NCBI GenBank assembly: GCA_017474515.1
Contig: JAFVHN010000035.1
Location: 1-55,262, forward strand
Direction of reading: 5' to 3'
Source of the DNA: Prevotella sp.
Lineage (GTDB): Bacteria; Bacteroidota; Bacteroidia; Bacteroidales; Bacteroidaceae
DNA: 55,262 nt
The notes beneath the pieces are model-generated. The model was given only the letters and a program-made list of their open reading frames with translations. It made no database searches and was not told where the DNA came from. The stretch's first letter is position 1. Each line of letters starts with the position of its first letter. The position numbers and the translations under genes were made by a program. Shown piece by piece: positions 1 through 55,262 of the stretch.

Positions 1-52
1 GCTTGCGCATCGTATAATAAATAGAGGCCCTAATCACCTCTGTCAATGAAAT

Positions 53-1261
53 ATGTTTAAACAAACCATTCTCACCATTCTCTTTGCCCTCGCACTGCCT
101 TTCCCTGCGCTTGCACAACTTGAAAGCGTGAAGGAACTCACGATGAAGTCGGAGTATTTCAACCACGAGCGGCAGGTGCTCATCTACACACCTGGAGGCT
201 ATCAGCAGTTCGACCAGACCTACTACGATGTCATCTACGTGTTCGACGCGCAGTGCCGCGAGATGTTCGACCTCGTACACTGCCTGCTCAACATGGCCTG
301 CAAGCCCGACCCCGACGGCGGCAGAAGCACAAGTTTCATCATCGTCGGCATCTGCTCGCCTACACTTTGGGACATCAACTATTTCCGCAACCACGACTAT
401 CTGCCCATGCCCCTGCACGGCAACAACGGGTTATTCAGGGAGGGTTACTACTACGGCAAATCGCCCGACCTGAAGAAATTCGTCAAGAATGAGCTGATGC
501 CATACGTGAAGAAGAACTACCGCACGTCGGGACGATCCCTCGGTATCGGCCATTCGCTGAGCGCGTCTTTCGTGCTCGACGCGATGATTACCGACGACCT
601 CTTCGACGACTACATCGCCATATCGCCCAACTGCTGCTACGACGAGTACCGTCTGGCCACGGACATTGAGAACCACCAGTTCAAGAACCGCAAGGCTCCC
701 CGCTTCATCTACGCGTCGATGTCAGGCGAGATTGACAGCGAGCCTGAGTACTGGGGTGACGAGTGGAAGGCGGGCTGGGAGCGTGTCAGCACGTTCCTAA
801 AGGACAAGTCCCACTTCCCCGAAAACACTGTCACATCCGTGCATACCTTCCCCGGCTATTACCATTACAACGGCTTCATGCCCAGCCTCACACAAGCCCT
901 GAACGACTACATCGTTTTCGGCGCCAAGAATTTGGTGAGCTATGTCGGCGAAGAGACCTACCCCGTCCACATCGAACTGCGAGGCAAAAACCTCACGGAC
1001 ACCATCTACATCACTGGCAATCAGGATGCGCTGGGAAATTGGGAGGCGAAAGGCGTTAAGATGCCCATCGTGAGCGATAGCGTGGCCGCCATCGACCTCC
1101 GCCTACATCTGCCCGCTCAGTTCAAGTTCACCCGGGGAAGCTGGGAACGCGAGGCGGTAATAGAAAATGCTGACGCCGGCAACCACATTATTCACGATGC
1201 CCGACATGCCACCCGCGTTTATCGCCTTTGGGAGAGAAATCCCTGGACGGGCGAAGAGTGA
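53..1261 (+). CDS. Secreted alpha/beta-hydrolase esterase with C-terminal starch-binding-like domain
   Basis: Putative carbohydrate esterase of the esterase-D-like (PF00756) class, 402 aa. It begins with a signal peptide ending ALAQ near residue 22, so it is exported. The hydrolase core covers about residues 25-290, and GHSLS places the likely nucleophile at Ser168. The last ~90 residues (YPVHIEL...TGNQDALGNWEAKG...FKFTRGSWE) resemble a CBM20-type beta-sandwich, so it may act on a glycan ester; the substrate cannot be read from the sequence. The start is the ATG directly before the signal peptide. The TGA stop lies inside the GAAGAGTGA repeat motif that opens the following repeat mosaic. It stands alone, with AraC convergent downstream. 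Family is fairly sure; CBM20 assignment is tentative. Confidence 0.75.
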   Translation: MFKQTILTILFALALPFPALAQLESVKELTMKSEYFNHERQVLIYTPGGYQQFDQTYYDVIYVFDAQCREMFDLVHCLLNMACKPDPDGGRSTSFIIVGICSPTLWDINYFRNHDYLPMPLHGNNGLFREGYYYGKSPDLKKFVKNELMPYVKKNYRTSGRSLGIGHSLSASFVLDAMITDDLFDDYIAISPNCCYDEYRLATDIENHQFKNRKAPRFIYASMSGEIDSEPEYWGDEWKAGWERVSTFLKDKSHFPENTVTSVHTFPGYYHYNGFMPSLTQALNDYIVFGAKNLVSYVGEETYPVHIELRGKNLTDTIYITGNQDALGNWEAKGVKMPIVSDSVAAIDLRLHLPAQFKFTRGSWEREAVIENADAGNHIIHDARHATRVYRLWERNPWTGEE

Positions 1262-1723
1262 GGCCCCCTCTTGTCCCCCCGTGGGGGGACCAGTGAAGAG
1301 TGAAAAGTGAAGAGTGAAGAATAAAGCCCCCCTCTAATCCCCCCAAAGGGGGGAAAGATTTTGAAATCTTTAAAGTATGAGTTATGAGATATGAGTTTTA
1401 CTGCCGCCATAGCTCATAATTAATAACTCAAAACTTAAAATCCCTCCTTTCGGGAGGGGCTGGGGGTGGGCTTCCAGTAACGTCTGAACTCCTAAACTCC
1501 CGAACTCCTGAACTACAAAGAGTGAAGAGTGAAAAAAGGCTGCCGCATTAGAACTAATAAATAAAATGCTTTGTCATTTATCATTTAGCGAAGCGCAAAT
1601 TTTACTGCCGCCATTTAAAAGTGAAAAGTGAAGAGTGAAGAGTTAAAAATTTGCTGCCGCCATCGGTAACGTCTGAACTCCTGAACTCCTAAACTCCTAA
1701 ACTCCTTTGTTATTTTTCATTTA
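1262..1723. repeat. Intergenic repeat mosaic (no gene)
   Basis: No coding sequence. The gap is built from modules that recur elsewhere in the window. C/G-rich stems lie at 1263-1291 and 1326-1356, and the second hairpin of that element at 1441-1472. GTGAARA heptamers lie at 1293-1320 and 1621-1648. An ATGAGTTATGAG / CATAATTAATAACTC pair lies at 1377-1432, TACTGCCGCCAT or TGCTGCCGCCAT blocks near 1399, 1599 and 1653, GAACTCCTGAACTCC runs at 1484-1516 and 1672-1706, and two copies of TCATTTATCATTTAGCG (about 1575 and 1719). The second of these runs into the end of the AraC gene. Confidence 0.85.
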
Positions 1724-2638
1724 TCATTTAGCGTAGCGCAACAATTCTTTCCCCAGAAATTCGGAGGGCGTAATGCCGGTAGTGCGTTTGAAGAGCCGTG
1801 TGAAATGGTGCGGGAAGTCGAAGCCGAGCAGTCGCGACGTCTCGCTGACGTTGTGGCCGTTCATAAGCAGGCTCTTGGCCTGGTTGACCACGTAGTTGTG
1901 GATGTATCCGATGGCGGTGCCGCCCGTGGCCTTGCGTACGATGTCGCCGAAATAGCGCGGCGAATAGGCCAGCTCGGCGGCGCAATAGGCAACGGTGGGC
2001 AGGCCGAGCGTCAGTTGGCGGTTCTCGCGGAAATAGTGTTTCAGCAGGTTGTGGAAGCGTTTCAGCAGGTCGTTGCCGACATTGTCCTCCAGCGAGAGCT
2101 GGCGCAGGTAGATGCGGTTGCAATATTCCAATATGAGGTGGAGATAGGCCAGGAGGATGTTTCTGAGCGTGGGCGAGTCGTCGTTATCGGCCAGCTCCTG
2201 CCGCATGAGCGAAACGAGCTGCGTGATGCGTAGCCATTCGTGGGGTTCCATGCGCAGCGAGCCGGTGAAGAAATATGAGAAAAACTGGTAGCGGGCAGTC
2301 TGACGTTCCAGCTCGGAGCCGTGTAGCAGTTCGGGCGACCACAGTAGTGCCCATCCGCTCAGTGAGATGCGCTCGCCGTTGTCCTCCAGTCCGCCTGTTT
2401 GTCCCGGCTCAACGGCAATGATGGAGGCGTCGCTTGCCTGAAGCGTTTTCATGCCGTAGGAGAGGTCTTTGGGAAACTGACGCTGGATGAAAAGGCCATA
2501 CACGCCGTAGTTGTTGAGGCTGTGGCGGAAAGGCGGCAGCTCGTCGTAGTGGATGATGCTCACCAGCGGATGAAGCACGGGGGCATCCACGAACCGCGCA
2601 TAGTCGTTGGGACTGTCAACTTTCAATATCTTCTTCAT
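1724..2638 (-). CDS. AraC-family transcriptional regulator
   Basis: 304-aa transcription regulator. The C-terminal ~100 residues form the AraC/XylS double helix-turn-helix: CAAELAYSPRYFGDIVRK is helix-turn-helix 1, and LLGFDFPHHFTRLFKRTTG followed by TPSEF is helix-turn-helix 2 with its signature. The N-terminal ~190 residues are the effector or dimerisation part (cupin-like in this family, not recognisable in detail). The ATG at 2638 is chosen because the next upstream in-frame start is a TTG that lies inside the -7 box TACCTTTG. The gene is divergent from the 2906-6284 operon, its probable target. The final residues LRYAK and the TGA stop are encoded by a copy of the intergenic repeat also seen at about 1575-1597. 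Confidence 0.9.
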   Translation of the reverse strand: MKKILKVDSPNDYARFVDAPVLHPLVSIIHYDELPPFRHSLNNYGVYGLFIQRQFPKDLSYGMKTLQASDASIIAVEPGQTGGLEDNGERISLSGWALLWSPELLHGSELERQTARYQFFSYFFTGSLRMEPHEWLRITQLVSLMRQELADNDDSPTLRNILLAYLHLILEYCNRIYLRQLSLEDNVGNDLLKRFHNLLKHYFRENRQLTLGLPTVAYCAAELAYSPRYFGDIVRKATGGTAIGYIHNYVVNQAKSLLMNGHNVSETSRLLGFDFPHHFTRLFKRTTGITPSEFLGKELLRYAK

Positions 2639-2644
2639 ACGGGG

Positions 2645-2652
2645 CAAAGGTA
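2645..2652 (-). promoter_or_regulatory. Bacteroidota-type -7 box for the AraC gene
   Basis: On the minus strand this reads TACCTTTG, an exact match to TAnnTTTG. It ends 6 bp upstream of the chosen ATG (2638), so the transcript would have almost no leader. No clean TTTG element lies at the usual distance upstream. Confidence 0.6.
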
Positions 2653-2695
2653 ATAAAAAAAGTGAAAAGGTGAAAAAAGATTGGACTCTTTTTAA

Positions 2696-2802
2696 GTGAA
2701 GAGTGAAGAGTGAAGCCCCCCTCTAATCCCCCCAAAGGGGGGGAAGGCGTACGGGCTCATGGCTCCCCTCCTTACGGGAGGGGCCGGGGGTGGGCTTCAC
2801 TA
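2696..2802 (+). repeat. GTGAARA heptamers plus complete C/G-rich double-hairpin element
   Basis: Three in-phase heptamers (2696-2716) run into a full copy of the C/G-rich element. Its first hairpin has CCCCCC/GGGGGG arms around AAA (2716-2743) and its second has CCCCTCC/GGGAGGGG arms around TTAC (about 2765-2786), ending GGGGGTGGGCTTC. Related copies sit near 27658, 40661, 41677 and, inverted, 48733. It lies between divergent promoters. Confidence 0.8.
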
Positions 2803-2862
2803 ATCTGCGAAATTGGTATATTGTCAGCCAATTTATGTAATGCCTTTTTTAGATGTTATTCG

Positions 2863-2870
2863 TATCTTTG
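2863..2870 (+). promoter_or_regulatory. -7 box for the flavodoxin-lipoprotein operon
   Basis: TATCTTTG matches the Bacteroidota -7 consensus TAnnTTTG and lies 35 bp upstream of the ATG at 2906. A clear TTTG at -33 is missing, which would fit activation by the divergent AraC regulator (inference). Confidence 0.6.
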
Positions 2871-2905
2871 CACTCGAAAAAAATCTTTTGTAACATTGAG
2901 GTAAC

Positions 2906-4027
2906 ATGAAGCATTTTATTTTTATTTTGACTGCCCTGCTGTGCACCTGTTGTTCTTCCGACAACGAGGCAATGGCAGAGGTGCTTTCTCCCCGCACCAA
3001 TGGGGGACAAGGCAAGACGCTTGTGGTGTATTACAGCTATACTGGCAACTGCCGCGAGATAGTGGGCTCGCTGACCTCGCAGATGGAGGCCGACGTGTTG
3101 GAAATCCAGCCCGCGGAAAAGGGCCAGAAGTATGAAGCCAACGGCTATGAGCTGGGGATGGCATTGCTGAACGCCATCAACGCAAATCCCAACGACATAA
3201 GCAGTTATCCCGCCATAGACGCGGTGGTGACATCGGTCGCCGACTATGAGAACATCATCATCGTAACGCCGTTGTGGTGGAGCCAGATGGCGGCCATCAT
3301 GCAGACGTACCTTTTCCAGAACGCACAGGAAATGGCGGGGAAGCATGTGGCATTGATTGTTTCGAGCCACTCGAGCGGCATCAGCGGAGTGGTGAGCGAT
3401 GCCCGGCGGCTTTTGGCCGATGTCAACTGGATGGGCGAAGCATTGTGGATAAATGCCGCCCATCACGCCAACCGTGCCTCGCTCATTGAAAACTGGCTCA
3501 AGACACTGGATTTCGCAGAAGAACAAACTGTTATGGATAAAATGTTTATCACCATCGGCGGGCAGACGCAGAGCGTGACGCTCGTTGAGAATGCCGCCAC
3601 GAAGGCCTTGGTAGAGCGGTTGAAGCAAGCACCGGTCACGGTGACGCTCAACAGCAGCGGCGGTTTTGAAATTTGGGGTGCACTGGGCTTTTCGCTGCCC
3701 ACAAACGACCAGCAGACGACAGCCCAGCCGGGCGACGTCATCCTCTACAACGGCAGCAACATCTGCCTGTTCTATGGCACCAACTCATGGAGCTACACCC
3801 GATTGGGAAAGATTGACGGCCTTTCGGAGAGCGCCCTTCGCACGTTCCTGAAAGCCGGAGAAAGCAACATCAGCGTAACGTTGTCGCTGACTTCGGGCCA
3901 GACGGCCATCAACCAATTATCGGCCACGGGCAAAAAGACCGCGTGTTATTCGGTGAACGGCCAGAAACTGTCAGATACTTCGCATGGCATTTACATCAAG
4001 AATGGAAAGAAAGTATTATCCCAATAA
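2906..4027 (+). CDS. Flavodoxin / cyclophilin-like fusion lipoprotein
   Basis: 373-aa exported lipoprotein: a short hydrophobic leader followed by LLCTCC with the lipid-accepting Cys at 15 or 16. Residues ~37-200 are flavodoxin-like, with the phosphate-binding loop YYSYTGNC and IIVTPLWWSQM in the flavin-contacting region. Residues ~230-335 (VTVTLNSSGGFEIWGALGF... PGDVILYNGSNICLFYG) match the cyclophilin-like fold often joined to such flavodoxins. The last ~30 residues (YSVNGQKLSDTSHGIYIKNG, then KKVL) look like the C-terminal sorting tail common on Prevotella secreted proteins, which is odd for a lipoprotein. It probably carries FMN outside the cytoplasm; the redox partner is unknown. First gene of the 2906-6284 operon. 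Confidence 0.8.
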   Translation: MKHFIFILTALLCTCCSSDNEAMAEVLSPRTNGGQGKTLVVYYSYTGNCREIVGSLTSQMEADVLEIQPAEKGQKYEANGYELGMALLNAINANPNDISSYPAIDAVVTSVADYENIIIVTPLWWSQMAAIMQTYLFQNAQEMAGKHVALIVSSHSSGISGVVSDARRLLADVNWMGEALWINAAHHANRASLIENWLKTLDFAEEQTVMDKMFITIGGQTQSVTLVENAATKALVERLKQAPVTVTLNSSGGFEIWGALGFSLPTNDQQTTAQPGDVILYNGSNICLFYGTNSWSYTRLGKIDGLSESALRTFLKAGESNISVTLSLTSGQTAINQLSATGKKTACYSVNGQKLSDTSHGIYIKNGKKVLSQ

Positions 4028-4032
4028 CATCA

Positions 4033-5196
4033 ATGAGAATAATGTTTAATAGGCTGAAAGTCAAGACAATCGTTTTGACCGCATTGTTGGCAGGCGGTAT
4101 GCTTGCCGGCTGCACAGACAAAGGACAAACCAAATCAGAAGAGAATATGAATACAACGTTGCAACTTACACAAGAGTGGGACAAGACGTTCCCCCTGAGC
4201 GACAAAGTGGACCACAAAAAGGTTACGTTTAAGAACGGCTTCGGCATTGAGCTGGCGGCTGACATGTACACGCCCAAGGGTGTGGCGGAAGGTGAAAAAC
4301 TGGCGGCTATTGCCATTTCCGGGCCTTTTGGCGCGGTAAAAGAACAGAGTTCGGGACTCTATGCGCAGCACATGGCAGAGCGCGGTTTCCTGACCATCGC
4401 CTTCGATCCTTCGTTCACCGGTGAGAGCGGCGGCGAACCCCGTCGCACGGCATCACCGGACATCAATACCGAAGATTTCATGGCAGCCGTGGATTTCCTT
4501 TCAAAACAAGACAATGTGGATGCCGGTCGCATCGGCATCATCGGCATCTGCGGCTGGGGCGGTATCGCCTTGAACGCAGCCGCGGCCGACACACGCATCA
4601 AGGCCACCGTGGCTTCGACAATGTACGACATGACGCGCGTCAGCGGCAATGGTTATTTCGACAGTGAAGACAAAGAGGAATCGCGCCATGCCGCCCGTGA
4701 GGCACTCGCCAAACAGCGCCTGGCCGACCCTTCGGCAATGGCCGGTGGGGTGGTTGACCCGTTGCCCGAAGATGCCCCTCAATTTGTGAAAGACTATTTC
4801 GACTACTACAAAACCACGCGCGGTTATCATGAGCGCAGCGGCAACTCGAACGACGGCTGGCGCGCCATTGGTACGCAGGCCTACGCCAACAGTCGTTTCC
4901 TCTACTATATCAACGAGATACGTTCTGCCGTTCTCGTGATGCACGGCGAGAAAGCACACTCGCGCTATTTCGGCGAGGCCGCCTATAAATATATGGTTGA
5001 AGGCAAAGCTGATGGATATAACTTCATAGGAAAGCCCAATCCCAATCCTCAAAACAAGCAGTTGCTCATCATTCCCGGGGCCACGCATTGCGACCTCTAC
5101 GACGGCGGCTACACCGAGCTGACGGGGGAAGGCCAGCCGAAGAACTTGATACCCTGGGACACACTTTCCGAGTTTTTCAAAGAAAATTTGAAATGA
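4033..5196 (+). CDS. Alpha/beta-hydrolase lipoprotein with Cys nucleophile
   Basis: 387-aa lipoprotein. The start is the ATG at 4033 (an in-frame ATG at 4042 is the alternative), giving a leader that ends LAGC with Cys27. The body is a dienelactone-hydrolase-like alpha/beta hydrolase. The nucleophile elbow is GICGWG with Cys173 where most hydrolases have Ser, as in dienelactone hydrolase. A late Asp (VLVMHGEKAHS region) and His (PGATHCD) complete a plausible triad. The gene starts 5 bp after the flavodoxin gene and its stop overlaps the next start (ATGA), so the three are translated as a unit. Substrate unknown. A GTG further upstream (3943) would extend it into the preceding gene and destroy the lipoprotein leader. 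Confidence 0.78.
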   Translation: MRIMFNRLKVKTIVLTALLAGGMLAGCTDKGQTKSEENMNTTLQLTQEWDKTFPLSDKVDHKKVTFKNGFGIELAADMYTPKGVAEGEKLAAIAISGPFGAVKEQSSGLYAQHMAERGFLTIAFDPSFTGESGGEPRRTASPDINTEDFMAAVDFLSKQDNVDAGRIGIIGICGWGGIALNAAAADTRIKATVASTMYDMTRVSGNGYFDSEDKEESRHAAREALAKQRLADPSAMAGGVVDPLPEDAPQFVKDYFDYYKTTRGYHERSGNSNDGWRAIGTQAYANSRFLYYINEIRSAVLVMHGEKAHSRYFGEAAYKYMVEGKADGYNFIGKPNPNPQNKQLLIIPGATHCDLYDGGYTELTGEGQPKNLIPWDTLSEFFKENLK

Positions 5197-6284
5197 AGAA
5201 AATAACAATCTTTCTGGCGGCACTTTTTATGTTGACACTTCAAACAAAAGGACAAGACATGGCTCTGACAACAAAACAACAGGCGCTCGTGACCATCGCA
5301 GCCAACGAGGCAAAAGGAAACATCGCGGCATTGAAAGCAGCCCTGAACGAAGGACTTGAAAACGGCCTGACGGTGAGCGAGGCCAAGGAGGCCCTTTCGC
5401 ATCTCTACGCCTACACGGGTTTTCCGCGTTCGCTGAATGCGTTAGGTGCTTTGCAACAGGTCATCAATGAGCGCAAAGAGGCCGGACTTCGTGTTGAAGC
5501 AGGCCGCGAGGCCGACCCCCTGCCGAAGGATTACGACGCCCTGGAACAGGGTACCCGCGTGCAGACACAACTCGTTGGCGGCCAGCCGTTTACTTATTCC
5601 TTCGCCCCTCAGACCGACTACTACCTGAAGGCCCACCTCTTCGGCGACATTTTTGCACGCAACAACCTGACGTTTGCCGAGCGCGAGGTCGTCACGGTGG
5701 CCGCCATCTCAGCCCTTCCCGGTTGTGAGCCGCAATTGCGTGCCCACGTGTCAGGGGCAAGGAACATGGGCGTCAGCGACGAGGCGCTAAGGGAAATGCC
5801 TGCCTTGTTGGAAGAAAAGATTGGTATGGCCGAGGCCGAACGACTCCGCGGAGCGTTGGCGGCGGTCTTCGGCAATGACTATAGTCCGGTGCAAACGGTT
5901 GATTTCTCTATTTGGCCGAAGGGAGAACCCAATACCGCCTACGCCAAGTATTTCACCGGAAACAGCTATCTGGCACAAATGGATGGTGGCATGGCCAACG
6001 TTACTTTCGAGCCCCGTTGCCGCAACAACTGGCACATCCACCACAAGCAAGTGCAGGTGCTGATATGTGTTGCCGGCCGCGGATGGTACCAGGAATGGGG
6101 CAAGCCGGCCGTTGCCATGACGCCGGGCACCATCATCGCCATCCCTGCTGAGGCTAAGCACTGGCATGGGGCTGCCAAAGATAGTTGGTTCCAGCACCTC
6201 ACCTTTCATAAAGACGTGCAGGAAGGCGCGTCGAATGAGTGGCTCGAACCGGTAACGGATGAGGTTTACGACAAAGTAGAATAA
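5193..6284 (+). CDS. Secreted carboxymuconolactone-decarboxylase / cupin fusion protein
   Basis: 363 aa, starting at the ATG that overlaps the preceding TGA, followed by a signal peptide ending KGQ (residue ~21). Two carboxymuconolactone-decarboxylase/AhpD-like helical domains follow: residues ~25-115 (KQQALVTIAANEAKG...) and ~135-225 (FAEREVVTVAAISALPG...). The C-terminal cupin at ~260-350 shows metal-ligand candidates NWHIHHKQVQ, a late His pair (AEAKHWHG) and PGTIIAIPA. Such fusions accompany flavodoxin and hydrolase genes in Bacteroidota redox clusters. Here all three products carry export signals, so the pathway probably works in the periplasm or at the cell surface. The reaction is unknown. 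Confidence 0.8.
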   Translation: MKKITIFLAALFMLTLQTKGQDMALTTKQQALVTIAANEAKGNIAALKAALNEGLENGLTVSEAKEALSHLYAYTGFPRSLNALGALQQVINERKEAGLRVEAGREADPLPKDYDALEQGTRVQTQLVGGQPFTYSFAPQTDYYLKAHLFGDIFARNNLTFAEREVVTVAAISALPGCEPQLRAHVSGARNMGVSDEALREMPALLEEKIGMAEAERLRGALAAVFGNDYSPVQTVDFSIWPKGEPNTAYAKYFTGNSYLAQMDGGMANVTFEPRCRNNWHIHHKQVQVLICVAGRGWYQEWGKPAVAMTPGTIIAIPAEAKHWHGAAKDSWFQHLTFHKDVQEGASNEWLEPVTDEVYDKVE

Positions 6285-6292
6285 AAAAGTCA

Positions 6293-6337
6293 GGGAGATT
6301 GGGAATGTAGGTCTAAACGCCTGTTTCCCAATCTCCC
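6293..6337 (+). terminator. Hairpin after the redox operon
   Basis: A perfect 13-bp stem (GGGAGATTGGGAA with TTCCCAATCTCCC, loop 19 nt) starts 8 bp after the stop codon. There is no T-tract after it, so it may be a processing or stability hairpin rather than a strong intrinsic terminator. Confidence 0.55.
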
Positions 6338-6374
6338 AAACTATTAAACGGCCAGTTTCCTAAACTACTAACTC

Positions 6375-6603
6375 AACTTTTTCAAGTTGATGTAGTTCAG
6401 GAGTTACAGTAGTTCAGGAGTTCAGACATTACTTCCGACCTCTGCCGACTGATGGAAATGGAGTTTTCAGAACTATTAAGTTTGAGTTATGAGTTATGAG
6501 TTTTTGCTGCCGTGCATAATTCATAACTAAGAATTCATAATTTAAAAGCATTTTATCTCCTGTAACTCCCGAACTACTGTACTCCAAGAAGTTGAAACTT
6601 GAA
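6375..6603 (+). repeat. GTTCAGGAGTT inverted-arm element, copy 1, with nested insertion
   Basis: The left arm (6375-6427: TCAAGTTGATGTAGTTCAGG...) and right arm (6557-6603: ...CTCCAAGAAGTTGA) match the arms of the copy at 8572-8722, as does the core (ACCTCTGC, TTTTCAGAACTATT versus CCTTCAGAACTATT). Between core and right arm, 6480-6556 holds a separate ATGAGTTATGAG/CATAATTCATAAC module absent from the other copy, which suggests insertion of one repeat into another. Confidence 0.75.
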
Positions 6604-6612
6604 CTACCAATT

Positions 6613-7899
6613 TCACTTTCTTATCTTTTCCATTTTCCGAATCTTGCTCCAAGGGCTTTTGGGATCGCTCTTGTAGGGCGAGACATTGGGGACGAAGAGC
6701 GTGCCCTCTATGCAGAAATGCTTGTCGAAGGTGTCTTTCTTGATTTTCGCCGGTGTGCCGCCAAGCATGGTGACCGACTCCAGTGCCGAGCATCCTTCAA
6801 AGAGGTTGCCGCCCAGTTCTTTCACACCGCTCGGAATTTCGATGCTTCTCAAACTTGAGCACCCGTAGAAGGCGGCGGCGTTGAGGTCCTTGATGGAACT
6901 GGGAAGGGAAATGCTTGCAAGGTTGCTACAGTTCTTGAACAACTTCGTGGGAATGGATGTCAAGCCGTTGGGAATGTTGACAATGCGAAGGTTGTTGCAT
7001 TCCTCAAACACGGACGAACCGAGGGTCTTCACCGAGTTGGGAATGTTGATGCTATCAAGGCTCGAGCAGTTCTTAAACACTTCGTTTTCGATGGTCTTGA
7101 TGGCCGATGAAATGTTGACGTTCACCAGGTTGTTACAATTCTCGAAAAGGCTGTTGGAGAGCTTTGACATCGCCGTTGTTGCGGTGAAAGACTTCAGTGA
7201 AGAACAGTTCTTAAAGCACTCGCTTCCAATGGCCTTAACACCATTTGGAAAAACAATTTCTTCAAGGCTTGAACAGGAGGCGAAAGCGTCGCTGCCTATC
7301 TCTTCAAGTGATGCCGGCAAGTTAACGTCGGTGAGGCTGGTGCAACCCTCGAAAATGTCATTGGGCAGTTTGGTCACACCCATCGGGATGGTGATGTGTT
7401 GCAAGGCCGTACAATTCTTGAACAGGTCGTTGCCCAGGGTTTTCAGGGTTTCGGGCAGTACCACTTCCTTCAGGTTGCTACATCCCTCGAAGGTACTGCT
7501 TTTAAGTTCGCTGATGGAGTGGGGGATGGTTATCGATTCGATGGAGGAGCAGTTCTTGAAAGCATCGGAGCCGATTTTCGTAATGGTGGTGGGAATGGTG
7601 ATGTTCACCAGCGTCACGCAGTCCTTGAAGGCTCCGGCGTCGATTTCCTCCACGTAGTAGGTGACGGAATCCTCGGTGAATTTCTCTGGTATCACCACGT
7701 CGCCGGCATAGAGGTTGGTGCCCGATACCACTTTCGCCCTGTTGTTTTTGGCATCCAGTTTGAAGTTGATGCCGTCAACATTTGCAGTGGGGCTTTTCTT
7801 GATAACGTTCTTCACAGGTGCCGACGTGATGCCGGCAGCATTCATGGCCGGTGTTGTCATAAGGGCCATGAGCAAGAGTGCAGATGGAATGGTTTTCAT
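6613..7899 (-). CDS. BspA-type leucine-rich-repeat surface protein
   Basis: 428 aa with a signal peptide (MKTIPSALLLMALMTTPA...). After an ~85-residue lead-in come about 13 tandem ~23-residue repeats of the LRR_5/BspA type. Each is recognisable as xxFxxC followed by SSLxSIxIPxxV and KxIGSxxF (for example DAFKNCSSIESITIP, KLFKNCSNLASISLP). A short end domain (FVPNVSPYKSDPKSPWSKIR) is typical of the family. BspA proteins are secreted or surface adhesins in oral and gut Bacteroidota; the ligand here is unknown. The start at 7899 is favoured over an upstream TTG because it gives a clean signal peptide and fits the promoter at 7931-7961. Single-gene unit. Confidence 0.92.
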   Translation of the reverse strand: MKTIPSALLLMALMTTPAMNAAGITSAPVKNVIKKSPTANVDGINFKLDAKNNRAKVVSGTNLYAGDVVIPEKFTEDSVTYYVEEIDAGAFKDCVTLVNITIPTTITKIGSDAFKNCSSIESITIPHSISELKSSTFEGCSNLKEVVLPETLKTLGNDLFKNCTALQHITIPMGVTKLPNDIFEGCTSLTDVNLPASLEEIGSDAFASCSSLEEIVFPNGVKAIGSECFKNCSSLKSFTATTAMSKLSNSLFENCNNLVNVNISSAIKTIENEVFKNCSSLDSINIPNSVKTLGSSVFEECNNLRIVNIPNGLTSIPTKLFKNCSNLASISLPSSIKDLNAAAFYGCSSLRSIEIPSGVKELGGNLFEGCSALESVTMLGGTPAKIKKDTFDKHFCIEGTLFVPNVSPYKSDPKSPWSKIRKMEKIRK

Positions 7900-7930
7900 A
7901 ATGTAGATTGTTAATTTCTTGATTGCCGTG

Positions 7931-7961
7931 CAAAAATACGGCTTTTTTATCAATTTGCAAA
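7931..7961 (-). promoter_or_regulatory. Promoter of the BspA-like gene
   Basis: On the minus strand, TTTG (7958-7961), a 19-bp spacer and TATTTTTG (7931-7938) match the Bacteroidota housekeeping consensus TTTG-N19-21-TAnnTTTG. It lies 31 bp upstream of the chosen ATG at 7899. Confidence 0.8.
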
Positions 7962-8193
7962 TAAAAAATCGTTTTAATTCCCCTTGGCGGGTAAAATTGA
8001 TGCCTGTGTTGACAAGTTGAAGGTGTTATGTCGGCCCGTCTTTGTATTTTCATGCATTTCTTTTATACATGAAAAATGCTGCTACAGGCTTTGGAAACAA
8101 GCGAAAACGGCGTTGAAAAAGACACTCGCATAAATATATATCGTAGGATTAAAGATAACAGGTTAATTCATAATGTCTTAACATGTGAAAAGC
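7962..8193. other. Intergenic DNA without recognisable gene
   Basis: AT-rich spacer between the BspA promoter and the tandem-repeat element. The only structure noted is a short TTTTCATG...CATGAAAA inverted repeat around 8048-8079. Confidence 0.6.
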
Positions 8194-8306
8194 GCAGTCC
8201 TACTTTAAGTCGTCTTGAAGTAGGACTGCAGTCGGATGCGGTTTGGACTGGAGTCGGATGCGGTTTGGACTGGAGTCGTTTGCGGTTTGGACTGGCGTTA
8301 TTTTGG
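8194..8306 (+). repeat. 22-bp tandem repeat with terminal hairpin (locus A)
   Basis: A perfect 12-bp inverted repeat (GCAGTCCTACTT 8194-8205, AAGTAGGACTGC 8218-8229) encloses a 12-nt loop. It is followed without gap by 22-bp units at 8225-8246, 8247-8268 and 8269-8290, sharing GCGGTTTGG and ACTGGAGTCG, plus a partial fourth to about 8306. The same element is present inverted at 51571-51671, and a rearranged form at 37091-37179. Confidence 0.9.
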
Positions 8307-8308
8307 AG

Positions 8309-8526
8309 GTACACTCATTCGGAAATGAAAAGAAATACAAACTTTCCTTTTGCATTTTTATAATCAGCTCATGCTCGGACATTGGCAAGCAAGCTTGCAT
8401 GTCGCTCGCTAAATCGCTGATTTCGCTCGTTTATTCGTACCTTTAAATAAGGTACTCCCACTCGGAAATGAAAAGAAAAACAAGTTTTCCTTTTGCATTT
8501 CGCTCGTTTATTCGTACCTTTGCAAC
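8309..8526 (+). repeat. Imperfect direct duplication carrying the nuo promoter
   Basis: Segments beginning CACTC...CGGAAATGAAAAG occur at 8310-8357 and 8459-8500, and TTTCGCTCGTTTATTCG followed by TACCTTT occurs at 8421-8444 and 8498-8521. The second copy lacks the middle of the first. Only the second ends in an intact -7 box (TACCTTTG); the first has TACCTTTA. Confidence 0.75.
8492..8522 (+). promoter_or_regulatory. Promoter of the nuo operon
   Basis: TTTG (8492-8495), a 19-bp spacer and TACCTTTG (8515-8522) match the Bacteroidota consensus exactly. Transcription would begin near 8528 and leave a ~235-nt leader containing the long inverted repeat 8572-8722 ahead of nuoA. Confidence 0.75.
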
Positions 8527-8571
8527 CGTTTTACGATTATATGGCTGAGAGAGCTGATAATTATATTACTT

Positions 8572-8722
8572 AACTTTCTCAAGTTGATGTAGTTCAGGAG
8601 TTACAGGAGTTCAGGAGTTCAGACAACACTTCCAACCTCTGCAAACTGACGAAAAGGGAGCCTTCAGAACTATTGTCTGAACTCCTGTAACTCCTGAACT
8701 CCTGAAACTCCAAGAAGTTGAG
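8572..8722 (+). repeat. GTTCAGGAGTT inverted-arm element, copy 2, in the nuo leader
   Basis: A left arm of ~53 bp (8572-8624) and right arm of ~48 bp (8675-8722) are imperfect reverse complements built of GTTCAGGAGTTACAGGAG-type units, separated by a ~50-bp core. If transcribed from the promoter at 8492-8522 it would fold into a long stem about 40 nt before nuoA. Confidence 0.8.
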
Positions 8723-8763
8723 CGAATGCGAAACTTGAATTATATTATAACAATTACACATAT

Positions 8764-9114
8764 ATGTATTTCATTTTGTTAATTACTGTTATCTTGACGG
8801 CTGTCGTTCTGGTGGTCGGCGCATACGTAATTGCCAAGCTGTTGGGTCCGCGCTCCTATAACCGCGTGAAGGGAGAGCCGTTTGAATGCGGCATTCCCAC
8901 ACGTGGCACGTCGTGGCTTCCTGTGAGCATCGGCTATTACCTGTTTGCCATCCTCTTCCTCATGTTCGACGTGGAGACCGTCTTTCTCTATCCTTGGGCA
9001 GTCGTGGTGAAAGAATATGGCGCCATGGCATTGCTGAGCATTGGTTTCTTTTTGTTGGTACTGGTATTTGGCCTGGCTTATGCCTGGCGGAAAGGAGCCT
9101 TGGAATGGAAGTGA
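8764..9114 (+). CDS. nuoA: NADH-quinone oxidoreductase-like subunit A
   Basis: 116-aa membrane subunit of respiratory complex I. It has three transmembrane segments (residues ~3-25, ~60-80, ~88-108) and the family signature YECG-like loop (here KGEPFECGIPT), then SIGYYLFAILFLMFDVET. NuoA helps form the quinone-site region at the junction of membrane and peripheral arms. It is first in the nuo operon and its end overlaps nuoB by 10 bp. Confidence 0.95.
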   Translation: MYFILLITVILTAVVLVVGAYVIAKLLGPRSYNRVKGEPFECGIPTRGTSWLPVSIGYYLFAILFLMFDVETVFLYPWAVVVKEYGAMALLSIGFFLLVLVFGLAYAWRKGALEWK

Positions 9115-9803
9115 GAAAACCGAAAATCAAGAGTATTCCCTACGACGAGTTCAAGGACAATGCGTCGTTGGAGAAAATTGTGGAAGAACTGCACGAGGGC
9201 GGCGTGAACGTCGTCACGGGTAGCCTCGACCAGCTGGTGAACTGGGGCCGCAGCAATTCGCTTTGGTCGCTCACGTTTGGCACCAGCTGCTGCGGCATTG
9301 AGTTCATGGCCGTGGGCTGCGCCCGTTATGACTTCTCGCGCTTCGGCTTCGAGGTGACGCGCAACTCCCCGCGCCAGGCCGACCTCATCATGGTGGCCGG
9401 CACCATCACGCACAAGATGGCTCCCGCCTTCAAGCGCCTTTACGACGAGATGGCCGAGCCCAAGTATGTGGTGGCCGTGGGCGGATGCACCATTTCCGGC
9501 GGTCCGTTCAAGTCGAGCTATCATGTGGTGAAGGGCATCGAGGAGATTGTTCCCGTGGATGTGTATATTCCCGGCTGTCCGCCCCGTCCCGAAGCCATCC
9601 TCTACGGAATGATGCAGCTGCAGCGCAAGGTGAAGGTAGAGAAATTCTTCGGTGGTGCCAACCACAAGCAGAACAAGGAAGAGCGCGAGCTGGGCCTTTC
9701 AAACGAGGCCATTGCCTCGGGATGGAAAAGTCCCATCGTGGTGACCGATGTTCCCGAAAACTTTGTTGAAGAACTTAAAGCAAATAAGGAGGAAAGCAAA
9801 TGA
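9105..9803 (+). CDS. nuoB: NADH-quinone oxidoreductase-like subunit B (cluster N2)
   Basis: 232-aa iron-sulfur subunit that carries the terminal [4Fe-4S] cluster N2 and passes electrons to quinone. Ligands are visible: the adjacent pair in TSCCGIEFMAVGC plus GGC and PGCPPRPEA. The ATG at 9105, overlapping the end of nuoA, is chosen because the sequence after it (MEVRKPKIKS) fits the family length; longer in-frame extension runs back through nuoA in another frame. It overlaps nuoCD by ATGA. Confidence 0.95.
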   Translation: MEVRKPKIKSIPYDEFKDNASLEKIVEELHEGGVNVVTGSLDQLVNWGRSNSLWSLTFGTSCCGIEFMAVGCARYDFSRFGFEVTRNSPRQADLIMVAGTITHKMAPAFKRLYDEMAEPKYVVAVGGCTISGGPFKSSYHVVKGIEEIVPVDVYIPGCPPRPEAILYGMMQLQRKVKVEKFFGGANHKQNKEERELGLSNEAIASGWKSPIVVTDVPENFVEELKANKEESK

Positions 9804-11362
9804 AATTAGAAAACAAAGTATTTGATTTCGACAAGTTTGCCTCCGAAATGGCAAAGTTGAAAGATGCCCGGCATTTCGATTACCTGGTGACCATCGTGGG
9901 TGAAGACTTCGGCGAAGAAGGACTGGGATGTATCTATATCCTTGAGAACACGGAAAGCCATGAGCGCACCAGCGTGAAGATGCTTGCCAAGACGGTTGAC
10001 GGCGAGAGCGTCATCCCCACCGTGAGCCATCTGTGGAAGGCCGCCGACCTGCTGGAGCGCGAGGTGTATGACTTCTACGGCATTATCTTCCTCGGCCATC
10101 ACGACATGCGGAGGCTGTTCCTTAGAAACGATTTCAAGGGCCATCCCTTCCGCAAGGACTGGAAGTTCGACGATTCCTATTCGCTCGACGACGACGAGGA
10201 ACCCGACTACGGGCTTGAATATTCGCTCAATGCCGACGGCGAGCTGGTGTGCCGCAAGAACCGCCTGTTCACCAACGACGAGTACGTCATCAACATCGGC
10301 CCCCAGCACCCCTCCACCCACGGCGTATTGCGCTTGCAGACCGTGCTCGACGGCGAAACGGTGAAGCGCATCTATCCCCACCTCGGATATATACACCGCG
10401 GCATTGAGAAGATGTGCGAAAGCTACACCTACCCCCAGACGCTTGCCCTCACCGACAGGCTCAACTACCTTTCGGCCATGATGCACCGCCATGCCCTGGT
10501 GGGAGTCATTGAAGAAGGCATGGGCGTGGAGCTGACCGACCGCATCAAGTACATACGCACCATCATGGATGAACTTCAGCGACTGGACTCCCACCTGCTC
10601 TATGTGGGATGCTGCGCCCAGGACCTGGGCGCCCTGACGGCATTCCTCTATAGCATGCGCGACCGTGAACACGTTTTGAACGTGATGGAAGAAACTACCG
10701 GAGGCAGGCTTATCCAGAATTATTATAGAATAGGTGGCCTGCAAGACGATATCGACCCCAATTTCGTGGAGAATGTCAAGAAACTTGTGGCCTATATGAA
10801 GCCTATCATCCAGGAATATGTAGATGTGTTCGGCGACAACATCATCACCCACAACCGCTTTGAGAACGTGGGCGTTATGGGACTTGAGGACTGCATCAAC
10901 TACGCCGTGACCGGTCCTGCCGGACGTGCTTCGGGATGGAAGAACGACGTGAGGAAAAACCATCCCTACGACATGTACGACCAGGTGGAATGGAAGCAGA
11001 TCACCATGACAGGTTGCGACTCCATGGACCGCTATACCATCCACATTCAGGAAATGTATCAGAGCCTCTCCATCATCGAGCAGCTCATCGACAACATACC
11101 GGCCGGCGACTTCTATGTGAAGCAGAAGCCCATCATCAAGGTGCCCGAGGGCCAGTGGTATTTCTCGGTGGAAGGAGCCAGCGGAGAATTTGGCGTTTAT
11201 CTCGACTCAAGGGGCGACAAGAGTCCCTACAGGTTGAAACTCAGGCCGATGGGTCTGACACTTGTGGGCGCCCTCGATCCGATGCTCCGTGGTCAGAAAA
11301 TTGCCGACCTGGTGACAACGGGTGCGGCCATCGACTTCGTCATTCCCGACATTGACCGATAA
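9800..11362 (+). CDS. nuoCD: Fused NADH-quinone oxidoreductase-like subunits C and D
   Basis: 520 aa. Residues ~15-130 are the NuoC (30-kDa) domain, with the signature EREVYDFYGIIFLGH and RRLFLRNDFKGHPFRKDW. Residues ~165-520 are NuoD (49-kDa), with IGPQHPSTHGVLR, GYIHRGIEKMCE and the quinone-site region. C and D are fused as in several other bacteria. It forms the quinone-facing part of the peripheral arm with NuoB and NuoI. The start overlaps the nuoB stop (ATGA), so translation is probably coupled. Confidence 0.95.
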   Translation: MKLENKVFDFDKFASEMAKLKDARHFDYLVTIVGEDFGEEGLGCIYILENTESHERTSVKMLAKTVDGESVIPTVSHLWKAADLLEREVYDFYGIIFLGHHDMRRLFLRNDFKGHPFRKDWKFDDSYSLDDDEEPDYGLEYSLNADGELVCRKNRLFTNDEYVINIGPQHPSTHGVLRLQTVLDGETVKRIYPHLGYIHRGIEKMCESYTYPQTLALTDRLNYLSAMMHRHALVGVIEEGMGVELTDRIKYIRTIMDELQRLDSHLLYVGCCAQDLGALTAFLYSMRDREHVLNVMEETTGGRLIQNYYRIGGLQDDIDPNFVENVKKLVAYMKPIIQEYVDVFGDNIITHNRFENVGVMGLEDCINYAVTGPAGRASGWKNDVRKNHPYDMYDQVEWKQITMTGCDSMDRYTIHIQEMYQSLSIIEQLIDNIPAGDFYVKQKPIIKVPEGQWYFSVEGASGEFGVYLDSRGDKSPYRLKLRPMGLTLVGALDPMLRGQKIADLVTTGAAIDFVIPDIDR

Positions 11363-11395
11363 TAGTTGTATTTTCAATCTAAGCAATAGTTTTAT

Positions 11396-12484
11396 ATGTT
11401 TGACTTTTCAATAGTTACACAATGGTTCGACAGTCTTCTCCGCGACACCTGTGGTCTTGGAGATTTCTGGACGATATTGATTGAGTGCGTGGTTGTCGGT
11501 CTTCTCATCCTGGTGGGCTATGCCCTCATTGCCATTGCACTTATATTCATGGAGCGCAAGGTGTGTGCCTATTTCCAGTGCCGCCTGGGCCCCATGCGCG
11601 TGGGCCCGTGGGGCATCCTGCAGGTGTTTGCCGACGTGCTGAAGATGCTCATCAAGGAGATTTTCTTCGTTGACCGTGCCGACAAGTTCCTCTATGCCCT
11701 TGCACCCTTCCTCGTATTGATAGGCTCTGTGGGAGCGTTTGCTTTCCTGCCTTGGAACAAAGGAGCCGGTGTGCTCGACTTCAACGTGGGCGTGTTCCTG
11801 CTCACCGCCATTTCCTCTATCGGCGTGGTGGGCATCTTCCTTGCCGGTTGGGGTTCCAACAACAAGTATTCCGTAGTGTCGGCCATGCGCGGTGCCGTGC
11901 AGATGATTTCCTACGAAATGTCGCTCTGCCTGTGCCTCATCACGGCCGTGGTGCTTACGGGCACCATGCAGATAAGCGGAATAGTGGAAGCACAGATCGG
12001 ACCCTGGCGGTGGCTGCTTGTGCAAGGCCACATTCCGGCCATCATTGCCTTCCTGGTGTTCCTTGTGGCCGGCAATGCCGAGGCCAATCGCGGACCGTTC
12101 GACATGGCCGAGGCCGAAAGCGAGCTGACCGCCGGACACCACACGGAGTATTCGGGCATGGGCTTCGGATTCTTCTATCTGGCTGAATACCTCAACCTTT
12201 TCATCATTTCGGGCATTGCCGCCACCGTTTTCCTGGGTGGCTGGGCTCCCATCAACATCGGCATTGCCGCCTTTGACAATGTCATGGACTACATTCCCGG
12301 CATCGTCTGGTTTATGGGCAAGACATTCTTCATTGTCTGGCTGCTGATGTGGGTGCGTTGGACTTATCCCCGCCTGCGCATCGACCAGATTTTGAAATTG
12401 GAGTGGAAGTATCTCATGCCCCTGTCGCTCGTCAATCTCGTATTGATGACTGTGGTGGTTGCCCTGGGACTATATATTAAATAA
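11396..12484 (+). CDS. nuoH: NADH-quinone oxidoreductase-like subunit H
   Basis: 362-aa polytopic membrane subunit (about eight transmembrane helices) that borders the quinone chamber and links the peripheral arm to the proton-pumping arm. Diagnostic loop residues are present: ERKVCAYFQCRLGPMRVGP followed by LQVFADVLKMLIKE, and later RGPFDMAEAESEL. It starts 33 bp after nuoCD. Confidence 0.95.
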   Translation: MFDFSIVTQWFDSLLRDTCGLGDFWTILIECVVVGLLILVGYALIAIALIFMERKVCAYFQCRLGPMRVGPWGILQVFADVLKMLIKEIFFVDRADKFLYALAPFLVLIGSVGAFAFLPWNKGAGVLDFNVGVFLLTAISSIGVVGIFLAGWGSNNKYSVVSAMRGAVQMISYEMSLCLCLITAVVLTGTMQISGIVEAQIGPWRWLLVQGHIPAIIAFLVFLVAGNAEANRGPFDMAEAESELTAGHHTEYSGMGFGFFYLAEYLNLFIISGIAATVFLGGWAPINIGIAAFDNVMDYIPGIVWFMGKTFFIVWLLMWVRWTYPRLRIDQILKLEWKYLMPLSLVNLVLMTVVVALGLYIK

Positions 12485-12515
12485 TGTGGCATTCCTGACA
12501 AAAGACAATTTTATA

Positions 12516-13052
12516 ATGGAACAACAAGAAAAAACATATTTCGGAGAAGTCGGGCATGGCCTCAAGACGCTCTACACCGGCCTGAAGGTGACCATGAAAG
12601 AATACTTCACGCCGAAGTCAACCGAGCAATATCCCGAGAACCGCAAGACGACACTCCATGTGGCCAAACGACACCGTGGCCGGCTGGTTTTCAAGCGCAA
12701 TGAAGACGGCAGCTACAAGTGTACGGCCTGCACGTTGTGTGAGAAGACCTGTCCCAACGGCACCATAAAAATCGTTTCTGAAATGGTGACCAACGAGGAA
12801 ACGGGCAAGAAGAAGCGCGAACTGCGTGACTATCAGTACCATCTTGGCGACTGCATGTTCTGTCAGTTGTGCACCAATGCCTGCAACTTCGATGCCATTG
12901 AGTTTACCAACGACTTTGAAAATGCGGTGTTCGACAAAAATGCGCTGATACTGCACCTCGACAAGGAGGTTTACAAAGGCGGTTCGCTGCCCAACATCAT
13001 CGACGGCGGCGCACCCATGGAAATAGGAAAGTTTAATACTAAAACGAAATAA
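12516..13052 (+). CDS. nuoI: NADH-quinone oxidoreductase-like subunit I (2x[4Fe-4S])
   Basis: 178-aa ferredoxin-like subunit carrying clusters N6a and N6b. The two motifs are CTACTLCEKTCPNGTI and CMFCQLCTNACNFDAI. The ATG at 12516 (MEQQEKTYFGEV) is taken as the start; an alternative start overlapping nuoH would add a non-family N-terminus. In this operon, which lacks NuoE/F/G, NuoI is the outermost visible electron carrier and the likely docking point for an unknown donor. Confidence 0.93.
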   Translation: MEQQEKTYFGEVGHGLKTLYTGLKVTMKEYFTPKSTEQYPENRKTTLHVAKRHRGRLVFKRNEDGSYKCTACTLCEKTCPNGTIKIVSEMVTNEETGKKKRELRDYQYHLGDCMFCQLCTNACNFDAIEFTNDFENAVFDKNALILHLDKEVYKGGSLPNIIDGGAPMEIGKFNTKTK

Positions 13053-13064
13053 GGGAGGACGTTT

Positions 13065-13577
13065 ATGGCAAATACGATTCTTTTCGCAATTCTTGCAGCT
13101 GTCATCATCGGCTCGGCCATTCTTTGCGTGACCACAAAGAGCATCATGAGGGCTGCCACGTTCCTGCTTTTCGTGCTCTTTGGAATTGCAGGCATTTATT
13201 TCCTGCTTGACTACACATTCCTCGGTGCCACACAAATCAGTGTGTATGCCGGCGGCGTGACCATGATTTATATTTTCGCCATTCAGTTGGTGAGCAAGCG
13301 CACCCTGCAGGGATTGGTGGAGCGCTTGAAAGGATCGCGTGTCATCTACGGCGCCTTCCTCTCGCTGCTCGGACTGGCACTCGTGGTTACGGTGTTCCTG
13401 AAAAATCAGTTTATCAACAAGTTCGCCGACCTTGCCGACACGGAGGTTTCGATGAAAGTCATCGGAGAATCGCTTGTCGGAGCCGACAAATACGGGTATG
13501 TGCTCCCCTTCGAGTTCATTTCACTGTTCCTGTTGGCATGCATCATCGGCGGCATTGTTATTTCAAGAAAGGAGTAA
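13065..13577 (+). CDS. nuoJ: NADH-quinone oxidoreductase-like subunit J
   Basis: 170-aa membrane subunit with five predicted helices. The segment AGIYFLLDYTFLGATQISVY followed by AGGVTMIYIFAI carries the pi-bulge helix typical of NuoJ. An AGGGAGGA purine tract lies 6-13 bp before the ATG, unusually Shine-Dalgarno-like for this organism. It is directly followed by nuoK. Confidence 0.92.
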   Translation: MANTILFAILAAVIIGSAILCVTTKSIMRAATFLLFVLFGIAGIYFLLDYTFLGATQISVYAGGVTMIYIFAIQLVSKRTLQGLVERLKGSRVIYGAFLSLLGLALVVTVFLKNQFINKFADLADTEVSMKVIGESLVGADKYGYVLPFEFISLFLLACIIGGIVISRKE

Positions 13578-13889
13578 ATGATGATACCAGTAGAATATTT
13601 CTTTGTGCTGAGCGCCGTGTTGTTTTTCATCGGTGTCTTCGGGTTCTTCACTCGCAGGAACCTCATTGCCATGCTCATTTCCACTGAGCTGATTCTCAAT
13701 GCTGTTGACATCAACTTTGCAGCATTCAACCGCATTCTCTTCCCAGGGCAGTTTGAAGGATTCTTCTTCACCCTGTTCGCAATTGGCGTGGCAGCAGCCG
13801 AAACGGCGGTCGCCGTGGCCATTATCATCAACGTTTACCGTAACTTCCACAGTGACAGCGTGAACAGTATTCAAGAGATGAAAAATTAA
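13578..13889 (+). CDS. nuoK: NADH-quinone oxidoreductase-like subunit K
   Basis: 103-aa three-helix membrane subunit. The conserved acidic residue in the second helix is present (LISTELILNAVDINF), and a further Glu lies in helix 3 (AAAETAVAVAI). The ATG follows the nuoJ stop with no gap; a second ATG lies one codon on. Part of the proton-pumping arm. Confidence 0.94.
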   Translation: MMIPVEYFFVLSAVLFFIGVFGFFTRRNLIAMLISTELILNAVDINFAAFNRILFPGQFEGFFFTLFAIGVAAAETAVAVAIIINVYRNFHSDSVNSIQEMKN

Positions 13890-13906
13890 CATTACAGGTT
13901 TTATTT

Positions 13907-15889
13907 ATGGAATATACGATTTTCATTCTTCTTCTGCCGCTGTTCTCGTTCCTGATATTGGGACTTGCGGGTATGAAGATGTCGCATAAGGTTGCCGGGC
14001 TTATTGGCACTGCCTCGCTGGCTGTTGTCACCATCCTGTCTTATCTTACGGCGTTTACCTATTTCTCCATGGAGCGCCTTTCCGATGGTACACTGCCAAC
14101 GCTCGTTCCTTATAACTTTACTTGGTTACCTCTTGGCCGTCTGCATTTTGACCTTGGCATCCTGCTTGACCCCATTTCGGTCATGATGCTCATTGTCATT
14201 TCCACGGTGAGCCTGATGGTACACATCTACTCGTTCGGCTATATGCACGGCGAGAAGGGCTTCCAGCGTTACTACGCTTTCCTTTCGCTCTTCACCATGT
14301 CGATGCTTGGCCTTGTCTTGGCAACCAATATTTTCCAGATGTATCTGTTCTGGGAGTTGGTGGGTGTCAGCTCATACCTTCTCATCGGATTCTATTATCC
14401 CCTCAAGGCTGCTGTTGCCGCTTCCAAGAAGGCTTTCATTGTCACCCGTTTTGCCGACATGTTCTTCCTCATCGGTATTCTTATTTTCGGCTTCTACACC
14501 GAGTCCTTCAGTTTCACCTTTGTCAATCATGTCGAGATGGGCGCAGGCACCACACCCTTCATCATGGGCAATGCTGCAAAAGCGTTGGCTGCCGGCGGTT
14601 TCATCCTTCCCACGGCATTGGTGCTGATGTTCATCGGCGGTGCCGGTAAGAGTGCCATGTTCCCGTTGCACATCTGGCTGCCTGATGCCATGGAGGGTCC
14701 CACTCCTGTGAGTGCCCTCATCCATGCTGCCACGATGGTGGTTGCCGGTGTGTTCCAGATTGCAAGGATGTTCCCTCTTTGGATTCAGTATGCCCAGCCG
14801 CAAATGGGCATTATCGTGTGGGTGGGTGTCTTTACCGCTTTCTATGCCGCTGCCGTGGCCTGTGCCCAGAGCGACATCAAGCGTGTGCTTGCCTTCTCCA
14901 CCATTTCTCAGATTGCATTTATGATGGTGGCACTTGGCGTATGCCTTCCCGGCCACGAGGGGGTGCTCGACAACCACACGCAGCTGGGATATATGGCATC
15001 CATGTTCCATCTGTTCACCCACGCCATGTTCAAGGCTTGCCTGTTCCTTGGCGCCGGTTGCATCATCCATGCCGTTCACAGTAATGAAATGTCGTTGATG
15101 GGCGGTCTGCGTAAGTATATGCCCGTCACCCATATTACCTTCCTCATCAGCTGTCTGGCCATTGCCGGCATTCCGTTCTTCTCGGGCTTCAGTTCCAAGG
15201 ACGAAATCATCACGGCATGTTTTGCCTACAGTCCTGTGGTGGGTTGGATTATGACCGGTATTGCCGCCATGACCGCCTTCTACATGTTCCGCCTGTATTA
15301 CGGCATTTTCTGGGGCACGGAGAACAAGGAAGCCCATGCTCACCACACCCCGCATGAGGCGCCGTTGTCGATGACCATTCCGCTCATTGTGCTTTGTGTC
15401 ATCACCCTTGGCGTAGGTGTTTATTCCACCATTGCAGGATTCGCAGGGTGGGGAGGCAGTTTTGGTAGTTTCGTCAGTGCTGCCGGCACCGACTACACCA
15501 TTCACTTCGACACTCAGATTGCCCTTACGTCAACCGTCATTGCCATTCTGAGCATTTGCTTGGCCACCTATATTTATAAAGGTGAAAGCCAGCCGGTGGC
15601 CGACCGTCTTTATAAGACGTTCCCGAAGCTGCACCGCGCAGCCTACAAGCGTTTCTATCAAGACGAGATTTGGCAGTTTGTCACCCACCGCATTATTTTC
15701 CGTTGCGTTTCTACGCCCATTGCCTGGTTCGACCGCCATGTCATCGACGGCACGTTCAACTTCATGGCCTGGGGAGCCAACGAGGGTGGCGAAAGCATCC
15801 GCCCGTGGCAGAGTGGCGATGTGCGCCAATATGCCGTGTGGTTCCTTACGGGAACGGTTGCACTGTCGTTAATCCTTCTTGCCATCTAA
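13907..15889 (+). CDS. nuoL: NADH-quinone oxidoreductase-like subunit L
   Basis: 660-aa antiporter-like proton-pumping subunit with ~16 transmembrane helices. Typical blocks are present: LFWELVGVSSYLLIGFYY, HIWLPDAMEGPTPVSALIHA with the broken-helix region after it, and the SDIKRVLAFSTISQIAFM segment. The C-terminal part includes the long lateral helix region before a final transmembrane anchor. Confidence 0.95.
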   Translation: MEYTIFILLLPLFSFLILGLAGMKMSHKVAGLIGTASLAVVTILSYLTAFTYFSMERLSDGTLPTLVPYNFTWLPLGRLHFDLGILLDPISVMMLIVISTVSLMVHIYSFGYMHGEKGFQRYYAFLSLFTMSMLGLVLATNIFQMYLFWELVGVSSYLLIGFYYPLKAAVAASKKAFIVTRFADMFFLIGILIFGFYTESFSFTFVNHVEMGAGTTPFIMGNAAKALAAGGFILPTALVLMFIGGAGKSAMFPLHIWLPDAMEGPTPVSALIHAATMVVAGVFQIARMFPLWIQYAQPQMGIIVWVGVFTAFYAAAVACAQSDIKRVLAFSTISQIAFMMVALGVCLPGHEGVLDNHTQLGYMASMFHLFTHAMFKACLFLGAGCIIHAVHSNEMSLMGGLRKYMPVTHITFLISCLAIAGIPFFSGFSSKDEIITACFAYSPVVGWIMTGIAAMTAFYMFRLYYGIFWGTENKEAHAHHTPHEAPLSMTIPLIVLCVITLGVGVYSTIAGFAGWGGSFGSFVSAAGTDYTIHFDTQIALTSTVIAILSICLATYIYKGESQPVADRLYKTFPKLHRAAYKRFYQDEIWQFVTHRIIFRCVSTPIAWFDRHVIDGTFNFMAWGANEGGESIRPWQSGDVRQYAVWFLTGTVALSLILLAI

Positions 15890-15919
15890 CGTTGTAAATG
15901 TAATTCAGAAATAACAATT

Positions 15920-17419
15920 ATGAGTATATTATCATTATTTGTACTTATTCCGGCCTTGATGCTGCTCGGCTTGTGGGCAGCACGCAATCTTGCGCAGGTG
16001 CGTGGTGTCATGGTAGTGGGAGCCTCCTGCCTGTTGGCTCTCTCGATATGGCTGACCATTTATTTTATTCAACAACGTGCAGCGGGAAACACTGATGTCA
16101 TGTTGCTGACGGCAGAGTTTGAATGGTTCCGTCCGCTCAACATCAAGTATTCTGTTGGTGTCGATGGCATTTCCGTGGTGATGCTGCTTTTGTCGAGCAT
16201 CATTGTCTTCACGGGCACTTTTGCCTCGTGGCAGCTCAAGCCGCTTACCAAGGAATATTTCCTGTGGTTCACGCTCCTGTCATCGGGTGTGTTTGGTTTC
16301 TTCATTTCCGTTGACATGTTCACCATGTTCATGTTTTACGAGGTGGCCCTCATTCCCATGTACCTGCTTATTGGTGTATGGGGAAGTGGAAACCGTGAAT
16401 ATGCAGCCATGAAACTTACGTTGATGCTGATGGGCGGTTCGGCTCTTCTCATCCTCGGCATTCTCGGCATTTATTTCTATAGTGGTGCCACTACGATGAA
16501 TGTTAATGAAATTGCCGCCCTCCACAACATTCCCGTTGAAATCCAGAAGGTGTTCTTCCCCTTCATCTTCATTGGTTTTGGCGTGCTCGGTGCTTTGTTC
16601 CCGTTCCACACTTGGTCGCCCGACGGTCATGCTTCGGCCCCCACGGCTGTTTCCATGCTCCATGCCGGTGTGCTGATGAAACTTGGAGGCTATGGCTGTT
16701 TCCGCGTTGCCATGTACCTTCTGCCCGATGCCGCCCGCGAACTGGCTTGGGTGTTCCTCATCCTCACCACCATTTCTGTGGTCTATGGCGCTTTCTCCGC
16801 TTGTGTGCAGACCGACTTGAAGTACATCAATGCTTATTCGTCAGTTTCACACTGCGGTCTTGTGCTCTTTGCACTCCTTATGATGACACAGACCTCGTGT
16901 ACGGGAGCCATCCTTCAGATGCTTTCCCACGGATTGATGACGGCCTTGTTCTTTGCCCTCATCGGCATGATTTACGGCCGCGCCCACACCCGCGACATCC
17001 GTTATCTGGGCGGACTGATGAAAATCATGCCCTTCCTGGCCTGCGGATATGTCATTGCCGGTCTTGCCAACCTGGGCCTTCCGGGTTTCTCGGGTTTCAT
17101 TGCCGAAATGACCATCTTCGTGGGTTCGTTTGAGCACGCCGACACCTTCCACCGCGCCTGCACCATCATTGCCTGCAGTTCCATTGTCATCACGGCAGTC
17201 TATATTCTCCGTACGGTGGGAATGATACTCTTTGAGAATGTCAAGTATCCCCATTGCGACACGGTGAAGCTCACCGATGCCACTTGGGACGAGCGCGTTG
17301 CCGTCTGCTGCCTCATCTTCTGTGTTGCCGGTCTCGGCACTTTCCCCATGTGGGCCAGCCATGTCATCGACAGCGGCGTGACATCAATTCTTAACAACAT
17401 CTTAATCGCTGGAATGTAA
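15920..17419 (+). CDS. nuoM: NADH-quinone oxidoreductase-like subunit M
   Basis: 499-aa antiporter-like proton-pumping subunit. Signature segments include [40 protein letters not shown] and [20 protein letters not shown]. About 14 transmembrane helices. It lies 30 bp after nuoL and 2 bp before nuoN. Confidence 0.95.
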
Positions 17420-17421
17420 TT

Positions 17422-18882
17422 ATGAACTACGCACAATTTTTCAATATGTTGCCCGAGGCATACCTTGTCCTTGCGCTCATCCTGGTGTTCATCATTGACT
17501 TCTGCCGGTCGGGCAAGAAAGCCGTTCAGGAGTCTGCTCCCAGCGGTCTTTTCAATACGGTTGTGGCATTGTTGTTCCTTGGCTACACCTGCCTGTGTCT
17601 TGTTGCCGGTCCCGACGAAGCCTTTGGCGGCATGTATGTCACCACAAAGGCAGCCTGCGTGATGAAGGCCATCCTGGCCGTCGGCACACTCATCGTGGTC
17701 ATTCAGGCCCGTCAGTGGCTGTCGCGCCCCGACACCTCATTCAAGGAGGGAGAGTTCTACATGCTCGTCATTTCCACCCTTCTTGGCATGGACATGATGA
17801 TTTCCGCCGGACATTTCCTCATGTTCTTCCTTGGCCTTGAAATGGCTTCCGTGCCCATGGCCTGCCTGGTGGCGCTTGACAAATACCGCCACAATAGTGC
17901 CGAGGCTGCCGCCAAGTACATCCTTACGGCCACCTTCTCCAGCGGAGTCATGCTCTACGGCATTTCGTTCCTCTATGGCTCCTGCGGCACGCTCTATTTC
18001 GCCGACTTCACCCCGATGCTTTCGGCATCCATGGGCGAGCACCTTACGCTCAACATCATCGGCCTTGTCTTCTTCTTCAGTGGTCTTGGATTCAAGATTT
18101 CGTTGGTGCCGTTCCATCTCTGGACCGCCGACACCTATCAGGGAGCGCCCACCACGGTGACGGGTTATCTGAGCGTCATTTCCAAAGGAGCCGCCGCCTT
18201 CACCCTCTGCGTCATCCTTATGAAGGTGTTCGTCCCCATGACCGCTTATTGGGAGTACCTGCTCTACATTGTCATTGTGCTCAGCATCACCATCGCCAAC
18301 CTGTTTGCCATCAGACAGAGCGACCTGAAGCGCTTCATGGCCTTCAGCTCCATTTCCCAGGCCGGTTATATCATGCTGGCCGTGGTTGGCAATAGCCAGC
18401 AGGGAGTGGCCGCCTTGTCCTATTATGTGCTGGTCTATGTGGTTGCCAACTTGGCCGTATTCGCGGTCATTGCCGCCGTTGAGGAACATAATGGCGGACG
18501 CACCGACATGGATGCTTTCAACGGTTTCTATTCCAAGAATCCCAAGTTGTCGTTGTTGATGACATTGGCACTCTTCTCCCTGGCCGGCATTCCTCCCTTT
18601 GCCGGAATGTTCAGCAAGTTCTTCGTCTTTATGGCTGCTGCCGCACAAGGTTCGTTCTGGGCCTATTTCGTCGTCTTCATTGCATTGGTCAACACCGTGG
18701 TGAGCCTTTACTACTATCTGCTCATCGTCAAGGCCATGTATATCAAAGATGCCGCCGACGCCCTTCCCACCTTCAAGAGCAGCATCGGCACAAAGGTGGC
18801 TCTGGCCCTCTGCACGGTGGGCATCCTCCTTTTCGGCGTGTTCAGCTGCATTTACGAATGGATTTTTGCCGCAGGGCTTTGA
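17422..18882 (+). CDS. nuoN: NADH-quinone oxidoreductase-like subunit N
   Basis: 486-aa antiporter-like subunit and last gene of the operon. Family blocks are present: [39 protein letters not shown] and [20 protein letters not shown]. The stop codon is followed 3 bp later by a long GTGAARA heptamer array rather than by a recognisable terminator. Confidence 0.95.
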
Positions 18883-18885
18883 TAA

Positions 18886-18976
18886 GTGAAGAGTGAAGAG
18901 TGAAGAATGAAAAGTGAAGAGTGAAGAGTGAAAAGTGAAGAGTGAAAAGTGAAGAGTGAAAAGTGAAGAGTGAAGA
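18886..18976 (+). repeat. Heptanucleotide tandem repeat (GTGAARA), 13 units
   Basis: 91 bp made of exactly 13 in-phase heptamers, mostly GTGAAGA or GTGAAAA with one ATGAAAA. It starts 3 bp after the nuoN stop. Shorter arrays of the same unit lie at 1293, 1621, 2696, 51412, 54921 and 54971. Confidence 0.92.
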
Positions 18977-19125
18977 ATTTGCTACCGCCATTAAATAATT
19001 GAAATGGTGAAAAAGGCTGCTGTCATAACTCGTAACTAAAAACTCACAACTTAAAATAGCATTTTAACTCCTAAACTCCAATAATATACTTCAACAAGCA
19101 AGCTTGATAATATTAAAAATATAGA
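18977..19125 (+). repeat. Repeat mosaic upstream of thrS
   Basis: The heptamer array is followed by TTTGCTACCGCCATT, a GGCTGCTGTCATAACTCGTAAC module, CAACTTAAAATAGCATTTTA and ACTCCTAAACTCC, the same order of modules as in other gaps. No T-box-like leader or clear -7 box was recognised before thrS. Confidence 0.65.
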
Positions 19126-21069
19126 ATGATCAACATCACTTTCCCCGACGGTTCTGTTCGCTCGTATGAACAGGGCGTCACTGGTTTTGAAATTGCCGAG
19201 AGCCTCTCGCCCGCTCTGGCACGCAGCGTGGTAAGCTGCGGTGTGAACGGCGAGACGGTGGAACTCAACCGTCCCATCATGGACGATGCCTCCATCATTT
19301 TCTACAAGTTCGACGACGACGAGGGTAAACACACCTTCTGGCACACGTCGGCCCACCTGTTGGCCGAGGCCCTTCAGGAACTATATCCCGGCATACAGTT
19401 CGGTTTCGGCCCCGCCGTAGAGAACGGATTCTTCTACGACGTGCTCCTTCCCAACGGCGAGTCGGTGCGCGAGAGCGATTTCCCCAAGATTGAGGCCAAG
19501 ATGAAAGAGCTGGCCGGAAAGAAGGAGCCCGTGGTGCGCCGCGAAGTTCCCAAGGCCGAAGCGCTGAAAGAGTTTGCCGCCGACGGCCAGACCTACAAGT
19601 GTGAGCACATCGACCAGGACCTGGAAGACGGCACCATCACCACCTATACCCAGGGCAACTTCACCGACCTGTGCCGCGGCCCGCACCTTGTCAACACCGG
19701 CGAAATCAAGGCCGTCAAGCTCACCAGCGTGGCCGGAGCCTTCTGGCGCGGCGATGCCACCCGCGAGCAGATGCAACGTCTCTACGGCATTTCCTTCCCC
19801 AAGAAGAAGATGCTCGACGAATACCTCGTCATGCTCGAGGAAGCCAAGAAGCGCGACCACCGCAAGATTGGCAAGGAAATGGAATTGTTCATGTTCTCCG
19901 AGAAAGTAGGCAAGGGCCTTCCCATCTGGCTCCCGAAGGGCACCGAGTTGCGCCTTCGCCTTCAAGACCACTTGCGCAAGGTGCAGAAGCGCTTTGGCTA
20001 TCAAGAGGTTATCACCCCGCACATCGGCTCAAAGAACCTCTACATCACCAGCGGCCACTATGCCCACTACGGCAAGGACTCCTTCCAGCCCATCCACACC
20101 CCCGAGGAGGGTGAGGAATACATGCTGAAGCCCATGAACTGCCCCCACCATTGTGAGATTTTTGCTTCTAAGCCGCGCTCTTACCGCGACCTGCCCTTGC
20201 GCCTCGCCGAGTTCGGAACGGTCTATCGCTACGAGCAGAGCGGAGAGCTTCACGGACTGACCCGCGTGCGCTCCTTCACTCAGGACGATGCCCACCTCTT
20301 CTGCCGTCCCGACCAGGTGAAGCAGGAGTTCCTCAACGTCATGGACATCATCAACATCGTGCTCACCGCCTTCGGCTTCAACTTCGAGGCGCAGATATCG
20401 CTCCGCGACCCCAACGACCACGAGAAATACGTGGGCACCGATGAAGACTGGGCATTGGCAGAGCAGGCCATCGTGGAGGCATGCAAGGAAAAGGGCCTGC
20501 CCGCAAAGGTGGAATACGGCGAGGCCGCTTTCTACGGTCCCAAGCTCGACTTCATGATCAAGGACGCCATTGGCCGTCGTTGGCAGCTGGGCACCATCCA
20601 GGTGGACTACAACCTGCCCAAGCGCTTCGAACTGGAATACACCGACGAGGACAACCAGAAGAAGACGCCCGTCATGATACACCGTGCGCCCTTCGGTTCC
20701 ATGGAGCGTTTCACCGCCGTGCTCATTGAGCACACCAGCGGCCATTTCCCCTTGTGGCTTACTCCCGACCAGGTGGCCATCCTGCCCCTTTCGGAGAAGT
20801 ACAACGACTATGCCCGCGAAGTGGCCCGCCTCTTCGACCTTCAGGGCGTGCGTGCCACCCTCGACCTGCGTAACGAGAAACTGGGCCGTAAAATCCGCGA
20901 CAACGAGCTCAAGCGCATCCCCTACATGGTCATTGTGGGCGAGAAGGAAGAAGCCGACCGCACCGTCGCCATGCGCCAGCAGGGTGGTGGCGAGCAGGCC
21001 GTCATGACCATCCAGGAGTTCATCGACAAAATCAACGGTGAAGTGGCTGAGATGACGAAAGATTTTTAA
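19126..21069 (+). CDS. thrS: Threonyl-tRNA synthetase
   Basis: 647-aa class II synthetase that charges tRNA-Thr. Domains in order: TGS (~1-62, [20 protein letters not shown]), tRNA-SAD editing domain (~65-225, [11 protein letters not shown] and the zinc/editing motif TDLCRGPHL), catalytic core (~245-540, with [28 protein letters not shown] and [11 protein letters not shown]), and anticodon-binding domain (~545-645). Length matches the bacterial enzyme. The TAA stop lies inside a perfect 32-bp palindrome. Confidence 0.97.
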
Positions 21070-21092
21070 ATCCCCGCGGGGATTTAAAAATC
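21061..21092. terminator. Perfect 32-bp palindrome overlapping the thrS stop
   Basis: GATTTTTAAATCCCCG followed by its exact reverse complement. The thrS stop TAA (21067-21069) is inside the left arm. With T-runs on both flanks of the G/C core it can act as a terminator in both directions. Confidence 0.8.
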
Positions 21093-21210
21093 TTGAAATA
21101 TGAGTTATGAGTTATTAGTTATGAAAAGGTAGGAATTGCCGCTTCAACCTCATAACTATAGTGGCCCAATGCTGGTAATTTCATAATTCATAACTCATAA
21201 CTCAAAACTT

Positions 21211-21260
21211 ATAGATAGTGAAACCCCATCACCGGCCGGTGATGGGGTTTCACTATCTAT
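21211..21260. terminator. Perfect 50-bp palindrome at the end of the DUF262-HNH gene
   Basis: Arms of 25 bp with no spacer, centred on CCGGCCGG, contain GATAGTGAAACCCCATCACC and its exact complement. The TAG stop of the minus-strand gene ending at 21253 lies inside it. It is a likely bidirectional terminator between convergent thrS and DUF262-HNH; between the two palindromes (21093-21210) lies an ATGAGTTATGAG-type repeat module. Confidence 0.75.
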
Positions 21261-22413
21261 TCCCTTTCGCCCTATTGTGCGACTTGCACAACATTTGGCA
21301 ATTTTCGATGTCGGTGCCGCCGCCTTTGCTCCACGCCGTCACATGGTCGGCATCCATCTCCGATAGTTTCCATATCTTCGTGCGGTTCAAATCGTTCCCC
21401 AAGGCGCATAGCGGGCAGTTGCTTTCCCCGCGCTCCATGGCCTTTTGGGTTTGCCGGCTATAGACGGTATGTTTCGTGGCCTCGTCGAAGATGCGGATGT
21501 CGAGCAACCTCTTGTCCACCTGTCCGCCCAAGATGTACTCAAAAATTCCCTTCCGGTTCTTCACGTAAGGGTCGCCATAGAGCATTCGCACCTGCTCGGC
21601 CACCTTTGTCGGATGATAGGGCACGTTGTGATAGGTTTCGTAGAGCCGGCCCCATTCCAGTCCGCGCATTTCCTTTTCCATATTCACGAACACCGTGCCG
21701 GCCCAGTCGATGACGCTATTGAAATAGGCTTTCAGCTCGTTGATGTCCGTGTCGCGGCGGTGCTGGCTCATGTATTTCTCCACGTTGTTGCGGCTCACCC
21801 ATTGCAATGCCCGCTCAAGGTAATCCTGGCGGTTGACGGCGCCCGTGATGAAATGGCTCCATTTTTGAATGTTGGCATTTTGCGAGTTGCTGAACTCCTG
21901 TTTAGCCAGCGTCACGAACTCGCCCGAATAGACGGCGTTGAGTAGTTCCTGGCGGTTGAGCGGCACGCCGGCAATGTTCACCGTTTCAAACCATTTGCGT
22001 ATTTCGTCTTCCGTGCCGTCGCACTCATAAACGAGCAATTCCGTGTTGAGCAGGAGCCTTTGAAGTTCCGTCGAGAGGCTTGTGAAATATTGTGGAATGC
22101 CGTTGTCGTCGATGATGCCGAACTTTCCCGTCACGAACCGTCCCAAGGAGGTGATGCGTTGTTGTCCGTCGAGCACTTCCAACCGTTCGTCCTCGGTCTT
22201 GTTGAAATAGAAAAGGCCCAAAGGATATTTATGGAGTGCCGATTGCACCACCGCCACGTCCTTTTTCCCGTCGGCGTAGATATAGTTGCGCTGGTATGCC
22301 GGTTGAATGGTCAACCTCCCACCAAGGCCATGCAATCCCTTTCCCTCCAGCTCGTTATAGACAAACCCTTCACATATTTCCTCTACGGTATAGGTTTTAA
22401 GAATTGTTTCCAT
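21253..22413 (-). CDS. DUF262 protein with C-terminal HNH nuclease domain
   Basis: 386 aa. Residues ~30-110 are the DUF262 (ParB/Srx-like) domain with IQPAYQRNY (36-44) and the hallmark DGQQR (82-86), which in GmrS-type proteins is linked to nucleotide-dependent control or NTPase activity. Residues ~330-386 are an HNH nuclease: CPLC (333/336), DADHV with His357 as the presumed catalytic base, GGGTDIENC with Asn371, and CKSH (376/379); the two Cys-containing pairs form a zinc site. It starts 2 bp after the adenine methyltransferase gene stop, so the two are co-transcribed. It is the likely nuclease half of a restriction or defence pair. Activity is inferred from motifs. Confidence 0.82.
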   Translation of the reverse strand: METILKTYTVEEICEGFVYNELEGKGLHGLGGRLTIQPAYQRNYIYADGKKDVAVVQSALHKYPLGLFYFNKTEDERLEVLDGQQRITSLGRFVTGKFGIIDDNGIPQYFTSLSTELQRLLLNTELLVYECDGTEDEIRKWFETVNIAGVPLNRQELLNAVYSGEFVTLAKQEFSNSQNANIQKWSHFITGAVNRQDYLERALQWVSRNNVEKYMSQHRRDTDINELKAYFNSVIDWAGTVFVNMEKEMRGLEWGRLYETYHNVPYHPTKVAEQVRMLYGDPYVKNRKGIFEYILGGQVDKRLLDIRIFDEATKHTVYSRQTQKAMERGESNCPLCALGNDLNRTKIWKLSEMDADHVTAWSKGGGTDIENCQMLCKSHNRAKGNR

Positions 22414-22415
22414 AG

Positions 22416-23537
22416 TTATTGCTTTTTACGGATGAGTATTCTACCATAAGTTCGTTTATTGTTTATAACAGTACAACCACCTCTATCTTCTGGGTGTTGT
22501 TTATAACTTATTTCTTTTAATACCTCAGATGGTGCAGAAGCTCGCGTGTTTCCACTTGCTTGCCATATTATTTCAAACTGCTCTGGGCAATACTTGTCGA
22601 GGAAGGAGATAGGCACACCCATGATGCCGTCGTAGTCGGAAGGAATGGCATCGGTATAGGGCACTTCTATGGCATCGTAATTGTCGTAATGGCAATAGCC
22701 TTCTTTCCCTCTGATTTCCTTGTGCTTGCTATATTTCAAGTTGTCCTCCATCGTCATCAATTGCAAGGGCTGGTGGCGGCGGCCGTGGTCGAGGTTAGTA
22801 AACCAACAGGAATTACCAAGTCGTGTGTAATTTCCTATATAACCCAGTTTTTCTGCTTTTTTCTTATCACTCTCTTTAACAATAGTTCCTTCAGGAACTC
22901 CAAACACCATATCGGTAACAAAGCCTGTAGCTCCAAGCCAAGATTGATTCTCTTTGATAAGTGGAAAAATCTCTTTGTAGGTAATGGCGTTCATGTTTCC
23001 GATGACCAGAAACCCTTTTCCAGCCCCCATAATCCAGGCCATAAATTCTCGGAAGAGCGAGAACGGCGGATTGGTGACGATGATGTCGGCCTCGTCGCGC
23101 AAGCGGGTTACCTCTCGGCTTCGGAAATCACCGTCACCCTCCAAATAATTCCATTGCAGGTCGTTGATGTCGATGCGTTGTTTGTCGTTCCGTTCCAATA
23201 CGAATATCTTGCCGTGCGTATGCGTCTTGCTGGCATCATATTGCGGGGCTTCGGTTTCAAAGAGTGTCAGCTGGATGGGGCCTTTGTAGCGTTTGCTCTC
23301 GTAGGCATAGCTGGTGGAGATGAGTTTGCGAAGGCCCAGCCGTTGGAAGTTCTGGGCGAAATAGCGGGTGAAATTGCTCCACTCGGGGTCGTCGCAGGGC
23401 AACAACACCGTCTTGTCGCGGAACACGTCGGCGTTGTACTCCAAATAGGCTTCCACCTCGTGCTCAATGTCGCGGTACTGGGTGTAGAACTCGTCGTTCT
23501 TGGCGTCTTTCGCCTTTGATAAAGATTCGTTAGCCAT
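22416..23537 (-). CDS. EcoRI-family adenine-specific DNA methyltransferase
   Basis: 373 aa, resembling the MTase_EcoRI family (N6-adenine). The N-terminus AKDAKNDEFYTQYRDIE is typical of that family. LLPCDDPEWSNF (45-56) is the SAM-binding region, and IIVTNPPFS (NPPF at 156-159) is the amino-methyltransferase catalytic motif. Length is close to EcoRI methylase. It is the first gene of the pair with DUF262-HNH downstream. No EcoRI-type endonuclease gene is present. A 12-bp hairpin ends 5 bp before the ATG and a ~315-nt structured leader precedes it, suggesting post-transcriptional control. Recognition site cannot be read from sequence. Confidence 0.88.
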   Translation of the reverse strand: MANESLSKAKDAKNDEFYTQYRDIEHEVEAYLEYNADVFRDKTVLLPCDDPEWSNFTRYFAQNFQRLGLRKLISTSYAYESKRYKGPIQLTLFETEAPQYDASKTHTHGKIFVLERNDKQRIDINDLQWNYLEGDGDFRSREVTRLRDEADIIVTNPPFSLFREFMAWIMGAGKGFLVIGNMNAITYKEIFPLIKENQSWLGATGFVTDMVFGVPEGTIVKESDKKKAEKLGYIGNYTRLGNSCWFTNLDHGRRHQPLQLMTMEDNLKYSKHKEIRGKEGYCHYDNYDAIEVPYTDAIPSDYDGIMGVPISFLDKYCPEQFEIIWQASGNTRASAPSEVLKEISYKQHPEDRGGCTVINNKRTYGRILIRKKQ

Positions 23538-23858
23538 GGTCGCGATTGATAGTTGACAAATGTAGGCACCTGACTATCAATCGCCTGCGCACAAAGAAAG
23601 CGTGGCCATCCTTATGCGTTAAGCTGGGGCATGCCCAGGAATTGGAACCCCATCCCTGCCAATAAGAATGTACCACGCCCTAAGGCGCGAATACATTCGC
23701 TATAATGGCAGGGAGTGGGGCACACATACCTGTGTCCCACAAATTCTATTACTTCAGAGCGTTTTTTATTCCAAACTGTTTCCTGGGCATTTTGGCTTAA
23801 CGCGAAATAATAGCAAATGCTTCTTTGCGGTTTCGGGATTTCTCCCCCGAACCGTTTG
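23538..23858 (-). ncRNA. Structured leader of the methyltransferase gene (candidate RNA element)
   Basis: Transcribed from the -7 box at 23859-23866 it would form a ~315-nt leader. Nested pairs, by window coordinates: 23616-23624/23795-23803 (GCGTTAAGC), 23632-23641/23780-23789 (TGCCCAGGAA), 23642-23647/23769-23774 (TTGGAA), 23648-23652/23716-23720, 23653-23661/23706-23714 (TCCCTGCCA) and 23666-23672/23692-23698 (GAATGTA). All six are correctly nested. Separate hairpins lie at 23828-23854 and at 23542-23553/23573-23584, next to the start codon. It could be a regulatory RNA or a fold-back DNA repeat with several nested palindromes; no known RNA family was recognised. Confidence 0.5.
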
Positions 23859-23866
23859 CAAAAGTA
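23859..23866 (-). promoter_or_regulatory. -7 box for the methyltransferase/DUF262-HNH pair
   Basis: Minus strand reads TACTTTTG, an exact TAnnTTTG match, about 320 bp upstream of the methyltransferase ATG. No good -33 element is visible at the expected spacing. Confidence 0.5.
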
Positions 23867-23880
23867 CAAAAAAGATTTGA

Positions 23881-24250
23881 ATGACGGGCACTTTTTTCAA
23901 TAAAAACCGCTGGCGGGCGTTTTTTCCTCTTGTTTTTACCTCGGATGGCCTCGGATGGACACTGTTTTTTTATGAAAAAAGTAGCTCTTTTTGCTTTGAA
24001 AATTGGTGGGTAAGTTTGTGTGTAGAAATTATGAAAAATCTTGACAAAATTCCCAAATTTTCGGTGGTTTTCTAACTGCTTGATTATCAATGGGTTTAAA
24101 ATAGCGACCGGTTTGACCGCAAATTTCCCTCCTCAATCTTCAAGATTTCTCCTCTCAAACTTCAAAATCTCTCCCCTCGATTTGCGGTCAAACTTCCTTC
24201 ACGCTCCCAAAAACCATGAAAAATCTTGACAATTTTCCTGCGGCTTTACA
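23881..24250. repeat. Gene-free AT-rich spacer with hairpin and direct repeats
   Basis: No convincing coding sequence. ATGAAAAATCTTGACAA occurs twice in direct orientation (24031 and 24216), flanking a perfect 14-bp inverted repeat (GTTTGACCGCAAAT 24111-24124, ATTTGCGGTCAAAC 24180-24193). The 55-nt loop is pyrimidine-rich, made of CCTC, CTTCAA and TCTC motifs. Confidence 0.65.
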
Positions 24251-24257
24251 TTGTTTT

Positions 24258-24690
24258 TTTACCACGGAAAAACATGTTTTTTCAACCACGGATGAACACG
24301 GAATTATTTCAACCACGGATGGTGTTTTTTTACCACGGATGAACACGGATTGACACGGAATTTTTGCGGATTTGTAATGAATGCGTAGGGACATACTTTA
24401 TGTATGTCCGAAAAAAGGCGTGATGGCATGTCATCTTTTGAGGCGTGCGGACATACATAAAGTATGTCCCTACACCGGAATCATATAAAGATGGAAATCC
24501 GTGAAAAAGTCCGTGTCATTCCGTGTTCATCCGTGGTAAAAAACATCCGTTGTTTAAAAAAAGTCCGTGTCTGTCCGTTTTCTTCCGTGGTAAAAAATAC
24601 CATCCGTTGTTTTAAAAAGTCCGTGTCAGTCTGTGTTCATCCGTGGTTAAAAGTACACCCGTGGTTAAACAAAGACCATCCGTGGTAGAA
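24258..24690. repeat. Concentric inverted repeats (CCACGGATGAACACGGA family around GGGACATAC palindromes)
   Basis: The left block (24261-24359) carries CCACGGATGAACACGGA units. The right block (24498-24680) carries the same units inverted; 24332-24359 and 24510-24537 are complementary at 27 of 28 positions. At the centre, 24385-24410 and 24447-24473 are inverted copies of a GTAGGGACATAC...GTATGTCC palindrome. The whole region can fold back on itself. No gene is present. Confidence 0.8.
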
Positions 24691-24703
24691 AAAGAGGAAG
24701 AAA

Positions 24704-26839
24704 TCAGAAGGGGAGTCCTACGGCGAAATGGAACGCAAAGTCGCGCGATAACCGTGGATGAACGATGGCCCAATGCTCTTTGGAGTTTTCGTAGGCGGGG
24801 TTGACGGCCTTCATGCCCATGTCGAAGCGTAGGATGAAGTAGCTGAAGTTGAGGCGCAGGCCGGCGCCGTAGGCCACGGCTATCTGCTCATAGAAATTGT
24901 CGAGGTGGAATTGTCCGCCCTCCTGTTCGGGATAGTTTCGCATGGTCCAGATGTTTCCCGCATCGATGAACAACGCCCCCGCGAGTTTCCAGAAAAGGTG
25001 GGTGCGGTATTCCATGCTGAGGTCGAGCTTCATGTCGCCCGTCTGGTTGATGAAGTCGATGGCTCCATGGTTTCCGCGGAATTTTCCGGGCCCCAGTCCC
25101 CTCACCGTCCATCCCCTTACGGAGTTGGCGCCGCCCGAGAAGTATCGTTTCTCAAAGGGCAGCACGCGGCTATTGGCGTAGGGCCATGCCACGCCCAGTG
25201 CGGCATGTAGCGCCAGCTGGTTGCTTCCGGCCAGCGTCACCGTGCGCGAGTAGTCGAAGTCGGCCTTGGCGTATTGCGCGTAGGCAATGTTGAAAAGCGT
25301 GTATTGCCCGTTGGTGTTCTTGCTGCTCCCCGTAAGGCGGCTGATGCCCGAGAGCAGGTTGCCGGCCGTTTCCACATTGAGCTTGATGGCGTGGTTGCCC
25401 TTCACGATGGTGGTGGCGAAGCCTATTTTCATGATGAACAGGTCCTCGTAGTTATAGCGCAGGATGGCGTTTCGGCTTCCGGCGGCATCGAGGTATTCTT
25501 GTTTGAAGATAGGCGAAATCCACGGCATGTGGATGTAGTTGAGGTCGAGCAGGTCCACGCGGTAGGAGTGGTGCTTGGCGGCGTCGGTCCATCGGTATCG
25601 CCACGAGCCGTTGAACAGTCGGCGGTGGAACTCGGGCCTGTCCTGCAGGTTATAGCTCACGGAAAGTTCCGACGAGGCGGTGCTCCTTCGGCGGTAAGCC
25701 CTCGACACGAGGGGTGCGAGCAGGCGCGGGAAGAGCAACTTCGTCTCAATGCTGTATTCCTTATAGTCCTGATTCTGATAGTCTTCCAGCCCCGTGATGG
25801 CCTCGAAGGCCCCTCGAAGCTGAATGGTGAGCACCTCGGAGCCGTGGAAGAGGTTGCGGTTCTCGTAGGTGAGCGATGCCGCGGCACCGAAGTCGCCCGC
25901 GGTGTTGGTGCCTTCGGGCTGGAAGCTGAGGGTGTTGGGCTTGTTGGTGTTCAGGTGGATGAGGCAGTCGAGGAGCGTGGTGTCGGGGTCTTCGGAGAAG
26001 TTGACATTTGTGTATCTCACCGCCGAGAGCCTTGCAAAGTTGTTGTAAGTCTTCTGCAGGTCGGCGGCGCTATAGGGCTCGCCGGTGCGTATGGCCGTGT
26101 TCTCCCTGAGCACCGAGGGGCGCAGGGGGAGGGTGGCCGTGGACGTTTGGGCGTGGGGGGCGAAATTGACGTTTCGGACGTAATAGACGGGATGGCGGGT
26201 GGCGACGGTGTCGCCGCCGACGCGCCATGGCGACAACTTGAGCGTGAGGTCCACAAGGTGTGAGCCGAGCGTGCTGTCGGCGGTGAAGGTGATGAAGTCT
26301 TTGTGAAAGCGGTAGTAGCCGTTGTCGTTGAGCAACGTTGTGAGGTGTTTGCGCTGGTTGTTCAACTCGTTCACCGAGAACATCATTCCCTCCTTGAGGA
26401 TGAATGCTTCGGGGTGGCGGCTAAGGAAGGCGGCGATGGAGTCGTCGCGGATGTCGTATTGAAGGTTGCGGATGTGGAAGGGCTCGCCCGGGTGGAGGTG
26501 ATATTTGAGCGACACCTTCTGGTGCTTCAGCCTTGTGGTGTCGATGGTCGTGGCGGCGTTCAGGTAGCCCATGTTTTGCATGGCCGTGGTGAGGTCGTGG
26601 GCGGTCTGGGCCGTCAGCACGGAGTCGAGGGGCACGTCCTTCTTGCGTATGAACCACTTGACCTGCGGTTGTTGCCTGATGTACGGCTCCAGGTCCGTGA
26701 GCCTGATGTCGCGGTTGTCGGACAACAGTGCCACGTCGTGGAGCATCGGTTCATCGGTGGCATTGCGCGAGGAGGTGCAGGCGGCAAGGGTGATTGCCAC
26801 GGCCAGGAAGATGACACATTTTAATAATGAAAATCTCAT
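24704..26839 (-). CDS. tamL: TamA-like Omp85 lipoprotein (TamL)
   Basis: 711-aa outer-membrane assembly protein. The N-terminal signal MRFSLLKCVIFLAVAITLAA followed by CTSS is a lipobox, the mark of the Bacteroidota lipoprotein form of TamA. POTRA-like segments cover ~residues 60-230 (NMGYLNAATTIDT, PGEPFHIRNLQYD, GYYRFHKDFI). A C-terminal Omp85 beta-barrel covers ~330-711, with FSGGANSVRGWTVRGLGPG being the lid-loop motif family, and it ends in FAVGLPF with a terminal Phe. The start at 26839 is chosen for the lipobox; an open extension to 27472 runs antisense through the neighbouring methyltransferase and is rejected. TamB is not adjacent. Divergent from the TrmH gene. Confidence 0.88.
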   Translation of the reverse strand: MRFSLLKCVIFLAVAITLAACTSSRNATDEPMLHDVALLSDNRDIRLTDLEPYIRQQPQVKWFIRKKDVPLDSVLTAQTAHDLTTAMQNMGYLNAATTIDTTRLKHQKVSLKYHLHPGEPFHIRNLQYDIRDDSIAAFLSRHPEAFILKEGMMFSVNELNNQRKHLTTLLNDNGYYRFHKDFITFTADSTLGSHLVDLTLKLSPWRVGGDTVATRHPVYYVRNVNFAPHAQTSTATLPLRPSVLRENTAIRTGEPYSAADLQKTYNNFARLSAVRYTNVNFSEDPDTTLLDCLIHLNTNKPNTLSFQPEGTNTAGDFGAAASLTYENRNLFHGSEVLTIQLRGAFEAITGLEDYQNQDYKEYSIETKLLFPRLLAPLVSRAYRRRSTASSELSVSYNLQDRPEFHRRLFNGSWRYRWTDAAKHHSYRVDLLDLNYIHMPWISPIFKQEYLDAAGSRNAILRYNYEDLFIMKIGFATTIVKGNHAIKLNVETAGNLLSGISRLTGSSKNTNGQYTLFNIAYAQYAKADFDYSRTVTLAGSNQLALHAALGVAWPYANSRVLPFEKRYFSGGANSVRGWTVRGLGPGKFRGNHGAIDFINQTGDMKLDLSMEYRTHLFWKLAGALFIDAGNIWTMRNYPEQEGGQFHLDNFYEQIAVAYGAGLRLNFSYFILRFDMGMKAVNPAYENSKEHWAIVHPRLSRDFAFHFAVGLPF

Positions 26840-26857
26840 TATTTCTGAATTTGAATG

Positions 26858-26865
26858 CAAAATTA
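26858..26865 (-). promoter_or_regulatory. -7 box for tamL
   Basis: Minus strand reads TAATTTTG, matching TAnnTTTG, 18 bp before the tamL ATG. It sits back to back with the box for the divergent TrmH gene. Confidence 0.6.
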
Positions 26866-26878
26866 GCAAAAAAAATCG

Positions 26879-26886
26879 TACTTTTG
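26879..26886 (+). promoter_or_regulatory. -7 box for the TrmH-family gene (near-leaderless)
   Basis: TACTTTTG matches TAnnTTTG and ends 4 bp before the ATG at 26891, so the mRNA would start at or very near the initiation codon. Confidence 0.6.
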
Positions 26887-26890
26887 CCAC

Positions 26891-27637
26891 ATGATAAGCA
26901 AAAACTTGATAAAATACATCCATTCGCTGGAAGTGAAGAAGGTTCGCGGCGCCGAAAAGGCGTTTGTGGCCGAAGGTCCGAAGGTGGTTGGTGAACTGAT
27001 GGCGGTGATGGAGCCCCAGCGCCTGGTGGCCACCCGGGAGTGGTATGACGGCCATCGGCGGCAGCCCAGGGCGCAAGACGTACTGGTCACGGAGGAGGAG
27101 CTGAGGCGTGTCAGTTTCCTTCAACATCCGCAACAGGTATTGGCGGTGTTCCCCATTCCTGCCAATGCGCCTGAGGACCTGCACCCGGAGGAAGAGCTCT
27201 ACATAGCGCTCGACAATGTGCAGGACCCCGGCAATCTGGGCACCATCATCCGCATTGCCGACTGGTTTGGCATCAGCCATATTATATGTTCCGTAGGCAC
27301 CGCCGACGCCTATAATCCGAAGGTGGTGCAGGCCACCATGGGTAGCCTGGCAAGGGTGAGGCCGTGCTATGTGGACCTGCCGGCGTTTCTTTCCTCGCTT
27401 TCCCGGGGCGTTCCCGTTTACGGCACTTTCCTCGACGGCGACTCTCTCTATGCGAAACGTCTTACGGGCCACGGCATCCTCGTCATGGGGAATGAAGGCA
27501 ACGGGGTGTCGGCGGCGGTGGAGGCACTGGTGGGCGAACGCATTAAAATTCCCTCGTTCCCGCCGGGCAAGCCTACGGCAGAGAGCTTGAACGTAGCCGT
27601 GGCCACGGCTATTTGCGTGGCGGAATTTAGAAAGTGA
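26891..27637 (+). CDS. TrmH/SpoU-family RNA 2'-O-methyltransferase
   Basis: 248 aa. An N-terminal substrate-binding region of ~95 residues (KAFVAEGPKVVGELM) precedes the SPOUT catalytic domain. All three SpoU motifs are visible: DNVQDPGNLGTIIRIADW, ILVMGNEGNGVS and ESLNVAVATAI. It methylates ribose 2'-OH in tRNA or rRNA; the exact target is not readable. Divergent from tamL with a 51-bp gap holding both -7 boxes. A second, distinct family member lies at 54079-54882. Confidence 0.92.
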   Translation: MISKNLIKYIHSLEVKKVRGAEKAFVAEGPKVVGELMAVMEPQRLVATREWYDGHRRQPRAQDVLVTEEELRRVSFLQHPQQVLAVFPIPANAPEDLHPEEELYIALDNVQDPGNLGTIIRIADWFGISHIICSVGTADAYNPKVVQATMGSLARVRPCYVDLPAFLSSLSRGVPVYGTFLDGDSLYAKRLTGHGILVMGNEGNGVSAAVEALVGERIKIPSFPPGKPTAESLNVAVATAICVAEFRK

Positions 27638-27657
27638 AGCTTATAAATGAAAAATAA

Positions 27658-27742
27658 AGCCCCCCTCTAATCCCCCCCTTGGGGGGAAGACGTACGGCCA
27701 AAGGGCTTCCCCTCCTACGGGATGGGTCGGTGTGGGCCATGA
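27658..27742 (+). repeat. C/G-rich double-hairpin element
   Basis: First hairpin CCCCCC/GGGGGG around TT, then GAAGACGTACGGCC, then a diverged second hairpin (CCCCTCC TACG GGATGGG) ending GTGTGGGCCATGAAC. Same element as at 2714-2802, 40661-40736 and 41677-41759. It fills the gap between the TrmH-family and hydrolase genes. Confidence 0.75.
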
Positions 27743-27759
27743 ACTCCTAATATATTACA

Positions 27760-28911
27760 ATGAAAAAACTATTGCTTCTCAGCCTGTTGTTCTTCTCTGT
27801 GTCGGTCAGTGCGCAGAAACGGGAACTCTTTGAGTTTAAGAAGAATATGCCCGTTTATTGCGACGAGCTGATAAAAGACATGACCTATCCGCTGGCCTGG
27901 GGGAATGCCCCTCAGAAGAATTTCAAGAAATGGAAGAAAGCGGCGCGCGCCAAGGTGCTGGAGTGCATGATGACGCCGCCGGCGCCGCCCGTGAACGGCT
28001 TTGAGCTGAAAGTGCTCGACGAGGAACAACGCAACGGCTATAAGGCGCGGAAACTGGAATTCCAGCTCAGCAAATATTATAAGGTGCGGGCCTATCTGCT
28101 GGTGCCCGATGCGCCCGGCAAGCATCCCGCCATCAACCTTCTGCATGACCACGGCGCCCACCTGTTCATAGGGAAGGAAAAGATGATACGGCCTTTCCAT
28201 GAAGATTCCACGGTGATGAAAGATGCCGAGGAATGGCAGGACGTGGTCTATGGAGGGCAGTTTTGGGGCGATTTCCTGGCACAACATGGCTTTGTGGTCT
28301 TCTCGGCCGATGCTCCCGCCTGGGGCGAGAGGGGCAGGGCAGAGGGCGTGGACCGCTCAAAATACGACATCATGGCAGGAAACATGATGATGTATGGTCG
28401 CGACTTGAGCGCTTTTATGACTTACGACGACATGGCCACCACCGAACTGCTGGCCTCGTTGCCCGAGGTGGACGCCGAACGCATTGGCTGTGCCGGGTGT
28501 TCCATGGGCGCTTACAGGGCATGGATGCTCGGCGCTCTCTCAGACAAGATAAAAGCCATGGCGGCGGTGTGCTGGATGGTGACCAGCGACGTGCAACTCA
28601 CCCTCAACTACGGAAGAAGTGAGAATGGCGGATTTGCCAACTGCATTCCCGCGCTTCGGCAATATCTTGATTATCCACACATTGCCAGCCTGGCGTGTCC
28701 CAAGCCCGCGCTGTTCATCAACGGTAGCCAGGATAAGCTTTTCCCAGTGCCGGGAGCCGAGAAAGCATTTAAAATCATGCACGACGTGTGGGACAGCCAG
28801 CATGCCTCGGAACAACTTATCACTGAGTTGTGGGACATGCCCCACGGATGTCCGCCCGATGCACAACAACGAGTATTAACTTTTTTCCAAAAAACATTGT
28901 TGGGGAAATAG
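27760..28911 (+). CDS. Secreted dienelactone-hydrolase-like alpha/beta hydrolase
   Basis: 383-aa exported hydrolase with a signal peptide ending VSAQ (~19). The fold resembles the large abhydrolase_7/acetyl-xylan-esterase-like group. Nucleophile elbow GCSMG places Ser248; INGSQDKLFPVP supplies the likely Asp and LWDMPHGCPP the His. HDHGAHLFIGKE forms the oxyanion-hole region. Probable carbohydrate or xenobiotic ester hydrolase in the periplasm. It lies 29 bp upstream of the FAD-dependent dehydrogenase on the same strand, though the functional link is unclear. Confidence 0.82.
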   Translation: MKKLLLLSLLFFSVSVSAQKRELFEFKKNMPVYCDELIKDMTYPLAWGNAPQKNFKKWKKAARAKVLECMMTPPAPPVNGFELKVLDEEQRNGYKARKLEFQLSKYYKVRAYLLVPDAPGKHPAINLLHDHGAHLFIGKEKMIRPFHEDSTVMKDAEEWQDVVYGGQFWGDFLAQHGFVVFSADAPAWGERGRAEGVDRSKYDIMAGNMMMYGRDLSAFMTYDDMATTELLASLPEVDAERIGCAGCSMGAYRAWMLGALSDKIKAMAAVCWMVTSDVQLTLNYGRSENGGFANCIPALRQYLDYPHIASLACPKPALFINGSQDKLFPVPGAEKAFKIMHDVWDSQHASEQLITELWDMPHGCPPDAQQRVLTFFQKTLLGK

Positions 28912-28940
28912 ACGTTTAGAAAATAAGTCGTTTAGGAAAA

Positions 28941-30554
28941 ATGATTCAAGAATTGTCGCTTAGGCTATTGCCCAGCCAGGCCGCCGACGAGCAGGCCATA
29001 AAAGATTATCTTTCAAAGGAAAAGGGCATGAACGGAATATGCGCGGTGCGCGTGTTGAAGAAAAGCATTGACGCACGGCAACGCACGGTCTTTGTAAACC
29101 TGAAAGTGAGGGCATACGTCAACGAACTTCCCGAAGCGGAGGAATATGTTGAAACCCATTATGGGGATGTGTCAGATGGTCGCCAGGTCATTGTCGTGGG
29201 AGCGGGGCCCGGCGGATTGTTTGCCGCCCTGCGGCTCATTGAGCTCGGGCTGAGACCGGTGGTCTTGGAACGTGGAAAAAATGTAAGGGACCGCAAATTG
29301 GACCTTGCTCAGATAGCAAAAACGCATAGCGTGGAAACCGAGAGTAATTATTGTTTCGGGGAAGGCGGCGCCGGTGCTTACTCAGACGGTAAATTGTTCA
29401 CACGCAGTAAGAAAAGGGGAAACACTGAGAAAATACTTCATGTGTTCTGTCAGCACGGGGCAAGCACTTCCATCTTGTCGGATGCCCATCCGCATATCGG
29501 CACCGACAAATTGCCTCGCGTTATTGAAAACATGAGGAACACCATTATCAGATGTGGTGGCGAAGTGCATTTCCAGACCAAGATGGTGGAGTTGATACTT
29601 CAAATGGAACATGGACAAATGCCCAGGGCGGTCGGCGTGCGAACCGTCAATGTTTCGACGAACGAGGAAAAGGAATGGAGGGGTCCTGTCATCCTTGCCA
29701 CGGGACATTCGGCCAGGGATGTTTATCAATACTTTGCCAATGAAAAAATGGCCATTGAAGCAAAGGGGTTGGCAGTAGGCGTGAGGCTTGAACACCCCAG
29801 CCACCTCATCGACCAGATACAATACCATAGCCGCGAAGGTAAGGGAAAATACTTGCCGACGGCCGAATATAGCTTTATCACGCAGGTGGAAGGAAGGGGA
29901 GTCTATAGTTTTTGTATGTGTCCGGGAGGGATTGTCATTCCAGCTGCCAGCGGTCCGGAGCAGATTGTTGTCAACGGCATGAGCCCGTCGCACCGCTCCA
30001 CGGCTTGGAGCAATAGCGGAATGGTGGTGGAGGTGAGGCCCGAAGACCTCGATGAGTTCCGTCTTCCCAATATCAACGGCGACGACCCGTTGCGCATGAT
30101 GCGGCTTCAAGTACATCTTGAGAAATTGTGTTGGCAACAGGGCAATATGAGGCAAACGGCGCCCGCACAGCGCATGGCCGACTTTGTGAACGGCCGTCTC
30201 TGTGCATCCTTGCCCACGTCGAGCTATGCTCCGGGACTCATTGCCAGTCCGTTGCATTTCTGGATTCCGCCGTTTATTTCACGGAGGTTGCAGGAAGGTT
30301 TCCGTAAATTCGGTAAGATGAGCAGGGGATTTCTTACAAATGATGCCACGCTGATTGCCATTGAGACACGTACCTCCTCTCCCGTGAGAATACTTCGCGA
30401 TGGTGTTTCCTTGCAACATCTGGCCTGCGAGGGACTATTCCCTTGCGGCGAAGGGGCTGGTTATGCCGGCGGCATTGTGTCGGCGGCGGTGGATGGCGAA
30501 AGGTGTGCCGATCAGTGCTTGGCCTTCATTTCCTCCAACTCCTTATTGAGGTAA
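28941..30554 (+). CDS. FAD-dependent dehydrogenase (COG2509-like)
   Basis: 537-aa flavoprotein. After an ~85-residue N-terminal domain comes the Rossmann dinucleotide motif VVGAGPGGLFAALRL with downstream VVLERGKNVRDRK. A Gly-rich stretch (CFGEGGAGAYSDGKL) and the C-terminal FAD motif (CGEGAGYAGGIVSAAVDG) complete the COG2509 pattern of uncharacterised NAD(FAD)-utilising dehydrogenases. The last 43 bp overlap the convergent uvrA gene, so the final ~14 residues ([11 protein letters not shown] region) lie antisense to uvrA codons. Substrate unknown; cytoplasmic. Confidence 0.85.
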   Translation: MIQELSLRLLPSQAADEQAIKDYLSKEKGMNGICAVRVLKKSIDARQRTVFVNLKVRAYVNELPEAEEYVETHYGDVSDGRQVIVVGAGPGGLFAALRLIELGLRPVVLERGKNVRDRKLDLAQIAKTHSVETESNYCFGEGGAGAYSDGKLFTRSKKRGNTEKILHVFCQHGASTSILSDAHPHIGTDKLPRVIENMRNTIIRCGGEVHFQTKMVELILQMEHGQMPRAVGVRTVNVSTNEEKEWRGPVILATGHSARDVYQYFANEKMAIEAKGLAVGVRLEHPSHLIDQIQYHSREGKGKYLPTAEYSFITQVEGRGVYSFCMCPGGIVIPAASGPEQIVVNGMSPSHRSTAWSNSGMVVEVRPEDLDEFRLPNINGDDPLRMMRLQVHLEKLCWQQGNMRQTAPAQRMADFVNGRLCASLPTSSYAPGLIASPLHFWIPPFISRRLQEGFRKFGKMSRGFLTNDATLIAIETRTSSPVRILRDGVSLQHLACEGLFPCGEGAGYAGGIVSAAVDGERCADQCLAFISSNSLLR

Positions 30555-33352
30555 TAAGGCGTGTAACCCTGTTTGCTTTTTGCCACTTCCTCGGGCGTTC
30601 CCGTGGCCATCACCCGGCCGCCGTTGCGTCCGCCTTCGGGGCCCATGTCGATGATGTGGTCGGCCAGTTTTATGACGTCGAGGTTGTGCTCAATGATAAC
30701 AACGGTGTTGCCTTTGTTGACCAGCCTTTGAAGCACGTCCATCAGCATCCTGATGTCCTCGAAATGCAGGCCCGTGGTGGGCTCGTCGAGGATGAAAAGT
30801 GTCTTTCCGGTGTCTTTCTTGCTCAGTTCCGTTGCCAGTTTCACCCTTTGGCTTTCACCGCCCGACAGGGTGGTGGAAGGCTGTCCGAGTTTGATATATC
30901 CCAGTCCCACGTCCTGGATGGTTTTTATTTTCCTCAGTATTTCCGGCACATTTTCAAAGAATTCCACCGCTTGGTTGATGGTCATGTCGAGCACGTCGGC
31001 AATACTTTTCCCCTTATACCGCACTTCGAGCGTTTCACGGTTGTAGCGTTTTCCGTGGCATACCTCGCAGGGCACCATGACATCCGGTAGGAAATTCATT
31101 TCGATGGTCTTGTATCCGTTGCCGCCGCAAGTTTCGCAACGTCCGCCTTTCACGTTGAATGAGAAACGTCCGGGCTTGTAGCCTCTGATTTTTGCTTCGG
31201 GCAGGTTGACAAAAAGGTTTCGGATGTCGGCAAACACGCCCGTGTAGGTGGCGGGATTGCTGCGTGGAGTGCGGCCGATGGGAGCCTGATCCACATTGAC
31301 CACTTTGTCAATGTTTTCAATTCCTTCCACCGCTTCAAAGGGCATGGGCTTTTTCAGACTTCTGTAGAAATGCTGGCTGAGGATGGGCTGCAGGGTTTCG
31401 TTGACGAGTGTTGACTTTCCAGAACCCGAAACGCCAGTAACGACGATGAGTTTTCCAAGTGGGAACTCCACATCGACGTGCTTGAGATTGTTGCCGCTGG
31501 CTCCTATTATCTTGATGCTCTTTCCGTTGCCTTTTCGCCGGCCTGCGGCGGGCAGTTCAATCGAACGTCTCCCGTTCAGGTATTGAGCGGTGAGCGTTTC
31601 CTTGTCTTTCATATCGGCGGGTTTCCCTTGGAACACCACTTCGCCGCCTTTTCGTCCGGCTCCCGGTCCGATGTCGATGATATAGTCGGCACTGAGCATC
31701 ATTTCCTTGTCGTGTTCAACGACGATGACGGTGTTTCCGAGGTCGCGCAGTTCTTTCAACGAACGTATCAGGCGGTCGTTGTCGCGCTGGTGGAGTCCGA
31801 TACTTGGTTCGTCGAGGATGTAAAGCACGTTGACCAGTTGTGAGCCTATCTGCGTCGCCAGTCTTATTCGCTGGCTCTCACCGCCCGAAAGTGTTCCCGA
31901 CTGCCTGTCGAGCGAGAGGTATTCCAGTCCCACCTCCAGCATGAAGTCGAGGCGCGTGATGATTTCCTTCGTTATTTCGGCGGCAATTTGTTGTTGTTGT
32001 GGAGTCATCACGTTTTTGGCATTTACCATCCACTCTTTCAGTTCCGAGATGTCCATTTTTGCCAATTCCGAGATGTTCTTGTCGCCGATTTTGTAGGAAA
32101 GCGACTCGCGGTTGAGCCTCATGCCCTTACATTCCGGACAGTCGGTGACGGCGAGGAACTGGTCGGCCCATTTCTGTCCGGCCTGGCTGTCGTCGTTGTC
32201 CATGACGCTTCTCAAATACTTCACTACGCCGTTGAAATCCACGAAGTAGTCGCTCGAAGTGTGTACCAGTTCCTTGCTTATTCTCACGTTTCCAAGTGTG
32301 CCGTAGAGCACCTCGCGAAGTGCCTCCTCGGGCAGGTCGCCGACTTTTGTTTTCAGGTCACATCCGTATTTTTCGAGCACGGCGGCTATTTGCCAGAAAA
32401 TCATCTGGTTCTTGTATTTCCCCAGCGGTGTGATGGCCCCGTCGTAAATGCTGACGTTGCGGTTGGGGATGACTTTGTCCATGTCGATTTCATGCACATA
32501 GCCCAGTCCTTTGCAATGAGGGCACGCTCCTTCGGGCGAGTTGAACGAAAATTTGTTGGGGGCGGGGTCGCTGTAAGAGATGCCGGTTGTGGGGCACATC
32601 AACCGCTTGCTGTAATACTTGGCGCTGCCGCTGTCTTTTTCCATAATCATCAGCAGCCCCTCTCCCTGTTTCATGGCTGTTGCCACGCTTTTCTTGAGCC
32701 GTTCATCGTCTTTGGCCTGCACGCGCAACTTGTCGATGACCACCTCAATGTTGTGGTTCTTATAGCGGTCAACCTTCATTCCGCGTGTAATTTCTTTCAC
32801 CTCGCCGTCGATGCGGATGTTGAGGAAACCTTTTTTCCTCATGCTCTCGAACAGTTCGCGGTAGTGTCCTTTTCTGTTTCTCACCAATGGCGCGAGGATG
32901 TAGATGGCCTTGCCGTCGTAGTCGGAAAGAATCATGCTGATGACCTTCTCTTCGGTATATTTTACCATTTTCTCGCCGGTCATATAGCTGTAGGCGGTGC
33001 CGGCGCGTGCGAAGAGAAGTCGCAGGTAGTCATATACTTCCGTGGTGGTGCCCACGGTTGAACGCGGGTTTTTGTTGGTGGTTTTCTGCTCTATGCTGAT
33101 AACGGGGCTAAGGCCGGTGATTTTGTCAACGTCGGGACGTTCTATGCCTCCGAGGAAGTTGCGGGCGTAGGCCGAGAAAGTCTCAATATACCTGCGTTGG
33201 CCTTCAGCAAAAATGGTGTCGAAGGCCAACGACGATTTGCCGCTTCCACTAAGACCAGTCATCACGGTCAAACTTCCGCGAGGTATCTCAACGTCAATGT
33301 TTTTCAGGTTGTGCACACGGGCACCCCATACGCAAATTTTATCGTTTTCCAA
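30512..33352 (-). CDS. uvrA: Excinuclease ABC subunit A
   Basis: 946-aa damage-recognition ATPase of nucleotide excision repair. The first Walker A is GLSGSGKSS (33-41) and the second [12 protein letters not shown] signatures LSGGESQRI and LSGGESQRV are present. Zinc modules include [19 protein letters not shown] and [10 protein letters not shown] with [11 protein letters not shown]. The family N-terminus ([18 protein letters not shown]) requires a TTG start at 33352: the upstream frame is closed by a TAG 12 bp before it and no ATG is available. Its 3' end overlaps the convergent FAD-dependent dehydrogenase by 43 bp. Confidence 0.96.
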
Positions 33353-33417
33353 CTTTTTCTAAGTTAATTCAAAGGAGTTTTGGCGATTGTGGATGACAAC
33401 TCCAAGCGGTTAAGTTT

Positions 33418-34137
33418 TTATTCCGTTGCCCCTTGGCCCTCGGTATATCCCCTGAGCAAGTTGACGTCGCGCCGGATGTTGTATTTCCTCCCGTCGGCAC
33501 CTTTCGCCTTCACCAGCACATAGTAAACGCCCTGTTTCACGTCGCGTCCGTTGAACGTGCCGTCCCATCCTCCTGCGGGGTCGCTCCACTCGTAGATTTT
33601 CTGTCCCCAACGGTTGAAGATGGTGGCATGGAACTCCACGAGGCTTTGCCATCCGTCCTTTGCCTTGTAAATGTCGTTGATATTGTCGCCGTTGGGCGAA
33701 AAGGCGTTGGGCATTTCCAACCGGCTTTCGCTCACCGTGACGCGGATGGGCTGCATGTCGGCCCAATATTCATCGGTGAAACTCACCGTGTCGTTGCCTT
33801 GTATGAAGAGGGCATAGCACACGATGGCGTGGCTTCCTGCCTGTGTGAACGTACATTCGGTATTTTCTTCATACCTGGTTAGGTAGGGCGACTCTTCGCC
33901 TTCCATCGTGAACCGCCATTCGTAAGTGGCCGACCATCCGTCGGTGTTTTCCGGCTGAGCCAGGAAGCGGCCTTTCACCGGTGCCGAGCCCGAAAATTGC
34001 GTTGATTCTTCTTCCTCGCCGTCGGAACTCGAAAAGAATGCCGTGGGGTTGATATTGGGCCACGCATCCTGTGCCATGGCATTGCCGGCAAACAGGGCGC
34101 ACGCGGAGGTAATGATATACGAAAGAATGCTTTTCAT
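33418..34137 (-). CDS. Secreted protein with gliding-motility-type (CHU_C) T9SS sorting domain
   Basis: 239 aa: signal peptide to about residue 22 (GNAMAQ), a PKD-like beta-rich region (~50-135, WSATYEWRFTMEG... AGSHAIVCYALF), then a type B T9SS C-terminal domain (~142-230) with the signature MPNAFSPNGDNINDIYK, FNRWGQKIYEW and GGWDGTFNGRDVKQGVYYV. It is predicted to be exported through the type IX system to the cell surface. Last gene of a three-gene run of secreted proteins, 27 bp after the BIG2 protein. Confidence 0.88.
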   Translation of the reverse strand: MKSILSYIITSACALFAGNAMAQDAWPNINPTAFFSSSDGEEEESTQFSGSAPVKGRFLAQPENTDGWSATYEWRFTMEGEESPYLTRYEENTECTFTQAGSHAIVCYALFIQGNDTVSFTDEYWADMQPIRVTVSESRLEMPNAFSPNGDNINDIYKAKDGWQSLVEFHATIFNRWGQKIYEWSDPAGGWDGTFNGRDVKQGVYYVLVKAKGADGRKYNIRRDVNLLRGYTEGQGATE

Positions 34138-34164
34138 CAGTTTGTCAACTTTTTAAAGGCTCTT

Positions 34165-36213
34165 TTATTTCAATAGTTGATACCATCCTTCGGGCAGTGT
34201 CCTTGCCAGCACGAAGTCGTTGATGGTCTTCCCGTTAAGTGTCGTCGTGGTGAAATAGATTTCTCCCTGGCCGTTGAAGACCTTGAACGTGCCGTTTTGC
34301 GTGCCGGCGGTTATCCATTCCCCCATGAGGTTTTCGGCAAACATCTGCGGCACGGGGTCGAAGGACCTTGTGCAGAGCGTGTTTTCCTGGTAATTTTCGT
34401 TGAGGGAGCCAAGCAGCCATGTCTTGTCTTTTGCCACATAGTGGGTGAAGAGTATCTGCCTTCCGTCGCTCCACACCCTGGCGTTGCCGAGTTCACATAC
34501 AGGGTCGCCGTCCATGCAGATGGACGTCATGCTGTTCACAGGGTCGTAGGCGGTGGCGTTTGGCAAGGTGCTGGTGTTCACAGCACATACGGAAATGTTG
34601 TTGTCGAGCAAGGCGTAATAGCCCATTTGGGCATAGCTGCTTTCCCACACCCACGGGCAGAGGGTGTTGTTGCTGTCAAAGTTCCAGCCCGAGGCCGACC
34701 ATCCGGGAGCAGCGGTGCCCGCCAGGTTGTTGTAGCCGGTCGTGGTGGTGCAGATGAGTCCTCCGTTCCTGTCGGGCTGGCCGTTGTTGCAGGTGTTGCC
34801 TCTTGCCCAGATGCTTGGCAGCCGGCCGTTGTTCACCATGCGCTCCAGGTAGAGCAGCCTTTGGTTGTTGGCATAGACGTTGAGGTTCACGCTGTTGTTG
34901 GCAGGTTCAGCCACCGCCGCAATCATGTTTCCGTTGTCGTCGAAGCAGAAAGCGTCGGCTCGTCCGGGATAGGTGTATTTCTTCACGCCGTCCATGTAGC
35001 TCTCACTGGTCGAGGCGTTGATGTTGGCCAGTTCGCACACCCCGTTCCAGGGATGGTAAATCAGTTTCACCGTGTTGCGGTTGTTGATCATCTTGCCGTT
35101 GACGCATACGCCCGTCGTCGTGGCCACCACCACGGCGGGATTGATTTCAAAGAGCGTGCTGCCCTCCACCGAGGTGCCCCCGTCGGCCGAAGTAAAGCTG
35201 AAGGCGACGGGTTCGGGAATGTTATAAGTTCCCCACAGGTCCACGTCGCTCTGGCTTGCGGTATATCTGATGGTGCCCTGTCCGCGCGGTGTCACGGTGT
35301 AGGAGCCTTGCAAGGGCCGTGTGAGGTTCTTGTCGGCGAAGGCCTTCACCGAGAAATGCTGCCCCACGAGTCCCCATGTCGATGCCGTCAGCTTTTCGTA
35401 AGAAGAGGCTCCGGGCAACTTGATGCCCAGGGTGGGCTGGTCGGGCTCCTCGGCCGGTTTCTGCTTGACGGTCACCCTGCAGGTGGCATATTTGAACGAC
35501 TGCTTTCCCACGCCGCCGTCGATGGTCTTGGCGGTAATGGTTGCCGTTCCCACGGCCAGCGCTTTCACCACGCCGTTTTTCACCGTGGCGATGTTGTTGG
35601 CCGACGATGACCATGTCACGTCTTTCACCGTGGCATTCTCAGGCGTTACGTTGGGCGTAATGAGGCCCTCGTCGCCTACATAGAGCGTCATCTCCGTGGG
35701 CGACAAGGTCAGGTTGGTAACATGCACGGTGTTGTTGCCCTTCACCATGATATAGCAGTTCACGGTATATCCGCCCTGGTTGGCCGTCACGCTGATGGTG
35801 GTGGACCCTTCGCCCACGGCGGTCACCAGTCCGTTGCTGACCGTTGCCACCTGTGGGTTGCTCGATGTCCAGGTCAAGTCCTTGATGGAAGCATTCTGCG
35901 GCGACACGGTGGCGGTGAACGTTGCCGTTTCGCCCACGGCGAGCTGCAGGCGGTGGTCGAACATTGCCGGGGAGCTGTTCACCATCACGGTGAGCACGGT
36001 GTAGCCGCGCACCACGTCGCGCACGTCGCTCAGCAGGATGGGCTTGGGTGTCTGCAATGTCCACGAGCTCACGGGCCCGCTTTCGTTGACGCGCAACTGC
36101 TGTTGTTCCCAGAAATACATGGCACCGTCGTTGGTGTAAATCTCATATTGCGCCCTCAGGCAGCCGGCAAAAGCCAGCATAAGGACAGTCAGTGTAAAAA
36201 GTCTTTTCTTCAT
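34165..36213 (-). CDS. Secreted protein with two BIG2 (bacterial Ig-like group 2) domains
   Basis: 682 aa with a signal peptide ending LRAQ (~21). Two BIG2 domains at roughly residues 72-155 and 163-250 show the hallmarks: VGETATFTATVSPQNASI, WTSSNPQVATVSNG..., and LYVGDEGLITPNVTPENATV, WSSSANNIATVKNGVVKA. The C-terminal ~400 residues contain aromatic- and Asn-rich segments (NNNISVCAVNTSTLPNATAY) not matched to a known fold. It may be a surface structural or adhesive protein. In an operon with the small secreted protein upstream (14 bp) and the T9SS-sorted protein downstream (27 bp). Confidence 0.82.
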   Translation of the reverse strand: MKKRLFTLTVLMLAFAGCLRAQYEIYTNDGAMYFWEQQQLRVNESGPVSSWTLQTPKPILLSDVRDVVRGYTVLTVMVNSSPAMFDHRLQLAVGETATFTATVSPQNASIKDLTWTSSNPQVATVSNGLVTAVGEGSTTISVTANQGGYTVNCYIMVKGNNTVHVTNLTLSPTEMTLYVGDEGLITPNVTPENATVKDVTWSSSANNIATVKNGVVKALAVGTATITAKTIDGGVGKQSFKYATCRVTVKQKPAEEPDQPTLGIKLPGASSYEKLTASTWGLVGQHFSVKAFADKNLTRPLQGSYTVTPRGQGTIRYTASQSDVDLWGTYNIPEPVAFSFTSADGGTSVEGSTLFEINPAVVVATTTGVCVNGKMINNRNTVKLIYHPWNGVCELANINASTSESYMDGVKKYTYPGRADAFCFDDNGNMIAAVAEPANNSVNLNVYANNQRLLYLERMVNNGRLPSIWARGNTCNNGQPDRNGGLICTTTTGYNNLAGTAAPGWSASGWNFDSNNTLCPWVWESSYAQMGYYALLDNNISVCAVNTSTLPNATAYDPVNSMTSICMDGDPVCELGNARVWSDGRQILFTHYVAKDKTWLLGSLNENYQENTLCTRSFDPVPQMFAENLMGEWITAGTQNGTFKVFNGQGEIYFTTTTLNGKTINDFVLARTLPEGWYQLLK

Positions 36214-36227
36214 GGCCTAGCCCTTTC

Positions 36228-36740
36228 TTATTTTTTACAGAATTTCAGCGTCCGCCCCGGCAGGTGTACAATATAAATGCCCTTGCCCAAGGTTGAGGTA
36301 TCGATGACGGTGCGCTCCCTGGCCGCCTTGCGGCAGAAAACGCTTTTGCCGTCGGCAGTAGCCACGTTGATGGTGGTGCCCGGCAGGCAGCCGTTGACCA
36401 CCACATAGGCGTCGGCCACGTCGATGGTCACTTCATCACCGGCGGGAGCCGCAAGAAGGGTGGGGGCCGAGCCGCGCAGCTCGAAGGTGGCCTTATATAC
36501 ATTGTTGAACCACACGCCGTTGCCGTTCTTGCGCATGATGGCGAAGTAGGGGGCGCTGTTGCCAAGCGACGACTGCAGGCAGTCAAGGTCTTGCCGTATG
36601 TCAACTTCGGCAGAGATGCCGCCCTGTTTCAAGATGTCGCCGTTGTTATTGTAGCCCACCAGGAACCATTTCTGCGCATGGATATGGGCAGAAAACAGCA
36701 GCAGGCCGGCCACGAGGAGGATAGTTTTTCTTTGTCGCAT
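36228..36740 (-). CDS. Small secreted protein with T9SS-type C-terminal tail
   Basis: 170 aa. The ATG at 36740 gives a signal peptide ending HIHAQ (~23); a TTG further upstream is not needed. The C-terminal ~65 residues (DAYVVVNGCLPGTTINVATA... LGKGIYIVHLPGRTLKFCKK) have the pattern of type A T9SS sorting domains. The central part is unrecognised. First gene of the three-gene secreted-protein operon and directly behind a consensus promoter. Confidence 0.75.
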   Translation of the reverse strand: MRQRKTILLVAGLLLFSAHIHAQKWFLVGYNNNGDILKQGGISAEVDIRQDLDCLQSSLGNSAPYFAIMRKNGNGVWFNNVYKATFELRGSAPTLLAAPAGDEVTIDVADAYVVVNGCLPGTTINVATADGKSVFCRKAARERTVIDTSTLGKGIYIVHLPGRTLKFCKK

Positions 36741-36803
36741 AGTCGTATAATATAAATAAATAGGTGTTAGCAATTCATGCCGCTATTTAATTTAAACGGC
36801 TTA

Positions 36804-36835
36804 CAAAGATACTTATTGTTTCATAAACCTGCAAA
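36804..36835 (-). promoter_or_regulatory. Promoter of the secreted-protein operon
   Basis: On the minus strand, TTTG (36832-36835), a 20-bp spacer and TATCTTTG (36804-36811) fully match the Bacteroidota consensus. It lies 63 bp upstream of the ATG at 36740. Confidence 0.78.
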
Positions 36836-37090
36836 TATTTGCTCTTTTTTCTTTTTCCTTCATTCTTTTTTCCTTTTATTTCAGTTCCGTGTAAAGGCAG
36901 CGATGTACCTAAATATGACAAATAACAAGGCGTGGGCAATGCCAAGGAAAGGGAGCAGAAAGGAAAGTTTATGCAAAAACATCCATGATTTTGCATAAGG
37001 TTGATTTCCATATTGTTTTTGAGTTGGAAAAATGGTTGTTAATGCGCTGTCTTTCAGCACATTCCTTAACCCTGAGTTGTAGTCCGGCCC
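36836..37090. other. Gene-free AT-rich spacer
   Basis: No coding sequence or strong structure noted between the secreted-protein operon promoter and the tandem-repeat element at 37091. Confidence 0.6.
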
Positions 37091-37179
37091 AGTCCTGGCC
37101 GCAAACGACTGCAGTCCAGACCGCAAACGACTGCAGTCCTAACCGCAGAAGGACTGGAGTTTTTTGCGGTCTGGACTGG
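37091..37179. repeat. 22-bp repeat element, rearranged copy (locus B)
   Basis: Units at 37091-37112 and 37113-37134 share CCGCAAACGACTGC. A third, diverged unit (37135-37157) carries its own AGTCCT/AGGACT hairpin. A fourth unit (37158-37179) is inverted (GCGGTCTGGACT) and pairs with the second at 18 of 20 positions. The units match those at 8225-8290 at about 20 of 22 positions in reverse orientation. The 12-bp hairpin found at loci A and C is not intact here. Confidence 0.8.
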
Positions 37180-37255
37180 CTGCATTTACCATTTTCTTGC
37201 AAGAATGTATATTCTTCCATTTCTGGTACACTCTGCCATGCTGCGAGCCTGTCTT

Positions 37256-37338
37256 AGGAGCCGACGCTTCCAAGCGTCGGAACAACCGCAAGTCCGTAAC
37301 CCGCATTGTCGGTCCATCGCTCATAGGCGTCGGCTCCT
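37256..37338. repeat. Nested hairpin upstream of the HtrA gene
   Basis: Outer arms AGGAGCCGACGC (37256-37267) and GCGTCGGCTCCT (37327-37338) are exact complements. The left arm also forms an inner 9-bp hairpin, CCGACGCTT/AAGCGTCGG (37261-37280), so two alternative pairings compete for the same bases. Confidence 0.75.
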
Positions 37339-37517
37339 TTTCCCATGCTCAGCACCCGTCGCGAAAGGTTTCTTCGGGAAAATTAATATGAATTTCCTTA
37401 GTGAAATGAATGTAAAAAAACTTTAGAAAGCCGCAAATATGTTTTAATTGTGAGGCTGATTGTGTTAAAAGAGGACAAAAGGAAATGACAAAATGACAGT
37501 TTTACATTTTTTGCGTC

Positions 37518-37525
37518 TATTTTTG
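37518..37525 (+). promoter_or_regulatory. -7 box for the HtrA protease gene
   Basis: TATTTTTG matches TAnnTTTG and lies 108 bp upstream of the ATG at 37634, implying a leader of about 100 nt. No TTTG at -33; an upstream TGACAAAATGACA direct repeat (37487-37499) could be an activator or alternative-sigma site. Confidence 0.55.
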
Positions 37526-37633
37526 CACTCATAAATACAACATGACACGGTGTCGGCCCTGGTTAAACCCTTTGGCAGAAACTTCGTCATAGTTATGTTT
37601 TCAGCATAAAATTACATCAATATTTAATAAGAC

Positions 37634-39121
37634 ATGAAGAACGTAAAAAATTATTTGGTTTACGCAATGTGCATTATTGCCATTGCTTTTTCAGCAAGTT
37701 CATTTGTCAAGGTCTATGCCAACCAGACCAACCTTGCCGGCGCCTCCGGCTCCACCGGCACGACCGCTGCTCCCGGACAGCCCGTTGATCTGACCTATGC
37801 CGCCGAGAAGGCATTGCCCGCCGTGGTGACGGTGAGGGTGGTGCAGAACAGCAAGACGCAGACCGTGGAAGTGGAAGACCCGTTCAGCGACTTCTTCGAC
37901 CCGTTCGGCTTCTTCGGCAACCCCAACGGCGGAAGGCAGAAGCGCCAGGTGCAGACGCCGAAACGCCAGGGCTCAGGCTCGGGTGTCATCGTTTCGGCCG
38001 ACGGATACATCGTCACCAATAACCACGTGGTGGAGGGTGCCGACGAGATAACGGTCATCTTGACCGACAACCGTGAGTTCTCGGCAAAAATCATCGGTAC
38101 GGACCCGACCACCGACCTCGCCCTCATCAAGGTGAACGGCAAGGACATGCCCGCCATCACCATTGCCGACAGCCAGAAGCTGAAGATTGGTGAATGGGTG
38201 CTGGCCATCGGTAACCCGCTCACCCTGGGCACCACCGTCACGGCAGGCATCGTGAGCGCCAAGGCACGCTCCATGCAGGGCGGCAACACTGTGCAGAGCT
38301 TCATTCAGACCGATGCCGCCATCAACCGCGGAAACTCGGGCGGCGCACTGGTCAACGCCTCCGGCGAGCTGGTGGGCATCAACTCCATGCTCTATTCCGA
38401 AACGGGTTCCTATAGCGGTTACGGCTTCGCCATTCCCACCTCTATTATGAACAAGGTGGTGAGCGACCTGAAGACCTACGGCACCGTGCAGCGCGCACTC
38501 ATCGGCATCCAAGGCTCCGACCTGAACAACTATACCGACGGCCTGAAGCAGGAGGGCAAGGATGTTCCCGACTTCGGAACGGTCAACGGCATCTATGTGG
38601 CAAAGGTTGACGAAGACGGTGCCGGTGCAGCCGCCGGACTGAAGGAAGGCGACGTCATCACCGCCATCGACGGCAAGTCGCTCACCAAGATGGCCGAGCT
38701 GCAGGAATACCTGGTCAACAAACGTCCCGGCGACAAGGTGACCATTACCTACCTGCGCAACAAGTCGAAGAAGACGGCCAACGTGACGTTGAAGAATGCC
38801 CAGGGCAACACCTCAGTGGTGAAGAGTGCCGACATGGACGTGCTGGGTGCCACCTTCCGTCCCGTCAATGAAGATGAGAAGAAGCAGCTGGAGCTTAACT
38901 ATGGCCTGAAAGTGATGAAGGTGAGCAAGGGCGCCATCAAGGATGCCGGCATTCCCGACGGATTCATTATCCTTACGGCCAACGAGAAGACCATCAAGAC
39001 CACCGACGACCTGCAGGAGGCCGTGAAAGCCGCTTCAACGAGCAAAGACCCCGTGCTCTACATCAAGGGCGTATATCCTACGGGCAAGAAAGGCTATTTC
39101 GCCGTGCAGCTTCAAGAGTGA
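37634..39121 (+). CDS. HtrA/Deg-family serine protease
   Basis: 495-aa envelope-stress protease/chaperone. An N-terminal hydrophobic segment (~8-28) is a signal or anchor. The trypsin-like domain spans ~50-260 with the triad His131 (VTNNHVVEG), Asp161 (TTDLALIKV) and Ser235 (GNSGGALV). Two PDZ domains follow (~275-375, DLNNYTDGLK...AGAAAGLKEGDVI; and ~400-490). This is the usual DegP/DegQ architecture, degrading misfolded periplasmic proteins. A strong intrinsic terminator follows. A single-gene unit between the repeat-rich gap and rpoD. Confidence 0.93.
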   Translation: MKNVKNYLVYAMCIIAIAFSASSFVKVYANQTNLAGASGSTGTTAAPGQPVDLTYAAEKALPAVVTVRVVQNSKTQTVEVEDPFSDFFDPFGFFGNPNGGRQKRQVQTPKRQGSGSGVIVSADGYIVTNNHVVEGADEITVILTDNREFSAKIIGTDPTTDLALIKVNGKDMPAITIADSQKLKIGEWVLAIGNPLTLGTTVTAGIVSAKARSMQGGNTVQSFIQTDAAINRGNSGGALVNASGELVGINSMLYSETGSYSGYGFAIPTSIMNKVVSDLKTYGTVQRALIGIQGSDLNNYTDGLKQEGKDVPDFGTVNGIYVAKVDEDGAGAAAGLKEGDVITAIDGKSLTKMAELQEYLVNKRPGDKVTITYLRNKSKKTANVTLKNAQGNTSVVKSADMDVLGATFRPVNEDEKKQLELNYGLKVMKVSKGAIKDAGIPDGFIILTANEKTIKTTDDLQEAVKAASTSKDPVLYIKGVYPTGKKGYFAVQLQE

Positions 39122-39144
39122 TGTGAAGAGAGAAATACTACATG

Positions 39145-39180
39145 AAAATCGCGGCCGGCAATGCTTGGCCGCGATTTTTT
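39145..39180 (+). terminator. Intrinsic terminator after the HtrA gene
   Basis: Stem AAAATCGCGGCC / GGCCGCGATTTT with a 10-nt loop followed by a T-run, 24 bp after the stop codon; a textbook rho-independent terminator. Confidence 0.92.
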
Positions 39181-39257
39181 GTCGCTGGATAGTCCCCTTT
39201 TATAGGTAATGAATGAAGTTTTTCTGTAAATTATTCGGTAATTTGACGGAAAACCCG

Positions 39258-39265
39258 TACTTTTG
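39258..39265 (+). promoter_or_regulatory. -7 box for rpoD
   Basis: TACTTTTG matches TAnnTTTG, 22 bp before the ATG at 39288. The -33 region does not show a clear TTTG at the usual spacing. Confidence 0.6.
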
Positions 39266-39287
39266 CATCTGCTAATCAATAACGACC

Positions 39288-40151
39288 ATGAGGCAACTAA
39301 AAATCACTGTTCAAATTACGAACCGCGGCAGTGCGTCCCTCGACAAATATCTTCAGGAGATAAGTCGCGAGGAACTGCTTTCTGTTGACGAAGAAGTGGA
39401 GCTTGCCCAGCGTATCAGGAAAGGCGACCGAAAAGCCCTTGAACGCCTTACGCGGGCCAACCTGCGCTTTGTGGTTTCCGTGGCCAAGCAATATCAGAAC
39501 CAGGGGCTGTCGCTTCCCGACCTCATCAACGAGGGCAACGTGGGGCTCATCAAGGCTGCCGAGAAGTTTGACGAAACGCGCGGCTTCAAGTTCATTTCAT
39601 ACGCCGTGTGGTGGATCAGGCAAAGCATACTCCAGGCCATTGCCGAGCAAAGCCGCATTGTGCGCTTGCCGCTCAACCAAGTGAGCAGCGTGAACAAAAT
39701 CAACCGCATGTCGAACAAGTTCGAGCAGGAGAACGAGCGCCGCCCCAGCATTGAAGAGATAGCAGAGTGCATCGACCTGCCCCACGAGAAGATTGAGGAT
39801 GCCATCATGGTGAACGGCAAGCATGTGAGCGTTGACGCACCCTTTGCCGAGGGCGACGACAACAGCCTCCTCGACGTGCTCGTGAACGACGATGCGCCAC
39901 TGGCCGACCGCTCATTGGTGATGGAGAGCCTGCGCGAAGAAATCAACCGCGCACTGAAAACGCTCAACGACCGCGAGCGAAACATCATTGAGGCTTTCTA
40001 TGGTATCAACCAGCCCGAAATGACGCTCGAGGAAATAGGCGAGAAATTCGGACTTACCAGGGAACGTGTGCGGCAAATCAAGGAAAAGGCCATCAGGAGG
40101 CTCCGGCACAGCACCAAGAACAAGATGCTGAAAACCTACTTGGGGCAATAA
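39288..40151 (+). CDS. rpoD: Primary (housekeeping) sigma-70 factor, short Bacteroidota form
   Basis: 287 aa, the short primary sigma typical of Bacteroidota, without the long non-conserved region of proteobacterial RpoD. Region 1.2 [16 protein letters not shown]; regions 2.1-2.4 include [39 protein letters not shown] and [15 protein letters not shown]; region 3 and region 4.2 ([19 protein letters not shown]) follow. It directs RNA polymerase to the TAnnTTTG promoters seen through the window. The downstream secreted hypothetical begins 47 bp later. Confidence 0.95.
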
Positions 40152-40198
40152 TCCGGCGTGAGTGAGATCTGAAGAATGAATATAAAAAATAAGCAAAC

Positions 40199-40669
40199 GT
40201 GAAAAAACTGTTCTTTTCTATATTGGCAGCCTTCTGCCTTTGTGCTGTTTACTGCGACGCCCAGAGCAACTATGTAAGACAAAAGATTTATGCTTTCGGC
40301 TTCGCCGCCTCGTTCAACGACTCGGTGGTATATGTCACCGACATTCAGGAAATTGACAGCGCGTGGGTGGAGAACAAGACCGGCTTCCTCGTAAGCCGCA
40401 GCAACTATAGTCTGCAGCTGCGCGAATATCTTGCTGAAAAAAGGCATGAGCCCAACAGAACCTGCATCATCACCTATGCCACCAAGCGCAAGGACATTGA
40501 CAAGAAGTACTTGAAACTGAAATCTAAATACACGAAGAAAAACGATTTCTCCTTTCAGGTGCTGACAAGTGCCGATTTCAAGTTCCTCCCCATTTCTCCC
40601 CTTGAGATTTCTGAACAGAAAGCCACTAAGCCGGAGAAGAAAAAGAAAAGAAAAAAGGCCTCCCTCTAA
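40199..40669 (+). CDS. Secreted hypothetical protein (GTG start)
   Basis: 156 aa. The start is GTG, followed by a clean signal peptide (MKKLFFSILAAFCLCAVYCD, cleavage after DAQ); no in-frame ATG upstream. The mature part (YVRQKIYAFGFAASFNDSVV... RTCIITYATKRKDIDKKYLK) resembles a conserved Bacteroidales family of unknown function; I recognise the pattern but no function. The C-terminus is strongly basic (KPEKKKKRKK). The last residues ASL and the TAA stop are encoded by the first bases of a C/G-rich repeat element (CCTCCCTCTAATCCC), so the natural C-terminus may have been changed by the repeat. Confidence 0.75.
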   Translation: MKKLFFSILAAFCLCAVYCDAQSNYVRQKIYAFGFAASFNDSVVYVTDIQEIDSAWVENKTGFLVSRSNYSLQLREYLAEKRHEPNRTCIITYATKRKDIDKKYLKLKSKYTKKNDFSFQVLTSADFKFLPISPLEISEQKATKPEKKKKRKKASL

Positions 40670-40736
40670 TCCCATTGGGGGGAAGACATACGGCCCAAAG
40701 GCTCCCCTCCTTACATGAGGGGCCGGGGGTGGGCTA
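40661..40736 (+). repeat. C/G-rich double-hairpin element overlapping a gene end
   Basis: Begins within the last codons of the preceding gene (TAA at 40667-40669). It shows TTGGGGGGAAGACATACGGC, then CCCCTCCTTAC and GAGGGGCCGGGGGTGGGC. Same family as at 2714, 27658 and 41677. Confidence 0.8.
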
Positions 40737-40738
40737 AA

Positions 40739-40802
40739 AGTTGAAAAGTTGAAAAAGGCTGCGCCGTAAATCATAATTCATAACTAAAATGCTTTGTCAT
40801 TT
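40739..40802 (+). repeat. Repeat modules that run into the start of the HprK-like gene
   Basis: GTTGAAAAGTTGAAAAAGG, GCTGCGCCGT, CATAATTCATAACTAAAA and ATGCTTTGTCATTT. The last is also present at 1564-1580 in an unrelated gap, yet here it supplies the ATG and the next four codons of the gene at 40789. Confidence 0.7.
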
Positions 40803-41712
40803 TTTCCAAATAGCCGAACACAATGTCGAGCTTTGTTTCCAACAGCCGGAGGTCAACAACATGACTCTTGTGCCGTCGCTCGAACCGTTCAGGGTCAGCG
40901 AACCCGCCGCCCCGCTGTTTTTCCGGCTCACCGTTGACGACACCCTCGTGCCGGCCCCTAAGGAGGAGCGCACGCGAATCGACTCTTTCGACACCGGCAA
41001 CGGCGACACCATCGTGTGGCGGCTTGCAGGCGGCGGCTACCAATATGTCATCAAAGATATTTTAAAGCGCGACTGTTGCCTGCTGAAGACGAACAAGGAT
41101 TTCAGCGAGTGCCAGTGTGCCCTCAACGGTAGCTACTCCATGCGGTGCTACGGCCTCAACAGCGCCCTTATGTTGATTTCCGCCTTTGCCGGCAGTTTTC
41201 ATCAGACGCTGCTCATTCATGCCTCGCTGGTGAGGTGCAACGGCTACGGCTACGCCTTTATTGCCAAAAGCGGCACGGGGAAAAGCACGCAGGTCAGTTC
41301 ATGGCTGCGGTATATTCCCGGCTGCGACCTTATGAACGACGACAACCCCATCATACGCATCATAGGCGACCAGGTGTTCATCTACGGCAGCCCCTGGAGC
41401 GGAAAAACGCCCTGCTACCGCAACGTAAAAGCTCCGTTGGGCGCCATCACGCGCATCGACCGCGCCAAGGTGAACAGCGTGGAAAAGTTGCCGCCCGTGC
41501 AAGCTTTCGCCTCCCTGCTCCCTGCCAATTCCACCATGAAATGGGACAAGGATATTTTCAATGCCGCCTGCGAAACCACGTCCAGGCTTGTGGAGCTATG
41601 CAATGTCTATACCCTTCATTGCCTGCCCGACGAGGAGGCCGCCCGCGTATGCCATCAGGCCATCGCTAAAGTGAAGGCCCCCCTTATGTCCTCCCTTGGG
41701 GGGAAGATGTAG
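40789..41712 (+). CDS. HPr-kinase-like P-loop protein
   Basis: 307 aa, similar to the HprK-related kinases found beside PqqD-like proteins. The C-terminal nucleotide-binding domain carries a P-loop IAKSGTGKSTQ (158-168) in which the first Walker Gly is Ala159. Further family features are MNDDNPIIRI (HprK-like DD region) and SPWSGKTPCYRN. The N-terminal ~110 residues are unassigned. No substrate is known; in RiPP clusters related proteins phosphorylate a precursor peptide. Its start codon lies in one intergenic repeat and its last residues (APLMSSLGGKM) and stop in another. First of three genes with an S26-like peptidase and a PqqD-like protein. Confidence 0.72.
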   Translation: MLCHFFQIAEHNVELCFQQPEVNNMTLVPSLEPFRVSEPAAPLFFRLTVDDTLVPAPKEERTRIDSFDTGNGDTIVWRLAGGGYQYVIKDILKRDCCLLKTNKDFSECQCALNGSYSMRCYGLNSALMLISAFAGSFHQTLLIHASLVRCNGYGYAFIAKSGTGKSTQVSSWLRYIPGCDLMNDDNPIIRIIGDQVFIYGSPWSGKTPCYRNVKAPLGAITRIDRAKVNSVEKLPPVQAFASLLPANSTMKWDKDIFNAACETTSRLVELCNVYTLHCLPDEEAARVCHQAIAKVKAPLMSSLGGKM

Positions 41713-41759
41713 GCAGTTTGCCCTTCCCACCTTACGGGAGGAGCCGGGGGTGGGCCATT
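41677..41759 (+). repeat. C/G-rich double-hairpin element encoding a gene's C-terminus
   Basis: It overlaps the last 12 codons of the HprK-like gene. In the same frame where the 40661 copy has TAA, this copy has CTTATG, and translation runs on to a TAG at 41710-41712. The second hairpin (CCCACCTTAC / GGGAGGAGCCGGGGG) follows. Confidence 0.8.
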
Positions 41760-41795
41760 AGGGACCTTTTATCTGACAATAGTTGAAAATATATA

Positions 41796-42338
41796 ATGAG
41801 ATGCTTTTGGAAAGCCATTCGGCAGCGCCTTGACCGCCTCTTCAAGAAGACTTCGGGGAAAAAGCCTCCCAAGGTTACGAAGACCTTGCCCAATGACGTG
41901 CTTCTGCCTGTTGTTCTCAAGATGCTTGAGGAATACCCCACGGCCACCATCCCCCTGAAGGGCATCAGCATGCGCCCGTTCCTTGAAGACACGCGCGACA
42001 AGGCCGTGCTCACCAAGCTCAGCAGACCGGCGCAAAAGGGCGACCCCGTACTGGCTGAGGTTCGCCCGGGCTTCTATGTCATTCACCGCATTGTCGCCAT
42101 CGACGGCGACCAGGTGACACTGCGAGGTGACGGCAACCTTGCTACCGAACAGTGCCGCACCGCCGACATCCGCGCCGCCGTGGTGGGCTTCTACCGAAAG
42201 GGACGCAAAACCATGGACCGCACCGACGGCCTCAAGTGGCGTATATATTCACGGGTGTGGACGGCGCTCTTCCCCCTTCGCCGATACCTGCTCGCCTTTT
42301 ACCGCAGGATATGGATAAAACTTTTCGGGCCGATATAA
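41796..42338 (+). CDS. S24/S26-like peptidase (SipW-type Ser/His signature)
   Basis: 180 aa. IPLKGISMRPFLED has the serine of the signal-peptidase box (Ser58). Where classical type I signal peptidases have Lys, this protein has YVIHRIVA (His97), as in SipW and eukaryotic/archaeal signal peptidases. LRGDGNLATE is the downstream conserved box. The N-terminus is basic rather than a clear membrane anchor; weakly hydrophobic aromatic segments near the C-terminus (VWTALFPLRRYLLAFY) might associate with membrane. With the HprK-like and PqqD-like neighbours it may process a peptide; no precursor gene is visible nearby. Confidence 0.72.
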   Translation: MRCFWKAIRQRLDRLFKKTSGKKPPKVTKTLPNDVLLPVVLKMLEEYPTATIPLKGISMRPFLEDTRDKAVLTKLSRPAQKGDPVLAEVRPGFYVIHRIVAIDGDQVTLRGDGNLATEQCRTADIRAAVVGFYRKGRKTMDRTDGLKWRIYSRVWTALFPLRRYLLAFYRRIWIKLFGPI

Positions 42339-42380
42339 ACATTTCCGGTCCTGCCAAACCTAAAATTAAAGAACAAGAAT

Positions 42381-42665
42381 ATGAAAGCAAAGAAAGGATT
42401 CCGCCTCCGCACGGTTTGCGGAGAAAAAATGATTGTTGCCGAAGGCATAGAAAACATCGACTTCAGCAACATCATCTACATGAACGACACCGCGGCCTTC
42501 CTATGGGAGAACATTCAGCCCATGGAGGCCTTCACCGCCGACACCCTGGCGCAGTTTATCCTCGATGAATACGGCGACCAGGAGCACGTCACCCGCGAGG
42601 TCGCCCAGAATGACGCCAAACAAGTCTTGGAACAATGGATTGATGCCGGCATCGTGGAGCAGTAA
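42381..42665 (+). CDS. PqqD-like RiPP recognition-element protein
   Basis: 94 aa, the size and pattern of PqqD-family peptide-binding proteins: RTVCGEKMIVAEGIENIDFS forms the beta wing, then NDTAAFLWENIQP and the helical part LAQFILDEYGD, ending VLEQWIDAGIVEQ. Such proteins bind leader peptides and present them to modifying enzymes. It is 42 bp after the S26-like peptidase gene and is followed by a bidirectional terminator. No radical-SAM, cyclase or transporter gene adjoins it, so the cluster is either minimal or partnered elsewhere. Confidence 0.85.
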   Translation: MKAKKGFRLRTVCGEKMIVAEGIENIDFSNIIYMNDTAAFLWENIQPMEAFTADTLAQFILDEYGDQEHVTREVAQNDAKQVLEQWIDAGIVEQ

Positions 42666-42695
42666 CCATACTCTGAAAACCTTGTCGTAATCAAC

Positions 42696-42731
42696 AAAAA
42701 AAGCCCGGAAGCAAATGCTCCCGGGCTTTTT
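42696..42731. terminator. Bidirectional terminator between the PqqD-like and aminotransferase genes
   Basis: A-run, AAGCCCGG ... CCGGGCTT, T-run, with an inner AGCA/TGCT pair. Suits both convergent genes. Confidence 0.9.
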
Positions 42732-42755
42732 AAATGCTTTCTTTTCAGTTGTTTA

Positions 42756-44057
42756 TCATACAGGATTGTCTTTTTCAAACTGCTCCATTCGTTCTTCGAG
42801 GAGTTGGTATTGGTGTTCCTGAATGAATGAGGTGCAGACGCGCAGTCCCTGTTGTTCGCTTCCGGTGGTGACAAGGCTGATGGCGCTTACGCCGTAGTAC
42901 ATGAGCTGTAGTGCAAGCTGGCTGCTTGTCATGCCGGGATAACCGATGGTGAAATAGAACCCGTCGGCGATGTCGCGGTCCTGGTCTTTGTCATAGACGA
43001 TGTAGAAGCCGTGGCGTGTGAAGATGTCCTTCAGCCGGTGTGCCCTGTCGCCGTAGGTCTTTACGTCGTTGAGGAAGTGGTAATTGCCGTTGGCGGCCTC
43101 CTGCAACATTGCGGCCATGGCATATTGTGCGCTGTGGCTGGTGCCCGAGGAGAGGGCGTAGAGCATCCGGGTGGAGAACACCGGCCCGAAGGCAAGCCCT
43201 CCGTAGCGGTTGGCCAGCGCCGTATAGTGGCGATGGTAAAGGGCGTTGCCGATGCAGGCCACGCCGATGCGCTCGCCGGCATAGCTGAATGCCTTGCTGC
43301 CGCTGATGAGGAGAATGTAGTTGTCGGTATGGCGGGCCACGGTGGCCTGGTAAGGCGGTTGGAACGGTGTGCCGAGGTCTTTTCTGAAGTCCATGGCGAA
43401 ATAGGCGAGGTCTTCCATGACGATGGCACCATACTGAGTGGCCAGTGTGCCGATGGTGTGCAGCTCGTCGTCGGTGAGACAAATCCACGACGGGTTATTC
43501 GGGTTGCTGTACACGATGGCGCAGATGTTGTTTTCCGAAAGATAGCTCTCGAGTTTCGCCTTCAGTTTGTCGCCTCGGAAGTTATAGACGTCGAAAGTCT
43601 TGTATTTCACGCCCATGACCTGCAGCTGCATCTTTTGCACGGGAAATCCCGGGTCGATGAAGAGGACGGTGTCTTTCTCCGGGTCGGCCTGCGAACAGGT
43701 GAGGAAGGAGGCGAAGGTGCCCTGCATGCTTCCGCAGACGGGGATGCAGCCCTCGGGGTTGATGTCCACGCCGATGAAGGCTTTCACGAACTGCGATGCG
43801 GCCTGCTTCAGCTGCGGCAGGCCCTGTATGTCGGGATAGCTGTTGGCGATGCCTCCCCTGAGGGCGTTTATCTGAGCCTCCACGCCGACGGGTGAGGGTG
43901 GCAGTCCGGGAATTCCCATTTCCATTTTGATGAATTCCACGCCTGTCAGTTTCTCGGTTTCCGCAGCCACTTGTTTCACTTCCCTGATGGTTGCGTTGGC
44001 GAAATCTTTGATGCCGAGGCCTGCTATGAGCTGGTCAACGGTGGTTTTGATGTTCAT
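42756..44057 (-). CDS. PLP-dependent class I/II aminotransferase
   Basis: 433-aa fold-type I aminotransferase. Key residues are visible: IVYSNPNNPSW, Asp216/Tyr219 (VMEDLAYF), the PLP lysine Lys255 (ISGSKAFSYAGERIG) and Arg263. It lies 18 bp after iorB in the same direction. From this context it probably converts aromatic amino acids to aryl pyruvates, the IorAB substrates (inference); the substrate is not shown by the sequence alone. Confidence 0.85.
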   Translation of the reverse strand: MNIKTTVDQLIAGLGIKDFANATIREVKQVAAETEKLTGVEFIKMEMGIPGLPPSPVGVEAQINALRGGIANSYPDIQGLPQLKQAASQFVKAFIGVDINPEGCIPVCGSMQGTFASFLTCSQADPEKDTVLFIDPGFPVQKMQLQVMGVKYKTFDVYNFRGDKLKAKLESYLSENNICAIVYSNPNNPSWICLTDDELHTIGTLATQYGAIVMEDLAYFAMDFRKDLGTPFQPPYQATVARHTDNYILLISGSKAFSYAGERIGVACIGNALYHRHYTALANRYGGLAFGPVFSTRMLYALSSGTSHSAQYAMAAMLQEAANGNYHFLNDVKTYGDRAHRLKDIFTRHGFYIVYDKDQDRDIADGFYFTIGYPGMTSSQLALQLMYYGVSAISLVTTGSEQQGLRVCTSFIQEHQYQLLEERMEQFEKDNPV

Positions 44058-44075
44058 TGAATGATGAATTATGGG

Positions 44076-44648
44076 TTATGAGTTTTGAGTTGCGCCCAGT
44101 GCCAATGCCTTGATGTTCTGCTCGACTACGGCATCGCCTTTTCTTGCGAATACACGACGAATGGCGGCCTCCATTTTTCCGTATTCAATGCCGATGGCTT
44201 TTTGTGCTGCGCCGAGCAGGATGACATTTGCGGAGCGCGGCACGCCATTCTCCTTGGCCATTTTCTCGATGTCGATAACGATAGTATTGCCAACGGCCCT
44301 GAGGTCAGCGTTGATGCGTTCCATGTCGGGATAATTGGGAATGTTGACAAACGGCGTGGCCGAGGTAATAATCCATCCCCCTTTCTTCAGGTAGGGCAGG
44401 TATCGGAGAGCCTCCATAGGCTCCATGGAAATGATGACGTCGGCGGCGCCGAGGCTGATGAGGTCACTGTATATGGGTTCCGACGAGATGCGCAGGTTGC
44501 TCTGTACGTCGCCGCCTCGCTGCGACATGCCGTGCACTTCTGCCTGTTTGATGAACAGGTTTTCTTTCATGGCAGCCTCGCCGATGATGGTTGCGATGGA
44601 GAGGATGCCTTGTCCTCCCACGCCGCACAGGATGATATCTGTTTTCAT
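44076..44648 (-). CDS. iorB: Indolepyruvate:ferredoxin oxidoreductase, beta subunit
   Basis: 190 aa, the gamma-type domain of 2-oxoacid:acceptor oxidoreductases: ILCGVGGQGILSIATIIGEA at the N-terminus, HGMSQRGGDVQSNLRI, and SPE/ME-type loops. With IorA it oxidatively decarboxylates aryl pyruvates to aryl-acetyl-CoA and reduces ferredoxin. Starts 1 bp after iorA. The last residues TQNS and the TAA stop are encoded by an ACTCAAAACTCATAAC repeat module that continues into the next gap. Confidence 0.92.
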   Translation of the reverse strand: MKTDIILCGVGGQGILSIATIIGEAAMKENLFIKQAEVHGMSQRGGDVQSNLRISSEPIYSDLISLGAADVIISMEPMEALRYLPYLKKGGWIITSATPFVNIPNYPDMERINADLRAVGNTIVIDIEKMAKENGVPRSANVILLGAAQKAIGIEYGKMEAAIRRVFARKGDAVVEQNIKALALGATQNS

Positions 44649-44649
44649 G

Positions 44650-46254
44650 TTATTGCTTTGCTTTTTTCTGTTTTAGGTGGCGTTGCAGCGTCTGCATGCA
44701 CTCCCTGCGGGGAATGATGACGCTTGTGCCGTGGTAGTTGATTTCGTCGCGGATGGCCTGTGTAATGTCCGGCATGTTCTTCGGCAGCGGAACCACGACC
44801 TTGAGGTGCTCGTCGTTCAGGCCCAGTCCTCGGCAGATGGCTTCGAACTTGCTGGTGCCGGCAGAGTCTTGTCCGCCGGTCATCGCTGTTGTGAGGTTGT
44901 CGCTGATGATGACCAGGATGTCGGCATTCTCGTTGATGGCATCGAGCAGTCCCGTCATGCCGCTGTGCGTAAAGGTGGAGTCACCAATGACTGCCACTGC
45001 GGGCCATTGTCCGGCATCGGCGGCACCTTTTGCCATGGTGATGCTTGCGCCCATGTCCACGCAGCTGTGGATGGCTCTGTAAGGCGGAAGAAATCCCAGC
45101 GTGTAGCATCCGATGTCGCCGAACACCCTGGCGTTGGGGTATTCCTTGAGCACCTCGTTGAGTGCAGCATAAACGTCGCGGTGTCCGCAGCCCTGACAGA
45201 GTGCCGGCGGGCGTGGTACCACGTCCTCGCATTTGTTGAAAAGGTCGGCCTGTGCAATGCCCAAGGCTTTCCTTACGGCATCGGGAGTAAGTTCGCCCGA
45301 CCGCGGCAGCTCGCCCGACAGCCTTCCCTTGATGACGGCGTTGCCCGGCATGATGCCGCGCAGCTGTTCCTCGATGAAGGGCTGTCCCTCCTCAATCACC
45401 ATCACCTCGTCGCATTCTTCGGTCATCCGGCGTATGGTGTCCTTGGGAAGGGGATATTGGCTGATTTTCAGTACGGGGTAAGGACATTTTCCGTCGATAC
45501 ATTCCATCAGGTAGTTATAGGCAATGCCGCTGGCAATGATGCCCAGGGAATGGTTGTCGGCGTCGGTGTATTTGTTGAATGGGCTGTTGGTGGCTTTTTC
45601 CTCCAGTTCCTGCTGTTGGGCAATCACCTGGTCGTTGCGCCTGCGAGCGTTGACGGGGAGTAGCACCCAGTTGGCAGCCACGGCATCGTAGTTCATCTTG
45701 TTTTCCTCCCTTGGTGTGTCGGCCACTTCAACGACGGCGCGGCTGTGCGCCATACGCGTTGTCACCCTCATCAGTATGGGCAGGTGCATGTGTTCCGAGA
45801 GGTCGAAGGCGAAGGCCATCATGTCGTAGGCCTCCTGTTGCGAACTTGGCTCAAGGATGGGCAGCATGGCAAACTTGCCGTAGAAGCGGCTGTCTTGCTC
45901 GTCTTGCGAGGAGTGCATGGAAGGGTCGTCGGCAGCGAGCACTACCACGCCTCCGTTGGTGCCTGTCATGGCGGAGTTGACAAAGGGGTCGGCGCAGACG
46001 TTCAGTCCCACATGCTTCATGCACACCAGTGCCCTTTTTCCCATGTAGCTCATGCCGAGAGCCGTTTCCATGGCTGTTTTCTCGTTGGTACACCAGCGTC
46101 GGTGGATGTTGCGTTCAACGGCCACCGGCGACTGCTGGATGTATTCCGTGATTTCTGTTGACGGTGTGCCGGGATAGGCATACACGCCGCTCAGGCCTGC
46201 GTCGATGGCACCCTGAGCAATGGCTTCATCGCCCAACAATAGTCTTTTTTTCAT
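44650..46254 (-). CDS. iorA: Indolepyruvate:ferredoxin oxidoreductase, alpha subunit, without ferredoxin domain
   Basis: 534 aa. The N-terminal domain (YPGTPSTEITEYIQ, MKHVGLNVCADPF, ADDPSMHSSQDEQDSR) and the TPP-binding domain (PPALCQGCGHRDVYAALNE, GDIGCYTLG, VIGDSTFTHSG, DNLTTAMTGGQDS) are complete. The protein ends soon after (IPRRECMQTLQRHL) and has no CxxCxxCxxxCP motifs, so it lacks the two-cluster ferredoxin tail of classical IorA. Electrons must pass to an external ferredoxin. The gene starts 13 bp after the DPP IV gene and leads directly into iorB. Confidence 0.92.
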   Translation of the reverse strand: MKKRLLLGDEAIAQGAIDAGLSGVYAYPGTPSTEITEYIQQSPVAVERNIHRRWCTNEKTAMETALGMSYMGKRALVCMKHVGLNVCADPFVNSAMTGTNGGVVVLAADDPSMHSSQDEQDSRFYGKFAMLPILEPSSQQEAYDMMAFAFDLSEHMHLPILMRVTTRMAHSRAVVEVADTPREENKMNYDAVAANWVLLPVNARRRNDQVIAQQQELEEKATNSPFNKYTDADNHSLGIIASGIAYNYLMECIDGKCPYPVLKISQYPLPKDTIRRMTEECDEVMVIEEGQPFIEEQLRGIMPGNAVIKGRLSGELPRSGELTPDAVRKALGIAQADLFNKCEDVVPRPPALCQGCGHRDVYAALNEVLKEYPNARVFGDIGCYTLGFLPPYRAIHSCVDMGASITMAKGAADAGQWPAVAVIGDSTFTHSGMTGLLDAINENADILVIISDNLTTAMTGGQDSAGTSKFEAICRGLGLNDEHLKVVVPLPKNMPDITQAIRDEINYHGTSVIIPRRECMQTLQRHLKQKKAKQ

Positions 46255-46267
46255 AACTATAGAGTGG

Positions 46268-48469
46268 TTATTTTAGATTGTTAATGAAGTGTTGTGCTAT
46301 TTGCCTCAGCAGGTGTACGCGGGTGTTGCCGCCGTAGATGCTGTGGTTGCGGTTGGTGTAGAGGTTGGTCTTGAAATCCTTGTCGGCCTGCACCAGTGCC
46401 TCTGTATATTCAAAGGTGTTCTGCGGGTGGACGTTGTCGTCGGCCATGCCGTGGCATACCAGCAGCGCGCCGTTCAGCTGAGGGGCCCTCGTAATGGGGT
46501 TCTCGGCATATCCTGCAGCATTTTCCTGCGGAGTCCTCATATATCGTTCTGTGTAGATGCTGTCGTAGAACCGCCAGTCGGTGGGCGGTGCCACGGCCAC
46601 GCCGGCATAGAACACGGGCCTTCCTTCGCTCATGCTCATCAGCGTGCAGAAGCCGCCGTAGCTCCATCCCCAGATGCCGATGTGCCGGCTGTCCACATAG
46701 GACTGCTTTGCCAGCCACAGGGCGGTTTCCACCTGGTCCTTGGCTTCGAGCACGCCCAGGTTTTTATAGACGCATTTCTCGAAATCGGCACCCCGTCCGC
46801 CGGTGCCCCGTCCATCCACACATACGATGATAAAGCCCTGGTCGGCCAGCCACTGGTCGTAGAGGGCGCCGTTGCCCATCGACCCCATGCCCCAGGCGTT
46901 CTTCACCTGCTGGCTGCCGGGACCGCTGTATTGCCACATGATGACGGGATATTTCTTCGAGGGACTGAAGTCGTGGGGCTTGATAATCACACCGTTCAGG
47001 CTCACGTTTTCGGAGGTCTTGAACGTGAAAAACTCCTTCTTCTCCAAATTCTGATTGGCAAGCAGGCCTTTCAGCGCATTGTTGCCTATCAGTGCCGACA
47101 GCTGTTTGCCTTCGGCATTGCAGGTCTCAAACTCATAGGGCGTGTTGGCATCGCTCCATTGATGGATGAAATACTTGAAATTCTTTGAGAATATGGCGTC
47201 GTTCCAACCTTCCCTCGGCGTGAGCAACTGGTATTTACCGTTTTTCAATGTGGCATACACCTCCCTGTTGAGCGCGTTTTTCCCGATGGCCTGGTAATAA
47301 AGGTTCCCGCTGGCCTCGTCGTAGCCATAGACCTCGGTTACTTCGCCCGGCGTGTTGAACTTCTTTTGCAACTGCCCGGTCAGGGTGTAAAGGTAGAGCT
47401 GCATTTTCCCGTCGCGGTCGCTGGGCAGCAGTATGTGGCCCTCGCCAATCTGGATGTTTTCCATGGCCTCTTCCTTCACATATTTGTCCACCTGTTCCTT
47501 GATGAGCAGCCGTGCCACGGTGCTTCGCGGGTTCACCCCGTAGAGGCACAGCTCGTCCTGATGGCGGTTCATGGTGTAAACAATGATGATTTCAGCATTG
47601 CCGGTGGCCTTGATGCGCGGAATGTAGCCGTCGGCGGGCAGTGGAACGTCGAGCGTTCGCGTCTGTCGGCTTTTGATGTCGAAGGAATGGACGCTCACGG
47701 TGGCATTGCGCTCGCCGGCCTTCGGGTACTTATAACTGAACAGGTGGGGGTACAGGCTGTTTTCCTGCATGGCCGGCGCGCTGCCCTTGTAGTATTGCAA
47801 CTGATATTCGGGCACTGCCGTTTCGTCCCACCTCACCCAGCAGAGCATGGTGCAGTCGGCGTTGAAGGTGAGGGCGCAGTTGAAGCCAAATTCCTCTTCA
47901 TACACCCAGTCGGGAATGCCGTTGATGATTTCGTTCTTCTTCCCGTCTTTTGTCACCTGGCTTTCCGAGTTGTCGTAGAGCAGTTTCACCAGGTGGATGT
48001 TGTTGTCGCGGACGAAGGCCACCTGTGTGCCGAGGTTGTCCCATACCGGCGACTGCTGCGGTCCGCCGTCCGAGAGGCGGTCCATGTGCTTCGTTGCAAC
48101 ATTATATATATAATAGGTGGCGCGGAAGGAACGGCGATATACCCGTTCGGTGTTCGTTTGAATGAGCATCTTCCTTCCGTCGGGACTCATGATGTAGTCG
48201 TCGAAATCGGAAATGCTCTCGCCCTTGGTCTGTCCCACGTCGAAGAGCACGCCCGACACCTTCCCCGTTTTATAGGAATACTGTTCCACGCGCTTGCCGT
48301 CGCTGCTTATCTGGGCATAGCTCTCGCCGTCGGGCAGCGGTGTTACGGTGCGCAAGCGTTCGGGAGAATACTTTCCGCCGATGACTTCTTTCAGGTCGAG
48401 AGCCCCTGTGGCATAGGTGTTTGCGGCAAACGTCAGCAGGGCCGCCAGCATCAAAAAAACTTTTTTCAT
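46268..48469 (-). CDS. Dipeptidyl peptidase IV (S9 family), secreted
   Basis: 733-aa serine peptidase that removes X-Pro dipeptides from N-termini. Signal peptide to ~21 (ANTYATG). The beta-propeller (~40-470) includes the DPP IV substrate-site motif DWVYEEEFG. The alpha/beta-hydrolase domain has Ser603 (GWSYGGFCT), Asp677 (GMADDNVHPQN) and His709 (NRNHSIYGG). Family length is matched. It is the first gene of a likely operon with iorA, iorB and the aminotransferase (gaps of 13, 1 and 18 bp), which couples peptide cleavage to amino-acid fermentation. Confidence 0.93.
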   Translation of the reverse strand: MKKVFLMLAALLTFAANTYATGALDLKEVIGGKYSPERLRTVTPLPDGESYAQISSDGKRVEQYSYKTGKVSGVLFDVGQTKGESISDFDDYIMSPDGRKMLIQTNTERVYRRSFRATYYIYNVATKHMDRLSDGGPQQSPVWDNLGTQVAFVRDNNIHLVKLLYDNSESQVTKDGKKNEIINGIPDWVYEEEFGFNCALTFNADCTMLCWVRWDETAVPEYQLQYYKGSAPAMQENSLYPHLFSYKYPKAGERNATVSVHSFDIKSRQTRTLDVPLPADGYIPRIKATGNAEIIIVYTMNRHQDELCLYGVNPRSTVARLLIKEQVDKYVKEEAMENIQIGEGHILLPSDRDGKMQLYLYTLTGQLQKKFNTPGEVTEVYGYDEASGNLYYQAIGKNALNREVYATLKNGKYQLLTPREGWNDAIFSKNFKYFIHQWSDANTPYEFETCNAEGKQLSALIGNNALKGLLANQNLEKKEFFTFKTSENVSLNGVIIKPHDFSPSKKYPVIMWQYSGPGSQQVKNAWGMGSMGNGALYDQWLADQGFIIVCVDGRGTGGRGADFEKCVYKNLGVLEAKDQVETALWLAKQSYVDSRHIGIWGWSYGGFCTLMSMSEGRPVFYAGVAVAPPTDWRFYDSIYTERYMRTPQENAAGYAENPITRAPQLNGALLVCHGMADDNVHPQNTFEYTEALVQADKDFKTNLYTNRNHSIYGGNTRVHLLRQIAQHFINNLK

Positions 48470-48494
48470 AGTCTTGTCATTTCAAAATCTTTTG

Positions 48495-48502
48495 CAAAAG
48501 TA
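48495..48502 (-). promoter_or_regulatory. -7 box for the DPP IV/ior operon
   Basis: Minus strand reads TACTTTTG (TAnnTTTG), 25 bp before the DPP IV ATG. The -33 element is weak (no exact TTTG at 19-21 bp). Confidence 0.6.
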
Positions 48503-48539
48503 ATTAAAAAATCCGAATTACGAAAATGTATTTTAGTTC

Positions 48540-48785
48540 AAAACTAAAATACATTTTTAGTTATGAATTATGAGTCATGAATTATGAGTTATGAGTCATG
48601 AATTATGAGATATGAAATATGAGATATGAGATATGAGTTATGAGTTATGAGCGGCAGCCTTTCGCTTGCGGACGTGATACATCACGTCCCTACATGAGGC
48701 GGGGGATGGCGGCAGCAAGATCTTCACTCTTAGCCCACCCCCGGCCCCTCCCGTAAGGAGGGGAGCCTTTGGGCCTCACTTTTTT
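48540..48785. repeat. Intergenic repeat mosaic between DPP IV and mutS2
   Basis: No gene. In order: ATGAATTATGAGTCATGAAT-type repeats (48560-48650); GCGGCAGCC; a 36-bp palindromic element (48668-48703) of the GGACGTGATACATCACGTCC type; GGCGGCAGCAAGATCTTCAC (an inverted heptamer/GCCGCC module); and an inverted C/G-rich element (48733-48778). The mutS2 stop lies 7 bp further on. Confidence 0.8.
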
Positions 48786-51296
48786 TCATCCCAGGTCAAC
48801 CACGGTGATGCCGTGGCCCCCGAACTGAACATGCTCATCCTGGAAATGGGTGACGTTGGGCACCGTGGCCAAATACTGCCTGATGAGTTGCCTGAGGATG
48901 CCGGACCCCGTGCCGTGCAATATTCTTACCTTCGGCACCCCCACGAGAATGGCATCATCGATGAAGTAGGTGACAGCGTTCACGGCCTCGTCGCCGCGCA
49001 TGCCCCTCACGTCGAGGTCCTGTGAGAAATGGCTGCGGTGGTTGTCGATGGTTTCGCGTGTGGTGCGGCTTTGCTGTGTATAGTTAAACGCTGTGGCGGG
49101 GTTCTTCACGGGAGCATCGGCCTTCTCCAGCCGGTCGGCACGCATCTTTGTGCGCATGTCACCGAAGATGACGGTGGCCGTTTTTCCTTCTATATTTTCA
49201 ATCTTTCCCACGCTGTTCAGGCCTTTTATGCGTACATGGTCGCCGACGGTCAGGCCGGGTTCTGCTTTCTCGTCGATGGCCTTGCCTTGTGCCTCAGCCG
49301 TGGTTTTCTGTTTCTCCTTCTCCTTTTTTCTTTTCTCTTTCCGCTCCTTACGTTCCTGTATCTGCTTGATTTTCCGCGCTATCAACTCGTCGTTGGCCGT
49401 CTGGTCCACCTCGGCCACCTCCTGCTTGAAGGCGTTCAGTTCCTCCCTGATTCTCTTGGCCTCCTCTTTCTCGGCCTGGCTTTCCTTGATTTCCCTGATG
49501 GCGTTTTCCACCCTTCGGTTGCTTTCCCTGAGCAGTTCCTCGGCCTCTTCCTTGGCTCGGCGAAGTATTTCCTTTCGCTGCTGCTGCAGTTCGCTTATTT
49601 CCTTTTCATAGCGTTCAATGTCCTGCTGCAGCTGTTTCTCCTGCTGGTGAATGGTCTGTCGCTTGTTTTCCCAGTAGCGTTTGTCGCGCACAATGTCCTG
49701 CAGGTATTTGTCGCTTTGTATGTAGTCCTTTCCCACGATGTCGGAGGCCTCGCGAATGACCTCCTCGGGCAGTCCTGTCTTGCGTGCTATCTCGATGGCG
49801 AACGACGACCCGGGCTGGCCTATCTGCAGTTGGAACAACGCCTGCATTTCGTGGCGGTCGTAGAGCATGGCGCCGTTGACCACGCCCTCGTGGTTGTCGG
49901 CAAAATGCTTCAGGTTCTGGTAGTGTGTGGTGATGACGCCCCACGCCCCCTGCCTGCAGAACTGTGCCAGCACGCTTTCGGCAATGGCGCCGCCGATGAG
50001 CGGTTCGGTGCCCGTGCCAAATTCGTCTATCAGTATCAGTGTGCGCCCGTTGGCCACCCGCATCATGTTCTTCATGTTGAGCAGGTGCGAGGAATAGGTG
50101 CTCAGGTCGTTCTCAATGCTCTGCTCGTCGCCGATGTCGATGAGCAAGTGGTTGAACATTCCCGTGCGGCTGTTCTCGCGCATGGGTACCGGCAGTCCGC
50201 ATTGCAGCATGTATTGCAGCAGGGCCACCGTCTTCAGGCACACCGACTTTCCGCCGGCGTTGGGTCCCGAAATGATGAGGATGCGCTTGTCGGCGGTCAG
50301 CATGATGTCGAGCGGAACCACCTTTTTTCCTTGTTTCTCGAGCGACATTTGCAACAGGGGGTGAACGGCCTGCACCCAGTCGATGAGCGGTTCATCGGCC
50401 ACCGTCGGCTCTTCGCCTTTCATCATCTGTGCCACTTCGGCCTTGGCCTGAATGAGGTCCACCTGTGCCATGAAGCGGTAGGAGTCGAGAATGTCGTGGA
50501 CGTATGGCCGCACTTCCTTTGCAAACTCGGTGAGAATGCGCACCACCTCGCGCCGTTCCTCGGCCTCCAGTTCGCGTATGCGGTTGTTGGCTTCCACCAC
50601 TTCTGTGGGTTCTATGAACACCGTTTTTCCGCTTGCCGACTCGTCGTGAACGATGCCCTTGATGCGCTTTTTCAATCCCGGCGCCACGGGGATGACGAGC
50701 CTGCCGTCGCGCATGGCCGGGGTGACATCTTTTTCAACGAGCCCCTCGCTCTGCGCCGCCCGCAGGATGCTGTTGAGCGTGCGCGAGATGCTCCCCTCGG
50801 TGCGGGCCAGGTCGCTGCGAATGCGTGCCAGGTCGGGCGAAGCGCTGTCTTTCACATGGCCGAATTTGTCGAGAATCTGGTCAATGCGCCTCACGATGTT
50901 CGGGAAAATCCTCACCCCGTCGGTCAGCCGTTGCAGGGCGGGGTAGGGCATCTCCTCCTCAAGGGGGTTCAGGTATCTGATGATGTTGTGAATGGTTTCG
51001 AGCGAACGTTTCAGGTCCCACATCTCGTTCTCCTCCAGGTGCGTTCCCTCCAGTCGCAGGCGGCTTACCGCCTCCCTGATGTCGAAGAAAAACTGAAGGG
51101 GGAAGTCGTCGCCGCTTTCGCGTATCTGCCGGAACTCCCTCACCTGGCACAGCCGTTCGTTCACCTCGTCGGCATGGGCCATGAAGTGGAGGGCGTCCAC
51201 CTCCTCGCGGCCCAGGCCGCAGAGGCACCGTTCGCGCAGCAGGGAGCGAATTTCGTCGAAACCAATTTTCTTTTCAAACGTATCGGGATATATCAT
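48786..51296 (-). CDS. mutS2: MutS2 family ATPase with Smr endonuclease domain
   Basis: 836 aa. N-terminal MutS core, P-loop ISGPNAGGKSVCLKT (about residue 335), LIDEFGTGTEP as Walker B, THYQNLKHFA as the switch region, a long charged coiled coil (~510-640, rich in KEEAKRIREELNAFKQEVAE), and a C-terminal Smr domain (~765-836) with LDVRGMRGDEA and ILHGTGSG. MutS2 proteins act in recombination control or rescue of collided ribosomes depending on species. Preceded by a -7 box about 95 bp upstream. Confidence 0.95.
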   Translation of the reverse strand: MIYPDTFEKKIGFDEIRSLLRERCLCGLGREEVDALHFMAHADEVNERLCQVREFRQIRESGDDFPLQFFFDIREAVSRLRLEGTHLEENEMWDLKRSLETIHNIIRYLNPLEEEMPYPALQRLTDGVRIFPNIVRRIDQILDKFGHVKDSASPDLARIRSDLARTEGSISRTLNSILRAAQSEGLVEKDVTPAMRDGRLVIPVAPGLKKRIKGIVHDESASGKTVFIEPTEVVEANNRIRELEAEERREVVRILTEFAKEVRPYVHDILDSYRFMAQVDLIQAKAEVAQMMKGEEPTVADEPLIDWVQAVHPLLQMSLEKQGKKVVPLDIMLTADKRILIISGPNAGGKSVCLKTVALLQYMLQCGLPVPMRENSRTGMFNHLLIDIGDEQSIENDLSTYSSHLLNMKNMMRVANGRTLILIDEFGTGTEPLIGGAIAESVLAQFCRQGAWGVITTHYQNLKHFADNHEGVVNGAMLYDRHEMQALFQLQIGQPGSSFAIEIARKTGLPEEVIREASDIVGKDYIQSDKYLQDIVRDKRYWENKRQTIHQQEKQLQQDIERYEKEISELQQQRKEILRRAKEEAEELLRESNRRVENAIREIKESQAEKEEAKRIREELNAFKQEVAEVDQTANDELIARKIKQIQERKERKEKRKKEKEKQKTTAEAQGKAIDEKAEPGLTVGDHVRIKGLNSVGKIENIEGKTATVIFGDMRTKMRADRLEKADAPVKNPATAFNYTQQSRTTRETIDNHRSHFSQDLDVRGMRGDEAVNAVTYFIDDAILVGVPKVRILHGTGSGILRQLIRQYLATVPNVTHFQDEHVQFGGHGITVVDLG

Positions 51297-51392
51297 ATTT
51301 CTGGTCGTTCAGGGCGTGGAGGTCGGTTATTTGTCGTTCGGCATATTCTCCCGAATAACCTGGCGACCACACCTCTATATAATATAGAAGTG

Positions 51393-51400
51393 CAAAGGTA
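51393..51400 (-). promoter_or_regulatory. -7 box for mutS2
   Basis: Minus strand reads TACCTTTG, matching TAnnTTTG, 96 bp before the ATG. The position of a -33 element is occupied by the GTGAAAA heptamer array, so array length could influence promoter spacing (inference). Confidence 0.55.
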
Positions 51401-51411
51401 CGAAATTTAAA

Positions 51412-51460
51412 GTGAAAAGTGAAAAATGAAAAGTGAAAAATGGAAAGTGAAAAGTGAAAA
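51412..51460 (+). repeat. Heptamer array GTGAAAA, 7 units
   Basis: 49 bp of in-phase heptamers (GTGAAAA, ATGAAAA, ATGGAAA). It lies immediately upstream of the mutS2 -7 box in the minus-strand sense. Confidence 0.88.
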
Positions 51461-51570
51461 ATTGTTTTTCTTTGATTTTCCGCGTGAAAGTTGCCGACAT
51501 ACGCTGCGTATCTCTTGTTTCAAACGGGGGGCAGAACTCCTGACCGTGATGCCCCAACTAAAAAAATCGC

Positions 51571-51671
51571 CAGTCCAAGCCGCATCCTACTCCAGTCCAA
51601 GCCGCATCCTACTCCAGTCCAAGCCGCATCCTACTGCAGTCCTACTTAAAGACGAATTAAAGTAGGACTGC
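51571..51671 (-). repeat. 22-bp tandem repeat with terminal hairpin (locus C)
   Basis: Three 22-bp units (51571-51592, 51593-51614, 51615-51636), identical except for the last base, read CAGTCCAAGCCGCATCCTAC then TC/TG. They run directly into GCAGTCCTACTT (51636-51647), a 12-nt loop and AAGTAGGACTGC (51660-51671). This is the inverted form of the element at 8194-8306; the hairpin arms are identical and the loop differs at only 2 of 12 positions. Confidence 0.9.
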
Positions 51672-51901
51672 GTTTTTCCTGGGTTAAAACATTATATAAC
51701 ATCTTGTTATCATTAAAATTCCAGCGTATATGATAGAGAAGGTTTTCATCAATGCCAATTTCGCTTGTGTCCGCTAAGTATGGGAACATATTTTATCTAT
51801 GTCTGAAACGCCAGATTTTTCCTCTTTTCCGTGAACGATTTCCGGCAAACTGTGTATGCAATTTCAGAACAACAATTACGTTAATCTAAAAAAACACTGA
51901 A
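51672..51901. other. Gene-free spacer
   Basis: No coding sequence. A degenerate GGGAACATATTTTATCTATG (51784-51803) resembles the GGGACATAC palindrome family but has lost symmetry. No clear promoter box before the gene at 51902. Confidence 0.5.
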
Positions 51902-53056
51902 ATGAGAAAAACAATCGTTTGGTGCCTTCTCTTCCTCAACGCCACGCCCGGCGCGTGGGCACAGGTGAAGGCCGTCAGAGTGGAAAGTCCCCTTGTTACG
52001 GAGAAAGACTTCGTGTGGTATGTGGAACAGAAAGAGGCTTGGAAGAAAGCCGCCGCCGACAATCCCGCCGACGAGGAGGCCTGGCTGAACTACTATAACG
52101 CCGCACGCTACATGGCATGGTACGGCAAGGCCGACAGCACTGCCCACCAGGTGGTGGAGGAAATGGAAAAGGCCATTCCCGAAACCTACACCTTCAACTA
52201 TTGCGCCTACCGCGAATCGACTTCGGGAAAAGGCTACGGCGAGGCGCGGCAATATGCCGAAAAAGCCCTGGCGCGCCTGCCCGAGGAGATGGCTTTCTTC
52301 GACTTCGACACATGGGTTTCCTACCTGGCCATGCAGGGCGACGAGGAACGGCTACGCATGATGGCCGGGCGATATTTCGATAGCGGCATCTATTCGGAAG
52401 CCGTGTTGCGATATAACTATAACGAGTTGCAGGGCATGGAGCAAGGCGGCATTTATGTTGCCTGCGGCGATGCCGTGGTCATTCCCAAGTGGCTGATACA
52501 GTGCGGAATGAACAAGCACGGCGACAAGACCGTGGTGTGCGCCCCCTTCCTCGCGGTGAAGGAATACCGTGAATGGCTGTTCCGAAAACTCGACATTGCC
52601 CTGCCTTCACTTGTGGAACCCGCCAGCGCCGAAGACTACGATGCCAACGAGCAGAAACTGCTTCAGGCCATCATCGACAAATACGGGAGCCGCGTGTATT
52701 TCTCGCCGCTCAATCCTGAGAGTACCAACGACCCGTGGAAAGGCAACCTCTACAACGAGGGACTGGTGCTGAAATATGCGGCGCGGCCCTACGACAACCT
52801 GGCCGTGAAGCGCAGGAACGTGGAGGAGCGCTACATGATGGAATACCTGCTCGTGTCGTTCAGGCCGGATTGGATTTCCGGACAGCGCCTTTCGGCCAAC
52901 TATGCGGTCCTGTTGGCCGACCTGTTGCCCTATTACGCCCGTCACGATGCCAAGCGCCACGAATGGCTCATGAACCTGCTGGTATGCGGCGTTGACAACA
53001 CGTCGTTGAGCAAAGAGCGGAAACAACGATACATGGAAATCCTCTCAGGAAAATAG
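51902..53056 (+). CDS. Secreted hypothetical protein, first gene of an ECF-sigma operon
   Basis: 384 aa with a signal peptide ending GAWAQ (~22). The N-terminal half is helical with TPR-like spacing (AWLNYYNAARYMAWYGKA, EARQYAEKALARLPEEMAF). The C-terminal half (KTVVCAPFLAVKEYREWLF, VYFSPLNPESTND, RPDWISGQRLSANYAVLLAD) matches nothing I recognise by function, though its layout resembles Bacteroidota proteins of unknown role next to ECF sigma genes. The ECF sigma gene starts 1 bp after its stop. It may sense or respond to envelope conditions (inference from position). Confidence 0.7.
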   Translation: MRKTIVWCLLFLNATPGAWAQVKAVRVESPLVTEKDFVWYVEQKEAWKKAAADNPADEEAWLNYYNAARYMAWYGKADSTAHQVVEEMEKAIPETYTFNYCAYRESTSGKGYGEARQYAEKALARLPEEMAFFDFDTWVSYLAMQGDEERLRMMAGRYFDSGIYSEAVLRYNYNELQGMEQGGIYVACGDAVVIPKWLIQCGMNKHGDKTVVCAPFLAVKEYREWLFRKLDIALPSLVEPASAEDYDANEQKLLQAIIDKYGSRVYFSPLNPESTNDPWKGNLYNEGLVLKYAARPYDNLAVKRRNVEERYMMEYLLVSFRPDWISGQRLSANYAVLLADLLPYYARHDAKRHEWLMNLLVCGVDNTSLSKERKQRYMEILSGK

Positions 53057-53057
53057 G

Positions 53058-53621
53058 ATGATGCCCTTGTTTTTCAGATGGTCGTCGATGTCGGACGAGC
53101 AGCTCATGCAAAAGGCCAAGGAGGGCAGCGAGCACGCCTTCGGAGAACTCTACAACCGCCATGCACGGCGGTTGCAGGGTTTCTTCGCACGACGGCTGGG
53201 CAGCGATGGCGATTTGGCCGCCGACTTCATGCACGACACCTTCCTGCGCCTCTATTCCAGCCGCCATAAATATCACAGTGGCAGCAACTTCCGTGCCTGG
53301 CTCTACACCATTGCTTACAACCTTGTGAAAAACCATTTCCGAAGCCGTTTCGTATGGGTGAACGACGAGAGGGTGGGGGTGGCCGACGACACCGATGTGG
53401 AAGTGGACATGGACGAGGCAATGCTAAAAGAAGCCCTCCGCAAGGTGCTCGCATCCATGGCCGAACCATACGCCATGCTCTTCTCGCTCCATTACGAGGA
53501 GGAACTCACCATTCCGCAAATTGCCAAGATGATGTCGTTGCCCGAGGGAACGGTAAAGTCGCGGTTGCACAAAACAATGAAACTCATAAAACAACAACTG
53601 AAAGAATATGAAAATCGCTGA
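53058..53621 (+). CDS. ECF-type sigma-70 factor
   Basis: 187 aa with sigma region 2 (~15-85: HAFGELYNRHARRLQGFFAR, AADFMHDTFLRLYSSR, SNFRAWLYTIAYNLVKNHFR) and region 4 (~125-180: YAMLFSLHYEEELTIPQIAK, LPEGTVKSRLHKTMKLIKQQ). Starts at one of two adjacent ATGs just after the upstream stop; an internal ATG at 53088 (MSDEQLMQK) is also possible. It overlaps the next gene by 14 bp, typical of sigma/anti-sigma pairs. Confidence 0.92.
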   Translation: MMPLFFRWSSMSDEQLMQKAKEGSEHAFGELYNRHARRLQGFFARRLGSDGDLAADFMHDTFLRLYSSRHKYHSGSNFRAWLYTIAYNLVKNHFRSRFVWVNDERVGVADDTDVEVDMDEAMLKEALRKVLASMAEPYAMLFSLHYEEELTIPQIAKMMSLPEGTVKSRLHKTMKLIKQQLKEYENR

Positions 53622-54039
53622 CCAACAGATTGTTGACTCCGCACGCCTGTTGCGTGACGAGGAAAACGCGCGGCTACACGTGTCGCCGTGGAACAACCGC
53701 CGCCACCGGCTTCCGCAATGGCTGGTGGCCGTGCCGGCAGCCGCCTTTATCGGCTTCTTGCTCGGAATGTGGACGCAGAGCGGGATGCAGGCCGGGCCTG
53801 ACCTCCTGACACGCCTTGACACGGTCTATGTCACCGTGGCCGAGCCGCCATCACATACCGACACGGCCGTCGTCTTGGTGAAGAAATCAGACAATGTGCA
53901 GACCAGGCGGCCAACGAAAGTCAGGGAAATCGGGAAGGAAGATAGTGGGAGCGCATGGCCTGTGAGCCCGCGACAAATAGAAGTGGGCCTACCGGTGTCG
54001 GAAGACAATATCCGCTACGACTTGTTAGTGAGGAACTGA
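53608..54039 (+). CDS. Probable anti-sigma factor (single-pass membrane protein)
   Basis: 143 aa. A short cytoplasmic N-terminus (~1-36, ADQQIVDSARLLRDEENARL), one transmembrane helix (~37-58, LPQWLVAVPAAAFIGFLLGM), and a ~85-residue periplasmic part. Overlapping the ECF sigma gene by 14 bp and having this topology make it the likely anti-sigma partner, but there is no recognisable ZAS or FecR motif, so the call rests on position and shape. Confidence 0.6.
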   Translation: MKIADQQIVDSARLLRDEENARLHVSPWNNRRHRLPQWLVAVPAAAFIGFLLGMWTQSGMQAGPDLLTRLDTVYVTVAEPPSHTDTAVVLVKKSDNVQTRRPTKVREIGKEDSGSAWPVSPRQIEVGLPVSEDNIRYDLLVRN

Positions 54040-54078
54040 TAGAATTAGGAAAAGTTGGCAATTATACGAAAAACCTGT

Positions 54079-54882
54079 TTACCGGCATTGCCGCTGGCGT
54101 ACGGCTTCGAAAAGCAGGATGGCGGCAGAGACGGAAACGTTGAGCGAGTCAACACGTCCGAGCATGGGAATGCGGATGTGGGCATCGGCGTGCTGCCGCC
54201 ATTGGTCGGTGAGGCCGGTGCTCTCGGTGCCCATCACAATGGCCGTGGGGCCGAGCATGTCGGTGTCGTAATAAGGCTTTGAGTCCTGCAACTGAGCCGT
54301 AAGAATGGTGACGGCGTGCTTTTTGAGGAAGGCGATGCACTCTTCTGACGAGCAGGCAATGGTGGGCACGGTGAACCGTGCGCCGAGCGATGCGCGGATG
54401 AGATTGGGATTGTAGAGGTCGGTGAGCGGGTCGCAGACGATGACGGCGTCGGCCTTGGCGGCATCGGCGGTGCGCAGTACGGCTCCGACGTTGCCTGGTT
54501 TTTCCACGCTCTCAAGGACAATGAGCAGTGGGGAAGGGGGCAGTGGCAGGTTGTCGAGGGTGTCGTGGCGCATGCGAGCCACGGCCATTACGCCCTCGGT
54601 GGTGCCGCGATATGCCATTTTCTGATAAAGTTGGGCGGGCACTTCTATACATTCACGGACACTGTCGGGCGAAAAGGGCAGTCGCCCGCCCTGGGCGTTG
54701 TAGATGTCGGGGCATACAAACAGCGTGTCGATGGGGAAACCGGCTTCGGCACATTGGGCGGTCTCGCGGATGCCCTCTACGACGAACAGGCCCTTTTCGC
54801 GGCGTTCCGACGACTTTTGTTGCAAGAGCATCAACTGCTTGATGCGTGCGTTTTGCGCACTGGTGATGACGGTGGTTGGCAT
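54079..54882 (-). CDS. TrmH/SpoU-family RNA 2'-O-methyltransferase (second copy)
   Basis: 267 aa. N-terminal RNA-binding-type domain (TSAQNARIKQLMLLQQKSSE, GLFVVEGIRE) followed by the SPOUT domain with all three motifs: VLESVEKPGNVGAVLRTADA, IVMGTESTGLTDQW and VDSLNVSVSAAILLFEA. It belongs to the rRNA-type TrmH subgroup and differs clearly from the 26891-27637 protein. It converges on the ECF/anti-sigma operon, with 39 bp between stops. Confidence 0.93.
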   Translation of the reverse strand: MPTTVITSAQNARIKQLMLLQQKSSERREKGLFVVEGIRETAQCAEAGFPIDTLFVCPDIYNAQGGRLPFSPDSVRECIEVPAQLYQKMAYRGTTEGVMAVARMRHDTLDNLPLPPSPLLIVLESVEKPGNVGAVLRTADAAKADAVIVCDPLTDLYNPNLIRASLGARFTVPTIACSSEECIAFLKKHAVTILTAQLQDSKPYYDTDMLGPTAIVMGTESTGLTDQWRQHADAHIRIPMLGRVDSLNVSVSAAILLFEAVRQRQCR

Positions 54883-54903
54883 GGCTCGTTTCTATTTTTT
54901 GTG

Positions 54904-54911
54904 CAAAGATA
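54904..54911 (-). promoter_or_regulatory. -7 box for the second TrmH-family gene
   Basis: Minus strand reads TATCTTTG (TAnnTTTG), 21 bp before the ATG. A GTGAAGA heptamer array starts 10 bp further upstream. Confidence 0.6.
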
Positions 54912-54920
54912 ACGAAAAAA

Positions 54921-55051
54921 GTGAAGAGTGAAGAGTGAAGAGTGAAAAATTTGCTGCCGCCATTAAAAAAGTGAAAAGTGAAAAAGTGAAAAGTGAAAAA
55001 TTTGCTGCCGCCATTCCCGCCTCATGTAGGGACGCGATGTATCGCGTCCGC
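54921..55051 (+). repeat. Repeat mosaic: heptamers, GCTGCCGCCAT blocks and 36-bp palindromic element
   Basis: GTGAAGA/GTGAAAA heptamers (54921-54948) then TTTGCTGCCGCCATT; the same pair repeats at 54971-55015. A 36-bp element with GGGACGCGATGTATCGCGTC follows (55016-55051), the inverted sister of 48668-48703. The rest to 55195 is non-coding, with an inverted GGCGGCAGCAAATTTTTCAC block at 55102-55121. Confidence 0.82.
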
Positions 55052-55195
55052 AGGTAAAGATTGATAATTATGTTGTCACCAAATAAAAGTGAAAAATCGG
55101 ACGGCGGCAGCAAATTTTTCACTATACTTTCAAGATAGAAGTGCAATCCTATAGGGGTAATTTCTCTCCCTAAAATGGAAGGGAGGAGGAGTCCC

Positions 55196-55253
55196 CGCAG
55201 GGGGTGGAGGATGTCCCCGGAGCGTAGCGGAGGGACATCCTCCACCCCCTGCG
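55196..55253. repeat. Perfect 22-bp inverted repeat at the window end
   Basis: Arms 55196-55217 (CGCAGGGGGTGGAGGATGTC, then CC) and 55232-55253 are exact reverse complements around a 14-nt loop containing GGAGCGTAGCGG. The window ends 9 bp later, so the full element may extend beyond it. Confidence 0.85.
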
Positions 55254-55262
55254 GAGCGTCGA

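What the first reader, a model, noticed from the sequence alone, without database searches (positions are those of the whole stretch)
8194..8306. 22-bp tandem repeat capped by a 12-bp stem / 12-nt loop hairpin: a candidate undescribed element (locus A)
Three and a half 22-bp units run directly from a perfect 12-bp hairpin, and the right arm of the hairpin merges with the first unit. 22 bp is about two helical turns, so each unit would present the same face to a protein. The same architecture occurs inverted at 51571-51671. An ordered tandem-plus-hairpin structure with conserved arms suggests a functional site (protein-binding array, structured RNA end, or REP-like mobile unit).
Basis: partly seen in the sequence, partly recalled or inferred. 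Interest (0 to 1): 0.78.

Follow-up and report, generated by a model that had tools for sequence, protein, structure and literature searches.

The report
Dispersed 22-bp repeat-array element
The finding is one copy of a small non-coding repeat, built from phased 22-base units, that is scattered about 40 times through this bacterial genome, mostly between genes, and has relatives with the same anatomy in some other bacteria of its family; how it spreads is unknown.

Summary
The window holds two copies of one element (8155-8294 +, 51571-51710 -) and a third array of another arrangement (37090-37178). The whole genome holds about 41 arrays. The main form is a conserved 40-bp 5' module plus a 100-bp array: a 12-bp half unit and four 22-bp units. 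18 of 40 arrays measured are exactly 100 bp. Copies lie mostly between genes, with mixed orientation.

Arrays with GGACTGNAGT repeated every 22 bp occur in 8 of 398 other sampled genomes of the family and in 0 of 387 outside it. The unit interior is species-specific, but the half-plus-four plan recurs in another genus.

No tie to a RAYT was found: the only Y1 transposase detected is flanked by a different, GTAG-tagged REP, and three array-bearing genomes had no Y1 match. The units fold no better than shuffles and the cap shows no covariation, so a structured RNA is not supported.

Best reading: a non-autonomous dispersed element carrying phased protein-binding sites, copied by an unidentified enzyme. 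Neither binder nor enzyme is shown. The closest described kind found is BrickBuilt of Porphyromonas; six paper searches found no description of this family.

The parts
8155..8194 (+). conserved 40-bp 5' module (ATAAC...)
   Evidence: 19 class A copies align without gaps; information content drops to background upstream of -40
   Evidence: the half-unit reading is mine, supported
8229..8250 (+). 22-bp unit
8251..8272 (+). 22-bp unit
8273..8294 (+). 22-bp unit
51571..51670 (-). second copy, 100-bp array (three 22-bp units and the 34-bp cap)
51671..51710 (-). 40-bp 5' module of the second copy
37090..37178 (.). third array (class B), 89 bp: units of 22, 22, 23 and 22 bp with the unit orientation reversed within the array; no 34-bp cap

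Best explanation
This is one copy of a non-coding, non-autonomous dispersed element found mostly between genes. Its constant part is an array of a half unit (11-12 bp) and four 22-bp units, in which the word GGACTG-N-AGT recurs every 22 bp, about two helical turns, so that the sites face the same side of double-stranded DNA. Shown: copy number, recurring anatomy, species-specific amplification, relatives in other genera, and absence at some orthologous sites. Inferred: the array is read as duplex DNA by a protein, and the element is copied as a whole by an enzyme supplied in trans that is not the RAYT found. Unit number then changes by whole units, as by slippage.
For: About 41 places in the own genome (40 after merging rows, plus one and the window's third array, less one probable contig-end duplicate). 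19 class A copies share one 5' module and cap. Core-to-core distances are 22 bp in 73 and 23 bp in 14 of 96 in 40 own-genome loci. 18 of 40 arrays are exactly 100 bp; 12 of the 19 arrays that are neither 99 nor 100 bp differ from 100 by a multiple of 11 within 1 bp. In G226, 7 of 9 arrays with hand-chosen ends are 99-100 bp, the others 55 and 111 (3 of the 12 loci shown were not measured). The single array of G916 reads as 34+22+22+22 with a drifted core (my reading). Exact 22-bp pattern in 8 of 398 other sampled family genomes with 0 in the reversed-pattern control, 0 of 387 outside the family. Locus L016: of 10 genus genomes for which both flanking genes appear in a capped list, 7 leave 19-67 bp between them, too little for the element, against about 260-270 bp here. 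G226 shows no array at 4 of 7 G357 array loci compared. GGACTG stays while its would-be partner inside the unit differs between species (AGTCC, AGTCG, AGTTT, AGTTC, AGTGT), as expected for a word read in duplex DNA rather than a stem.
Against: No exact empty site with clean ends or target duplication was found: flanks in relatives are diverged, and the empty sites lack more than the element; 3 of 10 L016 gaps (138, 138, 733 bp) decide nothing. No enzyme or binding protein is identified. Units in G364 have palindromic interiors, so a hairpin role cannot be excluded there. The 5' module of class A copies was not seen (by eye) at class B copies, which are four-unit arrays of 89 bp with an inner reversal, so the two classes may not move as one unit. 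One search required GGACTG in its pattern, which excludes compensated units; the less constrained support is the class A alignment. 2 of 38 arrays (L028, L044) overlap the end of an ORF of more than 300 aa.
Confidence: 0.5

Rival explanations
1. REP/BIME-like repeat moved as single-stranded hairpins by a RAYT (Y1) transposase.
For: Palindromic half-sites, dispersed copies, tandem and inverted arrangements.
Against: The only Y1_Tnp found in the own genome (genome 88% complete) is flanked on both sides by another palindrome, GTAGGGACATAC...GTATGTCC, as inverted pairs, which is also in the window at 24389-24469. Of 8 other array-bearing genomes searched, 3 (G226, G199, G232; 91-100% complete) gave no Y1_Tnp match at E 0.001, and the 15 Y1 loci in the other 5 had no array beside them; L074 has one lone core word far from the gene and L080 one CAGTCC..GGACTG hairpin that looks like a terminator. 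Arrays of G357 that could be oriented show no clear replication-strand bias, 7 of 11 (assigned by hand; replichores estimated from 20 samples with noisy skew).
Confidence: 0.1
2. A regulatory array: operators of a DNA-binding regulator kept by selection beside its target genes.
For: Fixed 22-bp phasing and a conserved near-palindromic word GGACTGNAGTCC across genera. In class A, the left neighbour points away from the element in 12 of 18 called cases, a weak bias.
Against: No Pfam family matches more than one of 61 flanking proteins. Orientation to neighbours is mixed: 8 divergent, 6 convergent, 21 tandem of 35 loci with both neighbours called (simple ORF rule). Arrays are patchy between species and missing at some orthologous sites.
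Confidence: 0.15
3. Recombination site: arrays are places where a recombinase, or homologous recombination, joins chromosome segments.
For: At 2 of 5 G357 loci tested the two flanks lie on different contigs in a relative, and each flank still has its own array there (L054 in G199; L089 in G226).
Against: Small number; draft assemblies can be misjoined at repeats; ordinary recombination between repeats would leave the same mark.
Confidence: 0.12
4. Structured non-coding RNA or transcription terminator.
For: The cap folds strongly, z = -7.3, and carries the whole element to z = -3.9 on either strand (-3.1 for the second copy).
Against: The 22-bp units fold no better than shuffles (z = 0.30); the cap shows no covariation and about half of the copies lack the inner stem; no Rfam match at gathering score; mixed orientation to genes.
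Confidence: 0.06

Closest known systems
BrickBuilt MITE of Porphyromonas gingivalis (PMC4596501; outline, sections 5, 8, 9 and part 1 of 2 of section 7 read)
   Same: Tandem 23-nt units inside a non-coding intergenic element with flanking modules, 19 copies in one genome, restricted host range, no transposase inside.
   Different: BrickBuilt has 1 to 22.8 units, a leader and tail with IS5-type terminal inverted repeats, and by the paper's searches occurs in P. gingivalis and P. gulae. Here the unit is 22 bp, arrays are most often 100 bp, relatives cover six genera of one family, and the TIR word GAGACCTTTGCA with up to 2 mismatches occurs in the window 3 times, none at the arrays, fewer than the mean of shuffles. 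The unit sequences were not compared letter by letter (not in the text read).
REP/REPIN-RAYT systems (PMC6006769: passages; PMC3733652 and PMC3116915: search listing only)
   Same: Short dispersed palindromic repeats amplified within a species.
   Different: No GTAG tag seen and no linked Y1 gene found; this genome has a separate GTAG-tagged REP next to its Y1 gene (the meaning of the GTAG tag is from the listing of PMC3733652 and recall).
Iteron or multi-site transposase-binding arrays (recalled: R6K iterons, Tn7 and Mu ends with 22-bp sites)
   Same: Several sites of about 22 bp in helical register.
   Different: Dispersed single arrays, not ends of an element, and no shared gene family beside them. 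Recalled lead, not tested.

Membership tests
REP/REPIN with RAYT | cognate Y1 (RAYT) gene flanked by the repeat | tested here: not met
   Own genome (88% complete): one Y1_Tnp, flanked by another repeat. Other genomes: 15 Y1 loci, none flanked by arrays; 3 of 8 genomes without a Y1 match
REP/REPIN with RAYT | GTAG or similar tetranucleotide at the foot of a conserved hairpin | tested here: not met
   No such constant tag in the 19-copy alignment (by eye); hairpin interior not conserved
MITE (including BrickBuilt) | terminal inverted repeats of an IS | tested here: inconclusive
   ATAAC at the 5' end and GTTAT just past the 3' end in a few copies only; no BrickBuilt-type TIR at the window's arrays; no other IS ends looked for
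MITE (including BrickBuilt) | target site duplication / clean empty site | tested here: inconclusive
   Some orthologous sites lack the element but with ragged ends
MITE (including BrickBuilt) | multiple non-coding intergenic copies | tested here: met
   About 41 arrays; 36 of 38 examined do not overlap an ORF over 300 aa, though many overlap shorter, probably spurious ORFs
Known structured RNA | match to an Rfam family | tested here: not met
   0 matches at gathering score for window and four loci

The most novel reading that the evidence does not exclude
The 100-bp array is a conserved architectural module of this family of bacteria: a landing platform of four helically phased binding sites for one unknown protein. 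Protein and array co-evolve, so the spacer is replaced in each species while the core word and the half-plus-four plan stay, and the protein both copies the array and recombines chromosomes at it.
Probability: 0.2. Interest if true: 0.75.

Novelty: new variant of a known kind. Interest (0 to 1): 0.5.

Why it matters
Small dispersed repeats are common, but as far as I recall their movers are known mainly for REP/RAYT and IS-derived MITEs. Here the unit step (22 bp), a recurring total length (100 bp) and a 10-bp word are kept between genera while the rest is rewritten in each species, and the only RAYT found in the same genome sits among another repeat. That makes a specific, testable gap: which protein reads GGACTGNAGT every 22 bp. 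Arrays also lie at two apparent breakpoints and beside or inside IS insertions, so they may shape genome order.

Tried and rejected
RAYT link: tested and not met. The CAGTCC..GGACTG hairpin beside L080 was looked at and set aside as a terminator between convergent genes (my reading). Structured RNA: Rfam, folding of the units and covariation of the cap negative; the cap itself does fold. Viral and plasmid carriage: no pattern match in viral contigs, no plasmid match; the phage collection was not searched. Empty sites: flanks of 9 G226 arrays against G357 gave mostly matches to other repeats and no clean empty site. Function by neighbours: no Pfam family matches more than one of 61 flanking proteins (25 of 76 families shown). 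Replication-strand bias in G357: 7 of 11, no clear bias; three sites of unclear orientation (near 1392570, 1441557, 2238478) were left out, and the assignment was made by hand. Literature: searches gave no description of this repeat in their listings; BrickBuilt is the nearest. A GACT-N2-AGTC dyad resembles C-boxes of restriction controllers (recalled, not tested).

Full report
What is there. The array at 8195-8294 consists of a 34-bp cap and three 22-bp units; I read the cap as a 12-bp half unit followed by a first 22-bp unit, so the array is half a unit plus four units. A copy in the opposite orientation lies at 51571-51670, and a third array of 89 bp (22+22+23+22), with unit orientation reversed inside it, at 37090-37178. 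Upstream of the cap a 40-bp AT-rich module is conserved without gaps in 19 copies; mean information content is 0.82-1.16 bits per column there and 0.28-0.38 further out.

Copies in the genome. BLAST of the element finds 67 rows in the own genome (3.51 Mb in 118 contigs, 88% complete). After merging I count 40 places; a cap pattern adds one (C96) and the window's third array another, and one pair (C117, C2) is probably one locus at contig ends: about 41. This is likely a lower bound, since the search scored 40 of 54 candidates. 38 loci were examined for neighbours with a simple longest-ORF rule. 36 do not overlap an ORF of more than 300 aa; L028 and L044 overlap the end of one, and many overlap shorter ORFs (72-218 aa) that I take as spurious. 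Element-relative orientations were -++ 8, -+- 11, +++ 10, ++- 6, with 3 lacking a called neighbour. Among 18 class A loci with a called left neighbour, the left gene points away in 12, a weak bias. Two copies with related flanks (L002 and L012) have four and two units after the cap.

Length. In 40 loci of the own genome the array, measured from first CAGTCC to last GGACTG in a cluster, is 100 bp in 18 and 99 bp in 3; the three of 99 bp are class B arrays of 89 bp plus an extra GGACTG 10 bp on. Of the other 19, 12 differ from 100 by a multiple of 11 within 1 bp (67, 67, 78, 89, 89, 110, 111, 111, 122, 133, 133, 166) and 7 do not (16, 28, 60, 72, 94, 94, 116); decayed arrays are cut short by the exact-word rule. 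Distances between core words in a nearly identical set of 40 loci are 22 bp (73), 23 bp (14), 32-34 bp (8) and 56 bp (1).

Relatives. The exact pattern GGACTGNAGT-N12-GGACTGNAGT occurs in 9 of 399 sampled genomes of the family, own included, in 6 of 30 genera; the reversed-pattern control gave 0. In an order-wide sample of 393 genomes only the own genome matches; 387 of these are outside the family. A stricter pattern found 3 named records in genome contigs: RUG192 (Prevotellaceae), Candidatus Bacteroides intestinipullorum and Bacteroidaceae RGIG1935. As a whole the element matches none of 59 other genomes at E 0.001, 35 of them of the same genus. In genus g37 a looser pattern matches 10 of 60 sampled genomes: four with many matches (G357, G199, G226, G919), five with one site, and one (G912) that I take as chance; the control matched in 4 genomes with 1-2 hits. 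In that genus the arrays read as an 11-bp half unit plus four units, or a 21-bp first unit plus three 22-bp units, and in several the third unit ends in AAAACTG, AAAACAG or GGACAG (my reading). In G226, 7 of 9 arrays with hand-chosen ends are 99-100 bp. The single arrays of G916 and G442 read as 34+22+22+22 and 22x4 with drifted cores; G100 and G915 share one locus with a single unit. One site is shared by G199, G898 and G919 at 88-91% identity; G898 keeps 55 bp of it, and in G919 the last unit is cut by an IS-like end.

Movement. Locus L016: for 10 genus genomes both flanking genes appear in the capped list, with gaps of 23, 19, 25, 28, 32, 67, 58, 138, 138 and 733 bp against about 260-270 bp in the own genome; 7 cannot hold the element, 3 decide nothing. 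Of 7 G357 loci compared with G226, arrays are present at 3 (L066, L086, L089) and not seen at 4 (L054, L087, L088, L105), three of these with one flank aligned only; G199 does have an array beside the same gene at L087 and L088, and none was seen at L105. Exact ends were not obtained. At L054 (in G199) and L089 (in G226) the two flanks lie on different contigs, each beside its own array, which suggests rearrangement at arrays; assembly error is not excluded.

Form. GGACTG stays while the facing letters differ between species (by a pattern that fixes GGACTG; one search shows it without that constraint for the units of class A). The three-unit stretch folds as DNA at -4.3 kcal/mol, shuffles -4.7, z = 0.30; the cap alone has z = -7.3 and the whole element z = -3.9. 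On 18 distinct caps 78.6% of cells pair, shuffles 78.4%, with one double change. So the outer half-sites are kept, not the inner stem.

Not tied to a RAYT found here, not a known RNA. See the membership test.

Conclusion. The data support a dispersed non-autonomous element with phased sites. That a protein reads them and an enzyme copies them is inference. The family fits the broad class of small dispersed repeats; the half-plus-four architecture shared between genera is what seems new, as far as the listings of six repeat-directed paper searches show.

Noticed in passing
L031:1354-1896 with REPs at 1219-1307 and 1946-2076; window 24389-24469: The only Y1 transposase found in the genome is flanked by inverted pairs of a GTAG-tagged palindrome GTAGGGACATACTTTATGTATGTCC; the same pair of palindromes lies in the window: it looks like a RAYT/REPIN system.
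   Followed up: partly
L061, L085, L086, L111 (G357), L100 (G226), L195 (G919): A similar IS end lies inside or within about 30 bp of arrays (L195 by eye only); the L086 ORF matches integrase core domains (rve), so arrays may be IS targets.
   Followed up: partly
window 18885-18976, 48559-48651, 51409-51460, 54915-55015: Arrays of 7-bp units (AGTGAAG, AGTTATG and relatives).
   Followed up: no
window 8591-8711, 1484-1514, 1676-1706, 6394-6425: 8-bp AGTTCAGG-type arrays, at 8591-8711 as two arms in opposite orientation.
   Followed up: no
window 24504-24674: 56-bp tandem repeat with CCGTG words (TRF score 219).
   Followed up: no
window 37255-37340: Palindrome GCCGACGCTTCCAAGCGTCGG; related words stand beside array L038.
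   Followed up: no
G357, query stretches: Other short repeat families in the flanks hit many places in G357.
   Followed up: no
class B arrays, e.g. L027, L029, L044: A further GGACTG lies 10 bp past the array end, as (A/G)G(C/T)CGGACTG.
   Followed up: no
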